From positions 1-50,766 of the forward strand of contig CAIOFF010000013.1 of assembly GCA_903857495.1 (NCBI GenBank): a stretch of DNA of 50,766 nt, in the 5' to 3' direction. The stretch is from an uncultured Holophagaceae bacterium. Lineage in GTDB: Bacteria; Acidobacteriota; Holophagae; Holophagales; Holophagaceae. Below the pieces are notes generated by a model that saw nothing but the letters and a program-made list of their open reading frames with translations, did no database searches and had not been told where the DNA came from. Below, one piece after another: positions 1-50,766 of this stretch (the stretch's first letter is position 1; each line of letters starts with the position of its first letter). The position numbers and the translations under genes are program-made.

Positions 1-297
1 TGCCCCCTGGGGTCCAACCCCAGGAAACCACCCGAAATCCCGTTCCCGCCGTTCAAATCGCCACCAAGGAATATTGATTGAAAAGACTTGAAAAAAGGGA
101 TCTTACAACCTTACCTACTTCGCTCAACCGGACACTAGTGAATATTTATAACGACTTACCCGGAGCATGGGTGATTTTCCGAAATTGCAGTTAATGTCTC
201 CTTTTTCTTGAATGTGGCCAGCTGCATCGGCCGTTGCCTACACCTGTCGAGATCTCCCGACTTCCAAAATCCGCCGCCGGGGATCCGGGGCGCCCCC
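1..297. other. Intergenic, no gene seen
   Basis: I see no convincing coding region in this stretch. It is more AT-rich than its surroundings, especially around 60-220. A perfect 7-bp hairpin (CCTGGGG at 6-12, loop TCCAA, CCCCAGG at 18-24) lies at the left edge and could be a terminator of a gene outside the window, but no T-tract follows. The minus-strand dnaE2-like gene ends at 298, so 25-297 is its 3' flank. The open frames here are antisense shadows. Confidence 0.5.
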
Positions 298-3222
298 TCA
301 GCTCACCTCCAGCACGGCCAGGCCATCCTGCTGCGTGGATCGGCCGGCGACCGGGACAACATCCCCCACGCGGAAGGGGCGCTGGCGGCGACGCATGGCG
401 TCCGGAAAGGCCACCGCTTCGCAGAGGCTGGTCTCGTCCTCGAAGGTGATGAACTGCATGCGCTCGCCCTTCTCCGTGGCCACTTCCTTGTCCGCCACCA
501 CGAGGGCCCAGAAGCGCAGGCGGCGACCGGTTTTCGCCACGTCCGCCGCCCGGTCCGGGCCGCCGCCCTTGCGGAAGCGGGCCAGGGCCGCGGGATGCAG
601 CTCCAGCGTGAGACCCATGGTCGCCAGCTCCAAGTCGGCGCGCTCGAAGGGATCCGTGGGCCGCGGGCGCACCCCCGACGGAACCCCGCCCAGGCGCGCC
701 CACATCAGCCGCGTGCGGTCGCCGTCCGGGGCCCAGCGGTCGAAGGCCCCCGCGGCGCAGAGGGCCTCGGCGGTGGGCACCGAGAGGCGCACGCGGCCCA
801 GCAGGTCGTCCAGGCTGGCGAAGGGGCCGCAGCGGTCCCGCTCCACCAGCAGCGCCCGGACCTCCGGCGCGAGGGCGCCCTGCACCTGCATCAGCCCCAC
901 GCGCAGGGCCTGCTCGCCCTCGGCGGCGAAGGGCCAGAGGGACACATTGGCGTCGGGGCCGCGAACCACCAGCCGGTGACGGCGGGCGTCGCCCAGGTAG
1001 GCGATGGCGGGGTAGAAGCCGCCCTGGTTGGTGATGACCGCCGCGAAGAACACCGCCGGGTGGTGGGCCTTGATCCACGAGCTCTCGAAGCTGACCTGCG
1101 CGTAGCTGGCGGAGTGGGGCTTGCAGAAGGAGTAGCCCGTGAAGGTGCGGATCATGTCCCAGGCTTCGTCCACCACGGCCGGACGCACGCCCCGCTCGGC
1201 GCAGCCGCGGCGGAAGCGGGCCTCGAAGGTGGGCAGCCGCGCCTCGCAGCCGGGCTTGCCCAGCAGCTTGCGCAGCTGATCGGCCTCGTGGTGGCTCCAG
1301 CCCGCCAGCTCCACGCAGACCTTGAGGACGTCCTCCTGGTAGATGAGCACGCCGTGGCTGTCGGACAGCAGGTGTCCAAAGACGGGGTCGCTGGGCTCCC
1401 AGGCCTCCTCGCCCCGAGAGCGCTTCACGTAGCGGTCCACCCAGCGGTAGGCGGCGGGGCGGATGAGGCTGGAGTGGATCACCAGGGTCTCGAAGTCCCC
1501 CTTCCCCACCCGCTGCTGGAGCTGGCGCGTGGCGGGACTCTCCACGTAGAAGACGCCGATGCTGTCGCCCCGGGCCAGCAGGGCCTGGGTGGCAGGGTCG
1601 TTGCGCGAGTGGGTGCCGGGGTCCGCCGGCACCGCGTCGCCCAGCACCGCGTAGGCGTCCCGCAGCACGGCGAGGCTGCGGTTGCCCAGCAGGTCAATCT
1701 TCACCAGGCCGTAGTTCTCCACGCCGTCCTTGTCCCAGCTGGTGATGGACACGCCCTCCTTGGCCGGGGCGGGCTGGAAGGCCGCGTGCGCCCACAGGGG
1801 GCCGGGCGTGACGAGGGTGCCGCCGGGGTGCACGGAGAACTGGTGGAAGTGGCCCTTCAGCGCAGCGGCCTGGCGGAGGATGCCGTCCCAGATGGGGTTC
1901 TCCGCGGCACGGACCAGGCCCCCCTCCCAGCCGCGGACGTAGCGGGCCAGCTGCTTCAGCTCGTGCTCGGGGCGGCCGTGGGCCTGGGCCACGGCCCGCA
2001 GAGCCCCCTTGGCCTTGAAGAACGCGTGGTTGGACACCATGGCCACCCGGTCCCGCCCGTAGCGCTCGAAGACGGCCTGGATGACGCGGTCCCGCTCGTC
2101 CCAGGCGAAGTCGATGTCCATGTCCGGCGGATCCTTCCGCTCCTTCGTGAGGAAGCGCTCGAACATCAGGTTCGTGGCCACGGGATCCACGTTGCTGAGC
2201 TGCAGCGCGTAGCTCACCAGGGAGGCCGCGCCGCTGCCCCGGCCGCAGATGCGGCTGGGGATGCCCTCGTGCCTCAGCGCCTGCACGATGTCCTGCACCA
2301 GCAGGAAGTACCGCGCGAACCCCTTGTAGGAGATCAGGTCCAGCTCCTGCTCCAGGCGGGCGAGGATGTCCCCGCGCAGCACCGGGAAGCGCGCCGCCAC
2401 GCCGGCCTGTACCCGCTCCCGCAGCAGGGCGTCCAGGTCCGTCTCCTCCTGTCCCAGGGGCTTCGCCACCACCCACTCCCCCCAGGGGATGGCCCCGCCC
2501 GCCACGCGCTCCAGCAGGGCGGCGGTGGTCCGCGCCACGGCGGGCTCGGCGAAGGGGAAGCGGGCCTCCCAGTCGCGCCGGGGCACGGCGGCCTCGGCGG
2601 GCTCCCACAGGCACTCGGTGCGAACCAGGGTGGCCTGCTGCGCGATGGCGCGCTTGAGCCGGTGCATCTCCAGGCCCTCGACCGTGCGGAAGCGCAGCAC
2701 CTGGGGCGCGGCCACGGATAGCCCCGCTGCCAGCGCGGCCCGGGCCTCCTGCGCCCGCCGGGGATGACCCAGCAGCGCCGCCTCGAAGCCCTCCCGCAGC
2801 AGGGCGTCGAGGCCCGCCCGGTCCTCCGCCAGCAGCACGCAGTCCCGGGGTGGCTCCGGTGCGCCCAGGCCCGGAATGGCCAGCTCCGGCCGCGCCTCGT
2901 GGGCCAGGGCCGTGAGCAGCCGGTTGAGGGCGCCGTGGCCCGCGGCCGAGCAGGGCAGCGCGCCGCAGCGGTGGCCCCGCCAAGTGAAGCGGCTGCCCAG
3001 GTGCAGGCGGAAGTCCGTCCAGGCCGGGTCCGGCGGCAGGCCCTCCAGCTCCCGGGCCTTGCGCATCCAGTCCAGGGTCTCCCGCAGCTTCGGGTAGCCC
3101 GCCGTGCCCTGGTCCCAGCAGACCAGGTCCCGGTAGCCCAGGCCCTGGGCCACCCGCAGCAGCTGCGCCGCCGGGTAGACCCCTTCTCCCACACTGAAAT
3201 CGGAAATGCCGAGGGCGAACAT
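298..3222 (-). CDS. dnaE2: Error-prone DNA polymerase III alpha subunit (DnaE2-like)
   Basis: This is a 974-residue C-family DNA polymerase. The palm motif PDMDIDF carries the catalytic aspartates, the GRGSGAASLVSYAL segment precedes it, and helix-hairpin-helix and OB-fold regions follow. The protein ends just after the OB fold, so it lacks the extra C-terminal tau-binding region of replicative DnaE, as DnaE2 does. The N-terminus is odd: the PHP domain should open with an HxH metal motif but reads LGISDFS, and the region is short, so PHP metal binding is probably lost. It is the last gene of a minus-strand cassette with imuB, which supports a damage-tolerance (SOS mutasome) role. ATG at 3222 has no good Shine-Dalgarno. 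A perfect 9-bp inverted repeat lies just upstream. Family assignment is firm. The DnaE2 rather than DnaE1 call rests on length, C-terminus and the imuB neighbour. Confidence 0.92.
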   Translation of the reverse strand: MFALGISDFSVGEGVYPAAQLLRVAQGLGYRDLVCWDQGTAGYPKLRETLDWMRKARELEGLPPDPAWTDFRLHLGSRFTWRGHRCGALPCSAAGHGALNRLLTALAHEARPELAIPGLGAPEPPRDCVLLAEDRAGLDALLREGFEAALLGHPRRAQEARAALAAGLSVAAPQVLRFRTVEGLEMHRLKRAIAQQATLVRTECLWEPAEAAVPRRDWEARFPFAEPAVARTTAALLERVAGGAIPWGEWVVAKPLGQEETDLDALLRERVQAGVAARFPVLRGDILARLEQELDLISYKGFARYFLLVQDIVQALRHEGIPSRICGRGSGAASLVSYALQLSNVDPVATNLMFERFLTKERKDPPDMDIDFAWDERDRVIQAVFERYGRDRVAMVSNHAFFKAKGALRAVAQAHGRPEHELKQLARYVRGWEGGLVRAAENPIWDGILRQAAALKGHFHQFSVHPGGTLVTPGPLWAHAAFQPAPAKEGVSITSWDKDGVENYGLVKIDLLGNRSLAVLRDAYAVLGDAVPADPGTHSRNDPATQALLARGDSIGVFYVESPATRQLQQRVGKGDFETLVIHSSLIRPAAYRWVDRYVKRSRGEEAWEPSDPVFGHLLSDSHGVLIYQEDVLKVCVELAGWSHHEADQLRKLLGKPGCEARLPTFEARFRRGCAERGVRPAVVDEAWDMIRTFTGYSFCKPHSASYAQVSFESSWIKAHHPAVFFAAVITNQGGFYPAIAYLGDARRHRLVVRGPDANVSLWPFAAEGEQALRVGLMQVQGALAPEVRALLVERDRCGPFASLDDLLGRVRLSVPTAEALCAAGAFDRWAPDGDRTRLMWARLGGVPSGVRPRPTDPFERADLELATMGLTLELHPAALARFRKGGGPDRAADVAKTGRRLRFWALVVADKEVATEKGERMQFITFEDETSLCEAVAFPDAMRRRQRPFRVGDVVPVAGRSTQQDGLAVLEVS

Positions 3223-3245
3223 GGGGAGCCAATCGGGGGGTGCCC

Positions 3246-3266
3246 GGAATCGCCGAAGGCGATTCC
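3246..3266. promoter_or_regulatory. Perfect inverted repeat upstream of dnaE2
   Basis: GGAATCGCC (3246-3254) and GGCGATTCC (3258-3266) form a perfect 9-bp inverted repeat around a 3-nt GAA centre. It sits between the HTH gene and the dnaE2 start 24 nt away. No T-tract follows on either strand, so an operator or attenuator is as likely as a terminator. The neighbouring XRE-type protein is a candidate binder, which is inference. Confidence 0.4.
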
Positions 3267-3326
3267 GAGATGGGAAAAGCAGGGCTGCAGGTAGGTTTGG
3301 GGCGGATCGTCCGTCCCAGAGCTCGG

Positions 3327-3782
3327 TCAGGGCTGCCAGTCCTGGGGGAGACCGCAGGCCTCCAGCACAGCGCGGAGGTAGGGGGCTCCGCTGCGCAGGC
3401 CACCCCGCTCGGCCAGGCTCACGAGGGCCTGGGACCGGCCCATGCGCCCCGCAAGCTGCGCCTGGGTGAGGCCAGCCTGACGACGAGCCGCGCGCAGACG
3501 GGGGGCCAGGGCCTTCGCCCGCGCGCCTGCTGGCGGCGTGCGGCGGCCTTCCAGCAGACCCTGGACCGAGAGATCCTCGTCCAGACGCGGCCAGTGCATG
3601 CCCGTGCCGCCCCCCGTAAAGCGCCAGTCCGCCAGCTCCTCAGGGGAGGCCACCGCCAGCCGCGGGAAAAAGGCCAGGGGACAGGCCAGCTCCCGCCCAT
3701 CCTGGAGCTGAACCACCAGCCGCCCCCGCTCAAACCAGAGGTGCGTGGCGCGGGGCGCTTCAGGGTTCGCCAAAGTGGTCAT
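3327..3782 (-). CDS. DUF2442 domain protein with C-terminal XRE-type HTH
   Basis: This 151-residue protein has an N-terminal DUF2442-like half (THLWFERGRLVVQLQDGRE ... FPRL, about residues 12-75) fused to a C-terminal Cro/CI helix-turn-helix (RAARRQAGLTQAQLAGRMG, about residues 97-140). Its start overlaps the DUF4160 stop by 23 nt and has GGAGG at 6-nt spacing, so the two genes are translationally coupled. DUF4160-DUF2442 pairs are commonly found together and are suspected toxin-antitoxin-like modules; the function is not established. The HTH suggests it autoregulates the pair, and possibly the adjacent repair genes (inference). Confidence 0.8.
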   Translation of the reverse strand: MTTLANPEAPRATHLWFERGRLVVQLQDGRELACPLAFFPRLAVASPEELADWRFTGGGTGMHWPRLDEDLSVQGLLEGRRTPPAGARAKALAPRLRAARRQAGLTQAQLAGRMGRSQALVSLAERGGLRSGAPYLRAVLEACGLPQDWQP

Positions 3783-4002
3783 TCCAGGCCTCCAGGAAGT
3801 CGTCCCGACGGTTCACCACGATGGCTGCCACCCGCTGGAGATCCCGGGGCGGGAAGCCCCCTGAGTCCGCGAGGGAGGCATCGTGCAGCCAGAACTTGGC
3901 GATGGCGTCGTCCCTCTCGACATGGACATGGGGTGGCTCGCGGGGTTCGTGGCTGTAGAAGAAAAACCGGAAGGGTCCTTCCCGGTGGATGGTGGGGGAC
4001 AT
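3760..4002 (-). CDS. DUF4160 family protein, possible toxin partner
   Basis: This 80-residue protein matches the DUF4160 pattern: I read FRFFFYSHEP, then EPPHVHVERDDAIAKFWL, then a C-terminal helix ending DFLEAWNDHFGE. The PHVHV segment is the family hallmark. It lies directly upstream of and overlaps the DUF2442-HTH gene. The start ATG at 4002 has GGAG 5-6 nt upstream. The pair lies between imuB and dnaE2, an unusual position for such a module. Biochemical activity is unknown, and calling it a toxin is an inference from gene pairing. Confidence 0.8.
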   Translation of the reverse strand: MSPTIHREGPFRFFFYSHEPREPPHVHVERDDAIAKFWLHDASLADSGGFPPRDLQRVAAIVVNRRDDFLEAWNDHFGEP

Positions 4003-4015
4003 GACGGCTCCATAA

Positions 4016-4043
4016 ATATTAGGCTTTTATTAGCTTGTTTCAA
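4016..4043 (-). promoter_or_regulatory. Candidate sigma-70 promoter for the DUF4160/DUF2442 pair
   Basis: On the minus strand TTGAAA (4043-4038), a 16-nt spacer and TAATAT (4021-4016) form a near-consensus promoter overlapping the end of imuB. The predicted start site would fall close to the Shine-Dalgarno (4008-4011), giving a very short leader, so confidence is limited. If real, the TA-like pair and dnaE2 can be transcribed independently of imuB. Confidence 0.35.
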
Positions 4044-5178
4044 GGGCTTTTCCGAACGCCCCCACCCACCCCGGCAGGACGGCCTGATCGGGGAAGCGGC
4101 GACGGAGGCGGGCCAGGACGGGCTCCAGGCGGTCGAGGCGCTCCTGCAGGGGGGTCAGGAAGAGGCCCCGCTCCCGGCCCAGGCCCCAGGCCAGGCGCAG
4201 CTCCACCTCGCGCACCAGGAGCCGGCGGGTGGCGCCCTCGAGGAAGGCCCGCTGGATGCGGCGGGCCAGGGCCAGGGGCGGCTCCGCGAGATCCTCCGGG
4301 GCGGCGCGCCAGGTGTGGGGCTCCCCGTCCACGTCCCACCACCGCAGCACCAGGCGGCGGGGGCTGCGGGGATCGGACCAGAGCCAGGTCAGGCAGCGGG
4401 CGGCGAGCCCCGCCTCCTCGGGCAGCCGGGGCGGCTGCAGCCGCCAGCCGTGGCGCACGTGGCCCGGGCGCTCCGTGAGCAGGGGCAGCCGGGGCCGGTC
4501 CTCGCCCCGGACCCGGGCCCGCAGCTCCGGCGCCAGCTTGGGGTTCGTCAGCTCCACCAGCACCGGCAGGGGCACGGGCTGGAGGTCGCCGAAGCTGCGG
4601 AGGCCCAGCCGCTGGAAGCGCTCCTGGAGGCGCGGGGCCAGATCCGGCAGGCGGCGCAGGGGGTGGGGCGCGAGGAAGACCGCCTCCCCGCCCTCCCCCA
4701 CCCGCTCCAGGCGGTGCTCGGCCCGGGCGGCGAGCTGGGCGGCGGTGGCGCTCAGGGAGAGGCCGCCGTGGCTCTCCCAGCCGTGCCGCTGGACCAGCTC
4801 CCGCCGGATGCGCTCGGCGGTGTCCGCCAGTGGCCCGAAGAGACCCTGGGTGCCCTGGAGCTCCACCAGGGCCTCGCCCAGGCGCAGCAGCTGCCCCTGG
4901 GGGGTCCACTGCTGCAGGAAGTCCCCCAGGGAGACCTGGGCCTCCCACCAGACCTGGGGGGCCGGGTCCAGCACCCGCAGCCCCGGCACCGCCCGCAGCG
5001 CCCGGTCCAGGGGCAGGCCCGGCGCCAGCCCCCCGGCCCGGGCCAGGCGGTTCACGAACCAGAGGCTGGGCGTGCGCGGCGTCTCCGGGTTCAGGAAGGC
5101 CAGGGGCCGGTCCCGCAGCACCCCGTCCCGGCCACAGGCCAGCTGGAACGGCAGCTCAGGAACCCACATCGCCAGCAC
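4030..5178 (-). CDS. imuB: ImuB-like, catalytically inactive Y-family polymerase
   Basis: This 382-residue protein opens LAMWVPELPFQLA, where an active Y-family polymerase would have a DxD motif. The second carboxylate site reads ALVELQGTQGLFG in place of SxDE. Loss of these residues with retention of the Y-family fold (finger/palm, then a little-finger region ending about residue 370) is typical of ImuB, the scaffold that recruits DnaE2 to the beta clamp. The GTG start at 5178 is supported by GGAGG at 5184-5188. No imuA or lexA gene lies beside it. A direct repeat resembling an SOS box occurs about 30 nt upstream. Confidence 0.85.
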   Translation of the reverse strand: MLAMWVPELPFQLACGRDGVLRDRPLAFLNPETPRTPSLWFVNRLARAGGLAPGLPLDRALRAVPGLRVLDPAPQVWWEAQVSLGDFLQQWTPQGQLLRLGEALVELQGTQGLFGPLADTAERIRRELVQRHGWESHGGLSLSATAAQLAARAEHRLERVGEGGEAVFLAPHPLRRLPDLAPRLQERFQRLGLRSFGDLQPVPLPVLVELTNPKLAPELRARVRGEDRPRLPLLTERPGHVRHGWRLQPPRLPEEAGLAARCLTWLWSDPRSPRRLVLRWWDVDGEPHTWRAAPEDLAEPPLALARRIQRAFLEGATRRLLVREVELRLAWGLGRERGLFLTPLQERLDRLEPVLARLRRRFPDQAVLPGWVGAFGKALETS

Positions 5179-5206
5179 CAGATCCTCCAGAAGGGATCCA
5201 AGTATG

Positions 5207-5222
5207 GCGAATTTTTAGCGAA
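5207..5222 (-). promoter_or_regulatory. Direct repeat upstream of imuB, possible SOS operator
   Basis: On the minus strand TTCGC-N6-TTCGC (5222-5218 and 5211-5207) is a direct repeat with an 11-nt period, in an AT-rich patch 29 nt before the imuB start. The spacing equals that of the GTTC-N7-GTTC LexA box of alphaproteobacteria. Whether this organism's LexA recognises such a site is unknown. Confidence 0.3.
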
Positions 5223-5329
5223 AAACAAGTCACGACCTTGGCCCTGGACGAAATGTTTCAGGCCTTGATGGCGAGTCTTTTATGGCAATGGATAGCCGTT
5301 TAACCGGTTGTCACTTAGGGAGTTGCTGC

Positions 5330-5563
5330 CTATTCCTCATCCACGGGCGGACGGCCGCTGAGCTTCCAGGACACGACTGCGATGGCCAGGAACACCGTGC
5401 CCAGGAAGAGGATGAAGCCCAGGAAGCCCCGGGCATCCCGGAGCGCAGCTGGATCCGTGATCCCCGCCAGATCGACTCGGCCCCGGTAGGCAAGGTAGTA
5501 GCAAAACAAGGCGACAATCGCCGTGAGCAGAGCCGAGATACGCGCTGGGATTCTCATGTTCAT
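5330..5563 (-). CDS. Small two-helix membrane protein, unknown function
   Basis: This 77-residue protein has two predicted membrane helices: ISALLTAIVALFCYYLAY near residues 9-26 and FLGFILFLGTVFLAIAVVSW near residues 47-66. A short polar loop (RGRVDLAGITDPAALRDARG) separates them. I do not recognise a family. An alternative start is Met3. It lies upstream of imuB on the same strand with a gap of about 150 bp, so it is probably a separate unit. Confidence 0.6.
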   Translation of the reverse strand: MNMRIPARISALLTAIVALFCYYLAYRGRVDLAGITDPAALRDARGFLGFILFLGTVFLAIAVVSWKLSGRPPVDEE

Positions 5564-6001
5564 GGGATCAGTCTAGCGGCAAAGGTGTTGTCGCTATAAC
5601 TTGAGCCCCTCCCCTCCGGCGGGTCGAGGGGGCAGGACAGGAGGAGGGCGGTGGCTCTGGGCCCGAGCAGGCTCGAGCGAGGCCACGCCAGGGGTGGGGG
5701 CCTCTCTCGGTCCCTCGGCCCCCGTCCCGCCCCGGGCGGACTGGGCCCCAGCGGGGTTCTGTCAGTGCACGGTGCGCCAGACCCGAGGTCTGGGGAAGCG
5801 CTGGGGAGCCGCGCCCTGGAAAGTGGAAAGGGACACGACCGAGCTGGAGCTTCCCTGCTGAAGTGGGCGATCCGGGTCATGCCTGTCACGGAGTTGCCGG
5901 CAAGGGCGTTGATGCCCTGGACATCGGTGTTGTTGAGGACGGTCCAGGTCTGGATGGCGGCCTGGCCATCCATCGTTTCTCACGGGCGGCCTCTTGCAGC
6001 G
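5564..6001. other. Intergenic 438 bp, possible decayed coding sequence
   Basis: I find no full-length gene here. On the minus strand between about 5973 and 5860 a short frame reads TWTVLNNTDVQGINALAG and continues for some 15 residues in protein-like sequence before turning into low-complexity Pro/Arg/Ser-rich translation to 5560. That could be a remnant of an unknown gene, but the evidence is thin. The 5600-5760 part is very GC-rich. Confidence 0.3.
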
Positions 6002-7249
6002 CTAACGGCCCCCGGCGTCCCATGCAGGGCCAGACTCTGCAGTCTGCAACCAGCGCCGGAGCTGCTCATACACTTCCGGCCGGTTCAGCAGCTCCAGGTG
6101 GCCCAGCCCCTGGCCGATCCAGGTTTGCCCCTCAGGGAAGGCCAGGCAGCGCTGGGGCTCCGGGTGGCGCCCGAGGGCGCTGTCCAGGGGCACGAGGCCG
6201 TCCCCCCACAGGTGGCCCTTCCAGGAGTCGGCGTCCTCTCCCGTCGTCCCCGCCAGGGCGCAGCAGCGCACCCCTTCCGGAAGGGGCACCGGCCGGCGCC
6301 GGTCCTTGCCCTCTGTGTGCGGGTCAAGGCCCTGCCAGTCCTCCTCCAGGAGGTTGCCGTACCGCAGGTCGGTGATGCCGGCGCTGCGGACCTTCCCCAG
6401 CCGCGCCAGGGGACTGGCGAAAGGGCTGGCCTCCAGGCCGCGCTGCAGCCAGTGCCCCCACCGCTCCAGGGGCGAGCCGTGGTGGGGCGTGCCCAGGAAG
6501 ATCAGGTGCAGCAGGGAGGCCGGCCAGGCCTGCCCCGCGGCCTGGGCCTGGTGGCAGGCGCTGCGGGCCACCAGACCCCCCATGCTGTGGGCGAGGATGG
6601 CCAGGCTCGCCCCGGGCTCCGGCCACTGGGCGAGCAGGGTCTCCAGCAGCTCGGCCAGGGCCTTCCCGTTGGTGGAGACATGCAGGCCCGTGTTGTAGCG
6701 CAGGTAAAGGGCTGTGCAGCCCAGGTCCCGGGCCAGGGCCGCACCGTGATCCGGCCCATTCAGGCCCCACTGCCGCTCGTTGTGGCACAGCCCATGGATC
6801 AGGACCAACAGGCGGGTGCCGGGCCGGGGGATCGCCGCGGCGAGGGCGGCGGTCTCCAGGACGAGGGTCTGGCCTTCATGGCGCAGGCCCATGGGCGTGG
6901 CCAGGGGATTGCCCGTGGCGGCCAGGTGATCCCCCAGCACGCCATTCAGGACCGCCCGCAGGGCCTCCCGCTGGGGCGAGGGGTCCGGCTCCCCCTCCGG
7001 CGGGCCGAGGGGGGCCAGGGCGGCCTCCACGCCGAGCCCCACGGTCCGCGTCAGGGCGCGGATGGCCCCATAGACCAGCCCGCTGAGGCCCCGGCCACCG
7101 ACCGCATGGCGGGCCTTGCCCCCCGTCAGCGGATGCTGGATGCCCTGGTGCATGGCCTCCACCAGGTCCGTCACGCCGACAGTCCCCTCCACCGCCAGCC
7201 GTGCCAGCCCACGCAGGTCCGAGGAAACAGCACGGAGGTAGGGGATCAT
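6002..7249 (-). CDS. Alpha/beta hydrolase (lipase/esterase-like)
   Basis: The hydrolase fold is clear: LLVLIHGL gives the oxyanion-loop HG motif near residue 150, AHSMGGLVA carries the nucleophile Ser near residue 222, WGDGLVPLDSA the likely acid Asp near 350, and GLGHLELL the catalytic His near 384. This order and the PHHGSPLERWG segment resemble lipase/PGAP1-like esterases. I chose ATG at 7249 (415 aa). An upstream ATG at 7378 would add 43 residues, but these use AT-rich codons unlike the rest of the gene. No signal peptide is obvious. The substrate is unknown. Confidence 0.8.
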   Translation of the reverse strand: MIPYLRAVSSDLRGLARLAVEGTVGVTDLVEAMHQGIQHPLTGGKARHAVGGRGLSGLVYGAIRALTRTVGLGVEAALAPLGPPEGEPDPSPQREALRAVLNGVLGDHLAATGNPLATPMGLRHEGQTLVLETAALAAAIPRPGTRLLVLIHGLCHNERQWGLNGPDHGAALARDLGCTALYLRYNTGLHVSTNGKALAELLETLLAQWPEPGASLAILAHSMGGLVARSACHQAQAAGQAWPASLLHLIFLGTPHHGSPLERWGHWLQRGLEASPFASPLARLGKVRSAGITDLRYGNLLEEDWQGLDPHTEGKDRRRPVPLPEGVRCCALAGTTGEDADSWKGHLWGDGLVPLDSALGRHPEPQRCLAFPEGQTWIGQGLGHLELLNRPEVYEQLRRWLQTAESGPAWDAGGR

Positions 7250-7545
7250 CTGCGTTGATGATCCGCTGGTTCCGTCGGGGGGCGAAGGGATATTGGGATT
7301 AGTGGCTTCGGCCGTTGATTTCGTGGCGGGTGTTATCAAACGCTCTGAATGTGAGTTTCTTTGCAGGCTAGATCGCATGAAGGTCCGACCTCCGCCCCAA
7401 AGAGGTAGGTGGACTCGACCCGGATCTCAGCTCCGCACCACTACTTCAAGTGCTTCCAGATCGGCGTAGACGGCTTGGATTCGTCCCGACCCCCGCATCA
7501 TAGGCAAGCTCAAGAGGCCATTGGGTGGAAGGAGTAGGAGTATTC
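7250..7545. other. Intergenic region with hairpin at the methyltransferase stop
   Basis: No convincing gene is seen. A perfect 7-bp hairpin AGTAGGA (7533-7539), loop GTAT, TCCTACT (7544-7550) overlaps the TAG stop of the FkbM gene and may act as a weak terminator. It lacks a long T-tract. A short minus-strand frame ending at 7427 looks protein-like over about 20 residues only. Confidence 0.35.
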
Positions 7546-8313
7546 CTACTTGGGAACCTGCTCCAGTTGACGCTGCAGATGGGCGACCTGGCTCTTGAGT
7601 TGATCTACCTGTAACTGCAATTCCATCTGTTTCGCCATCACAATGCCGTCCCACACATTCGGTGGCAGGGCAAACCGGCCGAGTAGGTTGCGATGCTCGT
7701 TCGCGAGATAGAAGCGATTGGCTCCATCGAAATAAACCATAAGATAACCAGAGCCCAACAGGTAAGGCTCCCATACTTGGTGTGAGGGCACATCACAACC
7801 AGGGAGGGTGGCCTCCACAACGACAACCCAGGGACGATGCCGGCTTAGATCCAGGCCCTTGAGCACCTCGTGCTCCATACCCTCCACATCTATGCAAATC
7901 AAATGCAGTGGTTTATCGGCCCAATGCTCGGCGATTACCTGGTTCAAAATGACAACAGGCACATCCAAGCTCTGGGTCGGGTTCTCACCGTGCCTACTCC
8001 AGTGGGCTACAGTCTCGGGGCATCCACTCGAGATCTGCCGCACGTGATCATATACCTGAAGCGTCAGCTGCCCGACTTCCGAACCCGCTGCGGCCTGGAG
8101 GAAGAGATCCTTTGGACGAGCATGCTGCCAGGCTTGTCGGTAGTAGGGCAAGGGCTCTATCGCGACGCCGTACCACCCCTTTTGGTACAATGCGAAGGTG
8201 TTGCTGTCGTTGACCGGCGCGGAAGCACCAACATCGATGTAATGGCCCTCTTCAACATCTGCGAAAACACGCTGCAAGATGACATCTTCAAAATTGCGCG
8301 TGTAACAAAACAT
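7546..8313 (-). CDS. FkbM-family SAM-dependent methyltransferase
   Basis: At 255 residues this shows the FkbM pattern: the SAM motif YIDVGASAPVNDSNT near residues 25-39, IEPLPYYRQAW, and HLICIDVEGMEHEVLKGLDL near residues 137-156. The C-terminus is an extended helix (QLQVDQLKSQVAHLQRQLE) that probably forms a coiled coil. Met3 at 8313 is preferred over the ATG at 8319 because GGAG lies 6 nt before it. FkbM enzymes O-methylate sugars and polyketides. Next to flagellin glycosylation genes, a sugar substrate is likely. Codon use is more AT-rich than in flanking housekeeping genes. Confidence 0.88.
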   Translation of the reverse strand: MFCYTRNFEDVILQRVFADVEEGHYIDVGASAPVNDSNTFALYQKGWYGVAIEPLPYYRQAWQHARPKDLFLQAAAGSEVGQLTLQVYDHVRQISSGCPETVAHWSRHGENPTQSLDVPVVILNQVIAEHWADKPLHLICIDVEGMEHEVLKGLDLSRHRPWVVVVEATLPGCDVPSHQVWEPYLLGSGYLMVYFDGANRFYLANEHRNLLGRFALPPNVWDGIVMAKQMELQLQVDQLKSQVAHLQRQLEQVPK

Positions 8314-8395
8314 CTGCATCTCCAGTGCTTGTTAGGGGGCGAATTTATAGCGTGAGGACAATTGTTCTCAATGTATTGGGGCGGGTGACGAATAC

Positions 8396-9790
8396 CTACC
8401 GCCAGGTATCGCCGGGGGAGAGGATGGTTTTGAGCCCTTCGACAGGCCGCATGTCCCTATGGATGGCCAGCATATTGATAGAGCAGATCCCAGGGAAGTG
8501 GTCTATCCGGTTGGCCTTGAAGTTGTCAGGACGGAACAGCGGGGGCGTATGCCACCAGAGTCGGTAGTTCATATCAAACAGGCGCTGGATGAGCTCGGGG
8601 GATTTTTCGCTGCGGTCATTCTCGATATACATGATGGGTCGGCAGCGGGCGATGGTCTCGGCGGCCCCCGCCAGCACCTTGGATTCGTAGCCCTCCACGT
8701 CCAGTTTGATGAAGTCCACGCGCTCCAACTGGAAAGTATCCAGCATGCCCAGGGGGACCACTTCGCCCTCCTCAACCATATCTATGGCGATGCCCCCAAA
8801 GTTGTTGGGCTGGGAGTAGTCGAGATCTGGCACCAGGCAATCACCTTCGCAATCCCCAAGCGCCATGGCATAGGTCAGGACGTTGGGGATGCTGTTGAGC
8901 ACTAGGTTCGCACAAAGGATCCTGTGCAGGACCGGTTGGGGCTCGAAGGCGACCACCACACCACCAGAACCCACCAACTGGGCAAGGGGTATAGTGTGGG
9001 CACCAATGTTGGCTCCCACATCCAGGACGATGGCCCCATGTTGGACGAACTGGGCGAAGAGATCCATCTCACCTTGGCTGAACTCCCCGTATTCCTTGAA
9101 GGATCGCCCGACATACTGGTCCTTCGGGGGATAGAGCATGGGGCCGAACCGACTCTCTGTCTGCTCGACGAATGGAGGGAAGGGTGTCTTGGGGTTGGCC
9201 TTCATGGGTGGCTCACCTTTTCTTCTTAGCACGATGTCAATGGCGCACTCGGCTGTGGCAGTGGCCGTCTGGTCCGCGTCCCCGAGGTCGTAACGGAACC
9301 CTGCTTCAATGCGTTCGACCTTGATGATCTCTACGTCCTGCCAGATGCGCATGAGGAGATCAAACACGTTGATGGATTTGGGGAGCAGGGGGGTACCCCG
9401 ATAGATGGTGAACGACCACTTGTGATCGCGATTGTAACGGCTGGGCCAATTCAGATGCTCGTAAAGTTCCTCGTCCGGCACCGTGATGACGAGATAGCCC
9501 CCTACCCGAACGACGCGAACCCAATTTGCCAAAGCAACGTAGGGATCTACCATGTGCTCTAGGCAGTGCGAGCTGTGGAGGAAATCGTAGGTGCCATCCG
9601 GAACACTGGCGAGATACTGGGCATCACCATCGGGCATATCCCAGTTCTTGCAGCTATCGAATCCAAGCAGTGAGCCGTACTTATCCAGGCTGTCGTGGCC
9701 TCCGCCCACATCGATGCCGTCCCCGACAAAGTAGGGCTGCCCAGCAGCAACGCGTCTTTTAACGGCAAGGGAAGTTCCGCCAAATTTCAT
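8396..9790 (-). CDS. Two-domain methyltransferase: class I MT fused to FkbM
   Basis: This 464-residue protein carries two SAM-dependent domains. The N-terminal half (about 1-190) has GDGIDVGGGHDSLDKYG as its SAM-binding loop and YDFLHSSHCLEHMVDPYVAL, typical of Methyltransf_11. The C-terminal half (about 230-450) is FkbM, with VLDVGANIGAHTIPLAQLV, VVAFEPQPVLH and VDFIKLDVEGYESKVLAGA. The start at 9790 is fixed by AGGAGG about 6 nt upstream. A preceding in-frame start at 9808 lacks such a site. The upstream 70 bp is AT-rich and promoter-like. The fusion suggests two methylations on one glycan (inference). Confidence 0.88.
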   Translation of the reverse strand: MKFGGTSLAVKRRVAAGQPYFVGDGIDVGGGHDSLDKYGSLLGFDSCKNWDMPDGDAQYLASVPDGTYDFLHSSHCLEHMVDPYVALANWVRVVRVGGYLVITVPDEELYEHLNWPSRYNRDHKWSFTIYRGTPLLPKSINVFDLLMRIWQDVEIIKVERIEAGFRYDLGDADQTATATAECAIDIVLRRKGEPPMKANPKTPFPPFVEQTESRFGPMLYPPKDQYVGRSFKEYGEFSQGEMDLFAQFVQHGAIVLDVGANIGAHTIPLAQLVGSGGVVVAFEPQPVLHRILCANLVLNSIPNVLTYAMALGDCEGDCLVPDLDYSQPNNFGGIAIDMVEEGEVVPLGMLDTFQLERVDFIKLDVEGYESKVLAGAAETIARCRPIMYIENDRSEKSPELIQRLFDMNYRLWWHTPPLFRPDNFKANRIDHFPGICSINMLAIHRDMRPVEGLKTILSPGDTWR

Positions 9791-10042
9791 TGTTTCCCTC
9801 CTGTACAATTAGAGTTTAATATATTACTGCCAATTTTATCAGTGATGCCAAATTCATCAATCATCGGATAGGGTAGCGCCGTATTGGGTTGACGAAACCC
9901 CTGTTTGATCCGATCAGCTTAATTCCAGTTGTCGCATGGGTAGAAGAGCTGGTTGATATGGATTGAGAATACTGCCGACAAGGTGAAGGAGTTGCGGTAT
10001 GCTTTGGCCCCATCCCATCCCATTTATTCGACAAGGCCCATC

Positions 10043-10810
10043 ATGAGTACCAACAATGATCGCTTGACGATCGACAAGATGAAGGTTGATCTTGCCAACA
10101 CGGCCCACAAGTTTCTTCTCGATCTCCCCCCTTGGGACAATGGCACGGGGGGGGAGATCATTCATAAGCGGATCCTGCCGCAGGCCACATACTCGCCCTG
10201 GTTGAGCGACTTCGACTTCATTAATACATATAACGGAATCGTGCCGAACCACACGCTGGTCGACGTATATCGTTGCTTCGAACTTTGGACGTTGGGGAAG
10301 CAAATGCAAGCGGTCGATGGCGACCTGCTGGAGGTCGGGGTCTGGCGTGGGGGTACGGGTATAGTGCTTGCCAAGAGTATCCTCGGATCCGACAAGAAGG
10401 TTTACCTCGCCGACACATTCACCGGCGTGGTCAAAGCCGGCGAGCGTGACACCCTCTATGTTGGCGGCGAGCATGCCGACACCTCACTTTCGATCGTGGA
10501 AGCCTTGATAAAGACATTCGAACTCGACAACACCGTCACCCTGCAAGGAATGTTCCCCGAGGACACCGCACACTTGGTGCCAGGGAAAATCGCGATGCTG
10601 CACTGTGACGTCGACGTGTATCAGTCGGCCAAGGACGTGGTCGAGTGGGTTTTGCCTCGGTTATCGCTTGGCGGCGTGATGGTATTCGATGACTATGGCT
10701 TCACTGGATGCGAAGGTGTAACACGCTTGGTCAATGAATATCGAAGACGACCAGATCTCATGTTCTTCCATAACCTTAACGGCCACGGGATCTTGTATAA
10801 GAAATCATGA
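10043..10810 (+). CDS. TylF/MycF-family (macrocin-type) O-methyltransferase
   Basis: The sequence fits the TylF/MycF family. LLEVGVWRGGTGIVLAK is the SAM-binding motif, KVYLADTFTGVV follows, and MLHCDVDVYQSAKDVVEWV then LSLGGVMVFDDYGF carry the metal-binding aspartates. I chose the ATG at 10043 (255 aa, near family length, AAGG upstream). The frame is open to 9953, and the extra 30 residues are not obviously coding. Members of this family O-methylate deoxysugars, matching the surrounding sugar genes. It is transcribed opposite to the FkbM genes and has AT-rich codons. Confidence 0.85.
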   Translation: MSTNNDRLTIDKMKVDLANTAHKFLLDLPPWDNGTGGEIIHKRILPQATYSPWLSDFDFINTYNGIVPNHTLVDVYRCFELWTLGKQMQAVDGDLLEVGVWRGGTGIVLAKSILGSDKKVYLADTFTGVVKAGERDTLYVGGEHADTSLSIVEALIKTFELDNTVTLQGMFPEDTAHLVPGKIAMLHCDVDVYQSAKDVVEWVLPRLSLGGVMVFDDYGFTGCEGVTRLVNEYRRRPDLMFFHNLNGHGILYKKS

Positions 10811-10896
10811 CTACCGCCCATTCTCCGGTCCCCGCTCACGTATTCGGCAATCTTTACCCAGCGCGACCTGCTGCCCGAGACTAGACTCCAGATCAC

Positions 10897-10924
10897 TCAT
10901 GTTCGGATCCTGAACTGCCGATAT
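10897..10924 (+). promoter_or_regulatory. Sigma-28 (FliA)-type promoter for the 10945 gene
   Basis: TCAT at 10897-10900, a 16-nt spacer and GCCGATAT at 10917-10924 match the FliA pattern (TMAA-N15-GCCGATAA), with 7 of 8 bases in the -10. The -10 lies 28 nt before the start codon, the same geometry as at both fliS genes in this window. Confidence 0.6.
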
Positions 10925-10944
10925 TCGTACCAAAGGGGGCGACC

Positions 10945-11526
10945 ATGGACATCGGAGCGACGACTTCCACCAATCCCTACACCTACCTGTCGGTTTATAA
11001 GAGCAGCCAGGGTTCGGCATCATCCGGTTCCTCAGCCACCGCGGTCCCTGCTATAGGCACAACCCAGGATTCGGTGGCGCTGCAGGCCCTGTCCGCCACG
11101 CTATCGAGTCAGCCGGACATCTATGACGCCAAGGGGGCCCTCAACACTTCGGCGGCCAGCCAGTACCTCTCCGACCTCACGAGCAGCCTCAAGTCATTGA
11201 CTTCGGGGAGTGGCGCTTCCGGCCTCTCCTCGTCGGCCTCATACACAGCCCTGGCACCCCAGGGTGGGCTCACCTCTGACGCGGCCGCCTCTCTCTTCGG
11301 GAACAGTGCCGCCAGCACCTCCTCCGCGTTCCCCGCTTCGGTCCTCAACCTGAATGCCAGCATGGCGCTGGCTTCGTACAACTACCAGCAGAGCCTTTCA
11401 GGTTCCACGGCCGGTGCGGCCACCACAAGTTCCACCGCAAACCCCATACCAACATCCACCATCCAGTCTGCCATCGCCTCCGCCCAGGACGCCGTCTCCT
11501 CAAGCATGTTCAACCTGATTGGCTAG
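10945..11526 (+). CDS. Unknown Ser/Thr/Ala-rich protein, probable flagellar regulon
   Basis: I do not recognise this 193-residue protein. It is rich in Ser, Ala and Thr and has almost no charged residues. It has no signal peptide. Helix-prone segments are QYLSDLTSSLKSL near residue 75 and, at the C-terminus, IQSAIASAQDAVSSSMFNLIG, which resembles the amphipathic ends of flagellar axial proteins. AAAGGGGG at 10932-10939 is a strong ribosome site, and the FliA-type promoter upstream ties it to late flagellar genes. The composition would suit a secreted, O-glycosylated substrate of the neighbouring glycosyltransferases (inference). Confidence 0.7.
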   Translation: MDIGATTSTNPYTYLSVYKSSQGSASSGSSATAVPAIGTTQDSVALQALSATLSSQPDIYDAKGALNTSAASQYLSDLTSSLKSLTSGSGASGLSSSASYTALAPQGGLTSDAAASLFGNSAASTSSAFPASVLNLNASMALASYNYQQSLSGSTAGAATTSSTANPIPTSTIQSAIASAQDAVSSSMFNLIG

Positions 11527-11765
11527 CTTCCCGTTTTCATGACAACAACGGTGTCGACCTAACACCGGCAGATCAGACGGTTGCAGTGGAGTCCGAAAGG
11601 AAGTTCTGCGCTTCCTTGTCGAACATGTGCAGGTAATTGTTGAAAAGATGCATCTTCTTGCGGGTTCGCAAGCATCCATGAACATGGGCATTTTCACCTA
11701 CCACCTCCCCAGAGGATCGGGAGTCCAGCCAGAGGGATTCCACCCGCAGACGCCGGCGGGCTGGT
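11527..11765. other. Intergenic, 239 bp
   Basis: No gene is supported. A 6-bp hairpin CGGTGT (11549-11554), loop CGACCTA, ACACCG (11562-11567) follows the 10945 gene by about 20 nt and may terminate it, although no T-tract follows. On the minus strand a short frame ending near 11577 gives about 23 protein-like residues (FNNYLHMFDKEAQNFLS). It is too short to call and may be a relic. Confidence 0.3.
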
Positions 11766-12737
11766 TCAAGAGCGAGGTTTGGCTCTCCCGCAGTAGAGAA
11801 AGCCTCCAGCCCTGAGAAACCCGGCTTTCACCAGCCGCTCCTCCATCCATATCCACGTTTCTGCGAAACGGATTGTGGATGCCTCGTCTGGGAGCCGGAT
11901 CCCCCCGATCAGCCGATGCTGAATAGGTATAACAGGTGCCTCCGCCACGGTATCCAGTAAGCCCCGCAGGAATTCCAGGATCTCGGTGCCATCGGTGCTG
12001 TTGTTGTTGGGGGACTGATTGGCGGATTCGGATTTATCGGCCCAATTGAAATACTCTCCGCGAACGTCCTCGATCATGGTGCCCAGCGCCGTATCGTTCG
12101 CAGGAAGCGGCAGCTTCTCATACCAGGTACCGGAACTGGAAAGCGCCAGGCGGATGGCCAGGGCAAGAATCGCCTCTGCATCCCCGTAGTTATTCGGCAT
12201 GGGCTCTATGGACACGATGTGACCTTCCGGCACCAACCACCCGAGGCAGCGGTGAAGCACTGCCTGATAGGACGGCAGGTGATGGAGCGTGCCGTTGAAG
12301 CAGGCCGCGTCATATCCGGAGACAAGCGGATCCCAGTTGTAGAGGTCTGCTGCAAGATAGGAGATGCGTCCGTTCCCCGGTGAGAGGTCTGCCTGATGTG
12401 CGGCCTCCCGCGCAATTTCAATGTTCCCTGGGGATAGATCCACTCCTGTCACGTCGAACCCGGCCCGGGCTAACTCCAGGGAGAACCATCCGTTCCCGCA
12501 ACCTAGGTCCAGCACGCGGCCACCATGCGGGAGGACCTTGCGTAGCTGTTCGGTTGCAAAATCCGAGATCCGGGTCAGGCTCAGTTGAGCCAGCCTCTGC
12601 CGGCGGTAGGGACTCAGATAGAAGAAATCATTGTCCGCCATCTGCCGAAGATCCGGAATAAAGCCATGGGCCCGTCGCTCGAATGCCAAATGATCAAAAT
12701 GGTCCCGCTCGCTATCAGGGGATTCATGAGTGGTCAT
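11766..12737 (-). CDS. Class I SAM-dependent methyltransferase
   Basis: This 323-residue enzyme has a canonical motif I, VLDLGCGNGWFSLELARAG, followed by VTGVDLSPGNIEIAREAA, and motif IV-like DAACFNGTLHHLPSY near the middle. The N-terminal 60 residues and a long C-terminal extension may form the substrate cap. ATG at 12737 is preferred over an upstream start at 12788 because AAAGGG precedes it. It stands alone on the minus strand between the unknown flagellar-type gene and an SDR gene. Its target is probably part of the flagellin glycan, but this is inferred only from position. Confidence 0.85.
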   Translation of the reverse strand: MTTHESPDSERDHFDHLAFERRAHGFIPDLRQMADNDFFYLSPYRRQRLAQLSLTRISDFATEQLRKVLPHGGRVLDLGCGNGWFSLELARAGFDVTGVDLSPGNIEIAREAAHQADLSPGNGRISYLAADLYNWDPLVSGYDAACFNGTLHHLPSYQAVLHRCLGWLVPEGHIVSIEPMPNNYGDAEAILALAIRLALSSSGTWYEKLPLPANDTALGTMIEDVRGEYFNWADKSESANQSPNNNSTDGTEILEFLRGLLDTVAEAPVIPIQHRLIGGIRLPDEASTIRFAETWIWMEERLVKAGFLRAGGFLYCGRAKPRS

Positions 12738-13050
12738 GATCCGTTCCCTTTCAACTGTGGTGAATCTAAGACATCCCACGAGCAGCAAAAGCCGTTTTGA
12801 CGAACTGTTAATGTGTTGGCAGGCGTTCCATCGACCCTAAATTAGCATTTGCCATTGGAATTCGCGACAGAATCCAATTCAAGAAGCGCCGGATATCCAC
12901 CCCGGAATCGACGCCCCACCAGATACGCATGTGGCTATGATCCATGGAGAATCATTCATTCCCGTGCCAAAGGGCACCACCTTTCGGAGTTCTAGTGAAA
13001 GCCTTCTCACTCTCCGGCGACATTCCCTCAAAACAGCCAAGGGAAACAAA
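12738..13050. other. Divergent intergenic region, nothing identified
   Basis: This region separates a minus-strand methyltransferase from a plus-strand SDR gene and should hold promoters for both. I find no clear -35/-10 pair, hairpin or repeat. The plus-strand frame is open back to 12931 but lacks a ribosome site there. Confidence 0.4.
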
Positions 13051-14103
13051 ATGGGCTCCCAAGAAGGATCGGGGGTAACCGTGAGAATCCTGGTGACAGG
13101 CAACCTCGGGTTCGTCGGCTCGGTGGTCGCACCTTACCTGGTTGCTCAGGGCCACGAGGTCCAGGGACTTGACGCGGGTTATTTCGAAGGTTGCCTATTC
13201 GGGGGTCCTGCAGATCCTCCCACCGTCCGCAAGGATGTGCGAGATGTGGGACCCGAGGACCTCGATGGGTTCCAGGCGGTGGTACACCTGGCCGCCCTTT
13301 CCAACGACCCCCTGGGAGAGCTGGATCCAGATCTCACCGCCGCCATCAACCTGGGCGGCACCTTGCGGGTCGCCGAAGCCGCGCGCAAGGCAGGGGTGGC
13401 CCGGATGGTGTTCGCGTCCTCCTGCAGTCTCTATGGTATCGGCGGTGCGGCGGCTGTGAACGAAACTGGCGAAATGCGGCCGCAGACCGCCTACGCTAAG
13501 TCCAAGATCGATGCCGAAGCTGCCCTGGATACATTGAGTCGGGATGATTTCAGTCCGGTCTTCCTGCGCTTTGCCACGGCCTATGGTGTTTCGCCCCGGT
13601 TGCGCCTGGACTTGGTGGTGAACAACCTGGTGGGCTGGGCAGTCACAGAGGGCGTGATCCGCATCCAGAGTGACGGCTCACCTTGGAGGCCCCTGGTTCA
13701 CGTGGAGGACATGGCCAGGGCCATCGCGGCAGCCGTGGAGGCGCCCCGGGAGGTGGTGCACCGGCAGGCCTTCAACGTAGGGCGCTCCGATGCCAACTAC
13801 CAGGTCAAGGCCATCGCGGGCGACATTGGCAGGCTGCTGCCGCATTGCCAGGTGAGCATCAACCCCCAAGCCAGTCCAGATACCCGGTCCTATCAAGTCA
13901 GCTTCGACAAGATCCACGCTGCGCTTCCCGACTTCCGACCGGAATGGGGGTTGGAGCGGGGCATCCTGCAGCTGCGGGATGCCTACCGGAACCATAATCT
14001 TGATCTGGCCGCCTTTCATGACCGCCGTTTCACCCGGCTGCTGCAGCTCAAACACTTATTGGAAACGGGTCATCTCGGTTCCAATCTGCGTTGGACTCAG
14101 TGA
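13051..14103 (+). CDS. NAD-dependent epimerase/dehydratase (extended SDR)
   Basis: This is an extended short-chain dehydrogenase of about 350 residues. The Rossmann motif is ILVTGNLGFVGSVVAPYL. The catalytic triad can be read from FASSCSLYG (Ser) and the YAKSK pair (Tyr and Lys). VHVEDMARAIAAAV and FNVGRSDANY are sugar-nucleotide epimerase/dehydratase hallmarks. ATG at 13051 has AAGGG upstream. A GTG at 13081 right before VRILVTG, with a GGGGG site, is an equally good start. It probably acts on an NDP-sugar for the glycan made here. Which sugar cannot be told from sequence. Confidence 0.85.
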   Translation: MGSQEGSGVTVRILVTGNLGFVGSVVAPYLVAQGHEVQGLDAGYFEGCLFGGPADPPTVRKDVRDVGPEDLDGFQAVVHLAALSNDPLGELDPDLTAAINLGGTLRVAEAARKAGVARMVFASSCSLYGIGGAAAVNETGEMRPQTAYAKSKIDAEAALDTLSRDDFSPVFLRFATAYGVSPRLRLDLVVNNLVGWAVTEGVIRIQSDGSPWRPLVHVEDMARAIAAAVEAPREVVHRQAFNVGRSDANYQVKAIAGDIGRLLPHCQVSINPQASPDTRSYQVSFDKIHAALPDFRPEWGLERGILQLRDAYRNHNLDLAAFHDRRFTRLLQLKHLLETGHLGSNLRWTQ

Positions 14104-14215
14104 GAGCCGTTCCTGGGCTTATGCCCTTCCAGGGTTATCGGAGGCGTTCCCGAAATGGACTGGGTCGTGTTCCCAGGAACAACGGACTAAGCCCATCCTC
14201 CTGTAGGTCCGTGCC
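14104..14215. terminator. Inverted repeats between convergent genes
   Basis: TTCCTGGG (14110-14117) and CCCAGGAA (14172-14179) are an 8-bp inverted pair. The overlapping TGGGCTTA and TAAGCCCA form a second pair. They lie between the convergent SDR and CmcI-like genes, so a bidirectional structured terminator is plausible. There is no T-tract. Confidence 0.3.
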
Positions 14216-14983
14216 CTAGTTGTGCCTCAGCCAAGCCCCCGGCCAGTGCGTGATGTTCTGATCCAGGCCACTTTCATTGAAGGGCCAGGCCGGCTGTTCG
14301 AGAGCGAACTCCGGATGACCCACCAGGAAATCCCTTGCCGCGAAGGTCGGGTTATCCGTTGTCCAGGCGGGCAGGCCGCGAGGCACATCGGCCAAGTCGT
14401 GCATGACGCCATCGGTGGCCACGAGGTAGGAACCCGCCGTCACTAGGCCGGCATAGGCTTCAAGCTCACTGGAGACATGCGCGTAGGTATGGTTTGAGTC
14501 CAGAATGACCAGCACCGTTTCCCCGGGGGCCACGAGCGACTTCACGCGCGCCACGATGTCGGGATCCGTCGAGCTGCCTTCGATGAGCGTGATGCGGTCG
14601 TTCATAGGGTGCGCCTCGATGGCGGCGCGGTTGTGGGGCCGGATCTCGATGTCGATCCCGATGACACGTCCGCGGTCCATCGCTCGGCATAGGCTGGAGT
14701 AGTAGATCAGCGAGCCCCCGTGGGCCACCCCCGTCTCGATGATCACATCCGGTTTCAGCTGGAAGATCACCTCCTGGATCCGGAGCATGTCCTCGGGCAG
14801 CTGAATGATCGGGCGACCCAACCAGCTGAAGGTGTACTGATACTTCTGGTTCCAGCCCAAGCGCACCCACTGTCGCGTGATCGCTTCGAAGGCCTCCTTG
14901 GAGTAGAGGTCCAGGGTGCTGGCCTGTCCCGCGTCTTCCAGGGTCAGGGACCTGGTTTCCATATCAAGCGTTAGCCTCATCAT
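14216..14983 (-). CDS. CmcI-like (cephalosporin hydroxylase family) methyltransferase
   Basis: This 255-residue protein matches the CmcI/rhamnosyl O-methyltransferase family. LKPDVIIETGVAHGGSLIYYSSL is the SAM-binding region (near residues 77-99), RVIGIDIEIRPHNR follows, and VLVILDSNHTYAHVSSEL carries the metal-linked Asp and His. Despite the family name, characterised members include sugar O-methyltransferases. It ends an operon and overlaps the preceding gene by the four bases ATGA, so it is translationally coupled. The likely substrate is the deoxysugar made by the upstream genes. Confidence 0.88.
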   Translation of the reverse strand: MMRLTLDMETRSLTLEDAGQASTLDLYSKEAFEAITRQWVRLGWNQKYQYTFSWLGRPIIQLPEDMLRIQEVIFQLKPDVIIETGVAHGGSLIYYSSLCRAMDRGRVIGIDIEIRPHNRAAIEAHPMNDRITLIEGSSTDPDIVARVKSLVAPGETVLVILDSNHTYAHVSSELEAYAGLVTAGSYLVATDGVMHDLADVPRGLPAWTTDNPTFAARDFLVGHPEFALEQPAWPFNESGLDQNITHWPGAWLRHN

Positions 14984-16146
14984 TCGCTCCAGTCCATCAG
15001 GTCGACCGCCATGCCGCCTTCGGCTAGCAGACGCCGATTTTCATTAAGATAGTTCGGATTCATCAGGATCGCACTCCGGACGCCACGCGAGGTCAGTTCT
15101 GCCGGGGCAACGATGGGGTGGCCGGTGCCAGGGATATAGCAGCCTTGCTTGTGCGGGTTCAGGTCTACGACACAGTCGATGAGGCTGGCATCTGGATCGA
15201 TGAGGTTGGCGAAAGTGGCGCCCTTGGCTCCCGCGCCCCACAAGGCCACCTTCCCGCGAGTGGCCAGTTCGCAGAGGCGGTCCAGCCATTTCCGGCGAAG
15301 TTGTTCCTCCTCCTGGGCATAGTCGTGCGCCAGCCGGGGCGTCTCCGGGTGGGTTGGGATCACGGGCGGGGCGTTCTTTGCCACCCGGGCCTCGAGCCAC
15401 AGGTACTGTCCGCCGAAGAGCCGTCCGACCCGCTCGACGATGAAGCCGGACCGTCGGAAAGCCTCGCTCAGCGAGTCCGCGGTGAACAGCGAGCAGTGTT
15501 CGTAGAAGAAGTCCCAGATGACCCGATTCCTGAGGATCCATTCCACGCAGGGCGTCTCGAAGAACACTCGGGTGGTCGGGGACCCGGCAAGGGCTTTCCG
15601 AACGGACTGCAGCAGCACCATCGGCTCCGCCACGTGCTCGATCACGTGGCGGCACACCACGACATCGGCCGCAACCTCGGCGCAGGAATCATCGTAATAG
15701 CACTGGCGGAAGGCGAGCCTTCCGTCCAGGTCGACCTCGGGGCCGACATAGCTTGGATCGAAGCCTAGACCCCTGTTCCCGGAGTTCGGAAAGCTGACCA
15801 GCTTACGAAGGAACTCGCCCTTTCCACAGCCCACTTCGACGATGGTGCTGTCCAGCACGCCCTGCCGCTCGACGAGGTCCTTCACCAGGTCATCAAGGTA
15901 GGCATCGAAGAAGGGTGAACAGGATTGCGTATTGTCATAGCCCTCACCGTAGGCCAGCAGGTCTGGATCGTAAGCCATGTTGAAGACGAAGCCGCAGTCC
16001 TGGCAGACCACCAGATCCAACTCGCCCCGCGCCAGCAGGCGGGCGGCCGTGTCGCTGGCAAGTACGAGGTTCTGGTGCACCGGGACCGCTCCCCGATGGA
16101 GGAAGGGGGACAGTCTCTTGCTAGCGCAAACCCGGCACGGCATCAT
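14980..16146 (-). CDS. SAM-dependent methyltransferase with N-terminal zinc motif
   Basis: This 388-residue protein begins with a CxxC pair (PCRVCAS) and a second one (VVCQDCGFVFN), a zinc-ribbon of the Methyltransf_13 kind. The SAM motif TIVEVGCGKGEFLRKLV is near residue 100, and VVVCRHVIEHVAEPMVLLQ follows. The C-terminal third has a second Rossmann-like motif (KVALWGAGAKGATFANLID), as in sugar C-methyltransferases (Methyltransf_14). The layout parallels the C-methyltransferase encoded at 17046, so the operon holds two such enzymes. It overlaps both neighbours by ATGA. Confidence 0.85.
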   Translation of the reverse strand: MMPCRVCASKRLSPFLHRGAVPVHQNLVLASDTAARLLARGELDLVVCQDCGFVFNMAYDPDLLAYGEGYDNTQSCSPFFDAYLDDLVKDLVERQGVLDSTIVEVGCGKGEFLRKLVSFPNSGNRGLGFDPSYVGPEVDLDGRLAFRQCYYDDSCAEVAADVVVCRHVIEHVAEPMVLLQSVRKALAGSPTTRVFFETPCVEWILRNRVIWDFFYEHCSLFTADSLSEAFRRSGFIVERVGRLFGGQYLWLEARVAKNAPPVIPTHPETPRLAHDYAQEEEQLRRKWLDRLCELATRGKVALWGAGAKGATFANLIDPDASLIDCVVDLNPHKQGCYIPGTGHPIVAPAELTSRGVRSAILMNPNYLNENRRLLAEGGMAVDLMDWSE

Positions 16147-17036
16147 GATGCCTCCCTGGCCTCAGACACGGTCCGCTCCAACCCCTTCGGCAGAGATAAC
16201 CCGGGCTGCCAGCCAAGCGATCTGAGTTTGAGGTTCTCCCCCACCAGTTGAAGCGGATCCCCTGGACGCCCGGCAGCCAGACTCAGCATGTTCTCCGGAT
16301 CCGCGCCCAGGAGCTGGGCCACTTCCCGAACGACCTGAGCCAGGGAAACGGGATCACCGGAGCTGATGTTGTAAGCCCCGTTGGCACTGGCTCCCAGCAG
16401 GGCCAGGAAGCCCTCGGCCACGTCCGAAGCGTGCAGGAAATCACGAAGGGCCTGGGCATTCACAGAGAAGGGTGGACGCCGTGCCTGGAAGGCTCCGATC
16501 AGGGAGGGGATCAAGCGTCGTGCATCTTCGCCTGTCCCGTAGGGCAGGAACACCCGACCCCAGGCACAGGGCACCTGATGCTGGCGGCAGATCGCCGCGG
16601 CCAGACGCCGCGTCGCATCTTTGGCGGTGCCATAGAGACTCGATGGATTCAGGGGAGTGCTGTCCTCCCGGCAGAGACCCTCGGACCAGTCGTATTCGGC
16701 GCAGGTCCCGGCAGCCACCACCCCCTTGCCTCCGACCGCGCAGAAGGCCTCCACCAGCTGAGTGGTGGCCTCCACCCAGCGCAGGTTCAGGGGTGAGGTC
16801 CAGTAGGCTCCATGTTCGGTGTACCAGGCCAGGTGCAGCAGGTGGGTGGCGGAGGCCTCCTGGACGAGTCGGGGAAAGTCCGGCCTCGCGAGGAGGTCCG
16901 CTTGGATGAAGGCCGCGAACGAGCTTTCGGGCGGCCTGGTCCTGCCGAGGAGGACCGTGTCGATGCCCCGGCCACGCAAGGCCTCCAGGACATACCGTCC
17001 AAGGAAGCCATTCCCACCGGTCAGGGCGACTCGCAT
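16143..17036 (-). CDS. NAD-dependent epimerase/dehydratase, probable NDP-4-ketosugar reductase
   Basis: This 297-residue SDR has the N-terminal motif VALTGGNGFLGRYVLEAL. The active-site Tyr and Lys lie in LYGTAKDA, and DFLHASDVAEGFLALL with AYNISSGDPVSLAQVV completes the sugar-nucleotide signature. Its position after an RmlC-like epimerase and a C-methyltransferase is that of the final 4-ketoreductase in branched deoxysugar pathways, which is the basis for the substrate guess. It overlaps the next gene by ATGA and follows the previous stop by 9 nt. Confidence 0.85.
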   Translation of the reverse strand: MRVALTGGNGFLGRYVLEALRGRGIDTVLLGRTRPPESSFAAFIQADLLARPDFPRLVQEASATHLLHLAWYTEHGAYWTSPLNLRWVEATTQLVEAFCAVGGKGVVAAGTCAEYDWSEGLCREDSTPLNPSSLYGTAKDATRRLAAAICRQHQVPCAWGRVFLPYGTGEDARRLIPSLIGAFQARRPPFSVNAQALRDFLHASDVAEGFLALLGASANGAYNISSGDPVSLAQVVREVAQLLGADPENMLSLAAGRPGDPLQLVGENLKLRSLGWQPGLSLPKGLERTVSEAREAS

Positions 17037-17045
17037 GCGGGACTC

Positions 17046-18272
17046 CTAGCCGATCCGGAGGGTGGGAACGGCCGTGACGAACTGCCCCCCCCACTCGCGG
17101 GCATAGGCCAGCTGCGCCACCACCTCCTCGCGGAGGTTCCAGGGAAGGATGACGATGAAATCGGGTCGAAGCTCCGTAAGGGCTGCTTCGGGAAGGATGG
17201 GGATGCGGCTCCCAGGCAGGAACCGACCCTGCTTGGCGGGGTTCCGGTCCACCACGAAGGGGAGGAGGTCGGGCCGCACCCCTGCGTAGTTGAGGAGGGT
17301 GTTGCCTTTGGCGGCAGCCCCATAGCCGGCAACCGTCTTTCCAGAGCTCTGGACTTCCAGGAGGAAAGACAGGAAGGCGTTCTTGATCTCATCTGCTTTC
17401 GGCTGAAAGGCGGCGTAGAAGGCCCCGTCCCGCATCCCTGCCCGGGCCTCCAACTCCAGACAAGCCGAGAGCCGCGCGGAAGCCTGCCTCGAGCCCCTGC
17501 CCTTCTTCTGGACATAGACCCGGAGGCTGCCGCCGTGCGTCGTCAGCTGTTCAAGGTCGAAGGGGGCCAGGCCATTTTGATCAAAAATCCCAAGCAGGGC
17601 GGTCATGGACAGGTAGGAGAAGTGCTCGTGGTAGACCGTGTCGAACTGGGCGTTCCGGATCAGTTCGAGCAGGTGCGGGAACTCGAAGGTGGCGACGCCT
17701 TCCGGCTTCAGGAGTTCCGCCACACCGAGGAGGAAATCGTTGATCTCCGGAACGTGGGCCAGGACATTGTTGGCCACAATCAGGTCTGCCTGCCTGCCGG
17801 AAACAGCCAGGCTTGAGCCGAGTTCCTGGGTGAAGAAGGCCTGGATGATCTCGACCCCCTTGGCGCGGGCGGCCAGGGCGGTGTTGGCGGTGGGCTCGAT
17901 GCCCAGGCAGGGAATGCCCCGGCGCTTCACGTACTGCAGCAGGTAGCCATCATTGGCGGCGAGCTCGACGACCAGGGACTCACCCCCCAGGTTGAACCGT
18001 TCAACCATGACCTGAACGTAGTCCTCGGCGTGCTTCAACCAGGTTTCCGAGTAGGAGCTGAAGTAGGCATAGTCGGCGGTGAACAAGGCCCCCGCATCGA
18101 CCACATCCTCGGTCTGGACCAGCCAGCAGCGGGTGCAGACTAGCACCTTGAGTGGAAACCAGAGCTCAGGGTCATGCAGGGTCTGAGCCGTCAGGTAGGC
18201 ATTGGAGTGGGGTGCCGAACCCAGGTCGAGAAAGGGCTCCTTCAACTCGGCATGGCAGTGGCGGCAATTCAT
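17046..18272 (-). CDS. Sugar C-methyltransferase (TylCIII/NovU type)
   Basis: The 408-residue protein has the three-part C-methyltransferase layout. First is a zinc-binding N-terminus (CRHCH and VCTRCWLVQ). Next is a SAM domain with VVELAANDGYLLQYVKRRG and GIEPTAN near residues 98-125, and the signature YHEHFSYLS. Last is a C-terminal Rossmann-like domain (VAGYGAAAKGNTLLNYAG). Characterised relatives methylate C3 of NDP-4-keto-deoxysugars. It overlaps the RmlC-like gene by ATGA and sits between it and the SDR, giving a short pathway in gene order. Confidence 0.9.
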   Translation of the reverse strand: MNCRHCHAELKEPFLDLGSAPHSNAYLTAQTLHDPELWFPLKVLVCTRCWLVQTEDVVDAGALFTADYAYFSSYSETWLKHAEDYVQVMVERFNLGGESLVVELAANDGYLLQYVKRRGIPCLGIEPTANTALAARAKGVEIIQAFFTQELGSSLAVSGRQADLIVANNVLAHVPEINDFLLGVAELLKPEGVATFEFPHLLELIRNAQFDTVYHEHFSYLSMTALLGIFDQNGLAPFDLEQLTTHGGSLRVYVQKKGRGSRQASARLSACLELEARAGMRDGAFYAAFQPKADEIKNAFLSFLLEVQSSGKTVAGYGAAAKGNTLLNYAGVRPDLLPFVVDRNPAKQGRFLPGSRIPILPEAALTELRPDFIVILPWNLREEVVAQLAYAREWGGQFVTAVPTLRIG

Positions 18273-18835
18273 AGGGAGATCCCCGGGAAATGAGCTGGGA
18301 GGAAGGCCCAGGCCTGATCCCGCTCCGAGATTTCACCGATCCTGCGGGGCCACGAGATATTCAATCGGGGCTCCTCGGGATGAATCCCTCCCTCCGCTTC
18401 GGGATGATGGGACTCGGAGTGCAGGTAGACCAGCTCGCAGTCATCGGTCAGAGCCTGGAAGCCATGGGCAAAACCCTGGGGAATGACGAGGCTGGTGTGG
18501 TTCGTCTCGGACAGGACAACCCCCTGCCAGGACAGGAAGGTCGGAGAGTCCTTGCGCAGATCCACAGCTACGTCGTAGACCTCGCCCCGAAGACAAGTCA
18601 CCACCTTGATCTCCGCATGCGGTGGATGCTGGAAGTGGAGTCCCCGAATGGTCCCCTGGCGCCTGGTGTGCGTGTGGTTGATCTGGCTCACAGGATGCGG
18701 GAATCCAGCTTCCCTGAACACCTCCGAACAGAACAGGCGGGAGAAGGATCCCCGGTGATCCTCGAGGACCCATCTCTGGATGAGTTTCAATCCAGGAAGG
18801 GTTCCGTCGCTGAGGTCGAACCTAGGAGACGCCAT
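18269..18835 (-). CDS. rfbC: dTDP-4-dehydrorhamnose 3,5-epimerase-like (RmlC/RfbC)
   Basis: This 188-residue cupin shows the RmlC core: LEDHRGSFSRLF at the start, TIRGLHFQHPPHAEIKVV with the catalytic His, GEVYDVAVDLRKDSPTF, and VIPQGFAHGFQAL. Toward the C-terminus LVYLHSESHHPEAEGGIHP occupies the place where RmlC has its second Tyr region. A His stands where a Tyr is usual, so the enzyme may epimerise only one carbon (inference). With rfbF upstream the substrate may be a CDP- rather than a dTDP-sugar. Confidence 0.85.
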   Translation of the reverse strand: MASPRFDLSDGTLPGLKLIQRWVLEDHRGSFSRLFCSEVFREAGFPHPVSQINHTHTRRQGTIRGLHFQHPPHAEIKVVTCLRGEVYDVAVDLRKDSPTFLSWQGVVLSETNHTSLVIPQGFAHGFQALTDDCELVYLHSESHHPEAEGGIHPEEPRLNISWPRRIGEISERDQAWAFLPAHFPGISL

Positions 18836-18934
18836 GGCCAGCCACCGGTGGTTTGGGCCATTCGGAGTAATCCTGAATCTGGCCCAGGGTGAATTCGGTC
18901 ATGTCCAGCCACCTCAAGTATCCGTTGGGGCGAC

Positions 18935-19708
18935 TCAATCCCAGGTTTTCCACGGAGCCATTCCTTGCTGCCATAGGGCTTCCAGTTGGTTCTTGTCCCG
19001 GAGCGTATCCATGGGCTGCCAGAATCCATGATGCTTGAAGGCCATGAGCTCACCTTTCGAGGCCAGCCGGGCCAGGGGCTCGCCTTCCCAGGAAGTGGAG
19101 TCATCCGCGATGTCCTGGAGGCATTCGGGCGAGAGCGCGAAGAAGCCCCCGTTGATCCACCCTCCATCCCCGAGTGGTTTTTCAATGAATCCTTGCACGC
19201 TCTCCCCTGCGAGTGCCAGGGACCCGTAGCGGCCTGGAGGCTGCACCGCGGTGACCGTGGCCCTCTTGCCATGGGAGCCGTGGAAATCCAGAAGGGCTTT
19301 GATGTTGATATCGGAGACGCCATCACCGTAGGTCAGGCAGAAGCAGGTCTCCTTCTCCACATAGGGAGCGATCCGCTTGAGGCGCCCGCCCGTCATCGTG
19401 TCGGCGCCCGTGTCCACAAGGGTGACGCGCCAAGGTTCGGCATGTTTTTCATGCACTTCCATCTGGTTTTCCTGGAAATCGAAGGTGACGTCGCTCATGT
19501 GAAGGAAGTAGTTTGAGAAGTATTCTTTGATCATGTAGCCCTTGAAGCCAAGACAGACGATGAAGTCATTCATCCCGTAATAGGAGTACATCTTCATGAT
19601 GTGCCAGAGGATGGGTCGGCCGCCGATCTCGATCATCGGTTTTGGCTTCAGGTGGGTCTCTTCGCTCAATCGGGTCCCAAGCCCGCCAGCGAGAATGACG
19701 ACTTTCAT
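18935..19708 (-). CDS. rfbF: Glucose-1-phosphate cytidylyltransferase
   Basis: The 257-residue length and motifs match RfbF: VVILAGGLGTRLSEETHLKP is the nucleotide-binding signature, GGRPILWHIMKMYSYYG is highly characteristic of RfbF, and LTYGDGVSDINIKALL, INGGFFAL and HHGFWQPMDTLRDK follow. It makes CDP-glucose from CTP and glucose-1-phosphate, the entry to CDP-deoxysugars. The CDP-glucose 4,6-dehydratase (rfbG) that usually follows is not in this window. A 99-nt gap separates it from the RmlC-like gene. Its start overlaps the OGT-like gene stop by ATGA. Confidence 0.93.
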   Translation of the reverse strand: MKVVILAGGLGTRLSEETHLKPKPMIEIGGRPILWHIMKMYSYYGMNDFIVCLGFKGYMIKEYFSNYFLHMSDVTFDFQENQMEVHEKHAEPWRVTLVDTGADTMTGGRLKRIAPYVEKETCFCLTYGDGVSDINIKALLDFHGSHGKRATVTAVQPPGRYGSLALAGESVQGFIEKPLGDGGWINGGFFALSPECLQDIADDSTSWEGEPLARLASKGELMAFKHHGFWQPMDTLRDKNQLEALWQQGMAPWKTWD

Positions 19709-21576
19709 GATTGATCCCCCGGTTCCATGGTAGACGGACCCTCAACTACGTCACGGGCAGAGGAGCCATTCTTGCTCCAGTGTTCAAACATCACGCGGTA
19801 GGCCGCCTCGAAATCGTGGGCGAAGCCCGGCCCATCCATTAGGGGGGAGTTCAGCATTCGTTCCCGCATTCCCAACCGGAGAGCCTTCAGGGCCTGCCCA
19901 TCGCCCGCGAACTGGCAGGCCTTGGCGAGGTATTCCTTCTCGCTGTGGGCCACCCATTCGGGCAGTCCGAGGTTCATCAGCATGCCCGTCCCCAGTCGGC
20001 CCACCGGCGGACGACTGGCGAGGGTCAGCGCAGGAACACCCATCCACAGGGCATCCATGAGCATGGTGCCCCCGCTGTGGGGGAAGCTGTCCAGGAGGAT
20101 GTCGATGTCATTCAAGCCCTCAAAGATGTTAGGACTGTTCCGCAGGATCACCCGCTCGGTGTCCACACCGTGCTGCGCTAAAAAGCCTCGGTAGTGGTCC
20201 TGGGTCCTGGGATCGTCGAAGGGGGGGTAGTCGAGAATAAGCTTCGCCTCCGGGAGTCGCTTCAGGATCTCCCCCCAGACCCTGAAGGTCCGGTGGCTCA
20301 ACCGCTCGGTGCGTCCCGTGTAGCCGAAGGTGACGAACCCGTTGCGTAGGCAGGGCGAAGCCACGACGTCCGGGGCATCCACCTTCGGCTGAAACACAAG
20401 GAAGGAGTGGGGGAGCCGGACGATGGTCTCGCGGGCCAGGGTGCCTTCGGGGGCGACATGGGGATCAAAGAGCGCGTAGTCCATGGCCTTCAGACCCGTG
20501 GTCCAGGCCGAACCCAGCCAGGTGGCCTGAATGGGCGCCGGTTTCAGAGCGAACAGACCCAACCGGTCGTCCAACATGTGGCCACACAAGTCGACGAGGA
20601 TATCGATGCCATCCGCCCGCACCAGCTCAGCCGCTGCCTCGTCGTCGAGTTGCCGGATGTCCCGCCAGTGCTCGAACTGTTCTCGGAACAGACCGGTCCA
20701 GGCGACCTCGTGTTCCACATTGGAATAGGCGAACAACTCAAAGGAATTACGGTCATGGTGCTGGAATAGGGGCCAGAAATAGAAGCGTCCCGTGTGTTTC
20801 CTGAAGTCGGGTGAGACATAGCCGATGCGGAGGCGGCGGTTCGGGTTGCGATCATGGGACAGGAAGTCCTCCCGGGGCTCTGGGAACCGGTCCCCCCAGC
20901 GCACGAACTCGCTGTAGATCTCCTCCGCACTGAGGTCGGGATGATAGGAGTAGCAGTAGAGACGCTGTTCCCAGATCACCGGATGAACACTTAGAGCCTC
21001 GAACGCGCGGTCGCTCTCCTTCACAACATCAGCATATTTGGACTGCTTACCTAGAATGTTGGAAAGGAGCTGCCGCATTTCCATAAAATCCGGCTTGAAC
21101 CTCAATGCCCTGCGGCACACCTCCTCAGCCTCCACGAGTCGACCAACTTGGGAGAGCACAAACTCCATGGATTGGTTCGCCTTGTAGTGGGTGGGATCGA
21201 TCGCCAGGGCCGCACGGTAGCTCTCAAGAGCCTCCTCGACCAGCCCCTGCTTTCGAAAAGCATTGCCTAGAAAGCAGTGAGCGTTGGTAAACCATGGATT
21301 TAGCACCAAGGCCTTCTGGTAACTAGCTCTTGCCTCCTCAAGCCGACCCTCCAACTCCAGGGCGACCCCAAGGTTGCAATGGAATTCTGAATCATCGGGC
21401 AGGAGGCTCGCCGCCCGCTCCAGGGCGGGAATGGCCGGCTTGCCCTGGGCATGGAGGGCGAGGCCGAGGACATGCCAGCCTTGTCCTGAATGGGGGAATT
21501 CCTCCACCAGAACTTTGGCCTCGGCTTCAACCTCCACATGCTTTCCCTCATCGAACAGGGTGTTCAGTCGATTCAA
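19705..21576 (-). CDS. TPR-containing OGT-like (GT41/SPINDLY) glycosyltransferase 1
   Basis: About 240 N-terminal residues are TPR repeats (for example LHAQGKPAIPALERAASLLP and RLEEARASYQKALVLNP). The GT41 catalytic domain starts at RLRIGYVSPDFRKHTG, whose His (about 261) matches the O-GlcNAc transferase active-site His. DILVDLCGHM, IQATWLGSAWTTGLKAMDY and SGGTMLMDALWMGVPALT follow. Such enzymes transfer sugars to Ser/Thr of proteins. Beside the flagellin genes, flagellin is the likely acceptor. The TTG at 21576 is the annotated start, but AAAGGAGG stands 5 nt before an in-frame CTG at 21606. It heads the rfbF operon with a second copy upstream. Confidence 0.9.
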   Translation of the reverse strand: MNRLNTLFDEGKHVEVEAEAKVLVEEFPHSGQGWHVLGLALHAQGKPAIPALERAASLLPDDSEFHCNLGVALELEGRLEEARASYQKALVLNPWFTNAHCFLGNAFRKQGLVEEALESYRAALAIDPTHYKANQSMEFVLSQVGRLVEAEEVCRRALRFKPDFMEMRQLLSNILGKQSKYADVVKESDRAFEALSVHPVIWEQRLYCYSYHPDLSAEEIYSEFVRWGDRFPEPREDFLSHDRNPNRRLRIGYVSPDFRKHTGRFYFWPLFQHHDRNSFELFAYSNVEHEVAWTGLFREQFEHWRDIRQLDDEAAAELVRADGIDILVDLCGHMLDDRLGLFALKPAPIQATWLGSAWTTGLKAMDYALFDPHVAPEGTLARETIVRLPHSFLVFQPKVDAPDVVASPCLRNGFVTFGYTGRTERLSHRTFRVWGEILKRLPEAKLILDYPPFDDPRTQDHYRGFLAQHGVDTERVILRNSPNIFEGLNDIDILLDSFPHSGGTMLMDALWMGVPALTLASRPPVGRLGTGMLMNLGLPEWVAHSEKEYLAKACQFAGDGQALKALRLGMRERMLNSPLMDGPGFAHDFEAAYRVMFEHWSKNGSSARDVVEGPSTMEPGDQS

Positions 21577-21642
21577 GGCCTCGACAGGAGCCCCAGTATC
21601 GCTCAGAAAAACCTCCTTTCCTCGATCCCAAAAGGGAAGGTG

Positions 21643-23454
21643 TCAGGCACCAATCCAGCGTTCGAACATTGCACGGTAGGCCGACTCAACACCACGGGCA
21701 AAGCCCGGCCCATCCGTCAGGGGGGAGTCGAGCATACGTTCCCGCATTCCCAGCCGGAGCTCCTTCAAGGTCTGGCCATCACCCGCGAGCTGGCAGGCCT
21801 TGTCGATGAATTCTTCCTCGCTGTAGGCCACCCATTCAGGCAGTCCGAGGTTCATCAGCATGCCCAATCCCAGTCGGCCCACCGGCGGGCGGCTGGCGAG
21901 AGTTATGAAAGGTACCCCCATCCAAAGGGCATCCATGAGCATGGTGCCCCCACCATGGGGGAAGCTGTCCAGGAGGATGTCGATGTCGTTAAGGCCCTCG
22001 AATATTTTCGGACTATTCCGCATGATCACCCGCTCCGTGTCCACACCGTGCTGCGCAAGAAAGGCTCGGTAGTGGTCCTGAGTCCTGGGGTCGGAGAAGG
22101 GAAGGAAGTCCAGAATCAGCTTCGCCTCCGGGAGTCGATTCAGGATCTCCCCCCAGACCCTGAAGATCCGGTGGTTCAGCCGCTCGGTGCGCCCCGTGTA
22201 GCCAAAGGTGACGAATCCGTTTTTCAGGCAAGGCGGCGCCACGAGGTCCGGGGCATCCACTTTCGGCTGGAACACCATGAAGGAGTAGGGAAGCCGGACG
22301 ATGGTCTCGCTGGTCAGGGTGCCTTCGGGGGCGACATGGGGATCAAAAATCACGTAGTCCATGGTCTTCAGCCCGGTGGTCCAGGCAGATCCCAACCAGA
22401 AAGCCTGGATGGGCGCCGGCTTCAAGGCAAACAGGCCCAACCGTTGGCCTTCCATGTGGCCACACAGGTCCACGAGGATATCAATGCCATCCGCCCGGAC
22501 TAGGTCAGCCACCGCCTGATCATCGAGGCGCCGAATGTCCCGCCAGTGCTCGAACTGTTCTCGGAACAGGCCGGTCCAGGCCACCTCGTGTTCAACATTG
22601 GAATAGGCGAACAGTTCAATGGAATTACGGTCATGGTACTGAAGTAATGGCCAGAAATAGAAGCGTCCCGTATGCTTCCTGAAGTCGGGTGAGACATAGC
22701 CGATGCGGAGGCGGCGGTTCGGGTTGCGGTCATGGGACGAGAAGTCCACCTGGGGCTCGGGAAACCGGTTCCCCCAGCGCACGAACTCGCTGTAGATCTC
22801 TGTTGCACTGAGGTCGGGGTGATAGGAAAAGCAGTAAAGGTGCTGCTCCCAAATCGCTGGATCGACACTCGGCGCTTCGAGCGCGCGCTCGCTTTCCATC
22901 ACGACGTCTGCATACTTGGACATATAAGCGAGGGTGTTGGAGAGGAGCTGCCGGACCTCCGCGTAGTCCGGCTTGAACTTCAGGGTCCTGCGGCACAGTT
23001 CCTCGGCTTCCACGAGTCGGCCAAGTCGGGTAAGTCCCTCCTGAAGGCGCTGGGGCGCCCCATAGTGGGTGGGATCGATCGCCAGGGCCGCACGGTGGCT
23101 CTCAAGCGCCTCCTCGAACTGTCCGAGCTTTCGCAAGGCAGCTCCAAGGTAGCAATGGGCGTTGGGGAACCAGGGGTTCAGCACCAAGGCCTGCTGGTAG
23201 CTGGCGACTGCCTCCTCGAAACGGTCCTCCAAGGCCAGGGCGACCCCCAGGTTGTAGTGGGCCACTGAATCATCGGGCAGGAGGCTCACTGCCCGCTCCA
23301 GGGCGTGAATGGCTGGCTTGCCCTGGGCATGCAAGGCGTGACCAAGGACCTGCCAGGCCTTCCCTGAGAGGGGGAACGCCTCCAACAAGGCATGAGCCTG
23401 CGCTTCCGCCTCCATAGACCTTCCCTCGTTGAGCAGGGCGATCAGTCGATTCAA
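21643..23454 (-). CDS. TPR-containing OGT-like (GT41/SPINDLY) glycosyltransferase 2
   Basis: This is a close tandem paralogue of the glycosyltransferase at 19705, with the same TPR array and the same catalytic motifs (RLRIGYVSPDFRKHTGRFYF, DILVDLCGHM, SGGTMLMD without the first Ser: HGGGTMLMDALWMG). The catalytic halves are nearly identical and the TPR parts differ more, so they may choose different acceptors. The frame is open to 23532. By alignment with copy 1, starts at TTG 23454 or CTG 23484 are preferred, and the latter follows GGGGG at 5 nt. It is transcribed divergently from the flagellin genes, likely from the shared 285-bp region. Confidence 0.9.
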   Translation of the reverse strand: MNRLIALLNEGRSMEAEAQAHALLEAFPLSGKAWQVLGHALHAQGKPAIHALERAVSLLPDDSVAHYNLGVALALEDRFEEAVASYQQALVLNPWFPNAHCYLGAALRKLGQFEEALESHRAALAIDPTHYGAPQRLQEGLTRLGRLVEAEELCRRTLKFKPDYAEVRQLLSNTLAYMSKYADVVMESERALEAPSVDPAIWEQHLYCFSYHPDLSATEIYSEFVRWGNRFPEPQVDFSSHDRNPNRRLRIGYVSPDFRKHTGRFYFWPLLQYHDRNSIELFAYSNVEHEVAWTGLFREQFEHWRDIRRLDDQAVADLVRADGIDILVDLCGHMEGQRLGLFALKPAPIQAFWLGSAWTTGLKTMDYVIFDPHVAPEGTLTSETIVRLPYSFMVFQPKVDAPDLVAPPCLKNGFVTFGYTGRTERLNHRIFRVWGEILNRLPEAKLILDFLPFSDPRTQDHYRAFLAQHGVDTERVIMRNSPKIFEGLNDIDILLDSFPHGGGTMLMDALWMGVPFITLASRPPVGRLGLGMLMNLGLPEWVAYSEEEFIDKACQLAGDGQTLKELRLGMRERMLDSPLTDGPGFARGVESAYRAMFERWIGA

Positions 23455-23667
23455 GATCTCGGCTGGAACTGCAGTCTCGCTCAGAAAAACCCCCTGTGCT
23501 TGATGCCCAATTGGAAGGCAACTAGGTAGCAATTTTCACGCAAGCAATACCTGGGCCATCTATTTCCGAAAGACCTATATGTAATTCAGTATGCCGAGGC
23601 ATGGTGCGGTGGCTCCAGCGATTTTTGCCTAGCAGGCAGAACCCAGCGCCTGGTCCCAGAAAAAAAT

Positions 23668-23694
23668 TAAAGGTTTTCGATTTCGAGCCCGAAG
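23668..23694 (+). promoter_or_regulatory. Weak candidate sigma-28 promoter for flagellin 1
   Basis: TAAA-N15-GCCCGAAG keeps the FliA -35 and spacing, but only half of the -10 bases match GCCGATAA. It lies 76 nt before the start codon and upstream of the leader hairpin, which is where a promoter would be expected. Confidence 0.3.
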
Positions 23695-23728
23695 AAGGGG
23701 GGGTCGGGAGGATTTCCCCCCGCGACAT

Positions 23729-23764
23729 GGCAGCACGGATGCTGCCCAACCAACTTCACGGAGG
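23729..23764 (+). promoter_or_regulatory. Flagellin 1 leader: hairpin plus SD, CsrA-like site
   Basis: GGCAGCA (23729-23735), loop CGGA, TGCTGCC (23740-23746) is a perfect 7-bp hairpin. Thirteen nucleotides later comes GGAGG (23760-23764), then ATG at 23770. The loop presents ACGGAT, and the ribosome site also reads CACGGAGG, so two GGA-centred CsrA-type sites can be seen. The third stem pair is C-G here and T-A in the other two flagellin leaders, a compensatory change. Confidence 0.65.
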
Positions 23765-23769
23765 AAGTC

Positions 23770-24369
23770 ATGGTAACCATTCTGAGCAACGTCGCCGCTC
23801 TGGCCGCCAGTCGCCAATTGGGCGTCAGCAAGATCGGCTTGACGACTGCCATCACCCGGCTCACCACGGGTCGGCGTGTCAACAACGCCATGGACGATGC
23901 AGCCAGCCTCACGCAAGGCAACACCTACCAGGCCAACGCGCGGGATGCCGCTGCATCGGTCGTGACCGATCAGGCCAACTACTTCATTGCCCTCAACAAT
24001 GACGGCCCGAACCTGCAGAAGACCCAGGATGCCTATCGGATGGCCGAGTTGGAGGGCGGTGGCAACACGGCCACGACGGAATACACCAACCTTGTGGCCC
24101 TTAATGGAGCCTCTTCGACCGCCGCTCTTGCGGCCATCGCCACTTCTCAGGCCACCAATGGTGCCTCCATGTCTTCCGCGCTGAGCAAAGCGCAGACCCA
24201 CGGGATCGCCGCTGAAACGAATCAGGGCATCGCCGATGCCTACCTGGGCGCTGACATGGGGGCCGAAATGGCGAACCTGACCAAATACCAGATCCTCATG
24301 CAGGCGGGCACCAGTGCCCTGAACAACGCGAACCAGTCGGCGCAGACCGTCATGGGCCTCTTCCGGTAA
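23770..24369 (+). CDS. fliC: Short flagellin 1
   Basis: At 199 residues this is a minimal flagellin. The N-terminal D0/D1 helix SNVAALAASRQLGVSKIGLT, then ITRLTTGRRVNNAMDDAA, parallels the usual NVAAL...LSSGLRINSAKDDAA. The C-terminal helix (MANLTKYQILMQAGTSALNN, then ANQSAQTVMGLFR) is the flagellin D0 end. Almost nothing is left for D2/D3: the middle is a short Gly/Thr/Ser-rich turn (GGGNTATTEYTN) that offers Ser/Thr for O-glycosylation. GGAGG precedes ATG 23770. It is first of three tandem near-identical copies. Confidence 0.92.
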   Translation: MVTILSNVAALAASRQLGVSKIGLTTAITRLTTGRRVNNAMDDAASLTQGNTYQANARDAAASVVTDQANYFIALNNDGPNLQKTQDAYRMAELEGGGNTATTEYTNLVALNGASSTAALAAIATSQATNGASMSSALSKAQTHGIAAETNQGIADAYLGADMGAEMANLTKYQILMQAGTSALNNANQSAQTVMGLFR

Positions 24370-24389
24370 GACCGTAATCTTCTCAACCC

Positions 24390-24426
24390 GGTAGCACGGA
24401 TGCTACCTAACCATTATCATGGAGGA
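24390..24426 (+). promoter_or_regulatory. Flagellin 2 leader: conserved hairpin plus SD
   Basis: GGTAGCA (24390-24396), loop CGGA, TGCTACC (24401-24407), a 13-nt linker TAACCATTATCAT, then GGAGGA (24421-24426) and ATG at 24431. Layout and loop equal those of flagellin 1, and stem pair 3 is T-A instead of C-G. The ribosome site overlaps an upstream in-frame ATG at 24419 that is therefore unlikely to be the start. Confidence 0.65.
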
Positions 24427-24430
24427 TAGT

Positions 24431-25033
24431 ATGGTTACCATTCTTAGCAACGTTGCTGCCCTGGCCGCTAGCCGCCAGTTGGGCGTCAGCAAAATCGGCC
24501 TCACCACGGCCATCACCCGCCTAACCACGGGTCGGCGTGTCAACAACGCCATGGACGATGCGGCTAGCCTCACGCAAGGTAATACGTATGAGGCCGCCGC
24601 GCGCAACGCCGCCGCATCAGTCGTGACCGATCAGGCCAACTACTTCATTGCCCTCAACAATGACGGCCCGAACCTCCAGAAGACCCAGGATGCCTATCGG
24701 ATGGCCGAGCTCGAGGGCGGTGGCAATACGGCCACGACGGAATACACCAACCTCAAGGGCACTGCGGGCGGAACCGATTCGACCGCCGCTCTTGCAGCCA
24801 TCGCCACCTCTCAGGCCACCAATGGTGCCTCCATGTCTTCCGCGCTGAGCAAGGCGCAGACTCACGGGATCGCCGCAGAAACGAATCAGGGCATCTCGGA
24901 TGCCTACCTGGGCGCAGACATGGGTGCTGAAATGGCGAACCTGACCAAGTATCAGATTCTCATGCAGGCGGGCACCAGTGCCCTGAACAACGCGAACCAG
25001 TCGGCGCAGACCGTCATGGGCCTCTTCAAGTAA
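24431..25033 (+). CDS. fliC: Short flagellin 2
   Basis: This 200-residue paralogue of flagellin 1 is nearly identical in both terminal helical regions. It differs in the central turn, which reads TNLKGTAGGTDSTAALAA in place of TNLVALNGASSTAALAA, and in a few substitutions near residue 60. Start ATG 24431 aligns with MVTILSNVAAL of copy 1. The central turn is the expected surface-exposed part and the likely glycan site, so the copies may carry different glycan densities (inference). Confidence 0.92.
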   Translation: MVTILSNVAALAASRQLGVSKIGLTTAITRLTTGRRVNNAMDDAASLTQGNTYEAAARNAAASVVTDQANYFIALNNDGPNLQKTQDAYRMAELEGGGNTATTEYTNLKGTAGGTDSTAALAAIATSQATNGASMSSALSKAQTHGIAAETNQGISDAYLGADMGAEMANLTKYQILMQAGTSALNNANQSAQTVMGLFK

Positions 25034-25051
25034 CAAGTATTCCCTCGACCC

Positions 25052-25088
25052 GGTAGCACGGAAGCTACCTAACCAGTATCATGGAGGA
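25052..25088 (+). promoter_or_regulatory. Flagellin 3 leader: conserved hairpin plus SD
   Basis: GGTAGC (25052-25057), loop ACGGAA, GCTACC (25064-25069), a 13-nt linker TAACCAGTATCAT, then GGAGGA (25083-25088) and ATG at 25093. The stem is one pair shorter because the closing A-T became A-A, so the GGA stays in an enlarged loop. Linker length is the same in all three leaders. Confidence 0.65.
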
Positions 25089-25092
25089 TAGT

Positions 25093-25692
25093 ATGGTTAC
25101 CATTCTTAGCAACGTCACAGCCCTGGCCGCCAGTCGCCAATTGGGCGTCAGCAAGATCGGCCTTACCACTGCCATCACCCGGCTCACCACGGGCCGGCGT
25201 GTCAACAACGCCATGGACGATGCGGCCAGCCTCACGCAAGGCAACACCTACCAGGCCAACGCTCGTAATGCCGCTGCATCGGTTGTGACCGATCAGGCCA
25301 ACTACTTCATCGCCCTCAACAATGATGGCCCAAACCTGCAGAAGACCCAGGATGCCTATCGGATGGCCGAGCTCGAGGGCGGTGGCAACACGGCCACGAC
25401 GGAATACACCAACCTTGTGGCCCTTAACGGAGCCAGTTCGACCGCCGCTCTTGCAGCCATTGCCACCTCTCAGGCCACCAATGGCGCATCCATGTCCTCC
25501 GCGCTGAGCAAGGCGCAGACCCACGGGATCTCCGCTGAAACGAATCAGGGCATCGCTGATGCCTACCTGGGCGCGGACATGGGCGCCGAAATGGCGAACC
25601 TGACCAAATACCAGATCCTCATGCAGGCGGGCACCAGTGCCCTGAACAACGCGAACCAGTCGGCTCAGACCGTCATGGGCCTCTTCCGGTAA
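25093..25692 (+). CDS. fliC: Short flagellin 3
   Basis: This 199-residue protein is almost the same as flagellin 1, including the central TNLVALNGASSTAAL segment. It begins MVTILSNVTALAAS, with Thr for Ala at position 9. The start ATG 25093 is set by GGAGGA and by alignment. A strong terminator hairpin follows the stop by 16 nt, so the three flagellins form one transcription block ending here. Very high nucleotide identity among copies suggests recent duplication or gene conversion. Confidence 0.92.
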   Translation: MVTILSNVTALAASRQLGVSKIGLTTAITRLTTGRRVNNAMDDAASLTQGNTYQANARNAAASVVTDQANYFIALNNDGPNLQKTQDAYRMAELEGGGNTATTEYTNLVALNGASSTAALAAIATSQATNGASMSSALSKAQTHGISAETNQGIADAYLGADMGAEMANLTKYQILMQAGTSALNNANQSAQTVMGLFR

Positions 25693-25707
25693 CTAGGAGT
25701 TTGAATT

Positions 25708-25746
25708 CCGGGAGGGGCAGATTCCATCTGCCCCTCCCGGTTGTAT
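25708..25746 (+). terminator. Terminator after the flagellin cluster
   Basis: CCGGGAGGGGCAGA (25708-25721), loop TTCCA, TCTGCCCCTCCCGG (25727-25740) is a perfect 14-bp stem followed by TTGTAT. The U-tract is weak but the stem is very stable. The sequence GAATTCC flanks the hairpin on both sides as a short direct repeat. Confidence 0.75.
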
Positions 25747-25767
25747 GAATTCCAGAAGGGAGACACC

Positions 25768-26148
25768 ATGGTTGATCAGATCACGTCCCTAAGCGGCACC
25801 CCCATGCTGGCGGTCAGTGCTTCGCTGCAGGCCACCAGCTCGCGGTCGACCTCTGCGCCCTCTATGATGGCCCCTTCTGCGCCCCAAGCCGAGGCCTCGG
25901 CGCCGAGTCCCGGATCGCAGGATGCGGCCGTCGCCCAGGTCAATCAGCACCTTCAGCAGACGCAAGCGGATCTGAAGATCCAAGTGGATCGGGGGTCCGG
26001 ACGAGCTGTCTTCCAGGTTGTTCAGGAGGGCACCGGACAGGTGCTGTTCCAGGTGCCTTCGGCCGAGGTCTTGGGGATGTCCCGCCGGGTACGCGAATTG
26101 CAGGCCGAGTCGTTGAACGCAGGGGTCTTGGTGGATAAGCAGGGCTAG
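25768..26148 (+). CDS. flaG: FlaG family flagellar protein
   Basis: The 126-residue product ends in a FlaG domain: NQHLQQTQADLKIQVDRGSG, then RAVFQVVQEGTGQVLFQVPS and a final short stretch ending GVLVDK, matching the family pattern of an amphipathic strand followed by an IP..E helix. The first 50 residues are Ser/Ala/Pro-rich and disordered. FlaG influences filament length. ATG 25768 follows AAGGGAGA. An in-frame TTG at 25741 lies in the terminator flank and is not used. It lies between flagellin and fliD, the common FlaG position. Confidence 0.85.
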   Translation: MVDQITSLSGTPMLAVSASLQATSSRSTSAPSMMAPSAPQAEASAPSPGSQDAAVAQVNQHLQQTQADLKIQVDRGSGRAVFQVVQEGTGQVLFQVPSAEVLGMSRRVRELQAESLNAGVLVDKQG

Positions 26149-26190
26149 ACTGCCCATCCCCCTTTAATCGCCTGAGGGTTGAGGTGTGGC

Positions 26191-27936
26191 ATGGTTTCAA
26201 TCACGACGAGCACAACTTCGAGCACCGCCAGCCTGAACGGGCTGAGCACGGGCATCGACACCACGGCCCTGATCAACGCCATCGTGGCTCAAAAGGCCAC
26301 TACCCTTAACCGCCTGAAGGCCCAGCAGACCCTCAACAACCAGAAGACCACATCCCTGATCTCCATCAGGACCCAACTGGGCACCCTCGTAAACAGTTTG
26401 GGGGCCCTGTCCGACAAGTTCAATGCCCGGGCCGTGACGAGCACCGACAGCAACAACACCAATGTCACCGGGTCGGCCACCGGGAACATATCGGGCAGCT
26501 ATGACCTCACCGTGAGCACGGTGGCCACCCGGGGGCGGCTCTCGGCGAGCCTCAACGGGAGTGGCAACGCCATCAACATGGCTGTGGCCAATCCGTCCAA
26601 TGCCTCCCTTTCCCCGATCTTCACGACGGGGACACCCGCCACCTTCGCCCTCCAGGGAACGGATGGGAAGGTCTACAAGATCACCCTTGATGATGCCTCC
26701 AACACCCTGAATGGCCTGCGCGACAAGATCAATGCCTTGGCCGGAAGCAGCGTCACGGCCTCGATCGTGAACCTAGGCAAGGGTGCCAACCCCTATCAGC
26801 TGGTGATCACGGCGAAGGATACCGGCACCGGGAGCACCGGAGGCAAGGTCAGCCTCGCCGACATCACCACCAATGATGGCGTCACCTCGGCCAACAACCT
26901 GGGGATCCTTGCCGGCACGGTGGACAACCTGACGACGCCCACGCAGATCACCCTGGGGGGACTCACCTCCTCGGGGACCGGGGTCGCCACAGATGCCAAC
27001 TTCACCCTCAACGGCATCAACCTCACCCGCAGCACCAATGTGGTCAAGGACGCCGTGGATGGCCTGACCCTCACCCTCAAGCAGGGGGGCCAGACCGGAA
27101 CCACGACGCTGACGGTCGGCCAGGACACGGCCGGCGCTAGCACGGCCCTGCAGACCGTCATCACCAACTACAACAAGCTGGTGACGGACTACAAGACAGC
27201 CTCCACGCCCACCAAGAATGCGGATGGCTCTGTCGCCCTGGCGCCCTTGTCCAACGATGCCACCATGCGGAACTTGATGAACAGCCTCAGAGCCGCCATG
27301 CAGGGCGGTTCCGCGGGCCTGTCAAGCGGCGCGACCTATAAACTCTTGTCTAATGTAGGAGTCACCAACCAGTCCGATGGCACCCTCTACCTGAATAGCT
27401 ATACGTTCCAGCAGGCCATGAACAGCGATCCGGCCTCGGTACAAAGCCTCTTCACTTTCTTGGGAACCTCCACCAGCCCTGCCGTGACAGTCAAGAGTGG
27501 GGGCTCCCAGACCGCCACGGGCAGTGTGGATTTCGCCATCACGGACTCGGGCGGCGGGAACTTGGTGGGGACCCTGACCCAAGGCACCACCACCGTCACC
27601 TCCATCCCGGTCACCAACGGGATCCTCTCTGGCGCGGGAATTTTTGCCGGGTTGGGCCTTGGGGTCACCGGCACCGGCACGGGCACCTTGACCCTCAGCC
27701 GGGGTGCGGGACAGGCGGCCTCGGACCTCCTGTCCACCTACACGGGTACGACCGGAGGCATCGCCAACCTGCTGAGCACCATCACCTCCCAGAACACCAA
27801 CTTGGTCACTCAGATCGCTCAGGCGCAGTCAAGGTTGAACCAGGAGACGGCGGATCTGAAGGATAAATTCGCCCAGATGGAGGCCATTGTCGGCCAGATG
27901 AAAGCGACGACGAGTTCCTTGTTCTCAACCTCTTAG
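26191..27936 (+). CDS. fliD: Flagellar filament cap protein FliD (HAP2)
   Basis: This 581-residue protein opens with the FliD signature SLNGLSTGIDTTALINAIVA and an N-terminal helix (LNRLKAQQTLNNQKTTSLIS). The central domains contain SASLNGSGNAIN and many Thr/Gly/Asn repeats. The C-terminal helices (LLSTITSQNTNLVTQIAQAQ ... ETADLKDKFAQMEAIVGQM) form the FliD_C coiled coil. FliD caps the growing filament. ATG 26191 has TGAGG upstream. The TTG at 26179 is unlikely. The high Thr/Ser content makes it another possible glycosylation target. Confidence 0.93.
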   Translation: MVSITTSTTSSTASLNGLSTGIDTTALINAIVAQKATTLNRLKAQQTLNNQKTTSLISIRTQLGTLVNSLGALSDKFNARAVTSTDSNNTNVTGSATGNISGSYDLTVSTVATRGRLSASLNGSGNAINMAVANPSNASLSPIFTTGTPATFALQGTDGKVYKITLDDASNTLNGLRDKINALAGSSVTASIVNLGKGANPYQLVITAKDTGTGSTGGKVSLADITTNDGVTSANNLGILAGTVDNLTTPTQITLGGLTSSGTGVATDANFTLNGINLTRSTNVVKDAVDGLTLTLKQGGQTGTTTLTVGQDTAGASTALQTVITNYNKLVTDYKTASTPTKNADGSVALAPLSNDATMRNLMNSLRAAMQGGSAGLSSGATYKLLSNVGVTNQSDGTLYLNSYTFQQAMNSDPASVQSLFTFLGTSTSPAVTVKSGGSQTATGSVDFAITDSGGGNLVGTLTQGTTTVTSIPVTNGILSGAGIFAGLGLGVTGTGTGTLTLSRGAGQAASDLLSTYTGTTGGIANLLSTITSQNTNLVTQIAQAQSRLNQETADLKDKFAQMEAIVGQMKATTSSLFSTS

Positions 27937-27949
27937 AGGGTTCTCGTTC

Positions 27950-27976
27950 TCATGTCCGACCGGGATGTGTCGATAA
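27950..27976 (+). promoter_or_regulatory. Sigma-28 (FliA)-type promoter for fliS copy 1
   Basis: TCAT (27950-27953), 15 nt, GTCGATAA (27969-27976). The -10 differs from GCCGATAA at one base. Its first base lies 27 nt before the fliS start codon, the same as at fliS copy 2. The promoter is just downstream of the fliD stop. Confidence 0.65.
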
Positions 27977-27995
27977 AATACAGCAGGGGTCAACC

Positions 27996-28421
27996 ATGAA
28001 TGCTTACGCCAGATCTGCTGATGCCTACCTCAGCCAGCGTATCCTCGGGACCAGCCCCGAAGAGCAGGCGGCCCTCATCATGGAGGCAGGACAGCTTCAT
28101 CTGGGCAGGGCCATCCAGGCCTTGGACCGGAGCGATCCCACTGCTGCAACCCGGAGCTACATTCGTGTCTCGGAAGTCATCCAGGAGGCCACCCTCCGTC
28201 TGGACCTTGAAGGAGGCAGCGAGCTGGCCCACAACCTCGCAAAGTTGTATGACTGGTGGATACGGGAGGTCATGGCCGCCAGCCGGGTCAAGGATACGAC
28301 TCGCCTGGCCGCCGTGGCGAATGGCATGGGCGAGATCCGTCAGGCCTGGGAGCAGTACCATAAGAAGAAGCTTGGAGCTAGCGGAGCTCCCGCTTTCCAG
28401 CTTGGGAACCGGGTCGGCTAA
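27996..28421 (+). CDS. fliS: Flagellar export chaperone FliS, copy 1
   Basis: The 141-residue length is typical of FliS. ADAYLSQRILGTSPEEQAAL gives the start of the FliS fold, with GQLHLGRAIQALDRSDPTAA and LRLDLEGGSELAHNLAKLYD, then WWIREVMAA, as the core helices. FliS binds the flagellin C-terminal helix in the cytoplasm and stops early polymerisation. AGGGG precedes the ATG. A second copy is at 30813. The gene is followed by a convergent methyltransferase 50 bp away. Confidence 0.9.
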   Translation: MNAYARSADAYLSQRILGTSPEEQAALIMEAGQLHLGRAIQALDRSDPTAATRSYIRVSEVIQEATLRLDLEGGSELAHNLAKLYDWWIREVMAASRVKDTTRLAAVANGMGEIRQAWEQYHKKKLGASGAPAFQLGNRVG

Positions 28422-28471
28422 ACGACGCCGGGGCCCGTTAGGCCAACTAACATCTGGGCGTGCAGGATTAC

Positions 28472-29032
28472 CTACTTGATGACTCGGAGCTCAATTCGGT
28501 ATTGGGTGGCGATGTTGTTGCGCTCGCGCAAGGCGACTTCCCAGTCTTCTCTGGAGAGGAGCCCCAGCTCGGCCTGGGTTTTGTAGGGCTCGTCTAGATC
28601 GATGAAATAGGGGGGGACGATCTCAAAATCCACGCCCAGTTGATGCGCCAGTGGCGTGTTTGAGACGCCCACCCGCTGCCACTCATCGTTCAGTGATCGG
28701 CTGAAGAGGCACAGCATGTCCGGTGAGATGGGTCGGACATGGGTAGGATCATTGAGGAAATGGTCGTGGCGGGGATGCGGGACCGTGATCTTGATCCGCG
28801 CATCCTTGCGGCAGATTCGATAGAGCTCCTGGAACATGCCAAGGAAGACCTTCGGATCACGGCCCAAGTGCTCCAGACAGTGCTGGAAAACAACCTCTTC
28901 CACAGAATCATCCGGCCAGGGCCACGGGAGTGTTTCGAGGTCCACCAGCGCATCGGGATGACAAACTGGCGCGTTGTCAACGTTGGTAAAACCATCCAGC
29001 CTGCTGTAGCCACATCCCATGTTTAGTTTCAT
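28472..29032 (-). CDS. Small SAM-dependent methyltransferase
   Basis: This 186-residue protein starts directly with motif I (MKLNMGCGYSRLDGFTNVD) and carries SVEEVVFQHCLEHLGRDPKV, with HPRHDHFLNDPTHVRPISP after it. It resembles predicted SAM-dependent methyltransferases of the Methyltransf_11 type found in glycan loci. GAGG lies 5 nt before ATG 29032. It converges on fliS copy 1 and follows a glycosyltransferase on the same strand, so sugar methylation is likely. The acceptor is unknown. Confidence 0.82.
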   Translation of the reverse strand: MKLNMGCGYSRLDGFTNVDNAPVCHPDALVDLETLPWPWPDDSVEEVVFQHCLEHLGRDPKVFLGMFQELYRICRKDARIKITVPHPRHDHFLNDPTHVRPISPDMLCLFSRSLNDEWQRVGVSNTPLAHQLGVDFEIVPPYFIDLDEPYKTQAELGLLSREDWEVALRERNNIATQYRIELRVIK

Positions 29033-29060
29033 ATGAGCCTCGTCTCACTGGTATGGCGGT

Positions 29061-30500
29061 TCATTGGAGATCCTGGAGGGTCTGCTGGATTACGGCCTTC
29101 CAGTCAGAGACTCTGGGTTGGCGGTAGATCTGTATGCTCGGATACCAAGGGCAATCAGCTCTTCCCATGAGCCAGCGCCAATCCGGCAGGTAGGGGACCA
29201 GGAGCAGAGTGGGGATTCCCATGGCCCCGGCCAAGTGGGCCAGGGCAGTGTCAATGGTGATGACCAAGTCCAGGCCGCTGAGTGCGTAGGCGGTATCCGA
29301 GAAGTTGCTGAGAAGTGGGGAGAGGGCAACAATCCCCGGGAGGGGCGGCATTTCCTGGCTACCGTGCTGCAGAGCAAACCAGTCCACTTCGGGGAGGGAA
29401 CCGAGAGGACCGAACAGCGCAGGGGGAATGGATTTCTGTGAGGCCCGATCTTGGATCGGACTGCTTGCCCAGGAGACACCAATCCGGTGGCCCTTTCGGG
29501 AAGTCGCCAGTTGTTCGCAGATCCCCTGCCGGTTGGGGACCACCCTCGGGACGTTCAGATAGGGGATCTCGGTGGGAATGGTGTCTAGGGTGGTTCGAAA
29601 GACTCGTGGAAGGCTAAGCAGGGGCAGTTGGAGGTCAAAGGCCGGAAGAGGGCCACCCTCAACGCAGACCTCATCGATGCCCGGGCAGGTTCCCACCAGA
29701 TCTGCCAGTTCAGGCTGGGCCAGCAGCAGGACCCTGCCACCGAGGCTCTTCACCTTGGAGGCATATCGCAGAAACATCAAGGTGTCACCGAAGCCCTGTT
29801 CCCAGTGCAGCAGCAGGGTCCTGCCCTCAAAGGGTTCGCCATTCCAGCTGGGCTGAGTGTAGCCCCGCAGGGGGGTGGTAAGCCTGGGATGGCTCCAGCG
29901 CGCTTCGTGTTGGTCCCAGCCCAGGGGCATGAACCCGAACTGGAGGTTGATGCAACTGGCTTCCCACTCGGCGACTGGGCCGGAATAATCCACCGACGCC
30001 CGCCGGAGCATCTCCTGATGGAGCTGGGGCCAACGCTCCTGGGTAATGTAGATTTCCAGGAGGAGAGTGGTGATCACCGGGTTACCGGGATCCAATTTGG
30101 CACACTGGATCAGCGTCGCGGTGGCCCAATCGAGGTCGCCCCCCTTGATATAACAGCGGGCCAGGTCCAGGCGGGCCTCCACCCCTGAAGGATCCAAGGA
30201 CACCAGGTCCATGAGCCGCTCCTCTGCCTCCTTGAGTCGGCCCAGGCGCAAGAGTGCCCTTCCCTGAAGGGCAAGGGCTGGAAGGAAGCCCGGGCCCAGG
30301 GAAAGGCCGCAGAGGCTCGCCTCCAAGGCCTCCTCTGGCTGGTCCATCGAGAGCAGCTGACCCGCATACTCGACCCAGACTTCAATCGATTCCGGGTGGG
30401 TGAGCAGAACCTTGCGATAGGCCATGAGCGCCCCCTGAACCTGGCCGGAACGCCCCAAGGCCCGGGCATTCTCTAGCGCATCTGTTAAGGGATCTGCCAC
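29061..30500 (-). CDS. TPR-glycosyltransferase (GT9-like fold) A
   Basis: This 479-residue protein has TPR repeats over about residues 1-150 (ALMAYRKVLLTHPESIEVW, RLKEAEERLMDLVSLDPSG). A C-terminal heptosyltransferase-like GT-B domain follows, with the family signature PSWNGEPFEGRTLLLHWEQG followed directly by FGDTLMFLRYASKV, then PTEIPYLNVP, RIGVSWASSP and LDLVITIDTALAHLAGAMGI. That last motif is the sugar-nucleotide end of GT9-type enzymes. Related proteins occur next to flagellins in many bacteria. The GTG start at 30500 has GGAAG upstream. The donor sugar cannot be told. Confidence 0.85.
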   Translation of the reverse strand: MADPLTDALENARALGRSGQVQGALMAYRKVLLTHPESIEVWVEYAGQLLSMDQPEEALEASLCGLSLGPGFLPALALQGRALLRLGRLKEAEERLMDLVSLDPSGVEARLDLARCYIKGGDLDWATATLIQCAKLDPGNPVITTLLLEIYITQERWPQLHQEMLRRASVDYSGPVAEWEASCINLQFGFMPLGWDQHEARWSHPRLTTPLRGYTQPSWNGEPFEGRTLLLHWEQGFGDTLMFLRYASKVKSLGGRVLLLAQPELADLVGTCPGIDEVCVEGGPLPAFDLQLPLLSLPRVFRTTLDTIPTEIPYLNVPRVVPNRQGICEQLATSRKGHRIGVSWASSPIQDRASQKSIPPALFGPLGSLPEVDWFALQHGSQEMPPLPGIVALSPLLSNFSDTAYALSGLDLVITIDTALAHLAGAMGIPTLLLVPYLPDWRWLMGRADCPWYPSIQIYRQPRVSDWKAVIQQTLQDLQ

Positions 30501-30812
30501 CTGGTCTTCCTTTCTCCTGGTCTTCCGCAGGAAAGCGGGGTGCGAATTCCTAGCATCATCACATCAAATTGAGCCGCCGGGGCAGTGGCCTGTCTCCGCC
30601 CTGAGACCTCCGATACAGGGTTTGGCTGGATGTTCCAGAGTCCAGAGCCTCTGGCCGAGGTTCGGCAAGGGGACAAGGGCGGGTGACTGCGTTCGGAGGG
30701 AGGCCCTCGTGGGCCAGATGAGGGGTGTGCCAGATCCACTTTTCAAGGCCAGGAGGATCGTTGTTCTCAAGCCCGGTGGGGGTCTGTCGATACAAGCCTG
30801 TGGGGGACGACC
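30501..30812. other. Divergent intergenic region, 312 bp
   Basis: This lies between the minus-strand glycosyltransferase and fliS copy 2. It contains the FliA-type promoter for fliS2 at 30767-30793. I see no promoter for the glycosyltransferase and no coding frame with support. Short antisense frames here are shadows. Confidence 0.45.
30767..30793 (+). promoter_or_regulatory. Sigma-28 (FliA)-type promoter for fliS copy 2
   Basis: TCAA (30767-30770), 15 nt, GTCGATAC (30786-30793). The -10 begins 27 nt before the fliS2 start codon. Its match to the fliS1 promoter in sequence, spacing and position is the strongest argument that these are real FliA sites. Confidence 0.68.
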
Positions 30813-31238
30813 ATGAATGATCACGCCAGCTCTACCGATGCCGAGCGCAGCCAGCAGATGCTCGGGGCCAGCCCCGAAGAGCAGGCTGCCCTCATCATGG
30901 AGGCAGGGCAGCTGCACCTGGGCAGGGCCATCCAGGCCTTGGACCTGAATGACCTCTCTGCCGCAACCCGGAGCTACATTCGGGTCTCCGCAGCCATCCA
31001 GGAGGCTACTCTCCGCCTGGACCTTGAGGGTGGAGGAGAATTGGCCCACAACCTGGCGAAGCTGTACGAGTGGTGGAAGCAGGAGATCATGGCCGCCAGC
31101 CGAACCAAAGATACCCAGCGGCTGGCCGCGGTGGCCCAGAGCATGGGCGAGATCCGCCAGACCTGGATACAGCTCCACGAGATGAAGCTCGGAACCACGG
31201 GAGCTTCCGCCCCCCAGCCTGGGAAGCCAGTCGCATGA
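30813..31238 (+). CDS. fliS: Flagellar export chaperone FliS, copy 2
   Basis: This 141-residue paralogue of the FliS at 27996 keeps the core (GASPEEQAALIMEAGQLHLG, RAIQALDLNDLSAATRSYIR and a final helix block ending YEWWKQEIMAASR), but the first 15 residues and the C-terminal tail differ. GGGGGA precedes the ATG. Its stop overlaps the start of the next small gene (ATGA), an arrangement seen for fliS-fliT. Having two FliS proteins with three flagellins may mean different clients, or recent duplication of the block. Confidence 0.9.
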   Translation: MNDHASSTDAERSQQMLGASPEEQAALIMEAGQLHLGRAIQALDLNDLSAATRSYIRVSAAIQEATLRLDLEGGGELAHNLAKLYEWWKQEIMAASRTKDTQRLAAVAQSMGEIRQTWIQLHEMKLGTTGASAPQPGKPVA

Positions 31239-31534
31239 GCGACACCAGGGTTCGTGCGGCCATTGAGCAGATGGAAGCCTGGCTGACCGACCCGGATTGG
31301 GAACCCGAGGCTGGCACGCTGGCCCAGTGGGACGCCGAGTTCCAGTCAGCCCTCGCGCAGGCCGAGAAGGCTTCGGGATGGACCGACCTCAGGGACCGAG
31401 CGCATGCGGCAGGACACCAGCTGGAGGCACGGCGAGTGGTGCTGGCTGATGCGCTCGATCAGGTGCGGCGAGAGCTTGAGGTGCATGAGCGTGGGGTCCG
31501 GGCGCTGAAAGGCTATGGCGCGGGCACCCGCTGA
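31235..31534 (+). CDS. Small helical protein, possible FliT-like chaperone
   Basis: This 99-residue protein is coupled to fliS2 by an ATGA overlap. It is almost wholly helical and charged (AIEQMEAWLTDPDWEPEAGT, WDAEFQSALAQAEKASGWTD, QVRRELEVHERGVRALKGYG). The size, the helical character and its place straight after fliS match FliT, the FliD export chaperone. However, FliT-type proteins have little conserved sequence and I cannot confirm the family. The start codon has no separate ribosome site, consistent with coupled translation. Confidence 0.65.
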   Translation: MSDTRVRAAIEQMEAWLTDPDWEPEAGTLAQWDAEFQSALAQAEKASGWTDLRDRAHAAGHQLEARRVVLADALDQVRRELEVHERGVRALKGYGAGTR

Positions 31535-31565
31535 CGCCTGTTGCGGGCTACGCGCCCTGCGTCAG
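31531..31565. terminator. Bidirectional terminator overlapping two stop codons
   Basis: CTGACGC (31531-31537) and GCGTCAG (31559-31565) form a 7-bp outer stem, with GGGC/GCCC pairing inside. The TGA of the FliT-like gene and the TAG of the convergent glycosyltransferase both lie inside the structure. No T-tract is present. Confidence 0.4.
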
Positions 31566-32996
31566 GTCCGTGACAACCTGCTGAATCACGGAGCCCCAAT
31601 CCCCGTAGGCCGGCTGCCGGTAGAGCCGCATGGTCGGATACCAGGGACTGTCGAGCCGATCCAGCATCCATCGGTAATCCGGCTGCCAGGCCAGGAGGAG
31701 CAGGGTTGGAATGCCCATGGCTCCGGCCAGATGGGTCACGGAGGTGTCCACCGTGATCAGCAGATCCATGCTGTCCAGCGCGAGGGCTGTGTCCGAGAAG
31801 GACTGCAGCAGGGGCTCCAGTGACACCAGGCCTGGCAGGGGAGGGACGTCCTGTCGACCCACCTGAAGGCTGAACCAGGACACGCCTGGCAACGCCGCCA
31901 GGGGCGCCAGGGCTGCACCCGAAAGCGACCGCTCAAAGTCCCGGGCGTGGTTGGGTCCGCCGGCCCACACCAGCCCGATCCTGGTCTCGCCCTGCCCGGC
32001 CCCCAGCTTTTCCAGAAGCTCGTGCCGGTGGGTGACTGACTTCGGAACGCCCAGGTAGGGCACCTCGGCAGGGATGGAGTCAAGGTCCGTCCGGAAGACC
32101 CAGGGCAAGGACATGAGGGAGACCTGAAGGTCAAAGGGCGGCAGAGGTACACCCTGGGAGATGACGAGGTCCACCCCCTTGCAGGTGGCCGCGACCGCCG
32201 TCAGGGCGGGCTGGGTCTCGAGGAGCACCGTGCCCCCAAGGGCCTTCACCCGGGCGAGGTACCGCACAAACATGAAGGTATCCCCGAGCCCCTGCTCGGC
32301 CCAGACCAGGAGGGTCTTCCCGGCGAAGGATTCGCCGTTCCAGGCGGGCTCGGCAAAGCTCCGCTGCGGTCTAAGGGTGCTCGGCACCTTCAGCCGTGCC
32401 TCGAACCGTTCCCAGCCCTGGCGCATATTACCGAAGAGAAGATCCACGAAGCTGGCCTCGTACTCCACGTAGGCCGAGTTGGAATCCACCCCCCGAAAGC
32501 GCTCAACCTCGGCCCGGTATTCGTTCCAGAGCCCCAGGGAGTAGTAGGGCCCCATCACGCTCTTGTGCGCAAGAAAATTCTCGGGCTCCTGCTGAAGCAC
32601 TGCGGAGATCTCACGGCTGGCAGAAGCCACATCCCCCATCCAGGTCAGGCAGGTGATCCACAGCAACCGGGCCTTCTCATCCTTGGGGTGGTCCGCCACC
32701 AGCTGCCGGAAATGGCCCTCGGCTTCGGCCAGGTTCCCCTGCGTCATCTGGATGGAACCGAGATTGGCCTCCGCCCTGAAGTTGATGGGATCAAGTCGGA
32801 GCGCGGTGGTGCAGGCTTCCTCGGCCTCTTTCAGTTTGCCGAGCGTGAGCAGCTTCCCGGCGAAGTCGGCCCATATGTCTGCCTGTCTCGGCGCCAATTG
32901 AAGGAACTGCCTGTAGGCCGCCGCAGCTTCCCCGGTTCTTCCCGCAAGATCCAATGCCTGGGCCTTTTTCAGCAGCTTCAGGTGGTTCGGATTCAA
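31548..32996 (-). CDS. TPR-glycosyltransferase (GT9-like fold) B
   Basis: The 482-residue protein has the same plan as the 29061 product. TPR repeats fill about residues 1-170 (RTGEAAAAYRQFLQLAPRQA, KLKEAEEACTTALRLDPINF). The transferase domain carries PAWNGESFAGKTLLVWAEQG, LGDTFMFVRYLARV, IPAEVPYLGVP, RIGLVWAGGP and MDLLITVDTSVTHLAGAMGI. The TTG start at 32996 gives MNPNHLKLLKKAQ, which aligns with the start of the next gene product. It lies 47 nt downstream of that gene, probably in one operon. Confidence 0.85.
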   Translation of the reverse strand: MNPNHLKLLKKAQALDLAGRTGEAAAAYRQFLQLAPRQADIWADFAGKLLTLGKLKEAEEACTTALRLDPINFRAEANLGSIQMTQGNLAEAEGHFRQLVADHPKDEKARLLWITCLTWMGDVASASREISAVLQQEPENFLAHKSVMGPYYSLGLWNEYRAEVERFRGVDSNSAYVEYEASFVDLLFGNMRQGWERFEARLKVPSTLRPQRSFAEPAWNGESFAGKTLLVWAEQGLGDTFMFVRYLARVKALGGTVLLETQPALTAVAATCKGVDLVISQGVPLPPFDLQVSLMSLPWVFRTDLDSIPAEVPYLGVPKSVTHRHELLEKLGAGQGETRIGLVWAGGPNHARDFERSLSGAALAPLAALPGVSWFSLQVGRQDVPPLPGLVSLEPLLQSFSDTALALDSMDLLITVDTSVTHLAGAMGIPTLLLLAWQPDYRWMLDRLDSPWYPTMRLYRQPAYGDWGSVIQQVVTDLTQGA

Positions 32997-33042
32997 ATGC
33001 AGCCCCCGTTATCCATGACAGGTTTTTCGACTCGATGTCCCC

Positions 33043-34827
33043 TCAGCATTCCTGCGTCAGGTCTGAGACCACCTTCCGTACTACAGACTTCCAGTCTCCA
33101 TAGTCTGGTTGTCGGTAGAGGCGCACGGAGGGATACCAGGGACTGTCATTCCGTTCAAGCAGCCACCTGAAGTCCGGAATAAAGGACACAAGCAGCAGCG
33201 TGGGAATGCCCATGGCACCAGCCAGGTGGGCAATGGATGTGTCGACCGTGATCAGCAGATCCATGCCACTGAGGGCGTAGGCAGTGTCGGAGAAGTCGCC
33301 GAGAAGGTGTCCCAAGGAAATCAGGTTCGGCAGTGGGGGCGACTCTGGCCGACCTATCTGAAAGCTGTACCAGACAACACCCTGGAGATCCGCCAGGGGG
33401 GCCAGGTCTTCCATGGGCAAGGAGCGCTCGATGTCCCGGACGTGCCCCGGGCTTCCAGCCCATACGACGCCGATGCGGGTGCTCTCCCCCGCCGCCTCCA
33501 GGCGCTGGAGGAGGGCTTCCCGGTTGGGAACCTCCGCCGGAACATCCAGGTAGGGAACATTGTCCGGGATGGAGGCCAGGTTTGTGCGAAACACCCAGGG
33601 CAGAGACATCAGGGACACCTGCAGATCATGAAGCGGCAGGGCCTCACCACTCGGGAGGACCTCGTCGCACCCGGCGCAGGTGGCGACCACAGGAATCAGG
33701 GAAGGCTGGGCTTCGAGGATGACCCTGCCCCCCAGGGCTTTCACCTGAGGCAGGTAGCGGGCAACCATCAGCGTGTCCCCCAGGCCCTGCTCGGACCAGA
33801 CCAGAAGCGATTTCCCGGAGAAGGGCTCACCGTTCCAGGTGGGTTGCTCGAAGCTCCGCTGAGGGCGCAGGTCCTGGGGAACCCTGAAGCGCGCCTCGTA
33901 GCCTTCCCAGCCCTCGGGCATCCTGCCAAAGAGTAGATCTACGAAACTGGTTTCGAAATCCAGATAGCTGGAGGTGGGATCCACCAATCTATAGCGCTCG
34001 ACCTCGGTCCCAAATGCAGCCCAGCGGCCGAAGGAATAGAACAGCCCCGTCAGCATTTTGTGCAGTCCAAAGCTGGTCGGTTGTTCCTGGATGGCCAGAG
34101 CTGTTTCGTTTTCGACCTCTGCCGTGTCTCCCTTCCGAAGCAGTGCGGAAATCAGGAAGAGGCGGAGCTCGGGTTCGTCAGGATGGCTGGCCACGAGTTG
34201 CTTAAAGATGCTGGCGCCCTCCTCCAGGCGGCCTTGGGCCAGGCGAATGGAGCCCAAGCTCTGGCGTGCGCCAAGGTGGCTGGGATCGAACCGGAGGGCC
34301 TCCTCGCATGCTTCCTCGGCGACGGAGATTCGCTGCAAGATGAACATGTCGGCAGCGAAACGGGACCAAAGCTGGGCAAGTTGAGGCTTCAGGATGGCGT
34401 ATCGCCCCGTCATGGCACCGGGCCGGGAAGCGCCCTCCAGGACCCTGCGTGCAGCGATGATCTGGCGCTTTTCGAGCAGGCACTCCGCCAGAAACAGCTG
34501 GGCGTCCATACGGCTGGGATCGGACTTCACGACGGCCCGGAACTGGGCTTCGGCCTCTTCTAGAAGATTCTGCCGCAGCAAGGCGGCACCCAGGTTAATG
34601 CGGAGCGAAGGATTCTGCGGGTCGATGGCGAGGGCAGTCGTGCAGGCGGTCTGGGCTTCCTTGAACTGGCCGAGGGCCAGGAGTTGTCCGGCGTAATCGG
34701 ACCAGGCATCGGTGTGCCGCGGTGCCTGCGCCAGGAAGGTCCGGTAGGTTTCTGCCGCCCCAGGGTGGTCCCCCATGCGCTCCAGCGCCTGGGCCTTTTT
34801 CAGCAGCTTCAGGTGGTTGGGGTGCAT
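33043..34827 (-). CDS. TPR-glycosyltransferase (GT9-like fold) C
   Basis: This is the largest of the three paralogues at about 594 residues, with roughly 100 residues more TPR (DHPGAAETYRTFLAQAPRHT, LLEEAEAQFRAVVKSDPSRM, RISVAEEACEEALRFDPSHL). The catalytic half keeps PTWNGEPFSGKSLLVWSEQG, LGDTLMVARYLPQV, RIGVVWAGSPGH and MDLLITVDTSIAHLAGAMGI. ATG 34827 (MHPNHLKLLKKAQ) aligns with the start of copy B and has GAGGA upstream. An ATG at 34878 would add 17 residues without a ribosome site. The similarity to B points to tandem duplication and TPR expansion. Confidence 0.85.
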   Translation of the reverse strand: MHPNHLKLLKKAQALERMGDHPGAAETYRTFLAQAPRHTDAWSDYAGQLLALGQFKEAQTACTTALAIDPQNPSLRINLGAALLRQNLLEEAEAQFRAVVKSDPSRMDAQLFLAECLLEKRQIIAARRVLEGASRPGAMTGRYAILKPQLAQLWSRFAADMFILQRISVAEEACEEALRFDPSHLGARQSLGSIRLAQGRLEEGASIFKQLVASHPDEPELRLFLISALLRKGDTAEVENETALAIQEQPTSFGLHKMLTGLFYSFGRWAAFGTEVERYRLVDPTSSYLDFETSFVDLLFGRMPEGWEGYEARFRVPQDLRPQRSFEQPTWNGEPFSGKSLLVWSEQGLGDTLMVARYLPQVKALGGRVILEAQPSLIPVVATCAGCDEVLPSGEALPLHDLQVSLMSLPWVFRTNLASIPDNVPYLDVPAEVPNREALLQRLEAAGESTRIGVVWAGSPGHVRDIERSLPMEDLAPLADLQGVVWYSFQIGRPESPPLPNLISLGHLLGDFSDTAYALSGMDLLITVDTSIAHLAGAMGIPTLLLVSFIPDFRWLLERNDSPWYPSVRLYRQPDYGDWKSVVRKVVSDLTQEC

Positions 34828-35111
34828 CCGCAGGTCCTCAGGGTCCTTAAGTTTCTCTTCGTAGGCGGAGAGCGGCATCTTGATTTAGGGAGGAGCGTGG
34901 AGGGGGAAACCTGAGGCAAGAATGGGATGAAAGGATGGGCTTACCCTCATAAATTCCGCCAGGCCGACGGGATTCCCTGCCCTCGCCTGGTTCCTGGCGC
35001 CGCAGGAGTCAGACTCGCGGGGCTCCCACCCCCATCACTCGCCCGCCCCCTGGCCCAAACCGTGCAGCGGTTTGGGCTAGGGAGACTGAAAATCCGTGAC
35101 TGACAACCGCC
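34828..35111. other. Intergenic, 284 bp
   Basis: It separates the last glycosyltransferase from moaE, both on the minus strand. Apart from the terminator hairpin at 35053-35077 I see nothing definite. A promoter for the glycosyltransferase pair should lie in 34880-35050. Confidence 0.4.
35053..35077 (-). terminator. Terminator hairpin after moaE
   Basis: GCCCAAACCG (35053-35062), loop TGCAG, CGGTTTGGGC (35068-35077) is a perfect 10-bp stem 35 nt past the moaE stop. There is no clear T-tract on either strand. Confidence 0.5.
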
Positions 35112-35546
35112 CTACATCTGGAACCGATGCGTGCACTCCACCCAGCTCTCGGACCCGTCCCGGTATCTCTCCCGCTTCCAGATGGGGACGCGCTGCTTGA
35201 TCTCGTCCATGATCCAGGCGGAGGCCTGGTAGCTCTCGGCGCGGTGGGCGCTGCTGGTGGCGACGATGACGGCGGCCTCGGTGAGGGGCACCACGCCGAT
35301 GCGGTGGTGGATGGCGCAGCGGGTGAGGCCGTAGCGCTCGATGGCCTTCTCTCGCAGGAGGCCCAGCTCCTTCTCGGCCATGGGGACATAGGCCTCGTAG
35401 GCCAGCTCCAGCACCGGCCGGCCTTCGTGGTGATCCCGGGCGCGACCTTCGAAGAGCACCAGGGCGCCCGCATGGGGATCTTCCATGACACTTCGTAAAG
35501 CCATCCCGTCGAGAGGCGCTTCCTGAACCGCTATCCAGGGGATCAT
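35112..35546 (-). CDS. moaE: Molybdopterin synthase catalytic subunit MoaE
   Basis: This 144-residue protein has the MoaE pattern: GALVLFEGRARDHHEGRPVL, LAYEAYVPMAEKEL, CAIHHRIGVVPLTEAAVIVA with SSAHRAESYQA after it, and the catalytic Lys-rich end VPIWKRERYRDGSESWVE. It transfers sulfur from MoaD to cyclic pyranopterin monophosphate in molybdenum cofactor synthesis. ATG 35546 follows GGAG. No other mo genes are nearby, so it stands apart from the rest of the pathway. It is divergent from lat with a 53-bp gap. Confidence 0.92.
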   Translation of the reverse strand: MIPWIAVQEAPLDGMALRSVMEDPHAGALVLFEGRARDHHEGRPVLELAYEAYVPMAEKELGLLREKAIERYGLTRCAIHHRIGVVPLTEAAVIVATSSAHRAESYQASAWIMDEIKQRVPIWKRERYRDGSESWVECTHRFQM

Positions 35547-35599
35547 GCGTGTCTCCGCTGCAGCCCCAACCATACACTGAACCGACACCGAGGTTCGCC

Positions 35600-36940
35600 A
35601 TGCCCAGCCTGCACATCGCCCCGAATGCCGTCTTGGAGAGCCTGGGCCGCCACATGCTGATGGACGGCTTCCACCTGGTCATGGACCTGGAGAAGTCCCA
35701 CGGCTCCTGGATCGTGGATGCCCGCGACGGGCGTAAATACCTGGATTTCTATACCTTCTTCGCCACGGCGCCCCTGGGGCACAACCACCCGCGCCTGCGG
35801 GAGGCCGGCTTCATCCAGCGCCTGGGCGAGATCGCGGTCCACAAGCCCGCCAACTCCGACATCTATACCACCGCCTACGCGGAGTGGGTGGAGGCCTTCG
35901 GCACCCAGGCGGCCCCGGACTATCTGCCCCACCTGTTCTGGATCGACGGCGGAGCCCTGGCCGTGGAGAACGCCCTGAAGGCCGCCTTCGACTGGAAGGT
36001 CCGCAAGAACCTGGCCGCGGGCAAGGGCGAGAAGGGCTCCCAGGTGATCCACTTCCGCGAGGCCTTCCACGGCCGCTCCGGCTACACCCTGAGCCTCACG
36101 AACACGGCGGATCCTCGCAAGCACCAGTACTTCCCCAAGTTCCCCTGGCCCCGCGTGCCGAACCCCAAGCTGACCTTCCCCATGGACCTCGCGAAGACCG
36201 AGGCCGCCGAGGCGGAGGCCATTGCCGCCATCGAGGCCGCCGTGGCGCAGAACCCCGATGACATCGCTTGCCTCATCGTCGAGCCCATCCAAGGCGAGGG
36301 CGGGGACAACCACTTCCGCGGGGAGTTCCTGCGGAAGCTGCGGGTGCTGGCAGACCGTCACGAGTTCCTGCTCATCTTCGACGAAGTGCAAACCGGCTTC
36401 GGCGCCACGGGCAAGTGGTGGGCGCACCAGTGGTTCGACGTGCAGCCGGACATCCTCGCCTTCGGCAAGAAGTCCCAGACCTGCGGCATCGCCGCGGGCC
36501 GCCGCCTCGACGAGGTGGAGAGCGTCTTCCAGGTGCCCAGCCGCATCAACAGCACCTGGGGCGGCAACCTGGTGGACATGGTCCGCGGCACGCGCATCAT
36601 CGACGTGATCCGCGAAGAGAACCTGCTGGCGCACGGCGTGACGCAGGGCGAGCGCCTGCTCAAGGGCCTCCAGGAGATCCACCGGGACTTCCCGGAGCTC
36701 ACCTCGAACCCCCGGGGCCGGGGCCTCTTCTGCGCCCTGGACATCGCCTCGCCCGAGCTGCGAAACACCGTGGTGGCCAAGGGCCACGACCTGGGCATGA
36801 TGATCCTCTCCACGGGTGTCCAGGGCCTGCGCTTCCGCCCCGCCATGAACCTCAGCACCGAGGACCTGGACCTGGGCGTGGAGCTGCTCCGCAAGGCGGT
36901 TGCCGCAGTCGCGGCCACTGCGCCTACTCTGGTGGGATGA
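35600..36940 (+). CDS. lat: L-lysine 6-transaminase
   Basis: The 446-residue PLP enzyme matches Lat more closely than other class III aminotransferases: [74 protein letters not shown], and [16 protein letters not shown] with the PLP lysine, then [15 protein letters not shown]. Lat moves the epsilon-amino group of lysine to 2-oxoglutarate, giving allysine/piperideine-6-carboxylate. ATG 35600 has GAGG upstream. The stop overlaps the first rnhA-like ATG (ATGA), so the genes are coupled. Confidence 0.9.
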
Positions 36941-37101
36941 AGATCGAACTCTACTGCGATGGTGCCTGTCTCGGGAATCCTGGTCCGAGGCTCCAGCTCC
37001 GCAAGCGCAGCGCGCGGGAGGGCGCTGCGGGGCAGCGTCTGATAGCTGGAGGGGCTGGGCTCGCCCAGCCGCCGGCCCGAGCATACGGAGCCATGGTATG
37101 A
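36937..37101 (+). pseudogene. Duplicated 5' fragment of rnhA with inserted sequence
   Basis: This frame begins [17 protein letters not shown], the exact first 17 residues of the intact rnhA at 37098, then diverges into unrelated sequence and ends in an ATGA overlap with it. Over those 51 bases the two copies differ at about 11 positions, all synonymous, so the fragment is not a recent direct copy. The rest (36985-37096) is rich in inverted repeats: CGCAGCGC/GCGCTGCG, GGCTGGGC/GCCCAGCC, and end sequences GGCTCC (36989) and GGAGCC (37087). It looks like a small insertion or a remnant of an older rnhA. Confidence 0.7.
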
Positions 37102-37541
37102 AGATCGAGCTGTACTGCGATGGCGCATGCTTAGGGAACCCGGGCCCCGGCGGCTGGGGCTACCTGCTCCGGGTGCGCCTGGCCTCGGGCGTCCAGGAGA
37201 AGGAAGCCGCCGAGGCGGAACCTGACACCACCAACAACCGCATGGAGCTGACCGCGGCCATCCGCGGCCTGGAGGCGCTCACCAAGCCCTGCGAGGTGCT
37301 GCTCCAGAGCGACAGTCAGTATGTGGTGAAGGGGATCCAGTCCTGGCTGAAGGACTGGAAGCGCCGCGGCTGGAAGAAGGCGGACGGCAAGCCCGTCCTG
37401 AACGCGGACCTCTGGCAGGCCCTCGACGCCCAGCTGGCGCGCCATCGGGTGGAGGCCCGCTGGGTCAAGGGCCATGCGGGCCACGCCGAGAACGAGCGCG
37501 TGGACCGCCTCGCCACCGAGGCGGCCCAGACGCTGCGTTAG
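37098..37541 (+). CDS. rnhA: Ribonuclease HI
   Basis: This 147-residue protein has the RNase H acidic residues in order: Asp in [16 protein letters not shown], Glu in [16 protein letters not shown], Asp in [13 protein letters not shown], and Asp in [13 protein letters not shown], with the basic handle [18 protein letters not shown]. It removes the RNA strand of RNA-DNA hybrids. Its start overlaps the stop of the duplicated fragment. It has no clear ribosome site of its own and probably depends on coupling through lat and the fragment. Confidence 0.95.
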
Positions 37542-37549
37542 ATCCGGCC

Positions 37550-39349
37550 TCAGCGCCGCTTCTGGAACCGGTAGACGATGTCCGGGGTCCACCCGCGCGC
37601 GGGCTTGCCATCGCGCGTGGCGGGGCTGAACGTGGACCGGTTGGCGGCCTCCACGGCGGCCTCGTCGAAGCCGTAGGTGCCAGGCACCCCTTCGATGACC
37701 GTGACCTTCAGGGGCTGCCCCTGCTCACTCACGTAGACCTTCAGCCGGACCAGATGATCCTGGTTGCTCTCCCAGCGCATCTGCGCCGCGCGCGGGGGGA
37801 AGCTCGGGGCCACCTGGCTCACCAGGCGGGCGGGCTCGCTCACCGGCGCGGCGACCGGCGGGGTGGCTTGCGGGGCCGCCGCCAATGTGGGCCTGGCCGC
37901 TTCCGGGGCCGGCGCCGGAGTGGCCTCCGCCGCAGGCGTCGGTGCCGGTACGGACACGGTGGGCCTGGCCTCGGCGGCCAGCTTCTGCTCTGCCGCCTGC
38001 TGCTCGCCCAGCCGCTGCTGGGCAAGCTTCTGCTGGCGCTCGACTTCCTGGCCACGCTGGCGGGCCTCTTCCAGCTGCTTCTGGATTCTTGCCCGGTCCT
38101 CCACCGACCGGGTCTCGCCCAGCTGCTTCTGAAGCTGGACCGTCTTTTCGGACTCGGCCTTGGCCCTGGCGTCGAGGTCGGCCTTCTGTTGCTCCAGCTG
38201 CTTCTTCAGGAGGGACAGCTCCGTCAGCTCCGCCAGCTGTTTCTGCACCGCCGGATCCGTCCGCGGGCGGAACAGGTACATGGCGCCGAGGCCGAGGATC
38301 ACCACGGCGGCCAGGCCACCCCCGATGAGCAGCGGGGTGTGCTTCGAAGTAGCCGGGGGCTCAGGCTGGCCTTCGCTGGGCAGGACGCGCGTGGCCCCGC
38401 TCCGCAGCGACTCGCCTGCGGCCGTGTAGGGCTGGTAGGTCTCCTCCCGCTCGGCCTTCATGGCCAGGGCATCCCGGTCGTTCTCCTCCCGGAACAACGT
38501 GTGCATGAAGAAGGCCATGTTGAAGGTGGTGGGACTGTAGTCACCGTCGTAGAGGACCCGCTCGAGTTCCACGCTGAAGGCCTCCACCGTGGCGAAGGGC
38601 TGGCGGCCCAGCAGCAGTCGCCCGAGGAAGGCCTGGAGCTCCGCTGGCAGCGGCGCATCTTCCTGGGCGGCCTTGAGCGTGGCCTGGTCCAGGACCGACT
38701 GGAGGTCGCCGCCCACAGGGAGCGGCTCAAAAGTCAGCAGCTCGTAGAGCACGGCACCCAGGGCGAAGAGATCCTGCTGGAGCGGCTGTGGATCCTTGCC
38801 CTGGAGGTAGGGGGCCAGCTTCTGCCGGAGCACCGGTGCCTTGGCCAGCAGGCTCTTGGCCAGCGGCGCGTAGGGCGCGTCCAGGATCTGGGTGGAGCCT
38901 TCGATGCTCACCCAGACGCTGTGTGGGCTGAGCACACCATGACTGAGCCCCTTGGCCTGCAGCTGCACGATGCCCTGGGCCACGCCCTGGATCACCGTCA
39001 GGGCATGATCGACCCCGAAAGGGATCTGCTCCTGGCGCGCCTTCTCGATGAGCTGGGCCAGGCTGCGCCCAGCCACATGGTCCCAGGCCAGGTGCGGCGT
39101 CTTCCCGTCCTCGATCTGGTAGCCCAGCCCGAAGATGCGCGCTCCGCCCAGGAGCGGCACCACCCGCCCTGCCTCGGCCAGCCGGGTGTCCAGGCCCGCC
39201 TGGAAGAGCTCTTCCGAGAAGGTGCGGACCAGGACATGCCGATCGAACGCGTTCCCGGCGATGACCACCGCCCGGTGGATCGTGCCAAAAGGATCACTGG
39301 TCAGCTCGGAGGCGAGCAGGTAGGACCCGAGGCGGGAATAAGTACCCAT
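37550..39349 (-). CDS. Pseudokinase-TonB fusion membrane protein
   Basis: Domains in order: a protein-kinase-like domain (about 5-270), a single membrane helix (LLIGGGLAAVVILGLGAMYLF, about 340-360), a long Gln/Lys/Glu coiled coil (about 365-460), a Pro/Ala linker (about 460-505), and a TonB C-terminal domain (VAPSFPPRAAQMRWESNQDH to the end). Catalytic residues are lost: the HRDLKPxN site reads HGVLSPHS, DFG reads DAP, and the VAIK lysine is Arg. It therefore probably senses or scaffolds in the cytoplasm while the TonB part works in the periplasm. Met3 at 39349 is preferred, with GGAG 6 nt upstream. Confidence 0.8.
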   Translation of the reverse strand: MGTYSRLGSYLLASELTSDPFGTIHRAVVIAGNAFDRHVLVRTFSEELFQAGLDTRLAEAGRVVPLLGGARIFGLGYQIEDGKTPHLAWDHVAGRSLAQLIEKARQEQIPFGVDHALTVIQGVAQGIVQLQAKGLSHGVLSPHSVWVSIEGSTQILDAPYAPLAKSLLAKAPVLRQKLAPYLQGKDPQPLQQDLFALGAVLYELLTFEPLPVGGDLQSVLDQATLKAAQEDAPLPAELQAFLGRLLLGRQPFATVEAFSVELERVLYDGDYSPTTFNMAFFMHTLFREENDRDALAMKAEREETYQPYTAAGESLRSGATRVLPSEGQPEPPATSKHTPLLIGGGLAAVVILGLGAMYLFRPRTDPAVQKQLAELTELSLLKKQLEQQKADLDARAKAESEKTVQLQKQLGETRSVEDRARIQKQLEEARQRGQEVERQQKLAQQRLGEQQAAEQKLAAEARPTVSVPAPTPAAEATPAPAPEAARPTLAAAPQATPPVAAPVSEPARLVSQVAPSFPPRAAQMRWESNQDHLVRLKVYVSEQGQPLKVTVIEGVPGTYGFDEAAVEAANRSTFSPATRDGKPARGWTPDIVYRFQKRR

Positions 39350-39430
39350 GTCCATCTCCGGAACGAAAGCTTGTGGGGGGCGGTGTCGGGAAAGTGTGGT
39401 GCTGATGCAGTTGCTGGTGAAGCGGGACGG

Positions 39431-40102
39431 TCAGGGGCCGCCCGGGGGGAGCTCCCACTGGTCTCCCGCGGCGCGCCAGAGCAGGATCCAGAGGTTGGCG
39501 GTGGCGTAGACGCCGTTGGAGAAGGCCAGCTGGAGCTGGGCAAAGGGCAGCGAGAGTTCATCCCAGGGGCCGATGCGCCGGCCTGCGGACCCGTCGAAGT
39601 GTGCCTGGAGCCGCTGGTTGCGTTCCAGCTTGAGCGCCAGGAACCGACGCAGGGACGGACCCGGATCGAGGCTCCCCTGGGCGGCCCAATAGGGTTCCTG
39701 GGTCACCAGCAGGTGGGGCAGGTGCTGCTCCGCATAGGCCTCGAAGGACTCCCGGAGCGGGCTCAAGCCCTCCGTGGCCGAGGGGTCCACCAGCAGCTGG
39801 ACCTGGTGAGCAAGGACACCCAGATCCCGGACGAGTTCCTCTGGCCGGCGGCCTTCCGCGCTCAGCCGCAACACAGTGCGGAACTGGGCCTCCACCTGCG
39901 CCACGGTAGGCGGCTGGTCGTTGGCCACGCCCCGGGCGCTCTCCAGCAGGACCTGCGGGTGGGCCCGGAGCAGGGCCGCCATGGGCCTGGGCAGGAGCCG
40001 GATGGCTCGGGCGGTCTGGGCCTCATGGACCTTCGGGGACCAGGCAGCGAGCGGACCGCCAGCGAGCAGCAGCGCCAGGATCGAACAGCTGAGCCGGGTC
40101 AT
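39431..40102 (-). CDS. Secreted protein, distantly phospholipase C-like
   Basis: The 223-residue protein has a signal peptide (LSCSILALLLAGGPLAAWS, cut near AAW). The mature start WSPKVHEAQTARAIRLLP recalls the N-terminal Trp/His region of zinc-dependent phospholipase C and S1/P1-type proteins. Further His residues occur in GVLAHQVQLLVDP and EQHLPHLL, so a metal site is possible but not proven. It overlaps the upstream response-regulator stop by ATGA and is its operon partner. Function is unknown. Confidence 0.65.
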   Translation of the reverse strand: MTRLSCSILALLLAGGPLAAWSPKVHEAQTARAIRLLPRPMAALLRAHPQVLLESARGVANDQPPTVAQVEAQFRTVLRLSAEGRRPEELVRDLGVLAHQVQLLVDPSATEGLSPLRESFEAYAEQHLPHLLVTQEPYWAAQGSLDPGPSLRRFLALKLERNQRLQAHFDGSAGRRIGPWDELSLPFAQLQLAFSNGVYATANLWILLWRAAGDQWELPPGGP

Positions 40103-41514
40103 TGGCCGCCCTCCAGGGACAGCGTGGACTCGGCCTCGGCCATGGGATCCATGGGAATGCCCAGGGCCCGGAGCCGGTGCAGGAGGGTCGTGCGGCGCAT
40201 GCCCAGGCGGCGCGCGCTCTCGCTCTTGTTCCAGCCCGTGGCCTGGAGCGACTCGAGGATGAGGTGCCGCTCAAGGTCTGCCAGGAACTGGCCCAGGTCC
40301 TGGTTCTGGGAGAGACTCGGGAAGGCGACCGAGGGCAGGACCCCGGCGATGGAGGCCGGCAGATCCTGAAGCAGCAGGCGCTCGGGGTCCGAACCCAGGG
40401 CCATGGCCCGCTCCACCGCGTTCTCCAGCTCGCGCACATTGCCCGGCCAGCCATAGGCCTCCATGGCCTGCAGGGCCGTCGGCTCCACCTGCTTCAGGGG
40501 CAGCCCGAGCTCCCGGGCGAACTTCCGGGTGAAGTGCGCCACCAGCACCGGGATGTCCTGGGGGTGCTCGCGGAGCGGGTGCAGCTGCACAGGGATCACG
40601 TTAAGCCGGTAGAAGAGGTCCTCCCGGAAGCGCTTCTGTTCCACCAGGGAGCCCAGATCCTCATTGGTCGCCGCCAGCAGCCGGAAGTCTGACTTCACCG
40701 TGCGCGTGGAGCCCAGCGGCGTGAACTCCCGCTCCTGGATCACCCGCAGCAGCTTCACCTGCAGGCTCATGGGCATGGTGCCGATCTCGTCGAGGAAGAG
40801 GGTGCCACCCTCGGCCTGCTGGAACCGGCCGGGCCGGTCCGTGCGCGCATCGGTGTAGGCGCCGCGCACATGGCCAAAGAGCTCGTCCTCCAGCAGCGTC
40901 TCGGGAATGGCGCCGCAGTGGATGGGCACGAAAGGCCCCTGGGCGCGCGGACTCCACTGGTGAATGGCCCGGGCCGCCAGCTCCTTGCCGGTGCCCGAAG
41001 GGCCGGTGATCAGCACCGTGGAGGGCGAGGGCGCCACCCGGCGGAGCAGGGACTGGAGGTTTTGCCAGGCCTCGGAGCGACCCACCATCTGGGGCCCGCT
41101 CAGCTTGCCCTGAATCTGCTCGCGTAGGCGCTTGTTCTCCTGGTTCAGCTGGGACTTCTCGATGGCGCGGAGCAGGGTGTGCTCCAGCTCCTCGGTGCGG
41201 AAGGGCTTGGGCACATAGTCGTAGATGCCCATCTTCATGGCCTGCAGGGCCGTCTCCACCGACGTGGTGCCCGACAGCACCACCACCACGGTGTCCGGCT
41301 TGGCGACCCCCTGGCGGGCCAGCTCCAGGCCGCTCAGATCCGGCAGCATGAGGTCCACCACCGCCAGGTCGAAGTGCTCCGTCCGCAGGAACTGGGCGGC
41401 CCGCAGGCCCGAGCCGGTGCCGACCACCTCATGCCCGTGCCGGGACAGCAGCGTGCCGACCACCTCAAGGATGGTGGGATCGTCATCCACCAGAAGAACC
41501 CGGGCCACGTGCAT
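40099..41514 (-). CDS. Sigma-54-dependent response regulator (NtrC/AtoC type)
   Basis: This 471-residue regulator has a receiver domain (VLLVDDDPTILEVVGTLL; phospho-Asp in LAVVDLMLPDLSG; LSGTTS and VPKPF), then an AAA+ domain with Walker A GPSGTGKELAARAIH, the sigma-54 loop as GAYTDA, Walker B TLFLDEIGTM and RFREDLFYRLNVIPVQLHPL. A Fis-type HTH (WNKSESARRLGMRRTTLLHR) ends it. The loop departs from the usual GAFTGA. The start at 41514 has GGGGG close by. The frame is open far upstream, but that part is antisense to comEC. No kinase gene lies next to it. Confidence 0.93.
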   Translation of the reverse strand: MHVARVLLVDDDPTILEVVGTLLSRHGHEVVGTGSGLRAAQFLRTEHFDLAVVDLMLPDLSGLELARQGVAKPDTVVVVLSGTTSVETALQAMKMGIYDYVPKPFRTEELEHTLLRAIEKSQLNQENKRLREQIQGKLSGPQMVGRSEAWQNLQSLLRRVAPSPSTVLITGPSGTGKELAARAIHQWSPRAQGPFVPIHCGAIPETLLEDELFGHVRGAYTDARTDRPGRFQQAEGGTLFLDEIGTMPMSLQVKLLRVIQEREFTPLGSTRTVKSDFRLLAATNEDLGSLVEQKRFREDLFYRLNVIPVQLHPLREHPQDIPVLVAHFTRKFARELGLPLKQVEPTALQAMEAYGWPGNVRELENAVERAMALGSDPERLLLQDLPASIAGVLPSVAFPSLSQNQDLGQFLADLERHLILESLQATGWNKSESARRLGMRRTTLLHRLRALGIPMDPMAEAESTLSLEGGQ

Positions 41515-41577
41515 GCCCCCAGCGTTCCAGTTCGATTCAAACCTGTCAAGAGTTGGACACTTTGGTAAACTTTGCCC

Positions 41578-43908
41578 ATGCTCTCCAGGTCCACCCTCTG
41601 GCAGCGCCTCTCCGGGGCTCCCCTCTGGCCCGTCGCCTGGGCTCTGGTAGCGGCCTGCGCGGTGCCCTGGCTCCTTCCCGAGCGCTGGAGCGGCCAGCTG
41701 GCGCCGCGCTGGGTGGCTCTGGGAGTCCTGGTCTGGGCACTCTCGCTGCCACTCCTCCGCCGCCGCCGCTGGCTCCTGGTGCCCCTGACCCTGAGCCTGG
41801 TGGGCAGCACCTTCCTGGGCCTGGCCCGGAAGGCCCAGTGGGAGACGAATCTGCCCACCGGCTTCCAGGCCCTGGAGGGCAGGATCGGCCTGCCCTGGAC
41901 CCTGCAGGGGGAGCGGCTGCGGAGCCAGCTGGACCTGACCGCGCCGCCCGCCCTGAAGGGCCTGTCGCTGCCCCTCACGGTGCCCGCGGAGGGCGAGCAG
42001 CCCCCGCCCGCGCCCGGCACCCCCATCCGGGTCCGCGCCGAGCTGCGCCCCGTCCAGCCCGGCCCGGTCTTCCTGGCCGAGCGCCCCTTGTGGCGCGCGC
42101 GGAGCGACGAGGCCCCACGCCGTCTCCACCTGGCTTCCGCCCAGCTGCTGGAGGCCACCGGGCCCGCGGCGCCCAGTCCCCTGCTGCGTCTGCAGGCCTT
42201 CATCCGGCGCCGCTTCGACGCCCTGCCCCTGGGCCCGACGGCCCGGGACCTGTGGGGGGCACTGGCCCTGGGCATCCCCCCGGCGGACGAGGCCCACTTC
42301 AGCGTCTTCGCGGAGAGCGGCACGATCCACATCCTGGTGGTCTCGGGCCTGCAGGTGACCCTCGTCCTGGCAGCCCTGGAGGCCCTGCTGCGCCGCCTCC
42401 GCCTGCGCGGCGCCGCCGTCGGAGCCATGGCCGGGGGCCTGCTCTACGCCGCCCTGGTGGGCTTCTCCGCCCCAGTGTGGCGGGGCCTCTTCATGGGCTT
42501 CGCCTGGGCCATCGGGCGCGGCACGGGCTGGAAGCTGCCGCCCGTGGCGGGTCTCCACCTGGCCCTGCTGCTCTGGCTGCTGGGGCACCCGGCCGCCGGG
42601 GTAGAGCCCGGGTTCCTGCTGGCCTGGTGGGCCCTGCTCGGCCTCCTCTGGGGGGCGGAACCGCTGGCAGGCCTCCTGGCCCCGCTGCTGGGCCGCCTGG
42701 CCCTGCCCCTGGCCCGCCTGACCGCGCCCTGGCTCTCCACCCTGCCCCTCCTGGCCCTGCTGCATGGAGGCGCCCCCTGGTGGGGCGTCCTGGCCAACCT
42801 TCTGGTCCTTCCCCTGGTCGCCTTCCTGACGCCCATCTGCCTCGCCCTGATCCTGCTGCCTCTGCCGGGGCTCACCCAGGGCGCGGGCGCCCTCCTGGAC
42901 TGGATGGGGAACCAGCTGGTGCCCGCCCTCACGGGGATCGCGCCCCTGGCCACCGGCATCCTCTGGCCCTGGCTGCTGCTGGCCCTCGGCTGGCTGGCCC
43001 TGGCCCACCTGCAGGGGCGGCTGCGGCGCACCCGGGCCCTGACCGTGGGCCTGGTGGCCGGTTCCCTGGGCCTGCTCGCCACCCGGGGCACGGGTCGGGC
43101 CCCGGCCACCCTCACGCTGGAGTCCGTGGACATCGGCCAGGGTGACGCCCTGCTGCTGCGGGTGCCCGGCGGGGAGGCCACCCTCATCGATACGGGGCCG
43201 AGCCCCTGGACCGGCCGCCGCCTCGCGCGGGTGCTCAGCCGACGCGGCGTGCGGGAGCCCGTGCACCTGCTGCTGACCCACGCCCACGGGGACCACGCGG
43301 GGGGCTGGGCCACCCTCGCCCGGATCTGGCCCCTGGCATCCACCAGCGTGCCCGTCACCGCCGACGACGAGGATCCCTGGGCACCCTACCGCCCCGGCGC
43401 GGGGACCGAGCTTGCGGGGCTGCTGCGCAACGATGCCTGGTCCCGCGGACCGGCGGCTTTCAGTGTGCGCTGGCCCCCCGGCGCCTTCGCCCTGCCCGAT
43501 GCCAACATGGTGTCCATCGTGCTGCGGGTGGCCTGGCAGGACAGGGAGCTCTGGCTCATGGGCGACGCCTTGGCCGTGCAGGAGCGGGACCTGCTGGACC
43601 TGGGGGAGCCCGGCCCCGGCCGCCACCGCCTGCTCAAGGCGGGCCACCACGGCAGCCGCAACGCTTCGGATCCGGTCTGGGTCGCGGCGCTCCATCCCGA
43701 GCTGGTCATCATCCCGGCGGGCTACCGCAACCGCTTCGAGCACCCCCACGCCGAGACGCTGGAGACCTTCCGCCGCTACGAGCTGACACCCTGGATCACG
43801 GGCCCCGCCTGCGGGGTGCAGGTGGCCGCCGTGCCCGGCGGGTGGCAGATCCGGACCGGCGCGGGCGCCGAAGCCTTCACGCCTCTGCGAACCAACCCGC
43901 TGCCTTGA
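41578..43908 (+). CDS. comEC: ComEC/Rec2 DNA uptake channel
   Basis: At 776 residues this has all ComEC parts: N-terminal membrane helices and an OB-like region (about 1-190), the competence core (ALALGIPPADEAHFSVFAES, then GTIHILVVSGLQVTLVLAA) and many helices to about residue 510. The metallo-beta-lactamase-like domain has VDIGQGDALLLRVPGGEATL, the HAHGDHAGG metal motif and LLKAGHHGSRNA. It moves single-stranded DNA across the inner membrane and suggests natural competence. It is divergent from the sigma-54 regulator with a 63-bp gap. Confidence 0.93.
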   Translation: MLSRSTLWQRLSGAPLWPVAWALVAACAVPWLLPERWSGQLAPRWVALGVLVWALSLPLLRRRRWLLVPLTLSLVGSTFLGLARKAQWETNLPTGFQALEGRIGLPWTLQGERLRSQLDLTAPPALKGLSLPLTVPAEGEQPPPAPGTPIRVRAELRPVQPGPVFLAERPLWRARSDEAPRRLHLASAQLLEATGPAAPSPLLRLQAFIRRRFDALPLGPTARDLWGALALGIPPADEAHFSVFAESGTIHILVVSGLQVTLVLAALEALLRRLRLRGAAVGAMAGGLLYAALVGFSAPVWRGLFMGFAWAIGRGTGWKLPPVAGLHLALLLWLLGHPAAGVEPGFLLAWWALLGLLWGAEPLAGLLAPLLGRLALPLARLTAPWLSTLPLLALLHGGAPWWGVLANLLVLPLVAFLTPICLALILLPLPGLTQGAGALLDWMGNQLVPALTGIAPLATGILWPWLLLALGWLALAHLQGRLRRTRALTVGLVAGSLGLLATRGTGRAPATLTLESVDIGQGDALLLRVPGGEATLIDTGPSPWTGRRLARVLSRRGVREPVHLLLTHAHGDHAGGWATLARIWPLASTSVPVTADDEDPWAPYRPGAGTELAGLLRNDAWSRGPAAFSVRWPPGAFALPDANMVSIVLRVAWQDRELWLMGDALAVQERDLLDLGEPGPGRHRLLKAGHHGSRNASDPVWVAALHPELVIIPAGYRNRFEHPHAETLETFRRYELTPWITGPACGVQVAAVPGGWQIRTGAGAEAFTPLRTNPLP

Positions 43909-44458
43909 GGGCCGCCACCAGCAGCTGGCTGCCCCGGGCGTGGTTGGCCTGCCACTGGGCCGGGGCGGCGGGTCCCACGTCATTCACAACCACCAGCGCC
44001 GCGCCGCAGGGCACGCCCGCGGCCTGACAGGCGGCGAAGACCCCGCTGAGCTCCAGGTGCTCCGCCGGAGCCACGGTGCCCAGCAGGGCCGCGCCCTCCA
44101 GAGTCGAGGTGATGGCCGGGGGCACCGCCACGGCCTGGGGGGGCCAGGGGCCGCCCAGGGTCGAGGCCCAGCGGGTCGGCTCGGGGCCCGGCCGGTAGGC
44201 GCCGCCCCGCAGCTCCTCCACGGAGGTGGCGATGGCCTCGCCCGCCCAGAGGCACTGGAAGAGGGCCAGGCGCTCGTCGTAGCGGCCGCAGGTGCCCAGG
44301 AAGAGCACGGCCTCGGGCCGCTGCTCGGCCAGCAGCCGCGCGGTCGTCGCCGCGGCGGTCACCGCGCCGATGCCCACGGTGGCCACCGTCCAACCTGCGG
44401 GAGGCACGGCAGCAAGGGGCCCCAGCTCGGGGGCGAAGGCGGACAGGAGGAGGCGCAT
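43877..44458 (-). CDS. Nucleoside phosphorylase/futalosine hydrolase-like protein
   Basis: The 193-residue protein has the PNP/UDP family fold: VATVGIGAVTAAATTARLLA, AVLFLGTCGRYDE, and LELSGVFAACQAAGVPCGAA with VVVNDVGP after it. The Asp in VVNDVGP is the usual catalytic residue position. Its size and motifs resemble MqnB futalosine hydrolase of the alternative menaquinone route, but other family members remain possible. It overlaps the comEC 3' end by 32 bp on the opposite strand and lies 9 bp from the upstream Dnmt2-like gene. Confidence 0.7.
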   Translation of the reverse strand: MRLLLSAFAPELGPLAAVPPAGWTVATVGIGAVTAAATTARLLAEQRPEAVLFLGTCGRYDERLALFQCLWAGEAIATSVEELRGGAYRPGPEPTRWASTLGGPWPPQAVAVPPAITSTLEGAALLGTVAPAEHLELSGVFAACQAAGVPCGAALVVVNDVGPAAPAQWQANHARGSQLLVAALKAAGWFAEA

Positions 44459-44467
44459 GGGGAGATT

Positions 44468-45328
44468 CTACGCGAGATGCTGCAGCGCCCAGGCGGCGAC
44501 GGGGATGGAGAGGCCATTGCCCAGCAGCCGGTAGCGGACCTCCAGGGACAGCGCCTCGGGAAAGCGGAAGCCCTCAGGCAGGCCCAGCAGGCGCGCCACC
44601 TCCGGGGGCGAGAAGCGGCGCACGCCGCGCGCCGTCCGCAGGAAGGAGCCGCTGCCCACGTAGCGCCGACCGTAGCCGCCGATGAAGCACGCGGTGCGGC
44701 GGTCACCGGCCTCGACGAGATCCAGGCCCTCGTAGTGGCGGGCCAGCACCTCCGGCGGCAGGTAGAGCCGCTCGTCCTCCACCGCATCCAGGAACGCGGC
44801 CACGGCGCGCGGCGCCAGTACCGGCAGCGGCAGGGCCCGCAGCGGCTTCCGCGAGGCCACCACATAGACCCGGGGCCGCTGGTTGGGCCAGCCGAACTGG
44901 CTGGGGCAGGCCTGGAGATCCAGCTGGTACATGCCGTGAGAGCGGAGCCGCTCCGAGAGCAGCGCGTGGGCATCGGAGCCCAGGAAACCGGCCACGTTCT
45001 CCAGCACCAGGTGGTCCGGCGGCGCCTCGCGGAACACGTCCATGAGGTGGCGGAAAGCCCGGGAGCGGCGGTCCTCCAGGCCCTGGTGGTTCCCCATGCG
45101 GCAGAAGGGCTGGCAGGGTGGGCTCAGCAGCCAGGTGTCGGCCCCGTGAGCGGCCAGCGCCGCCCGCGGCACGGCGGCCAGCTCCTGGGGCCGCGGGAGC
45201 TCCCCGTGGTTCACCTGGTAGGTGGTGTTGGCGGCCTCGCTCACGTCGTAGGCCGCCACCACCTGACCGCGGTCCTGGAGGGCGCAGCGCCAACCGCCCA
45301 GGCCCGAGAACAGCTCGAGGACGCGCAT
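44468..45328 (-). CDS. dnmt2: Dnmt2/TRDMT1-type cytosine-5 methyltransferase
   Basis: This 286-residue C5 methyltransferase has motif I (MRVLELFSGLGGWRCAL), motif IV SPPCQPF with the nucleophile Cys near residue 72, VLENVAGF (motif VI), WPNQRPRVYVVA (VIII) and RYRLLGNGLSIPV (X). The region between VIII and X is diagnostic: TACFIGGYGRRYVGSGSFL aligns with the Dnmt2 CFT...YG.YVEGTGS signature, and the PPCQPF-RMGN-RR segment also fits Dnmt2 rather than a restriction methylase. Dnmt2 methylates C38 of tRNA; a Geobacter homologue acting on tRNA-Glu is known. The ATG overlaps the upstream stop by one base. No restriction enzyme gene is nearby. Confidence 0.82.
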   Translation of the reverse strand: MRVLELFSGLGGWRCALQDRGQVVAAYDVSEAANTTYQVNHGELPRPQELAAVPRAALAAHGADTWLLSPPCQPFCRMGNHQGLEDRRSRAFRHLMDVFREAPPDHLVLENVAGFLGSDAHALLSERLRSHGMYQLDLQACPSQFGWPNQRPRVYVVASRKPLRALPLPVLAPRAVAAFLDAVEDERLYLPPEVLARHYEGLDLVEAGDRRTACFIGGYGRRYVGSGSFLRTARGVRRFSPPEVARLLGLPEGFRFPEALSLEVRYRLLGNGLSIPVAAWALQHLA

Positions 45329-45945
45329 CAGCAGCCGCAGCCGCTGCCACACCCTCCGCAGGCCGCCTGCAGGGTGGTGGCCTTGGCCAGACCATGGCCC
45401 GCGGCAAAGAGCCGGAGCGCCAGCGCCAGCGCCGTCAGCGCATCGGCCCAGAGCACCCAGAGGCCCAGCAGGCTGCCCGCGGCCAGTAGCACCGCCAGCT
45501 CCAGCAGGACCCGAGTCCGCGCGGCATCCAGCTCCAGCGCGGGATGCAGACCCGCCAGACCACGTTTGGCGATCCAGAGGAGCCCCAGCAGCACTAGGGC
45601 CGTGAGGGCCAGTCCCCGGGTGGTAGCATCCGCCGAGGGCAGCCACTCCCCCCGCAGGGCCAGCAGACCGACGCCGGCCAGACCCAGGGCCACGAGGCGC
45701 TGCAGGTGGGCGGTGGCCCGCAGGGTCACCCGGTCCCGCTCGAGGCCCTCGTTGCCAAGCCCGCCCCCGATGCGGGCGCCCAGGCTGAGGGCGGGTGCGA
45801 CCTGCAGGAGGCAGGCCATGCCAAACCCCCCGAGAGCGATGGCGCCCTGAGCCCAGCCCAGCCCCAGCGCGGCGCTCCCGAGGAGCAGACCGGCCAGCGC
45901 CGTGACTTGTGTCAGCCGGAGGGAGCGGGAGAGGTCCGCCGTCAT
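45328..45945 (-). CDS. CDF-like cation efflux membrane protein, reduced
   Basis: The 205-residue protein has about five or six hydrophobic segments and resembles the membrane part of cation diffusion facilitators (LLGLWVLWADALTALALALR), but the usual HxxxD/DxxxD metal pairs are not clear and no cytoplasmic domain follows. The C-terminus ends in a cysteine-rich tail (CGGCGSGCGC), a probable metal-binding or sensing element. It lies between ettA (ATGA overlap) and the Dnmt2-like gene (one-base overlap), so all three are likely co-transcribed. Transport function is uncertain. Confidence 0.6.
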   Translation of the reverse strand: MTADLSRSLRLTQVTALAGLLLGSAALGLGWAQGAIALGGFGMACLLQVAPALSLGARIGGGLGNEGLERDRVTLRATAHLQRLVALGLAGVGLLALRGEWLPSADATTRGLALTALVLLGLLWIAKRGLAGLHPALELDAARTRVLLELAVLLAAGSLLGLWVLWADALTALALALRLFAAGHGLAKATTLQAACGGCGSGCGC

Positions 45946-47639
45946 CGGGTCAGCTTCCGATACTTGATGCGGTGCGGGTCGAAGGGCTTGAGGCCCAGGA
46001 CGTCCCTGCGGTAGTCCTCGTACTGGCTGTAGTTCCCATCGAAGAACTGCACCTGGGAGTCCCCCTCGAAGGCCAGGATGTGCGTGGCCAGGCGGTCTAG
46101 GAACCAGCGGTCGTGGCTCACCAGCACGGCGCTGCCGGCGAAGGCCTCGATGGCCTCTTCCAGGGCCCGCATGGTGTTCACGTCCAGGTCGTTGGTGGGC
46201 TCATCGAAGAACAGCAGGTTGGCTTCGCTCTTCAGCGTGAGGGCCAGGTTCAGGCGGTTCTGCTGGCCCCCGCTCAGCTCGGAGATCTTCTTCTGCTGGG
46301 AGTCGCCGGAGAACCCGAAGCGGCTCAGCCAGGCGCGGGCGTTGATGAGCTTGCCACCCAGCTCGATCTGCTCGTAGCCGCCGCTGACGGCCTCGAAGAC
46401 ACTCTTGTCGAGCTTGAGGTTCGAGCGGAGCTGATCCACGTAGGCCATGCGCACGGTCTCGCCGATGCGGATGGTGCCCGCGTCCGGCGCCTCCTGGCCC
46501 GTGAGCAGGCGCAGCAGCGTGGACTTGCCGGCGCCGTTGGGGCCGATGACCCCGAGGATGCCGCCGCGGGGGATGGCGAAGGTCAGGTTCTCGAAGAGCA
46601 CCCGGTCCCCGTAGGCCTTGCTGACGCCGCTCAGCTCCGCCACGAGATCGCCGAGGCGCGGACCGCTGGGAATGTAGATCTCCAGCTCCTGCTCCTTCTG
46701 GCGGCCTTCCTCCCCGGCCAGGCTCTCGTAGTTGGCGATGCGGGCCTTGCTCTTGGTGTGCTGGCCCTTGGGGGACATGCGGATCCACTCCAGCTCACGC
46801 TCCAGGGTCTTCTGGCGCCGCTGGTCGGACTTCTCCTCCCGCGCCAGGCGGCCCTGCTTCTGCTCCAGCCAGCTCGAGTAGTTGCCCTTCCAGGGGATGC
46901 CCTCGCCCCGGTCCAGCTCAAGGATCCACTCGGCCACGTGGTCCAGGAAGTAGCGGTCGTGGGTGACGGCGATGACCGTGCCCTTGTAGTCCTGGAGGTG
47001 CTTCTCCAGCCAGGCGACGGTCTCCGCGTCCAGGTGGTTGGTGGGCTCGTCCAGCAGCAGGATGTCCGGCTGCTGGAGCAGGAGGCGGCACAGGGCCACA
47101 CGCCGCCGCTCGCCGCCGGAGAGCACGCCGATCTTGGTGTCGGGATCGGGGCAGCGCAGGGCGTCCATGGCCTGGTCCAGGCGCGAGTCCAGGTCCCAGC
47201 AGTCGTGGGCGTCGATCTTCTCCTGGAGCTCGCCCTGCTTGGCCAGCAGGGCATCCATGTCCGCGTCGGGGTCCGCGAACTGCTCACTGATGGCGTTGTA
47301 GGCCTTGAGCCAGCCCACCTGCTCGGCGGCGCCCTCCTCCACGATCTCCAGCACGGTCTTGTCGGGGTCGAGTTGGGGCTCCTGGTCGAGGATGCCCGTG
47401 GTGTAGCCCTTGCTGAGCACGGCCTCGCCGTTGAAGTCCTGGTCCACGCCCGCCATGATCCGCAGCACGGTGCTCTTGCCGGAGCCGTTGAGACCCAGGA
47501 CGCCGATCTTGGCGCCGTAGAAGTAGCTGAGGGAGATGTCCTTGATGACCGGTTTGTTGTTGTAGATCTTGCTGACCCGCATCATCGAGTAGATGATCTC
47601 GGGCTGCTCGGTGACCGGTCGGGAGGAAGGCTTCGCCAT
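45942..47639 (-). CDS. ettA: Energy-dependent translational throttle protein EttA
   Basis: This is a 565-residue ABC-F protein. There are two ATPase domains, with Walker A GLNGSGKST and GPNGAGKST, signatures LSGGERRRVALCRLL and LSGGQQNRLNLALTL, and Walker B LLLDEPTNHLD and LFFDEPTNDLD. The linker SPKGQHTKSKARIANYESLA and the C-terminal VQFFDGNYSQYEDYRR are EttA hallmarks. EttA binds the ribosomal E site and gates entry into elongation depending on ADP/ATP. Downstream in the same unit lies a Dnmt2-type tRNA methyltransferase. Confidence 0.95.
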   Translation of the reverse strand: MAKPSSRPVTEQPEIIYSMMRVSKIYNNKPVIKDISLSYFYGAKIGVLGLNGSGKSTVLRIMAGVDQDFNGEAVLSKGYTTGILDQEPQLDPDKTVLEIVEEGAAEQVGWLKAYNAISEQFADPDADMDALLAKQGELQEKIDAHDCWDLDSRLDQAMDALRCPDPDTKIGVLSGGERRRVALCRLLLQQPDILLLDEPTNHLDAETVAWLEKHLQDYKGTVIAVTHDRYFLDHVAEWILELDRGEGIPWKGNYSSWLEQKQGRLAREEKSDQRRQKTLERELEWIRMSPKGQHTKSKARIANYESLAGEEGRQKEQELEIYIPSGPRLGDLVAELSGVSKAYGDRVLFENLTFAIPRGGILGVIGPNGAGKSTLLRLLTGQEAPDAGTIRIGETVRMAYVDQLRSNLKLDKSVFEAVSGGYEQIELGGKLINARAWLSRFGFSGDSQQKKISELSGGQQNRLNLALTLKSEANLLFFDEPTNDLDVNTMRALEEAIEAFAGSAVLVSHDRWFLDRLATHILAFEGDSQVQFFDGNYSQYEDYRRDVLGLKPFDPHRIKYRKLTR

Positions 47640-47741
47640 GTGTTTTGCCCGAAAAGGGTGATTCTATCGCGCTTCCCCGTTCGGGTCGCCCACCCAGCGA
47701 GGTGTGCTCCGTGGTGGCCGCGGACTCAAGGCTGACAAGCC

Positions 47742-47774
47742 CAGGCCCCGGCTGCCGGAGCAGCGCGGGGCCTG
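47742..47774 (-). terminator. GC-rich hairpin after ppdK
   Basis: CAGGCCCC (47742-47749) pairs with GGGGCCTG (47767-47774), and GCTGC/GCAGC pair inside around a CGGA loop. It stands 15 nt past the ppdK stop on the minus strand. It is very stable but lacks a T-tract. Confidence 0.5.
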
Positions 47775-47789
47775 GTGCCGGGGTGGAGC

Positions 47790-50504
47790 CTAGTCCAGGT
47801 TCGCCTGGGCGGCGGCCAGGGTGGCGATGGGCACGCGGTAGGGGCTGCAGCTCACGTAGTCGAGTCCGACCTTGTGGAAGAACTGCACGCTGCGGGGATC
47901 CCCGCCGTGCTCACCACAGACGCCGAGCTTGATGCCCGGGCGGGCGGTGCGACCCTTTTCGCAGGCGATGCGCACCAGCTCCCCGATGCCCTCCTGATCC
48001 AGGCTCTGGAAGGGGTCGTCCTCCAGGATCTTCTTGCCGACATACTCCGGCAGGAAGGTGCCTGCATCGTCGCGGCTGAAGCCGAAGCCCATCTGGGTGA
48101 GGTCGTTGGTGCCGAAGCTGAAGAACTCGGCTTCCACGGCGATGCGGTCGGCGGTGATGGCGGCGCGGGGGATCTCGATCATGGTGCCGATGGGGCAGGC
48201 GAACTGGGTGCCGCGCTCCTGGTTGACCAGGGCGATCTCCTCCAGCATCTGGGCCTTGGTGAAGGCCAGCTCTCGCACGGTGCCAATGAGGGGCACCATC
48301 ACCTCAGGCACAGCCGTGATCCCCTTCGCCGCCACGTTGAGCGCGGCTTCGGCGATGGCGCGGACCTGCATGCGGATGATCTCAGGGAAGGTGATGCCGA
48401 GGCGGCAACCACGGTGGCCCATCATGGGATTGAACTCGTGGAGCTGACCCACGCGGCGTTCCACAGTGCCGAGATCCACGCCGAGCACCTCAGCCATTTC
48501 CCGCTGACCGGCTTCGTCCTGGGGCAGGAACTCGTGGAGCGGGGGATCCAGCAGGCGGATGTTCACGGGCAGGCCGTCCATGGCCTTGAAGATGCCTTCG
48601 AAGTCTTCGCGCTGCATGGGTAGCAGCTTCGCCAGGGCCTTCTTCCGGCCTTCCACATCCGAGGCGAGGATCATCTCCCGCACAGCGATGATGCGGTCGC
48701 CTTCGAAGAACATGTGCTCCGTGCGGCAGAGGCCGATGCCCTGGGCGCCGAAGGCGCGGGCCACGGCGGCATCATGCGGCGTGTCCGCGTTGGTGCGCAC
48801 CTTGAGGCGCTTGGCAGTGTGGCTCCAGGTCATGATCTTGGCGAAGCGCTGGTAGAGCTCGCTGTTCTCGGCCTTCAGGCGCCCATCCACCAGCACCTGG
48901 TTCACCTCGGAGGGGTGCGCGCTCAGTTGGCCGGCGAACACTTCTCCGGTCGAGCCGTCGATGGAGATCCAGTCAACACCGGCCTTCAGCTCCCGGTTGC
49001 CGACTCGCACAGTGCCCTGCGCAACGTCGATCTGCAGGGCGGAGGCGCCGCAGACACAGGGCTTGCCCATGCCGCGAGCGACCACGGCCGCGTGGCTGGT
49101 CATGCCGCCGCGGGCCGTGAGGATGCCCTCGGAGGCCACCATACCGGAGATGTCCTCGGGGCTGGTCTCGATCCGGACCAGCACCACCGGGCCTTCCTTG
49201 GCCAGCTTCTCGGCGGCATCTGCGGTGAGGGCGATGCGCCCCGTGGCCGCGCCAGGTCCGGCATTGAGGCCCTTGGTGAGCAGCTCACCACTGCTGCGCA
49301 GGCGGTCCTTCTCCTTGGGATCGAAGACCGGCGCGAGCAGCTGCGACAGGCTGTCCGCATCGATGCGCCGCAGCGCGGTGTTGCTGTCGATGAGGCCCTC
49401 GTCCACCAGGTCAATGGCGATGCGGATGCCGGCCATGGCCGTGCGCTTGCCGTTGCGGGTCTGGAGCAGGTAGAGCTTGCCGCGTTCGATGGTGAACTCG
49501 ATGTCCTGCATGTCCTTGAAGTGGTGCTCAAGCCGCTTGCAGGTGGCGTCCAGCTCCGTGAAGGAGAGGGGCATCACGTCCTCGAGGCTCTGCAGGCCGG
49601 TGCCTTCGGCCTGGGCACGGGTGATGGGCTGCGGGGTGCGGATACCGGCGACCACATCCTCGCCCTGGGCGTTGATGAGGTATTCGCCGTAGAAGATCTT
49701 CTCGCCCGTGGCCGGATCCCGCGTGAAGGCCACGCCGGTGCCGCAGTCGTCGCCCATGTTGCCGAAGACCATGCTCTGCACGTTCACACCGGTACCCCAC
49801 TCGTCGGGGATGCGGTTCAGCCGGCGGTAGGTGATGGCGCGGCCCGTGTTCCAGCTCTCGAAGACGGCGCGGATGGCACCCCAGAGCTGCTGCATGGGAT
49901 CCTGCGGGAAAGCCGCGCCGGTCTCGTCCAGCACGATGGCCTTGAAGGCCACCACCATGGCCTTCCAGTCATCCACATCCAGGTCCGTATCGAGGTGCTT
50001 GCCGAGCCGCTCCTTGGCGCGCTCGAGCTCGGCCTCGAAGAGCCCATGTTCGACATTGAGCACGACGTTGCTGTACATCGTGACGAAGCGGCGGTAGGAG
50101 TCCCAGGCGAAGCGGGGGTTGCCGCTGGCGCGCTCCAGGGCCACCACCGTCTGGTCGTTGAGGCCGAGGTTGAGGACGGTGTCCATCATGCCGGGCATGG
50201 AGACCCGGGCGCCGGAGCGGACCGACAGCAGGAGCGGATTTTCCGTGGCACCAAAGCCGCAACCACGCACACCCTCCAGCCACCGCAAGGCCTCCACGAC
50301 CTCCGCCTGCAGCTCGTCAGTGAGCTTCCGGCCGTTGGTGTAGTAGGCGCCGCACTGCTCGGTGGTGAGGGTGAAGCCCGGGGGGACGGGGATGCCCAAT
50401 CCGGCCATCTCAGCGAGGTTGCAACCCTTGCCTCCCAACAGGTTGCGCATTGCTGCACCCCCTTCGTTGCGATCTCCCCCGAAGGTATAGACACCCTTGC
50501 TCAT
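47790..50504 (-). CDS. ppdK: Pyruvate, phosphate dikinase
   Basis: This 904-residue enzyme has an ATP-grasp N-terminal domain (VYTFGGDRNEGGAAMRNLLG, GCNLAEMAGLGIPVPPGFTL), the swivelling phosphohistidine domain with GGMTSHAAVVARGMGKPCVC, and the PEP-binding barrel (GLCRTEHMFF, FGTNDLTQMGFGFSRDDAGT, GVCGEHGGDP with the catalytic Cys). It interconverts pyruvate, ATP and phosphate with PEP, AMP and pyrophosphate. ATG 50504 is preferred over the GTG at 50516, because GGAGGA lies between them as ribosome site. It has its own promoter region behind the rRNA terminators. Confidence 0.96.
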   Translation of the reverse strand: MSKGVYTFGGDRNEGGAAMRNLLGGKGCNLAEMAGLGIPVPPGFTLTTEQCGAYYTNGRKLTDELQAEVVEALRWLEGVRGCGFGATENPLLLSVRSGARVSMPGMMDTVLNLGLNDQTVVALERASGNPRFAWDSYRRFVTMYSNVVLNVEHGLFEAELERAKERLGKHLDTDLDVDDWKAMVVAFKAIVLDETGAAFPQDPMQQLWGAIRAVFESWNTGRAITYRRLNRIPDEWGTGVNVQSMVFGNMGDDCGTGVAFTRDPATGEKIFYGEYLINAQGEDVVAGIRTPQPITRAQAEGTGLQSLEDVMPLSFTELDATCKRLEHHFKDMQDIEFTIERGKLYLLQTRNGKRTAMAGIRIAIDLVDEGLIDSNTALRRIDADSLSQLLAPVFDPKEKDRLRSSGELLTKGLNAGPGAATGRIALTADAAEKLAKEGPVVLVRIETSPEDISGMVASEGILTARGGMTSHAAVVARGMGKPCVCGASALQIDVAQGTVRVGNRELKAGVDWISIDGSTGEVFAGQLSAHPSEVNQVLVDGRLKAENSELYQRFAKIMTWSHTAKRLKVRTNADTPHDAAVARAFGAQGIGLCRTEHMFFEGDRIIAVREMILASDVEGRKKALAKLLPMQREDFEGIFKAMDGLPVNIRLLDPPLHEFLPQDEAGQREMAEVLGVDLGTVERRVGQLHEFNPMMGHRGCRLGITFPEIIRMQVRAIAEAALNVAAKGITAVPEVMVPLIGTVRELAFTKAQMLEEIALVNQERGTQFACPIGTMIEIPRAAITADRIAVEAEFFSFGTNDLTQMGFGFSRDDAGTFLPEYVGKKILEDDPFQSLDQEGIGELVRIACEKGRTARPGIKLGVCGEHGGDPRSVQFFHKVGLDYVSCSPYRVPIATLAAAQANLD

Positions 50505-50527
50505 CGAATCCTCCACACGGAAGGATC

Positions 50528-50533
50528 AGTATA
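50528..50533 (-). promoter_or_regulatory. Candidate -10 element for ppdK
   Basis: TATACT on the minus strand, about 24 nt upstream of the start codon, is a good -10 match. No convincing -35 lies 16-18 nt upstream. Confidence 0.35.
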
Positions 50534-50561
50534 TCCATGACATCCGGATCGCGAATGGAAA

Positions 50562-50581
50562 AGCCCCGCGAATTCGGGGCT
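50562..50581 (-). terminator. Second terminator downstream of 5S rRNA
   Basis: AGCCCCG (50562-50568), a 6-nt loop, CGGGGCT (50575-50581). On the minus strand the stem is followed by TTTTCC. Together with the next hairpin it makes a tandem terminator between the rRNA operon and ppdK. Confidence 0.65.
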
Positions 50582-50589
50582 GGGTACAC

Positions 50590-50621
50590 AAAAACAGGTC
50601 ACCCGTTTCGGGGTGACCTGT
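50590..50621 (-). terminator. Intrinsic terminator of the rRNA operon
   Basis: ACAGGTCACCC (50594-50604), loop GTTTCG, GGGTGACCTGT (50611-50621) is a perfect 11-bp stem. On the minus strand it is followed by TTTTGTGT. It begins about 10 nt after the 5S 3' end. Confidence 0.88.
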
Positions 50622-50631
50622 CTTGTTTTAA

Positions 50632-50746
50632 CGTCGCAGCGACCTACTTTTCCACTCCTGTGCAGAGCAGTATCATCGGCCCTCCAGGTCTTAACGGCCG
50701 TGTTCGGGATGGGAACGGGTGTGACCCCTGGGGAAAAGCCACGACG
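50632..50746 (-). rRNA. rrf: 5S ribosomal RNA
   Basis: The minus strand shows the conserved 5S features: the terminal stem CGTCG/CGACG (50746 side and 50632 side), the CACACCCGTTCCCATCCCGA block of loops B-C (about 50725-50705), CACGGCCGTTAAG and the GGTCGCTGCGACG 3' end. The predicted length is 115 nt. It is the last gene of an rRNA operon whose 23S should lie just beyond the right edge of the window on the minus strand. Confidence 0.95.
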
Positions 50747-50766
50747 AAGGGTAGAAGGGTTGAGAA

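Follow-up and report, generated by a model that had tools for sequence, protein, structure and literature searches.

We found a FliA (sigma-28)-type promoter, CTCAT-N16-GCCGATAT (10896..10924, forward strand; -35 box 10896-10900, -10 box 10917-10924), directly upstream of an open reading frame (ORF; 10945..11526, forward strand) that encodes a 193-residue member of an unnamed protein family. The promoter was recognised from the sequence of the window (the whole stretch of 50,766 nt analysed here) and from its conservation in homologues. Most copies of the gene carry this flagellar-type promoter, and the protein is therefore probably made together with the flagellum. We propose, giving the reading as a whole about an even chance, that the ORF belongs to the FliA regulon and encodes an exported accessory protein. 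FliA would transcribe the single gene at the late stage of FliS, and its product, low in charge, rich in Ser/Thr and probably disordered, would be secreted by the type III apparatus of the flagellum. Its conserved N-terminus, its flagellin-like hydrophobic tail or both would direct it there, and its site of action would be extracellular or on the surface of the filament. Disorder, export and an outside function are our guess; the absence of cysteine, the low charge and, by eye, the absence of a Sec-type N-terminus fit export.

The initial annotation had placed the promoter 28 nt before the start codon, and this placement is exact: TCAT lies at 10897-10900, followed by a 16-nt spacer, GCCGATAT at 10917-10924 and the ATG at 10945, the 28 nt being counted from the first -10 base to the ATG. 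Both boxes thus stand at proper spacing for a sigma-28 promoter directly before the ORF, and a likely ribosome-binding site (AGGGGG, 10934..10939, forward strand) can be read from the sequence. The two fliS genes of the window (27996..28421, PF02561 E=2.1e-19, and 30813..31238, PF02561 E=1.7e-17, both on the forward strand) provide yardsticks, with the FliA-type promoters TCAT-N15-GTCGATAA (27950..27976) and TCAA-N15-GTCGATAC (30767..30793), also on the forward strand. Near-identity to both had been claimed; it stands in so far as the -10 box begins 27 nt before the ATG in each, but not for the spacers, which are 1 nt shorter (N15), nor for the second -35 box, which reads TCAA.

TCAT-N16-GNCGATA occurs once in the whole 50,766-nt window against 0.02 expected, and TCAWG-N14/15-GYCGATA gives seven matches in the 3.7-Mb genome to which the window belongs versus three in the reversed control. 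At six of these seven sites a start codon follows 8-21 nt past the -10 core, namely that of ORF 10945-11526, of the two fliS genes, of a rod-type gene (Flg_bbr_C, with its start merely 8 nt after the site), of a YjfB_motility gene and of a 75-aa ORF; no ORF starts within 8-21 nt of the -10 core at the seventh. The -10 core GYCGATA by itself is not below chance frequency (6 found, 4.73 expected), so the case rests on the entire site and its conservation. The same genome carries a fliA gene (TIGR02479 E=1.4e-77, above the cut-off; G000:C53, about 3 kb from flhA), and we infer that FliA itself reads the promoter of the ORF.

The product is rich in Ser, Thr, Ala and Gly (34% Ser+Thr) and is devoid of Cys, Trp, His, Arg and Glu. 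The early description of a near-chargeless protein is accurate (10 charged residues, 7 D and 3 K, in 193 aa), and so is the statement that it belongs to no known family. Pfam and NCBIfam gave no match at E <= 1 for the 10 family members searched, PHROGs none for five members and the phage and plasmid collections none for P0001, and the PDB profile search yielded no significant relative (best E=0.64, to a fibroin, which we regard as chance). Flagellin_N and Flagellin_C domains were absent from the 10 family members searched, PF14070 (YjfB_motility) was not matched in 10 family members, and a profile comparison with the local flagellins (without the contig-cut flagellin L078) and YjfB revealed no significant similarity. 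By Pfam, NCBIfam and these local comparisons, the structural flagellar families do not include this small protein. AlphaFold2 predictions for five sequences had a mean pLDDT of 36, and a helix at residues 170-192 is drawn only in this very-low-confidence model. The amphipathic C-terminal helix like that of axial proteins, suggested earlier, found no confirmation, in flagellin profile similarity or otherwise: in none of 14 members does the C-terminal 20-residue stretch have a higher helical moment than shuffled sequences (for the window protein it was reached by 0.29 of the shuffles, and the lowest such fraction among the 14 was 0.17). Alignments reveal a conserved N-terminal region (10945..10989, forward strand), here MDIGATTSTNPYTYL, with MDIGSASALALYNYQ or similar in several homologues.

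Homologues were found in a single lineage, and the likely FliA regulon of the Acidobacteriota thereby gains an unnamed, lineage-specific family. With the window's own genome counted throughout, a single-sequence search matched 9 and a profile search 11 of 100 related genomes, and the profile search over the 77 genomes of the GTDB family gave a core family of 14 copies in 13 genomes. At least 7 of 396 genomes in a phylum sample matched (profile A3, the best <=8 candidates per genome being scored), all of them in the GTDB family Holophagaceae among the matches listed, and those near copies whose records carry a name come from Holophagaceae and Geothrix MAGs. These comparisons demonstrate, for the sampled sequences, a restriction to one lineage. 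All 14 core members lack Cys and have 2.6-6.4% charged residues and 20-39% Ser+Thr; they share the N-terminal start M-x-[IV]-[GS], and their C-terminal tails are hydrophobic (LNLLG, for example).

A chance ORF in GC-rich DNA, preceded by a chance promoter match, would agree with the unremarkable frequency of the -10 core alone and with the dN/dS of 0.69 in the closest pair (window versus the copy in G045). This explanation is next to negligible, since the frame is open over 174-216 codons in all 14 core copies (in four of which GTG starts were picked to suit the alignment), dN/dS is 0.06-0.31 in nine of ten hand-picked pairs and the promoter spacing is fixed. The low ratios in these chosen pairs also speak against an untranslated frame, which the initial annotation had named as something that would refute its proposal, and demonstrate, at the sequence level, constraint on the protein.

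In the 14 core copies the -10 sequence CCGA is invariant, the box being set at the best match near the start, and this box ends 20-21 nt before the start codon in 13 of them (30 nt in G102). T[CAT]AT is found exactly 16 nt upstream of the -10 box in 13 copies (TCAT in 10; the copy in G037 has no clear -35 box), although the copies lie in several different gene neighbourhoods, and the columns of the spacer are mostly variable. The conservation of the -10 box is partly by construction because the box was placed at the best match; the fixed 16-nt spacing to the -35 box is not. A promoter score of >=9 of 12 was reached by 13 of the 14 core copies versus 1.7% of shuffled upstream regions, and a score of >=9 of 11, among 194 ORF upstream regions of the same loci, by 9 of 13 family ORFs and by 1 of the remaining 181 (the control ORFs, in sets of 161 and 194, were called by a simple program, and some are certainly spurious). 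As far as sequence comparison goes, this demonstrates both the promoter and its conservation.

We observed an association with flagellar genes. Flagellin_N (which is also matched by FlgL) or FlhA is present in 59 of the 77 genomes, and the family occurs in 27 of these 59 and in none of the other 18 (Fisher p=1.4e-4, kinship ignored; the 27 exclude a remnant in G060 and a weak match in G016 with E=0.92, and p=1.3e-4 with G060). Measured against FlhA alone, all 13 core genomes have FlhA versus 55 of 77 overall (p=0.008). In the sampled genomes a restriction to those with flagellar genes is thereby demonstrated. At the profile sensitivity used, 32 of the 59 genomes with flagellin or FlhA have no family gene, and for this reason the protein is not a conserved structural part of the flagellum. 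The initial proposal of a new late flagellar protein can thus be kept in part: the FliA-type promoter conserved in most copies, the occurrence only in genomes with flagellar genes and the purifying selection in nine of ten chosen pairs agree with it, but a structural role does not agree with the many relatives that lack the gene. Judged from sequence, the ORF is a translated gene under selection, yet an accessory one. As a separate observation, flhA and fliA on contig G060:C246 have coordinates and scores identical to those on G000:C53; G060 is of another genus and also has copies of its own, and G060:C246 is probably a cross-binned contig.

The initial annotation proposed to check conservation next to flagellin loci, which is confined to the window and G045 (2 of 13 core genomes, as far as the contigs show), where the gene lies within about 15 kb of flagellin and sugar-modification genes. 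Another neighbourhood is common to G012, G014, G034, G037 and G038 and a third to G054 and G102, the copies of G020, G004 and G058 lie elsewhere and the contig of G112 is too short to tell. The suggested glycosylation has no support beyond the same neighbourhood argument in 2 of 13 core genomes. Genes read by eye indicate that most neighbourhoods are non-flagellar, and no neighbour gene is common to all copies as an operon partner. A FliA-controlled gene whose product is not exported by the flagellum and has a non-flagellar function (e.g. in the surface or matrix behaviour of swimming cells) would suit such neighbourhoods and the finding that 10 of the 18 genomes lacking both FlhA and flagellin still encode a FliA that passes the curated threshold, but the family gene is found in none of those 18 and we consider this explanation very improbable. 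The ten FliA-bearing genomes are G006, G024, G015, G008, G041, G007, G025, G005, G018 and G103; in G006, G041 and G025 a small gene whose product starts MPFTLSL begins 13 nt after a FliA-like site.

Small neighbour proteins (of about 112, 150 and 167 aa) accompany the family gene in several genomes. For the 150-aa kind (L024, L026, L032), FliA-like sites stand about 61-62 nt ahead of the gene in G014 and G012 (two of the three rows), and the site in G038 comes from the genus scan. In the window, ORF 10945-11526 is 12 kb from the flagellin genes, which are three tandem, very similar short genes of 199-204 aa (23770..25692, forward strand; 23770-24369, 24419-25033 and 25081-25692; Flagellin_N/C; tails VMGLFR/VMGLFK). 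They are followed by a small gene that by eye is FlaG (25741-26148), fliD (26179-27936) and the two fliS paralogues, so that the flagellar order covers 23770-28421 and 30813-31238.

The proposed exported accessory protein has its closest known parallels in FspA and the Fed proteins of Campylobacter jejuni, which are sigma-28-dependent and non-structural and for which flagellum-dependent secretion was reported (PMC9856085, PMC5223770). Both groups consist of small, non-flagellar proteins with a sigma-28 promoter, and the C. jejuni proteins are described there as not needed for motility, as the family is accessory here (PMC9856085, PMC5223770). Even the flagellum-secreted proteins of C. jejuni are reported to lack a common signal sequence (PMC5223770). 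The two differ in phylum and in composition, FspA being acidic and the Holophagaceae family nearly uncharged and Ser/Thr-rich, and secretion was reported for C. jejuni whereas the Holophagaceae family is known from sequence alone; they are likened by function, not by descent. If export is true, the family would be a soil/sediment equivalent of the proteins that Campylobacter secretes through its flagellum. A literature search found no paper on the Ser/Thr-rich family, which is no proof of its absence from print, and nothing on the flagellar regulon of the Acidobacteriota.

CTCAT-N16-GCCGAT can serve as a working motif for the lineage and, combined with the distance to the start, led to a missed family member. 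CTCAT-N15/16-GCCGATA gave 53 matches in 34 of the 47 genus genomes (4 in the reversed control), of which 30 loci were inspected: seven sites precede small FliA-type proteins, nine one repeated longer ORF, three another small gene and 11 others. The site pattern alone is not a flagellar marker, because most of the 30 inspected loci precede other genes. In the nine loci L049, L050, L055-L059, L064 and L069, CTCATAG.TTAC...GCCGATA lies about 38-45 nt before the longer ORF, which starts MK[LI]TLQVDGAL. The seven small-protein loci comprise two of the Ser/Thr-rich family (one being the window), three of YjfB type, a 61/69-aa protein and the 150-aa kind. At L072 (G029) the promoter match precedes a 156-aa protein that earlier searches had overlooked, which can be aligned with the family along most of its sequence and ends in LNLLA.

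Once this promoter-found relative had joined the profile, a B subfamily surfaced that the first profile, A1, had missed and that A3 had also missed in those listed genomes of the phylum sample which carry it. The extended profile matches 28 of the 77 GTDB-family genomes at E <= 1e-3 (14 by construction and one the broken G060 remnant), 13 genomes with intact copies being gained by it alone. Profile scores are composition-biased (L072 24.6 bits, bias term 35.8), and weak extension members therefore also rest on the protein ends and the promoter. A CTCA[TAC]-N16 site scoring >=9 of 11 was found in 10 of the 13 newly gained genomes; counted by copy, and with the duplicate L110 dropped, 14 of 18 extension copies score >=9 of 11 (13 of 17 without L072's own copy). 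The copies without an exact site are those of G040 (17-base spacer), G111 (15-base spacer and weaker -35 box), G023 (frame fused to the upstream gene) and G060. Because several of the extension copies are closely related (G002, G032 and G046; G010 and G039), the counts are not independent events. We also observed that in G023 (L103, G023:C48) a single reading frame joins the B-type protein to a small MDAL... protein that is usually encoded just upstream, hinting at a linked function of the two, and that the G060 remnant (G060:C163:16118-16318, L108) keeps 28 residues of the N-terminus, followed by a stop, and a detached C-terminal piece, behind a weak promoter.

The protein ends in the pentapeptide FNLIG (11509..11523, forward strand), with LNLLG, LNLLA, LSLLA and the like in homologues, which resembles flagellin tails such as VMGLFR. 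The pattern [ILVMF]-x-[LMI]-[LFIM]-[RQGAK], composed like all tail patterns here after the tails had been seen, fits the last five residues of 15 of 15 members (the 14 core members and L072) and of 13 of 13 flagellins examined (a subset, since L075, L076, L079, L080 and L082 were not picked up by the start pattern), and among 161 control ORF products it fits only the three window flagellins. FliS is reported to bind the C-terminal D0 segment of flagellin (PMC7248283), which suggests, by analogy, a link with the family tail. The product might accordingly be a minor filament part (decorating the surface or sitting at a junction) whose C-terminal tail mediates assembly with flagellin and which one of the two FliS chaperones may bind; the 12-kb distance to the window's flagellin genes also fits. 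Like flagellin, it would be a late flagellar product. On the other side, the family has no Flagellin_N/C match, profile similarity, flagellin-type N-terminus or amphipathic excess, the gene is missing from those 32 of 59 flagellated relatives, and it is near flagellin genes only in the window and G045, all of which makes a filament part unlikely.

A FliA-dependent protein that stays in the cytoplasm and regulates or chaperones late flagellar assembly, e.g. in the manner of the anti-sigma factor FlgM or of the small protein YjfB, is rather unlikely as well. The product is small and low in charge, and YjfB genes of the same genomes share its promoter type and have similar first four residues and a similar tail: the four YjfB-type genes, encoding a putative motility protein (PF14070, the match being checked for two of the four), have this promoter type in common, start with [MV]-[DEN]-[IV]-[ST] and end in [ILV]-D-x-x-A. 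However, YjfB has 57 aa versus 156-216 in the Ser/Thr-rich family, the profiles have no significant similarity to the local YjfB proteins, Pfam has no match at E <= 1 in 10 members and the gene is present in under half of the relatives with flagellar genes.

The preferred reading of an exported accessory protein could be part of a wider scheme, which we consider quite unlikely. Unrelated small FliA-driven proteins of the Holophagaceae (the Ser/Thr-rich family, YjfB, the 75-aa and the 61/69-aa proteins) would share the tail [ILVMF]-[DN]-x-x-[AG] as a flagellin-like recognition tag for the export machinery or for FliS-type chaperones, and the flagellum would also serve to secrete fast-evolving proteins rich in Ser and Thr. 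The 150-aa FliA-type kind has no such tail (0 of 3), nor do both FliS proteins and a 116-aa ORF behind similar sites. This second tail, likewise post hoc, was seen at promoter matches in the family, the four YjfB-type proteins, the 75-aa, 61/69-aa and rod-type proteins and in none of 161 controls, and in the inspected loci the four small-protein kinds at canonical distance after a FliA-type site all end in it. A stricter form of the tail is present in 16 of 19 extension rows (including one duplicate and one remnant), in three of four YjfB proteins and in five of six and four of six members of two small neighbour kinds.
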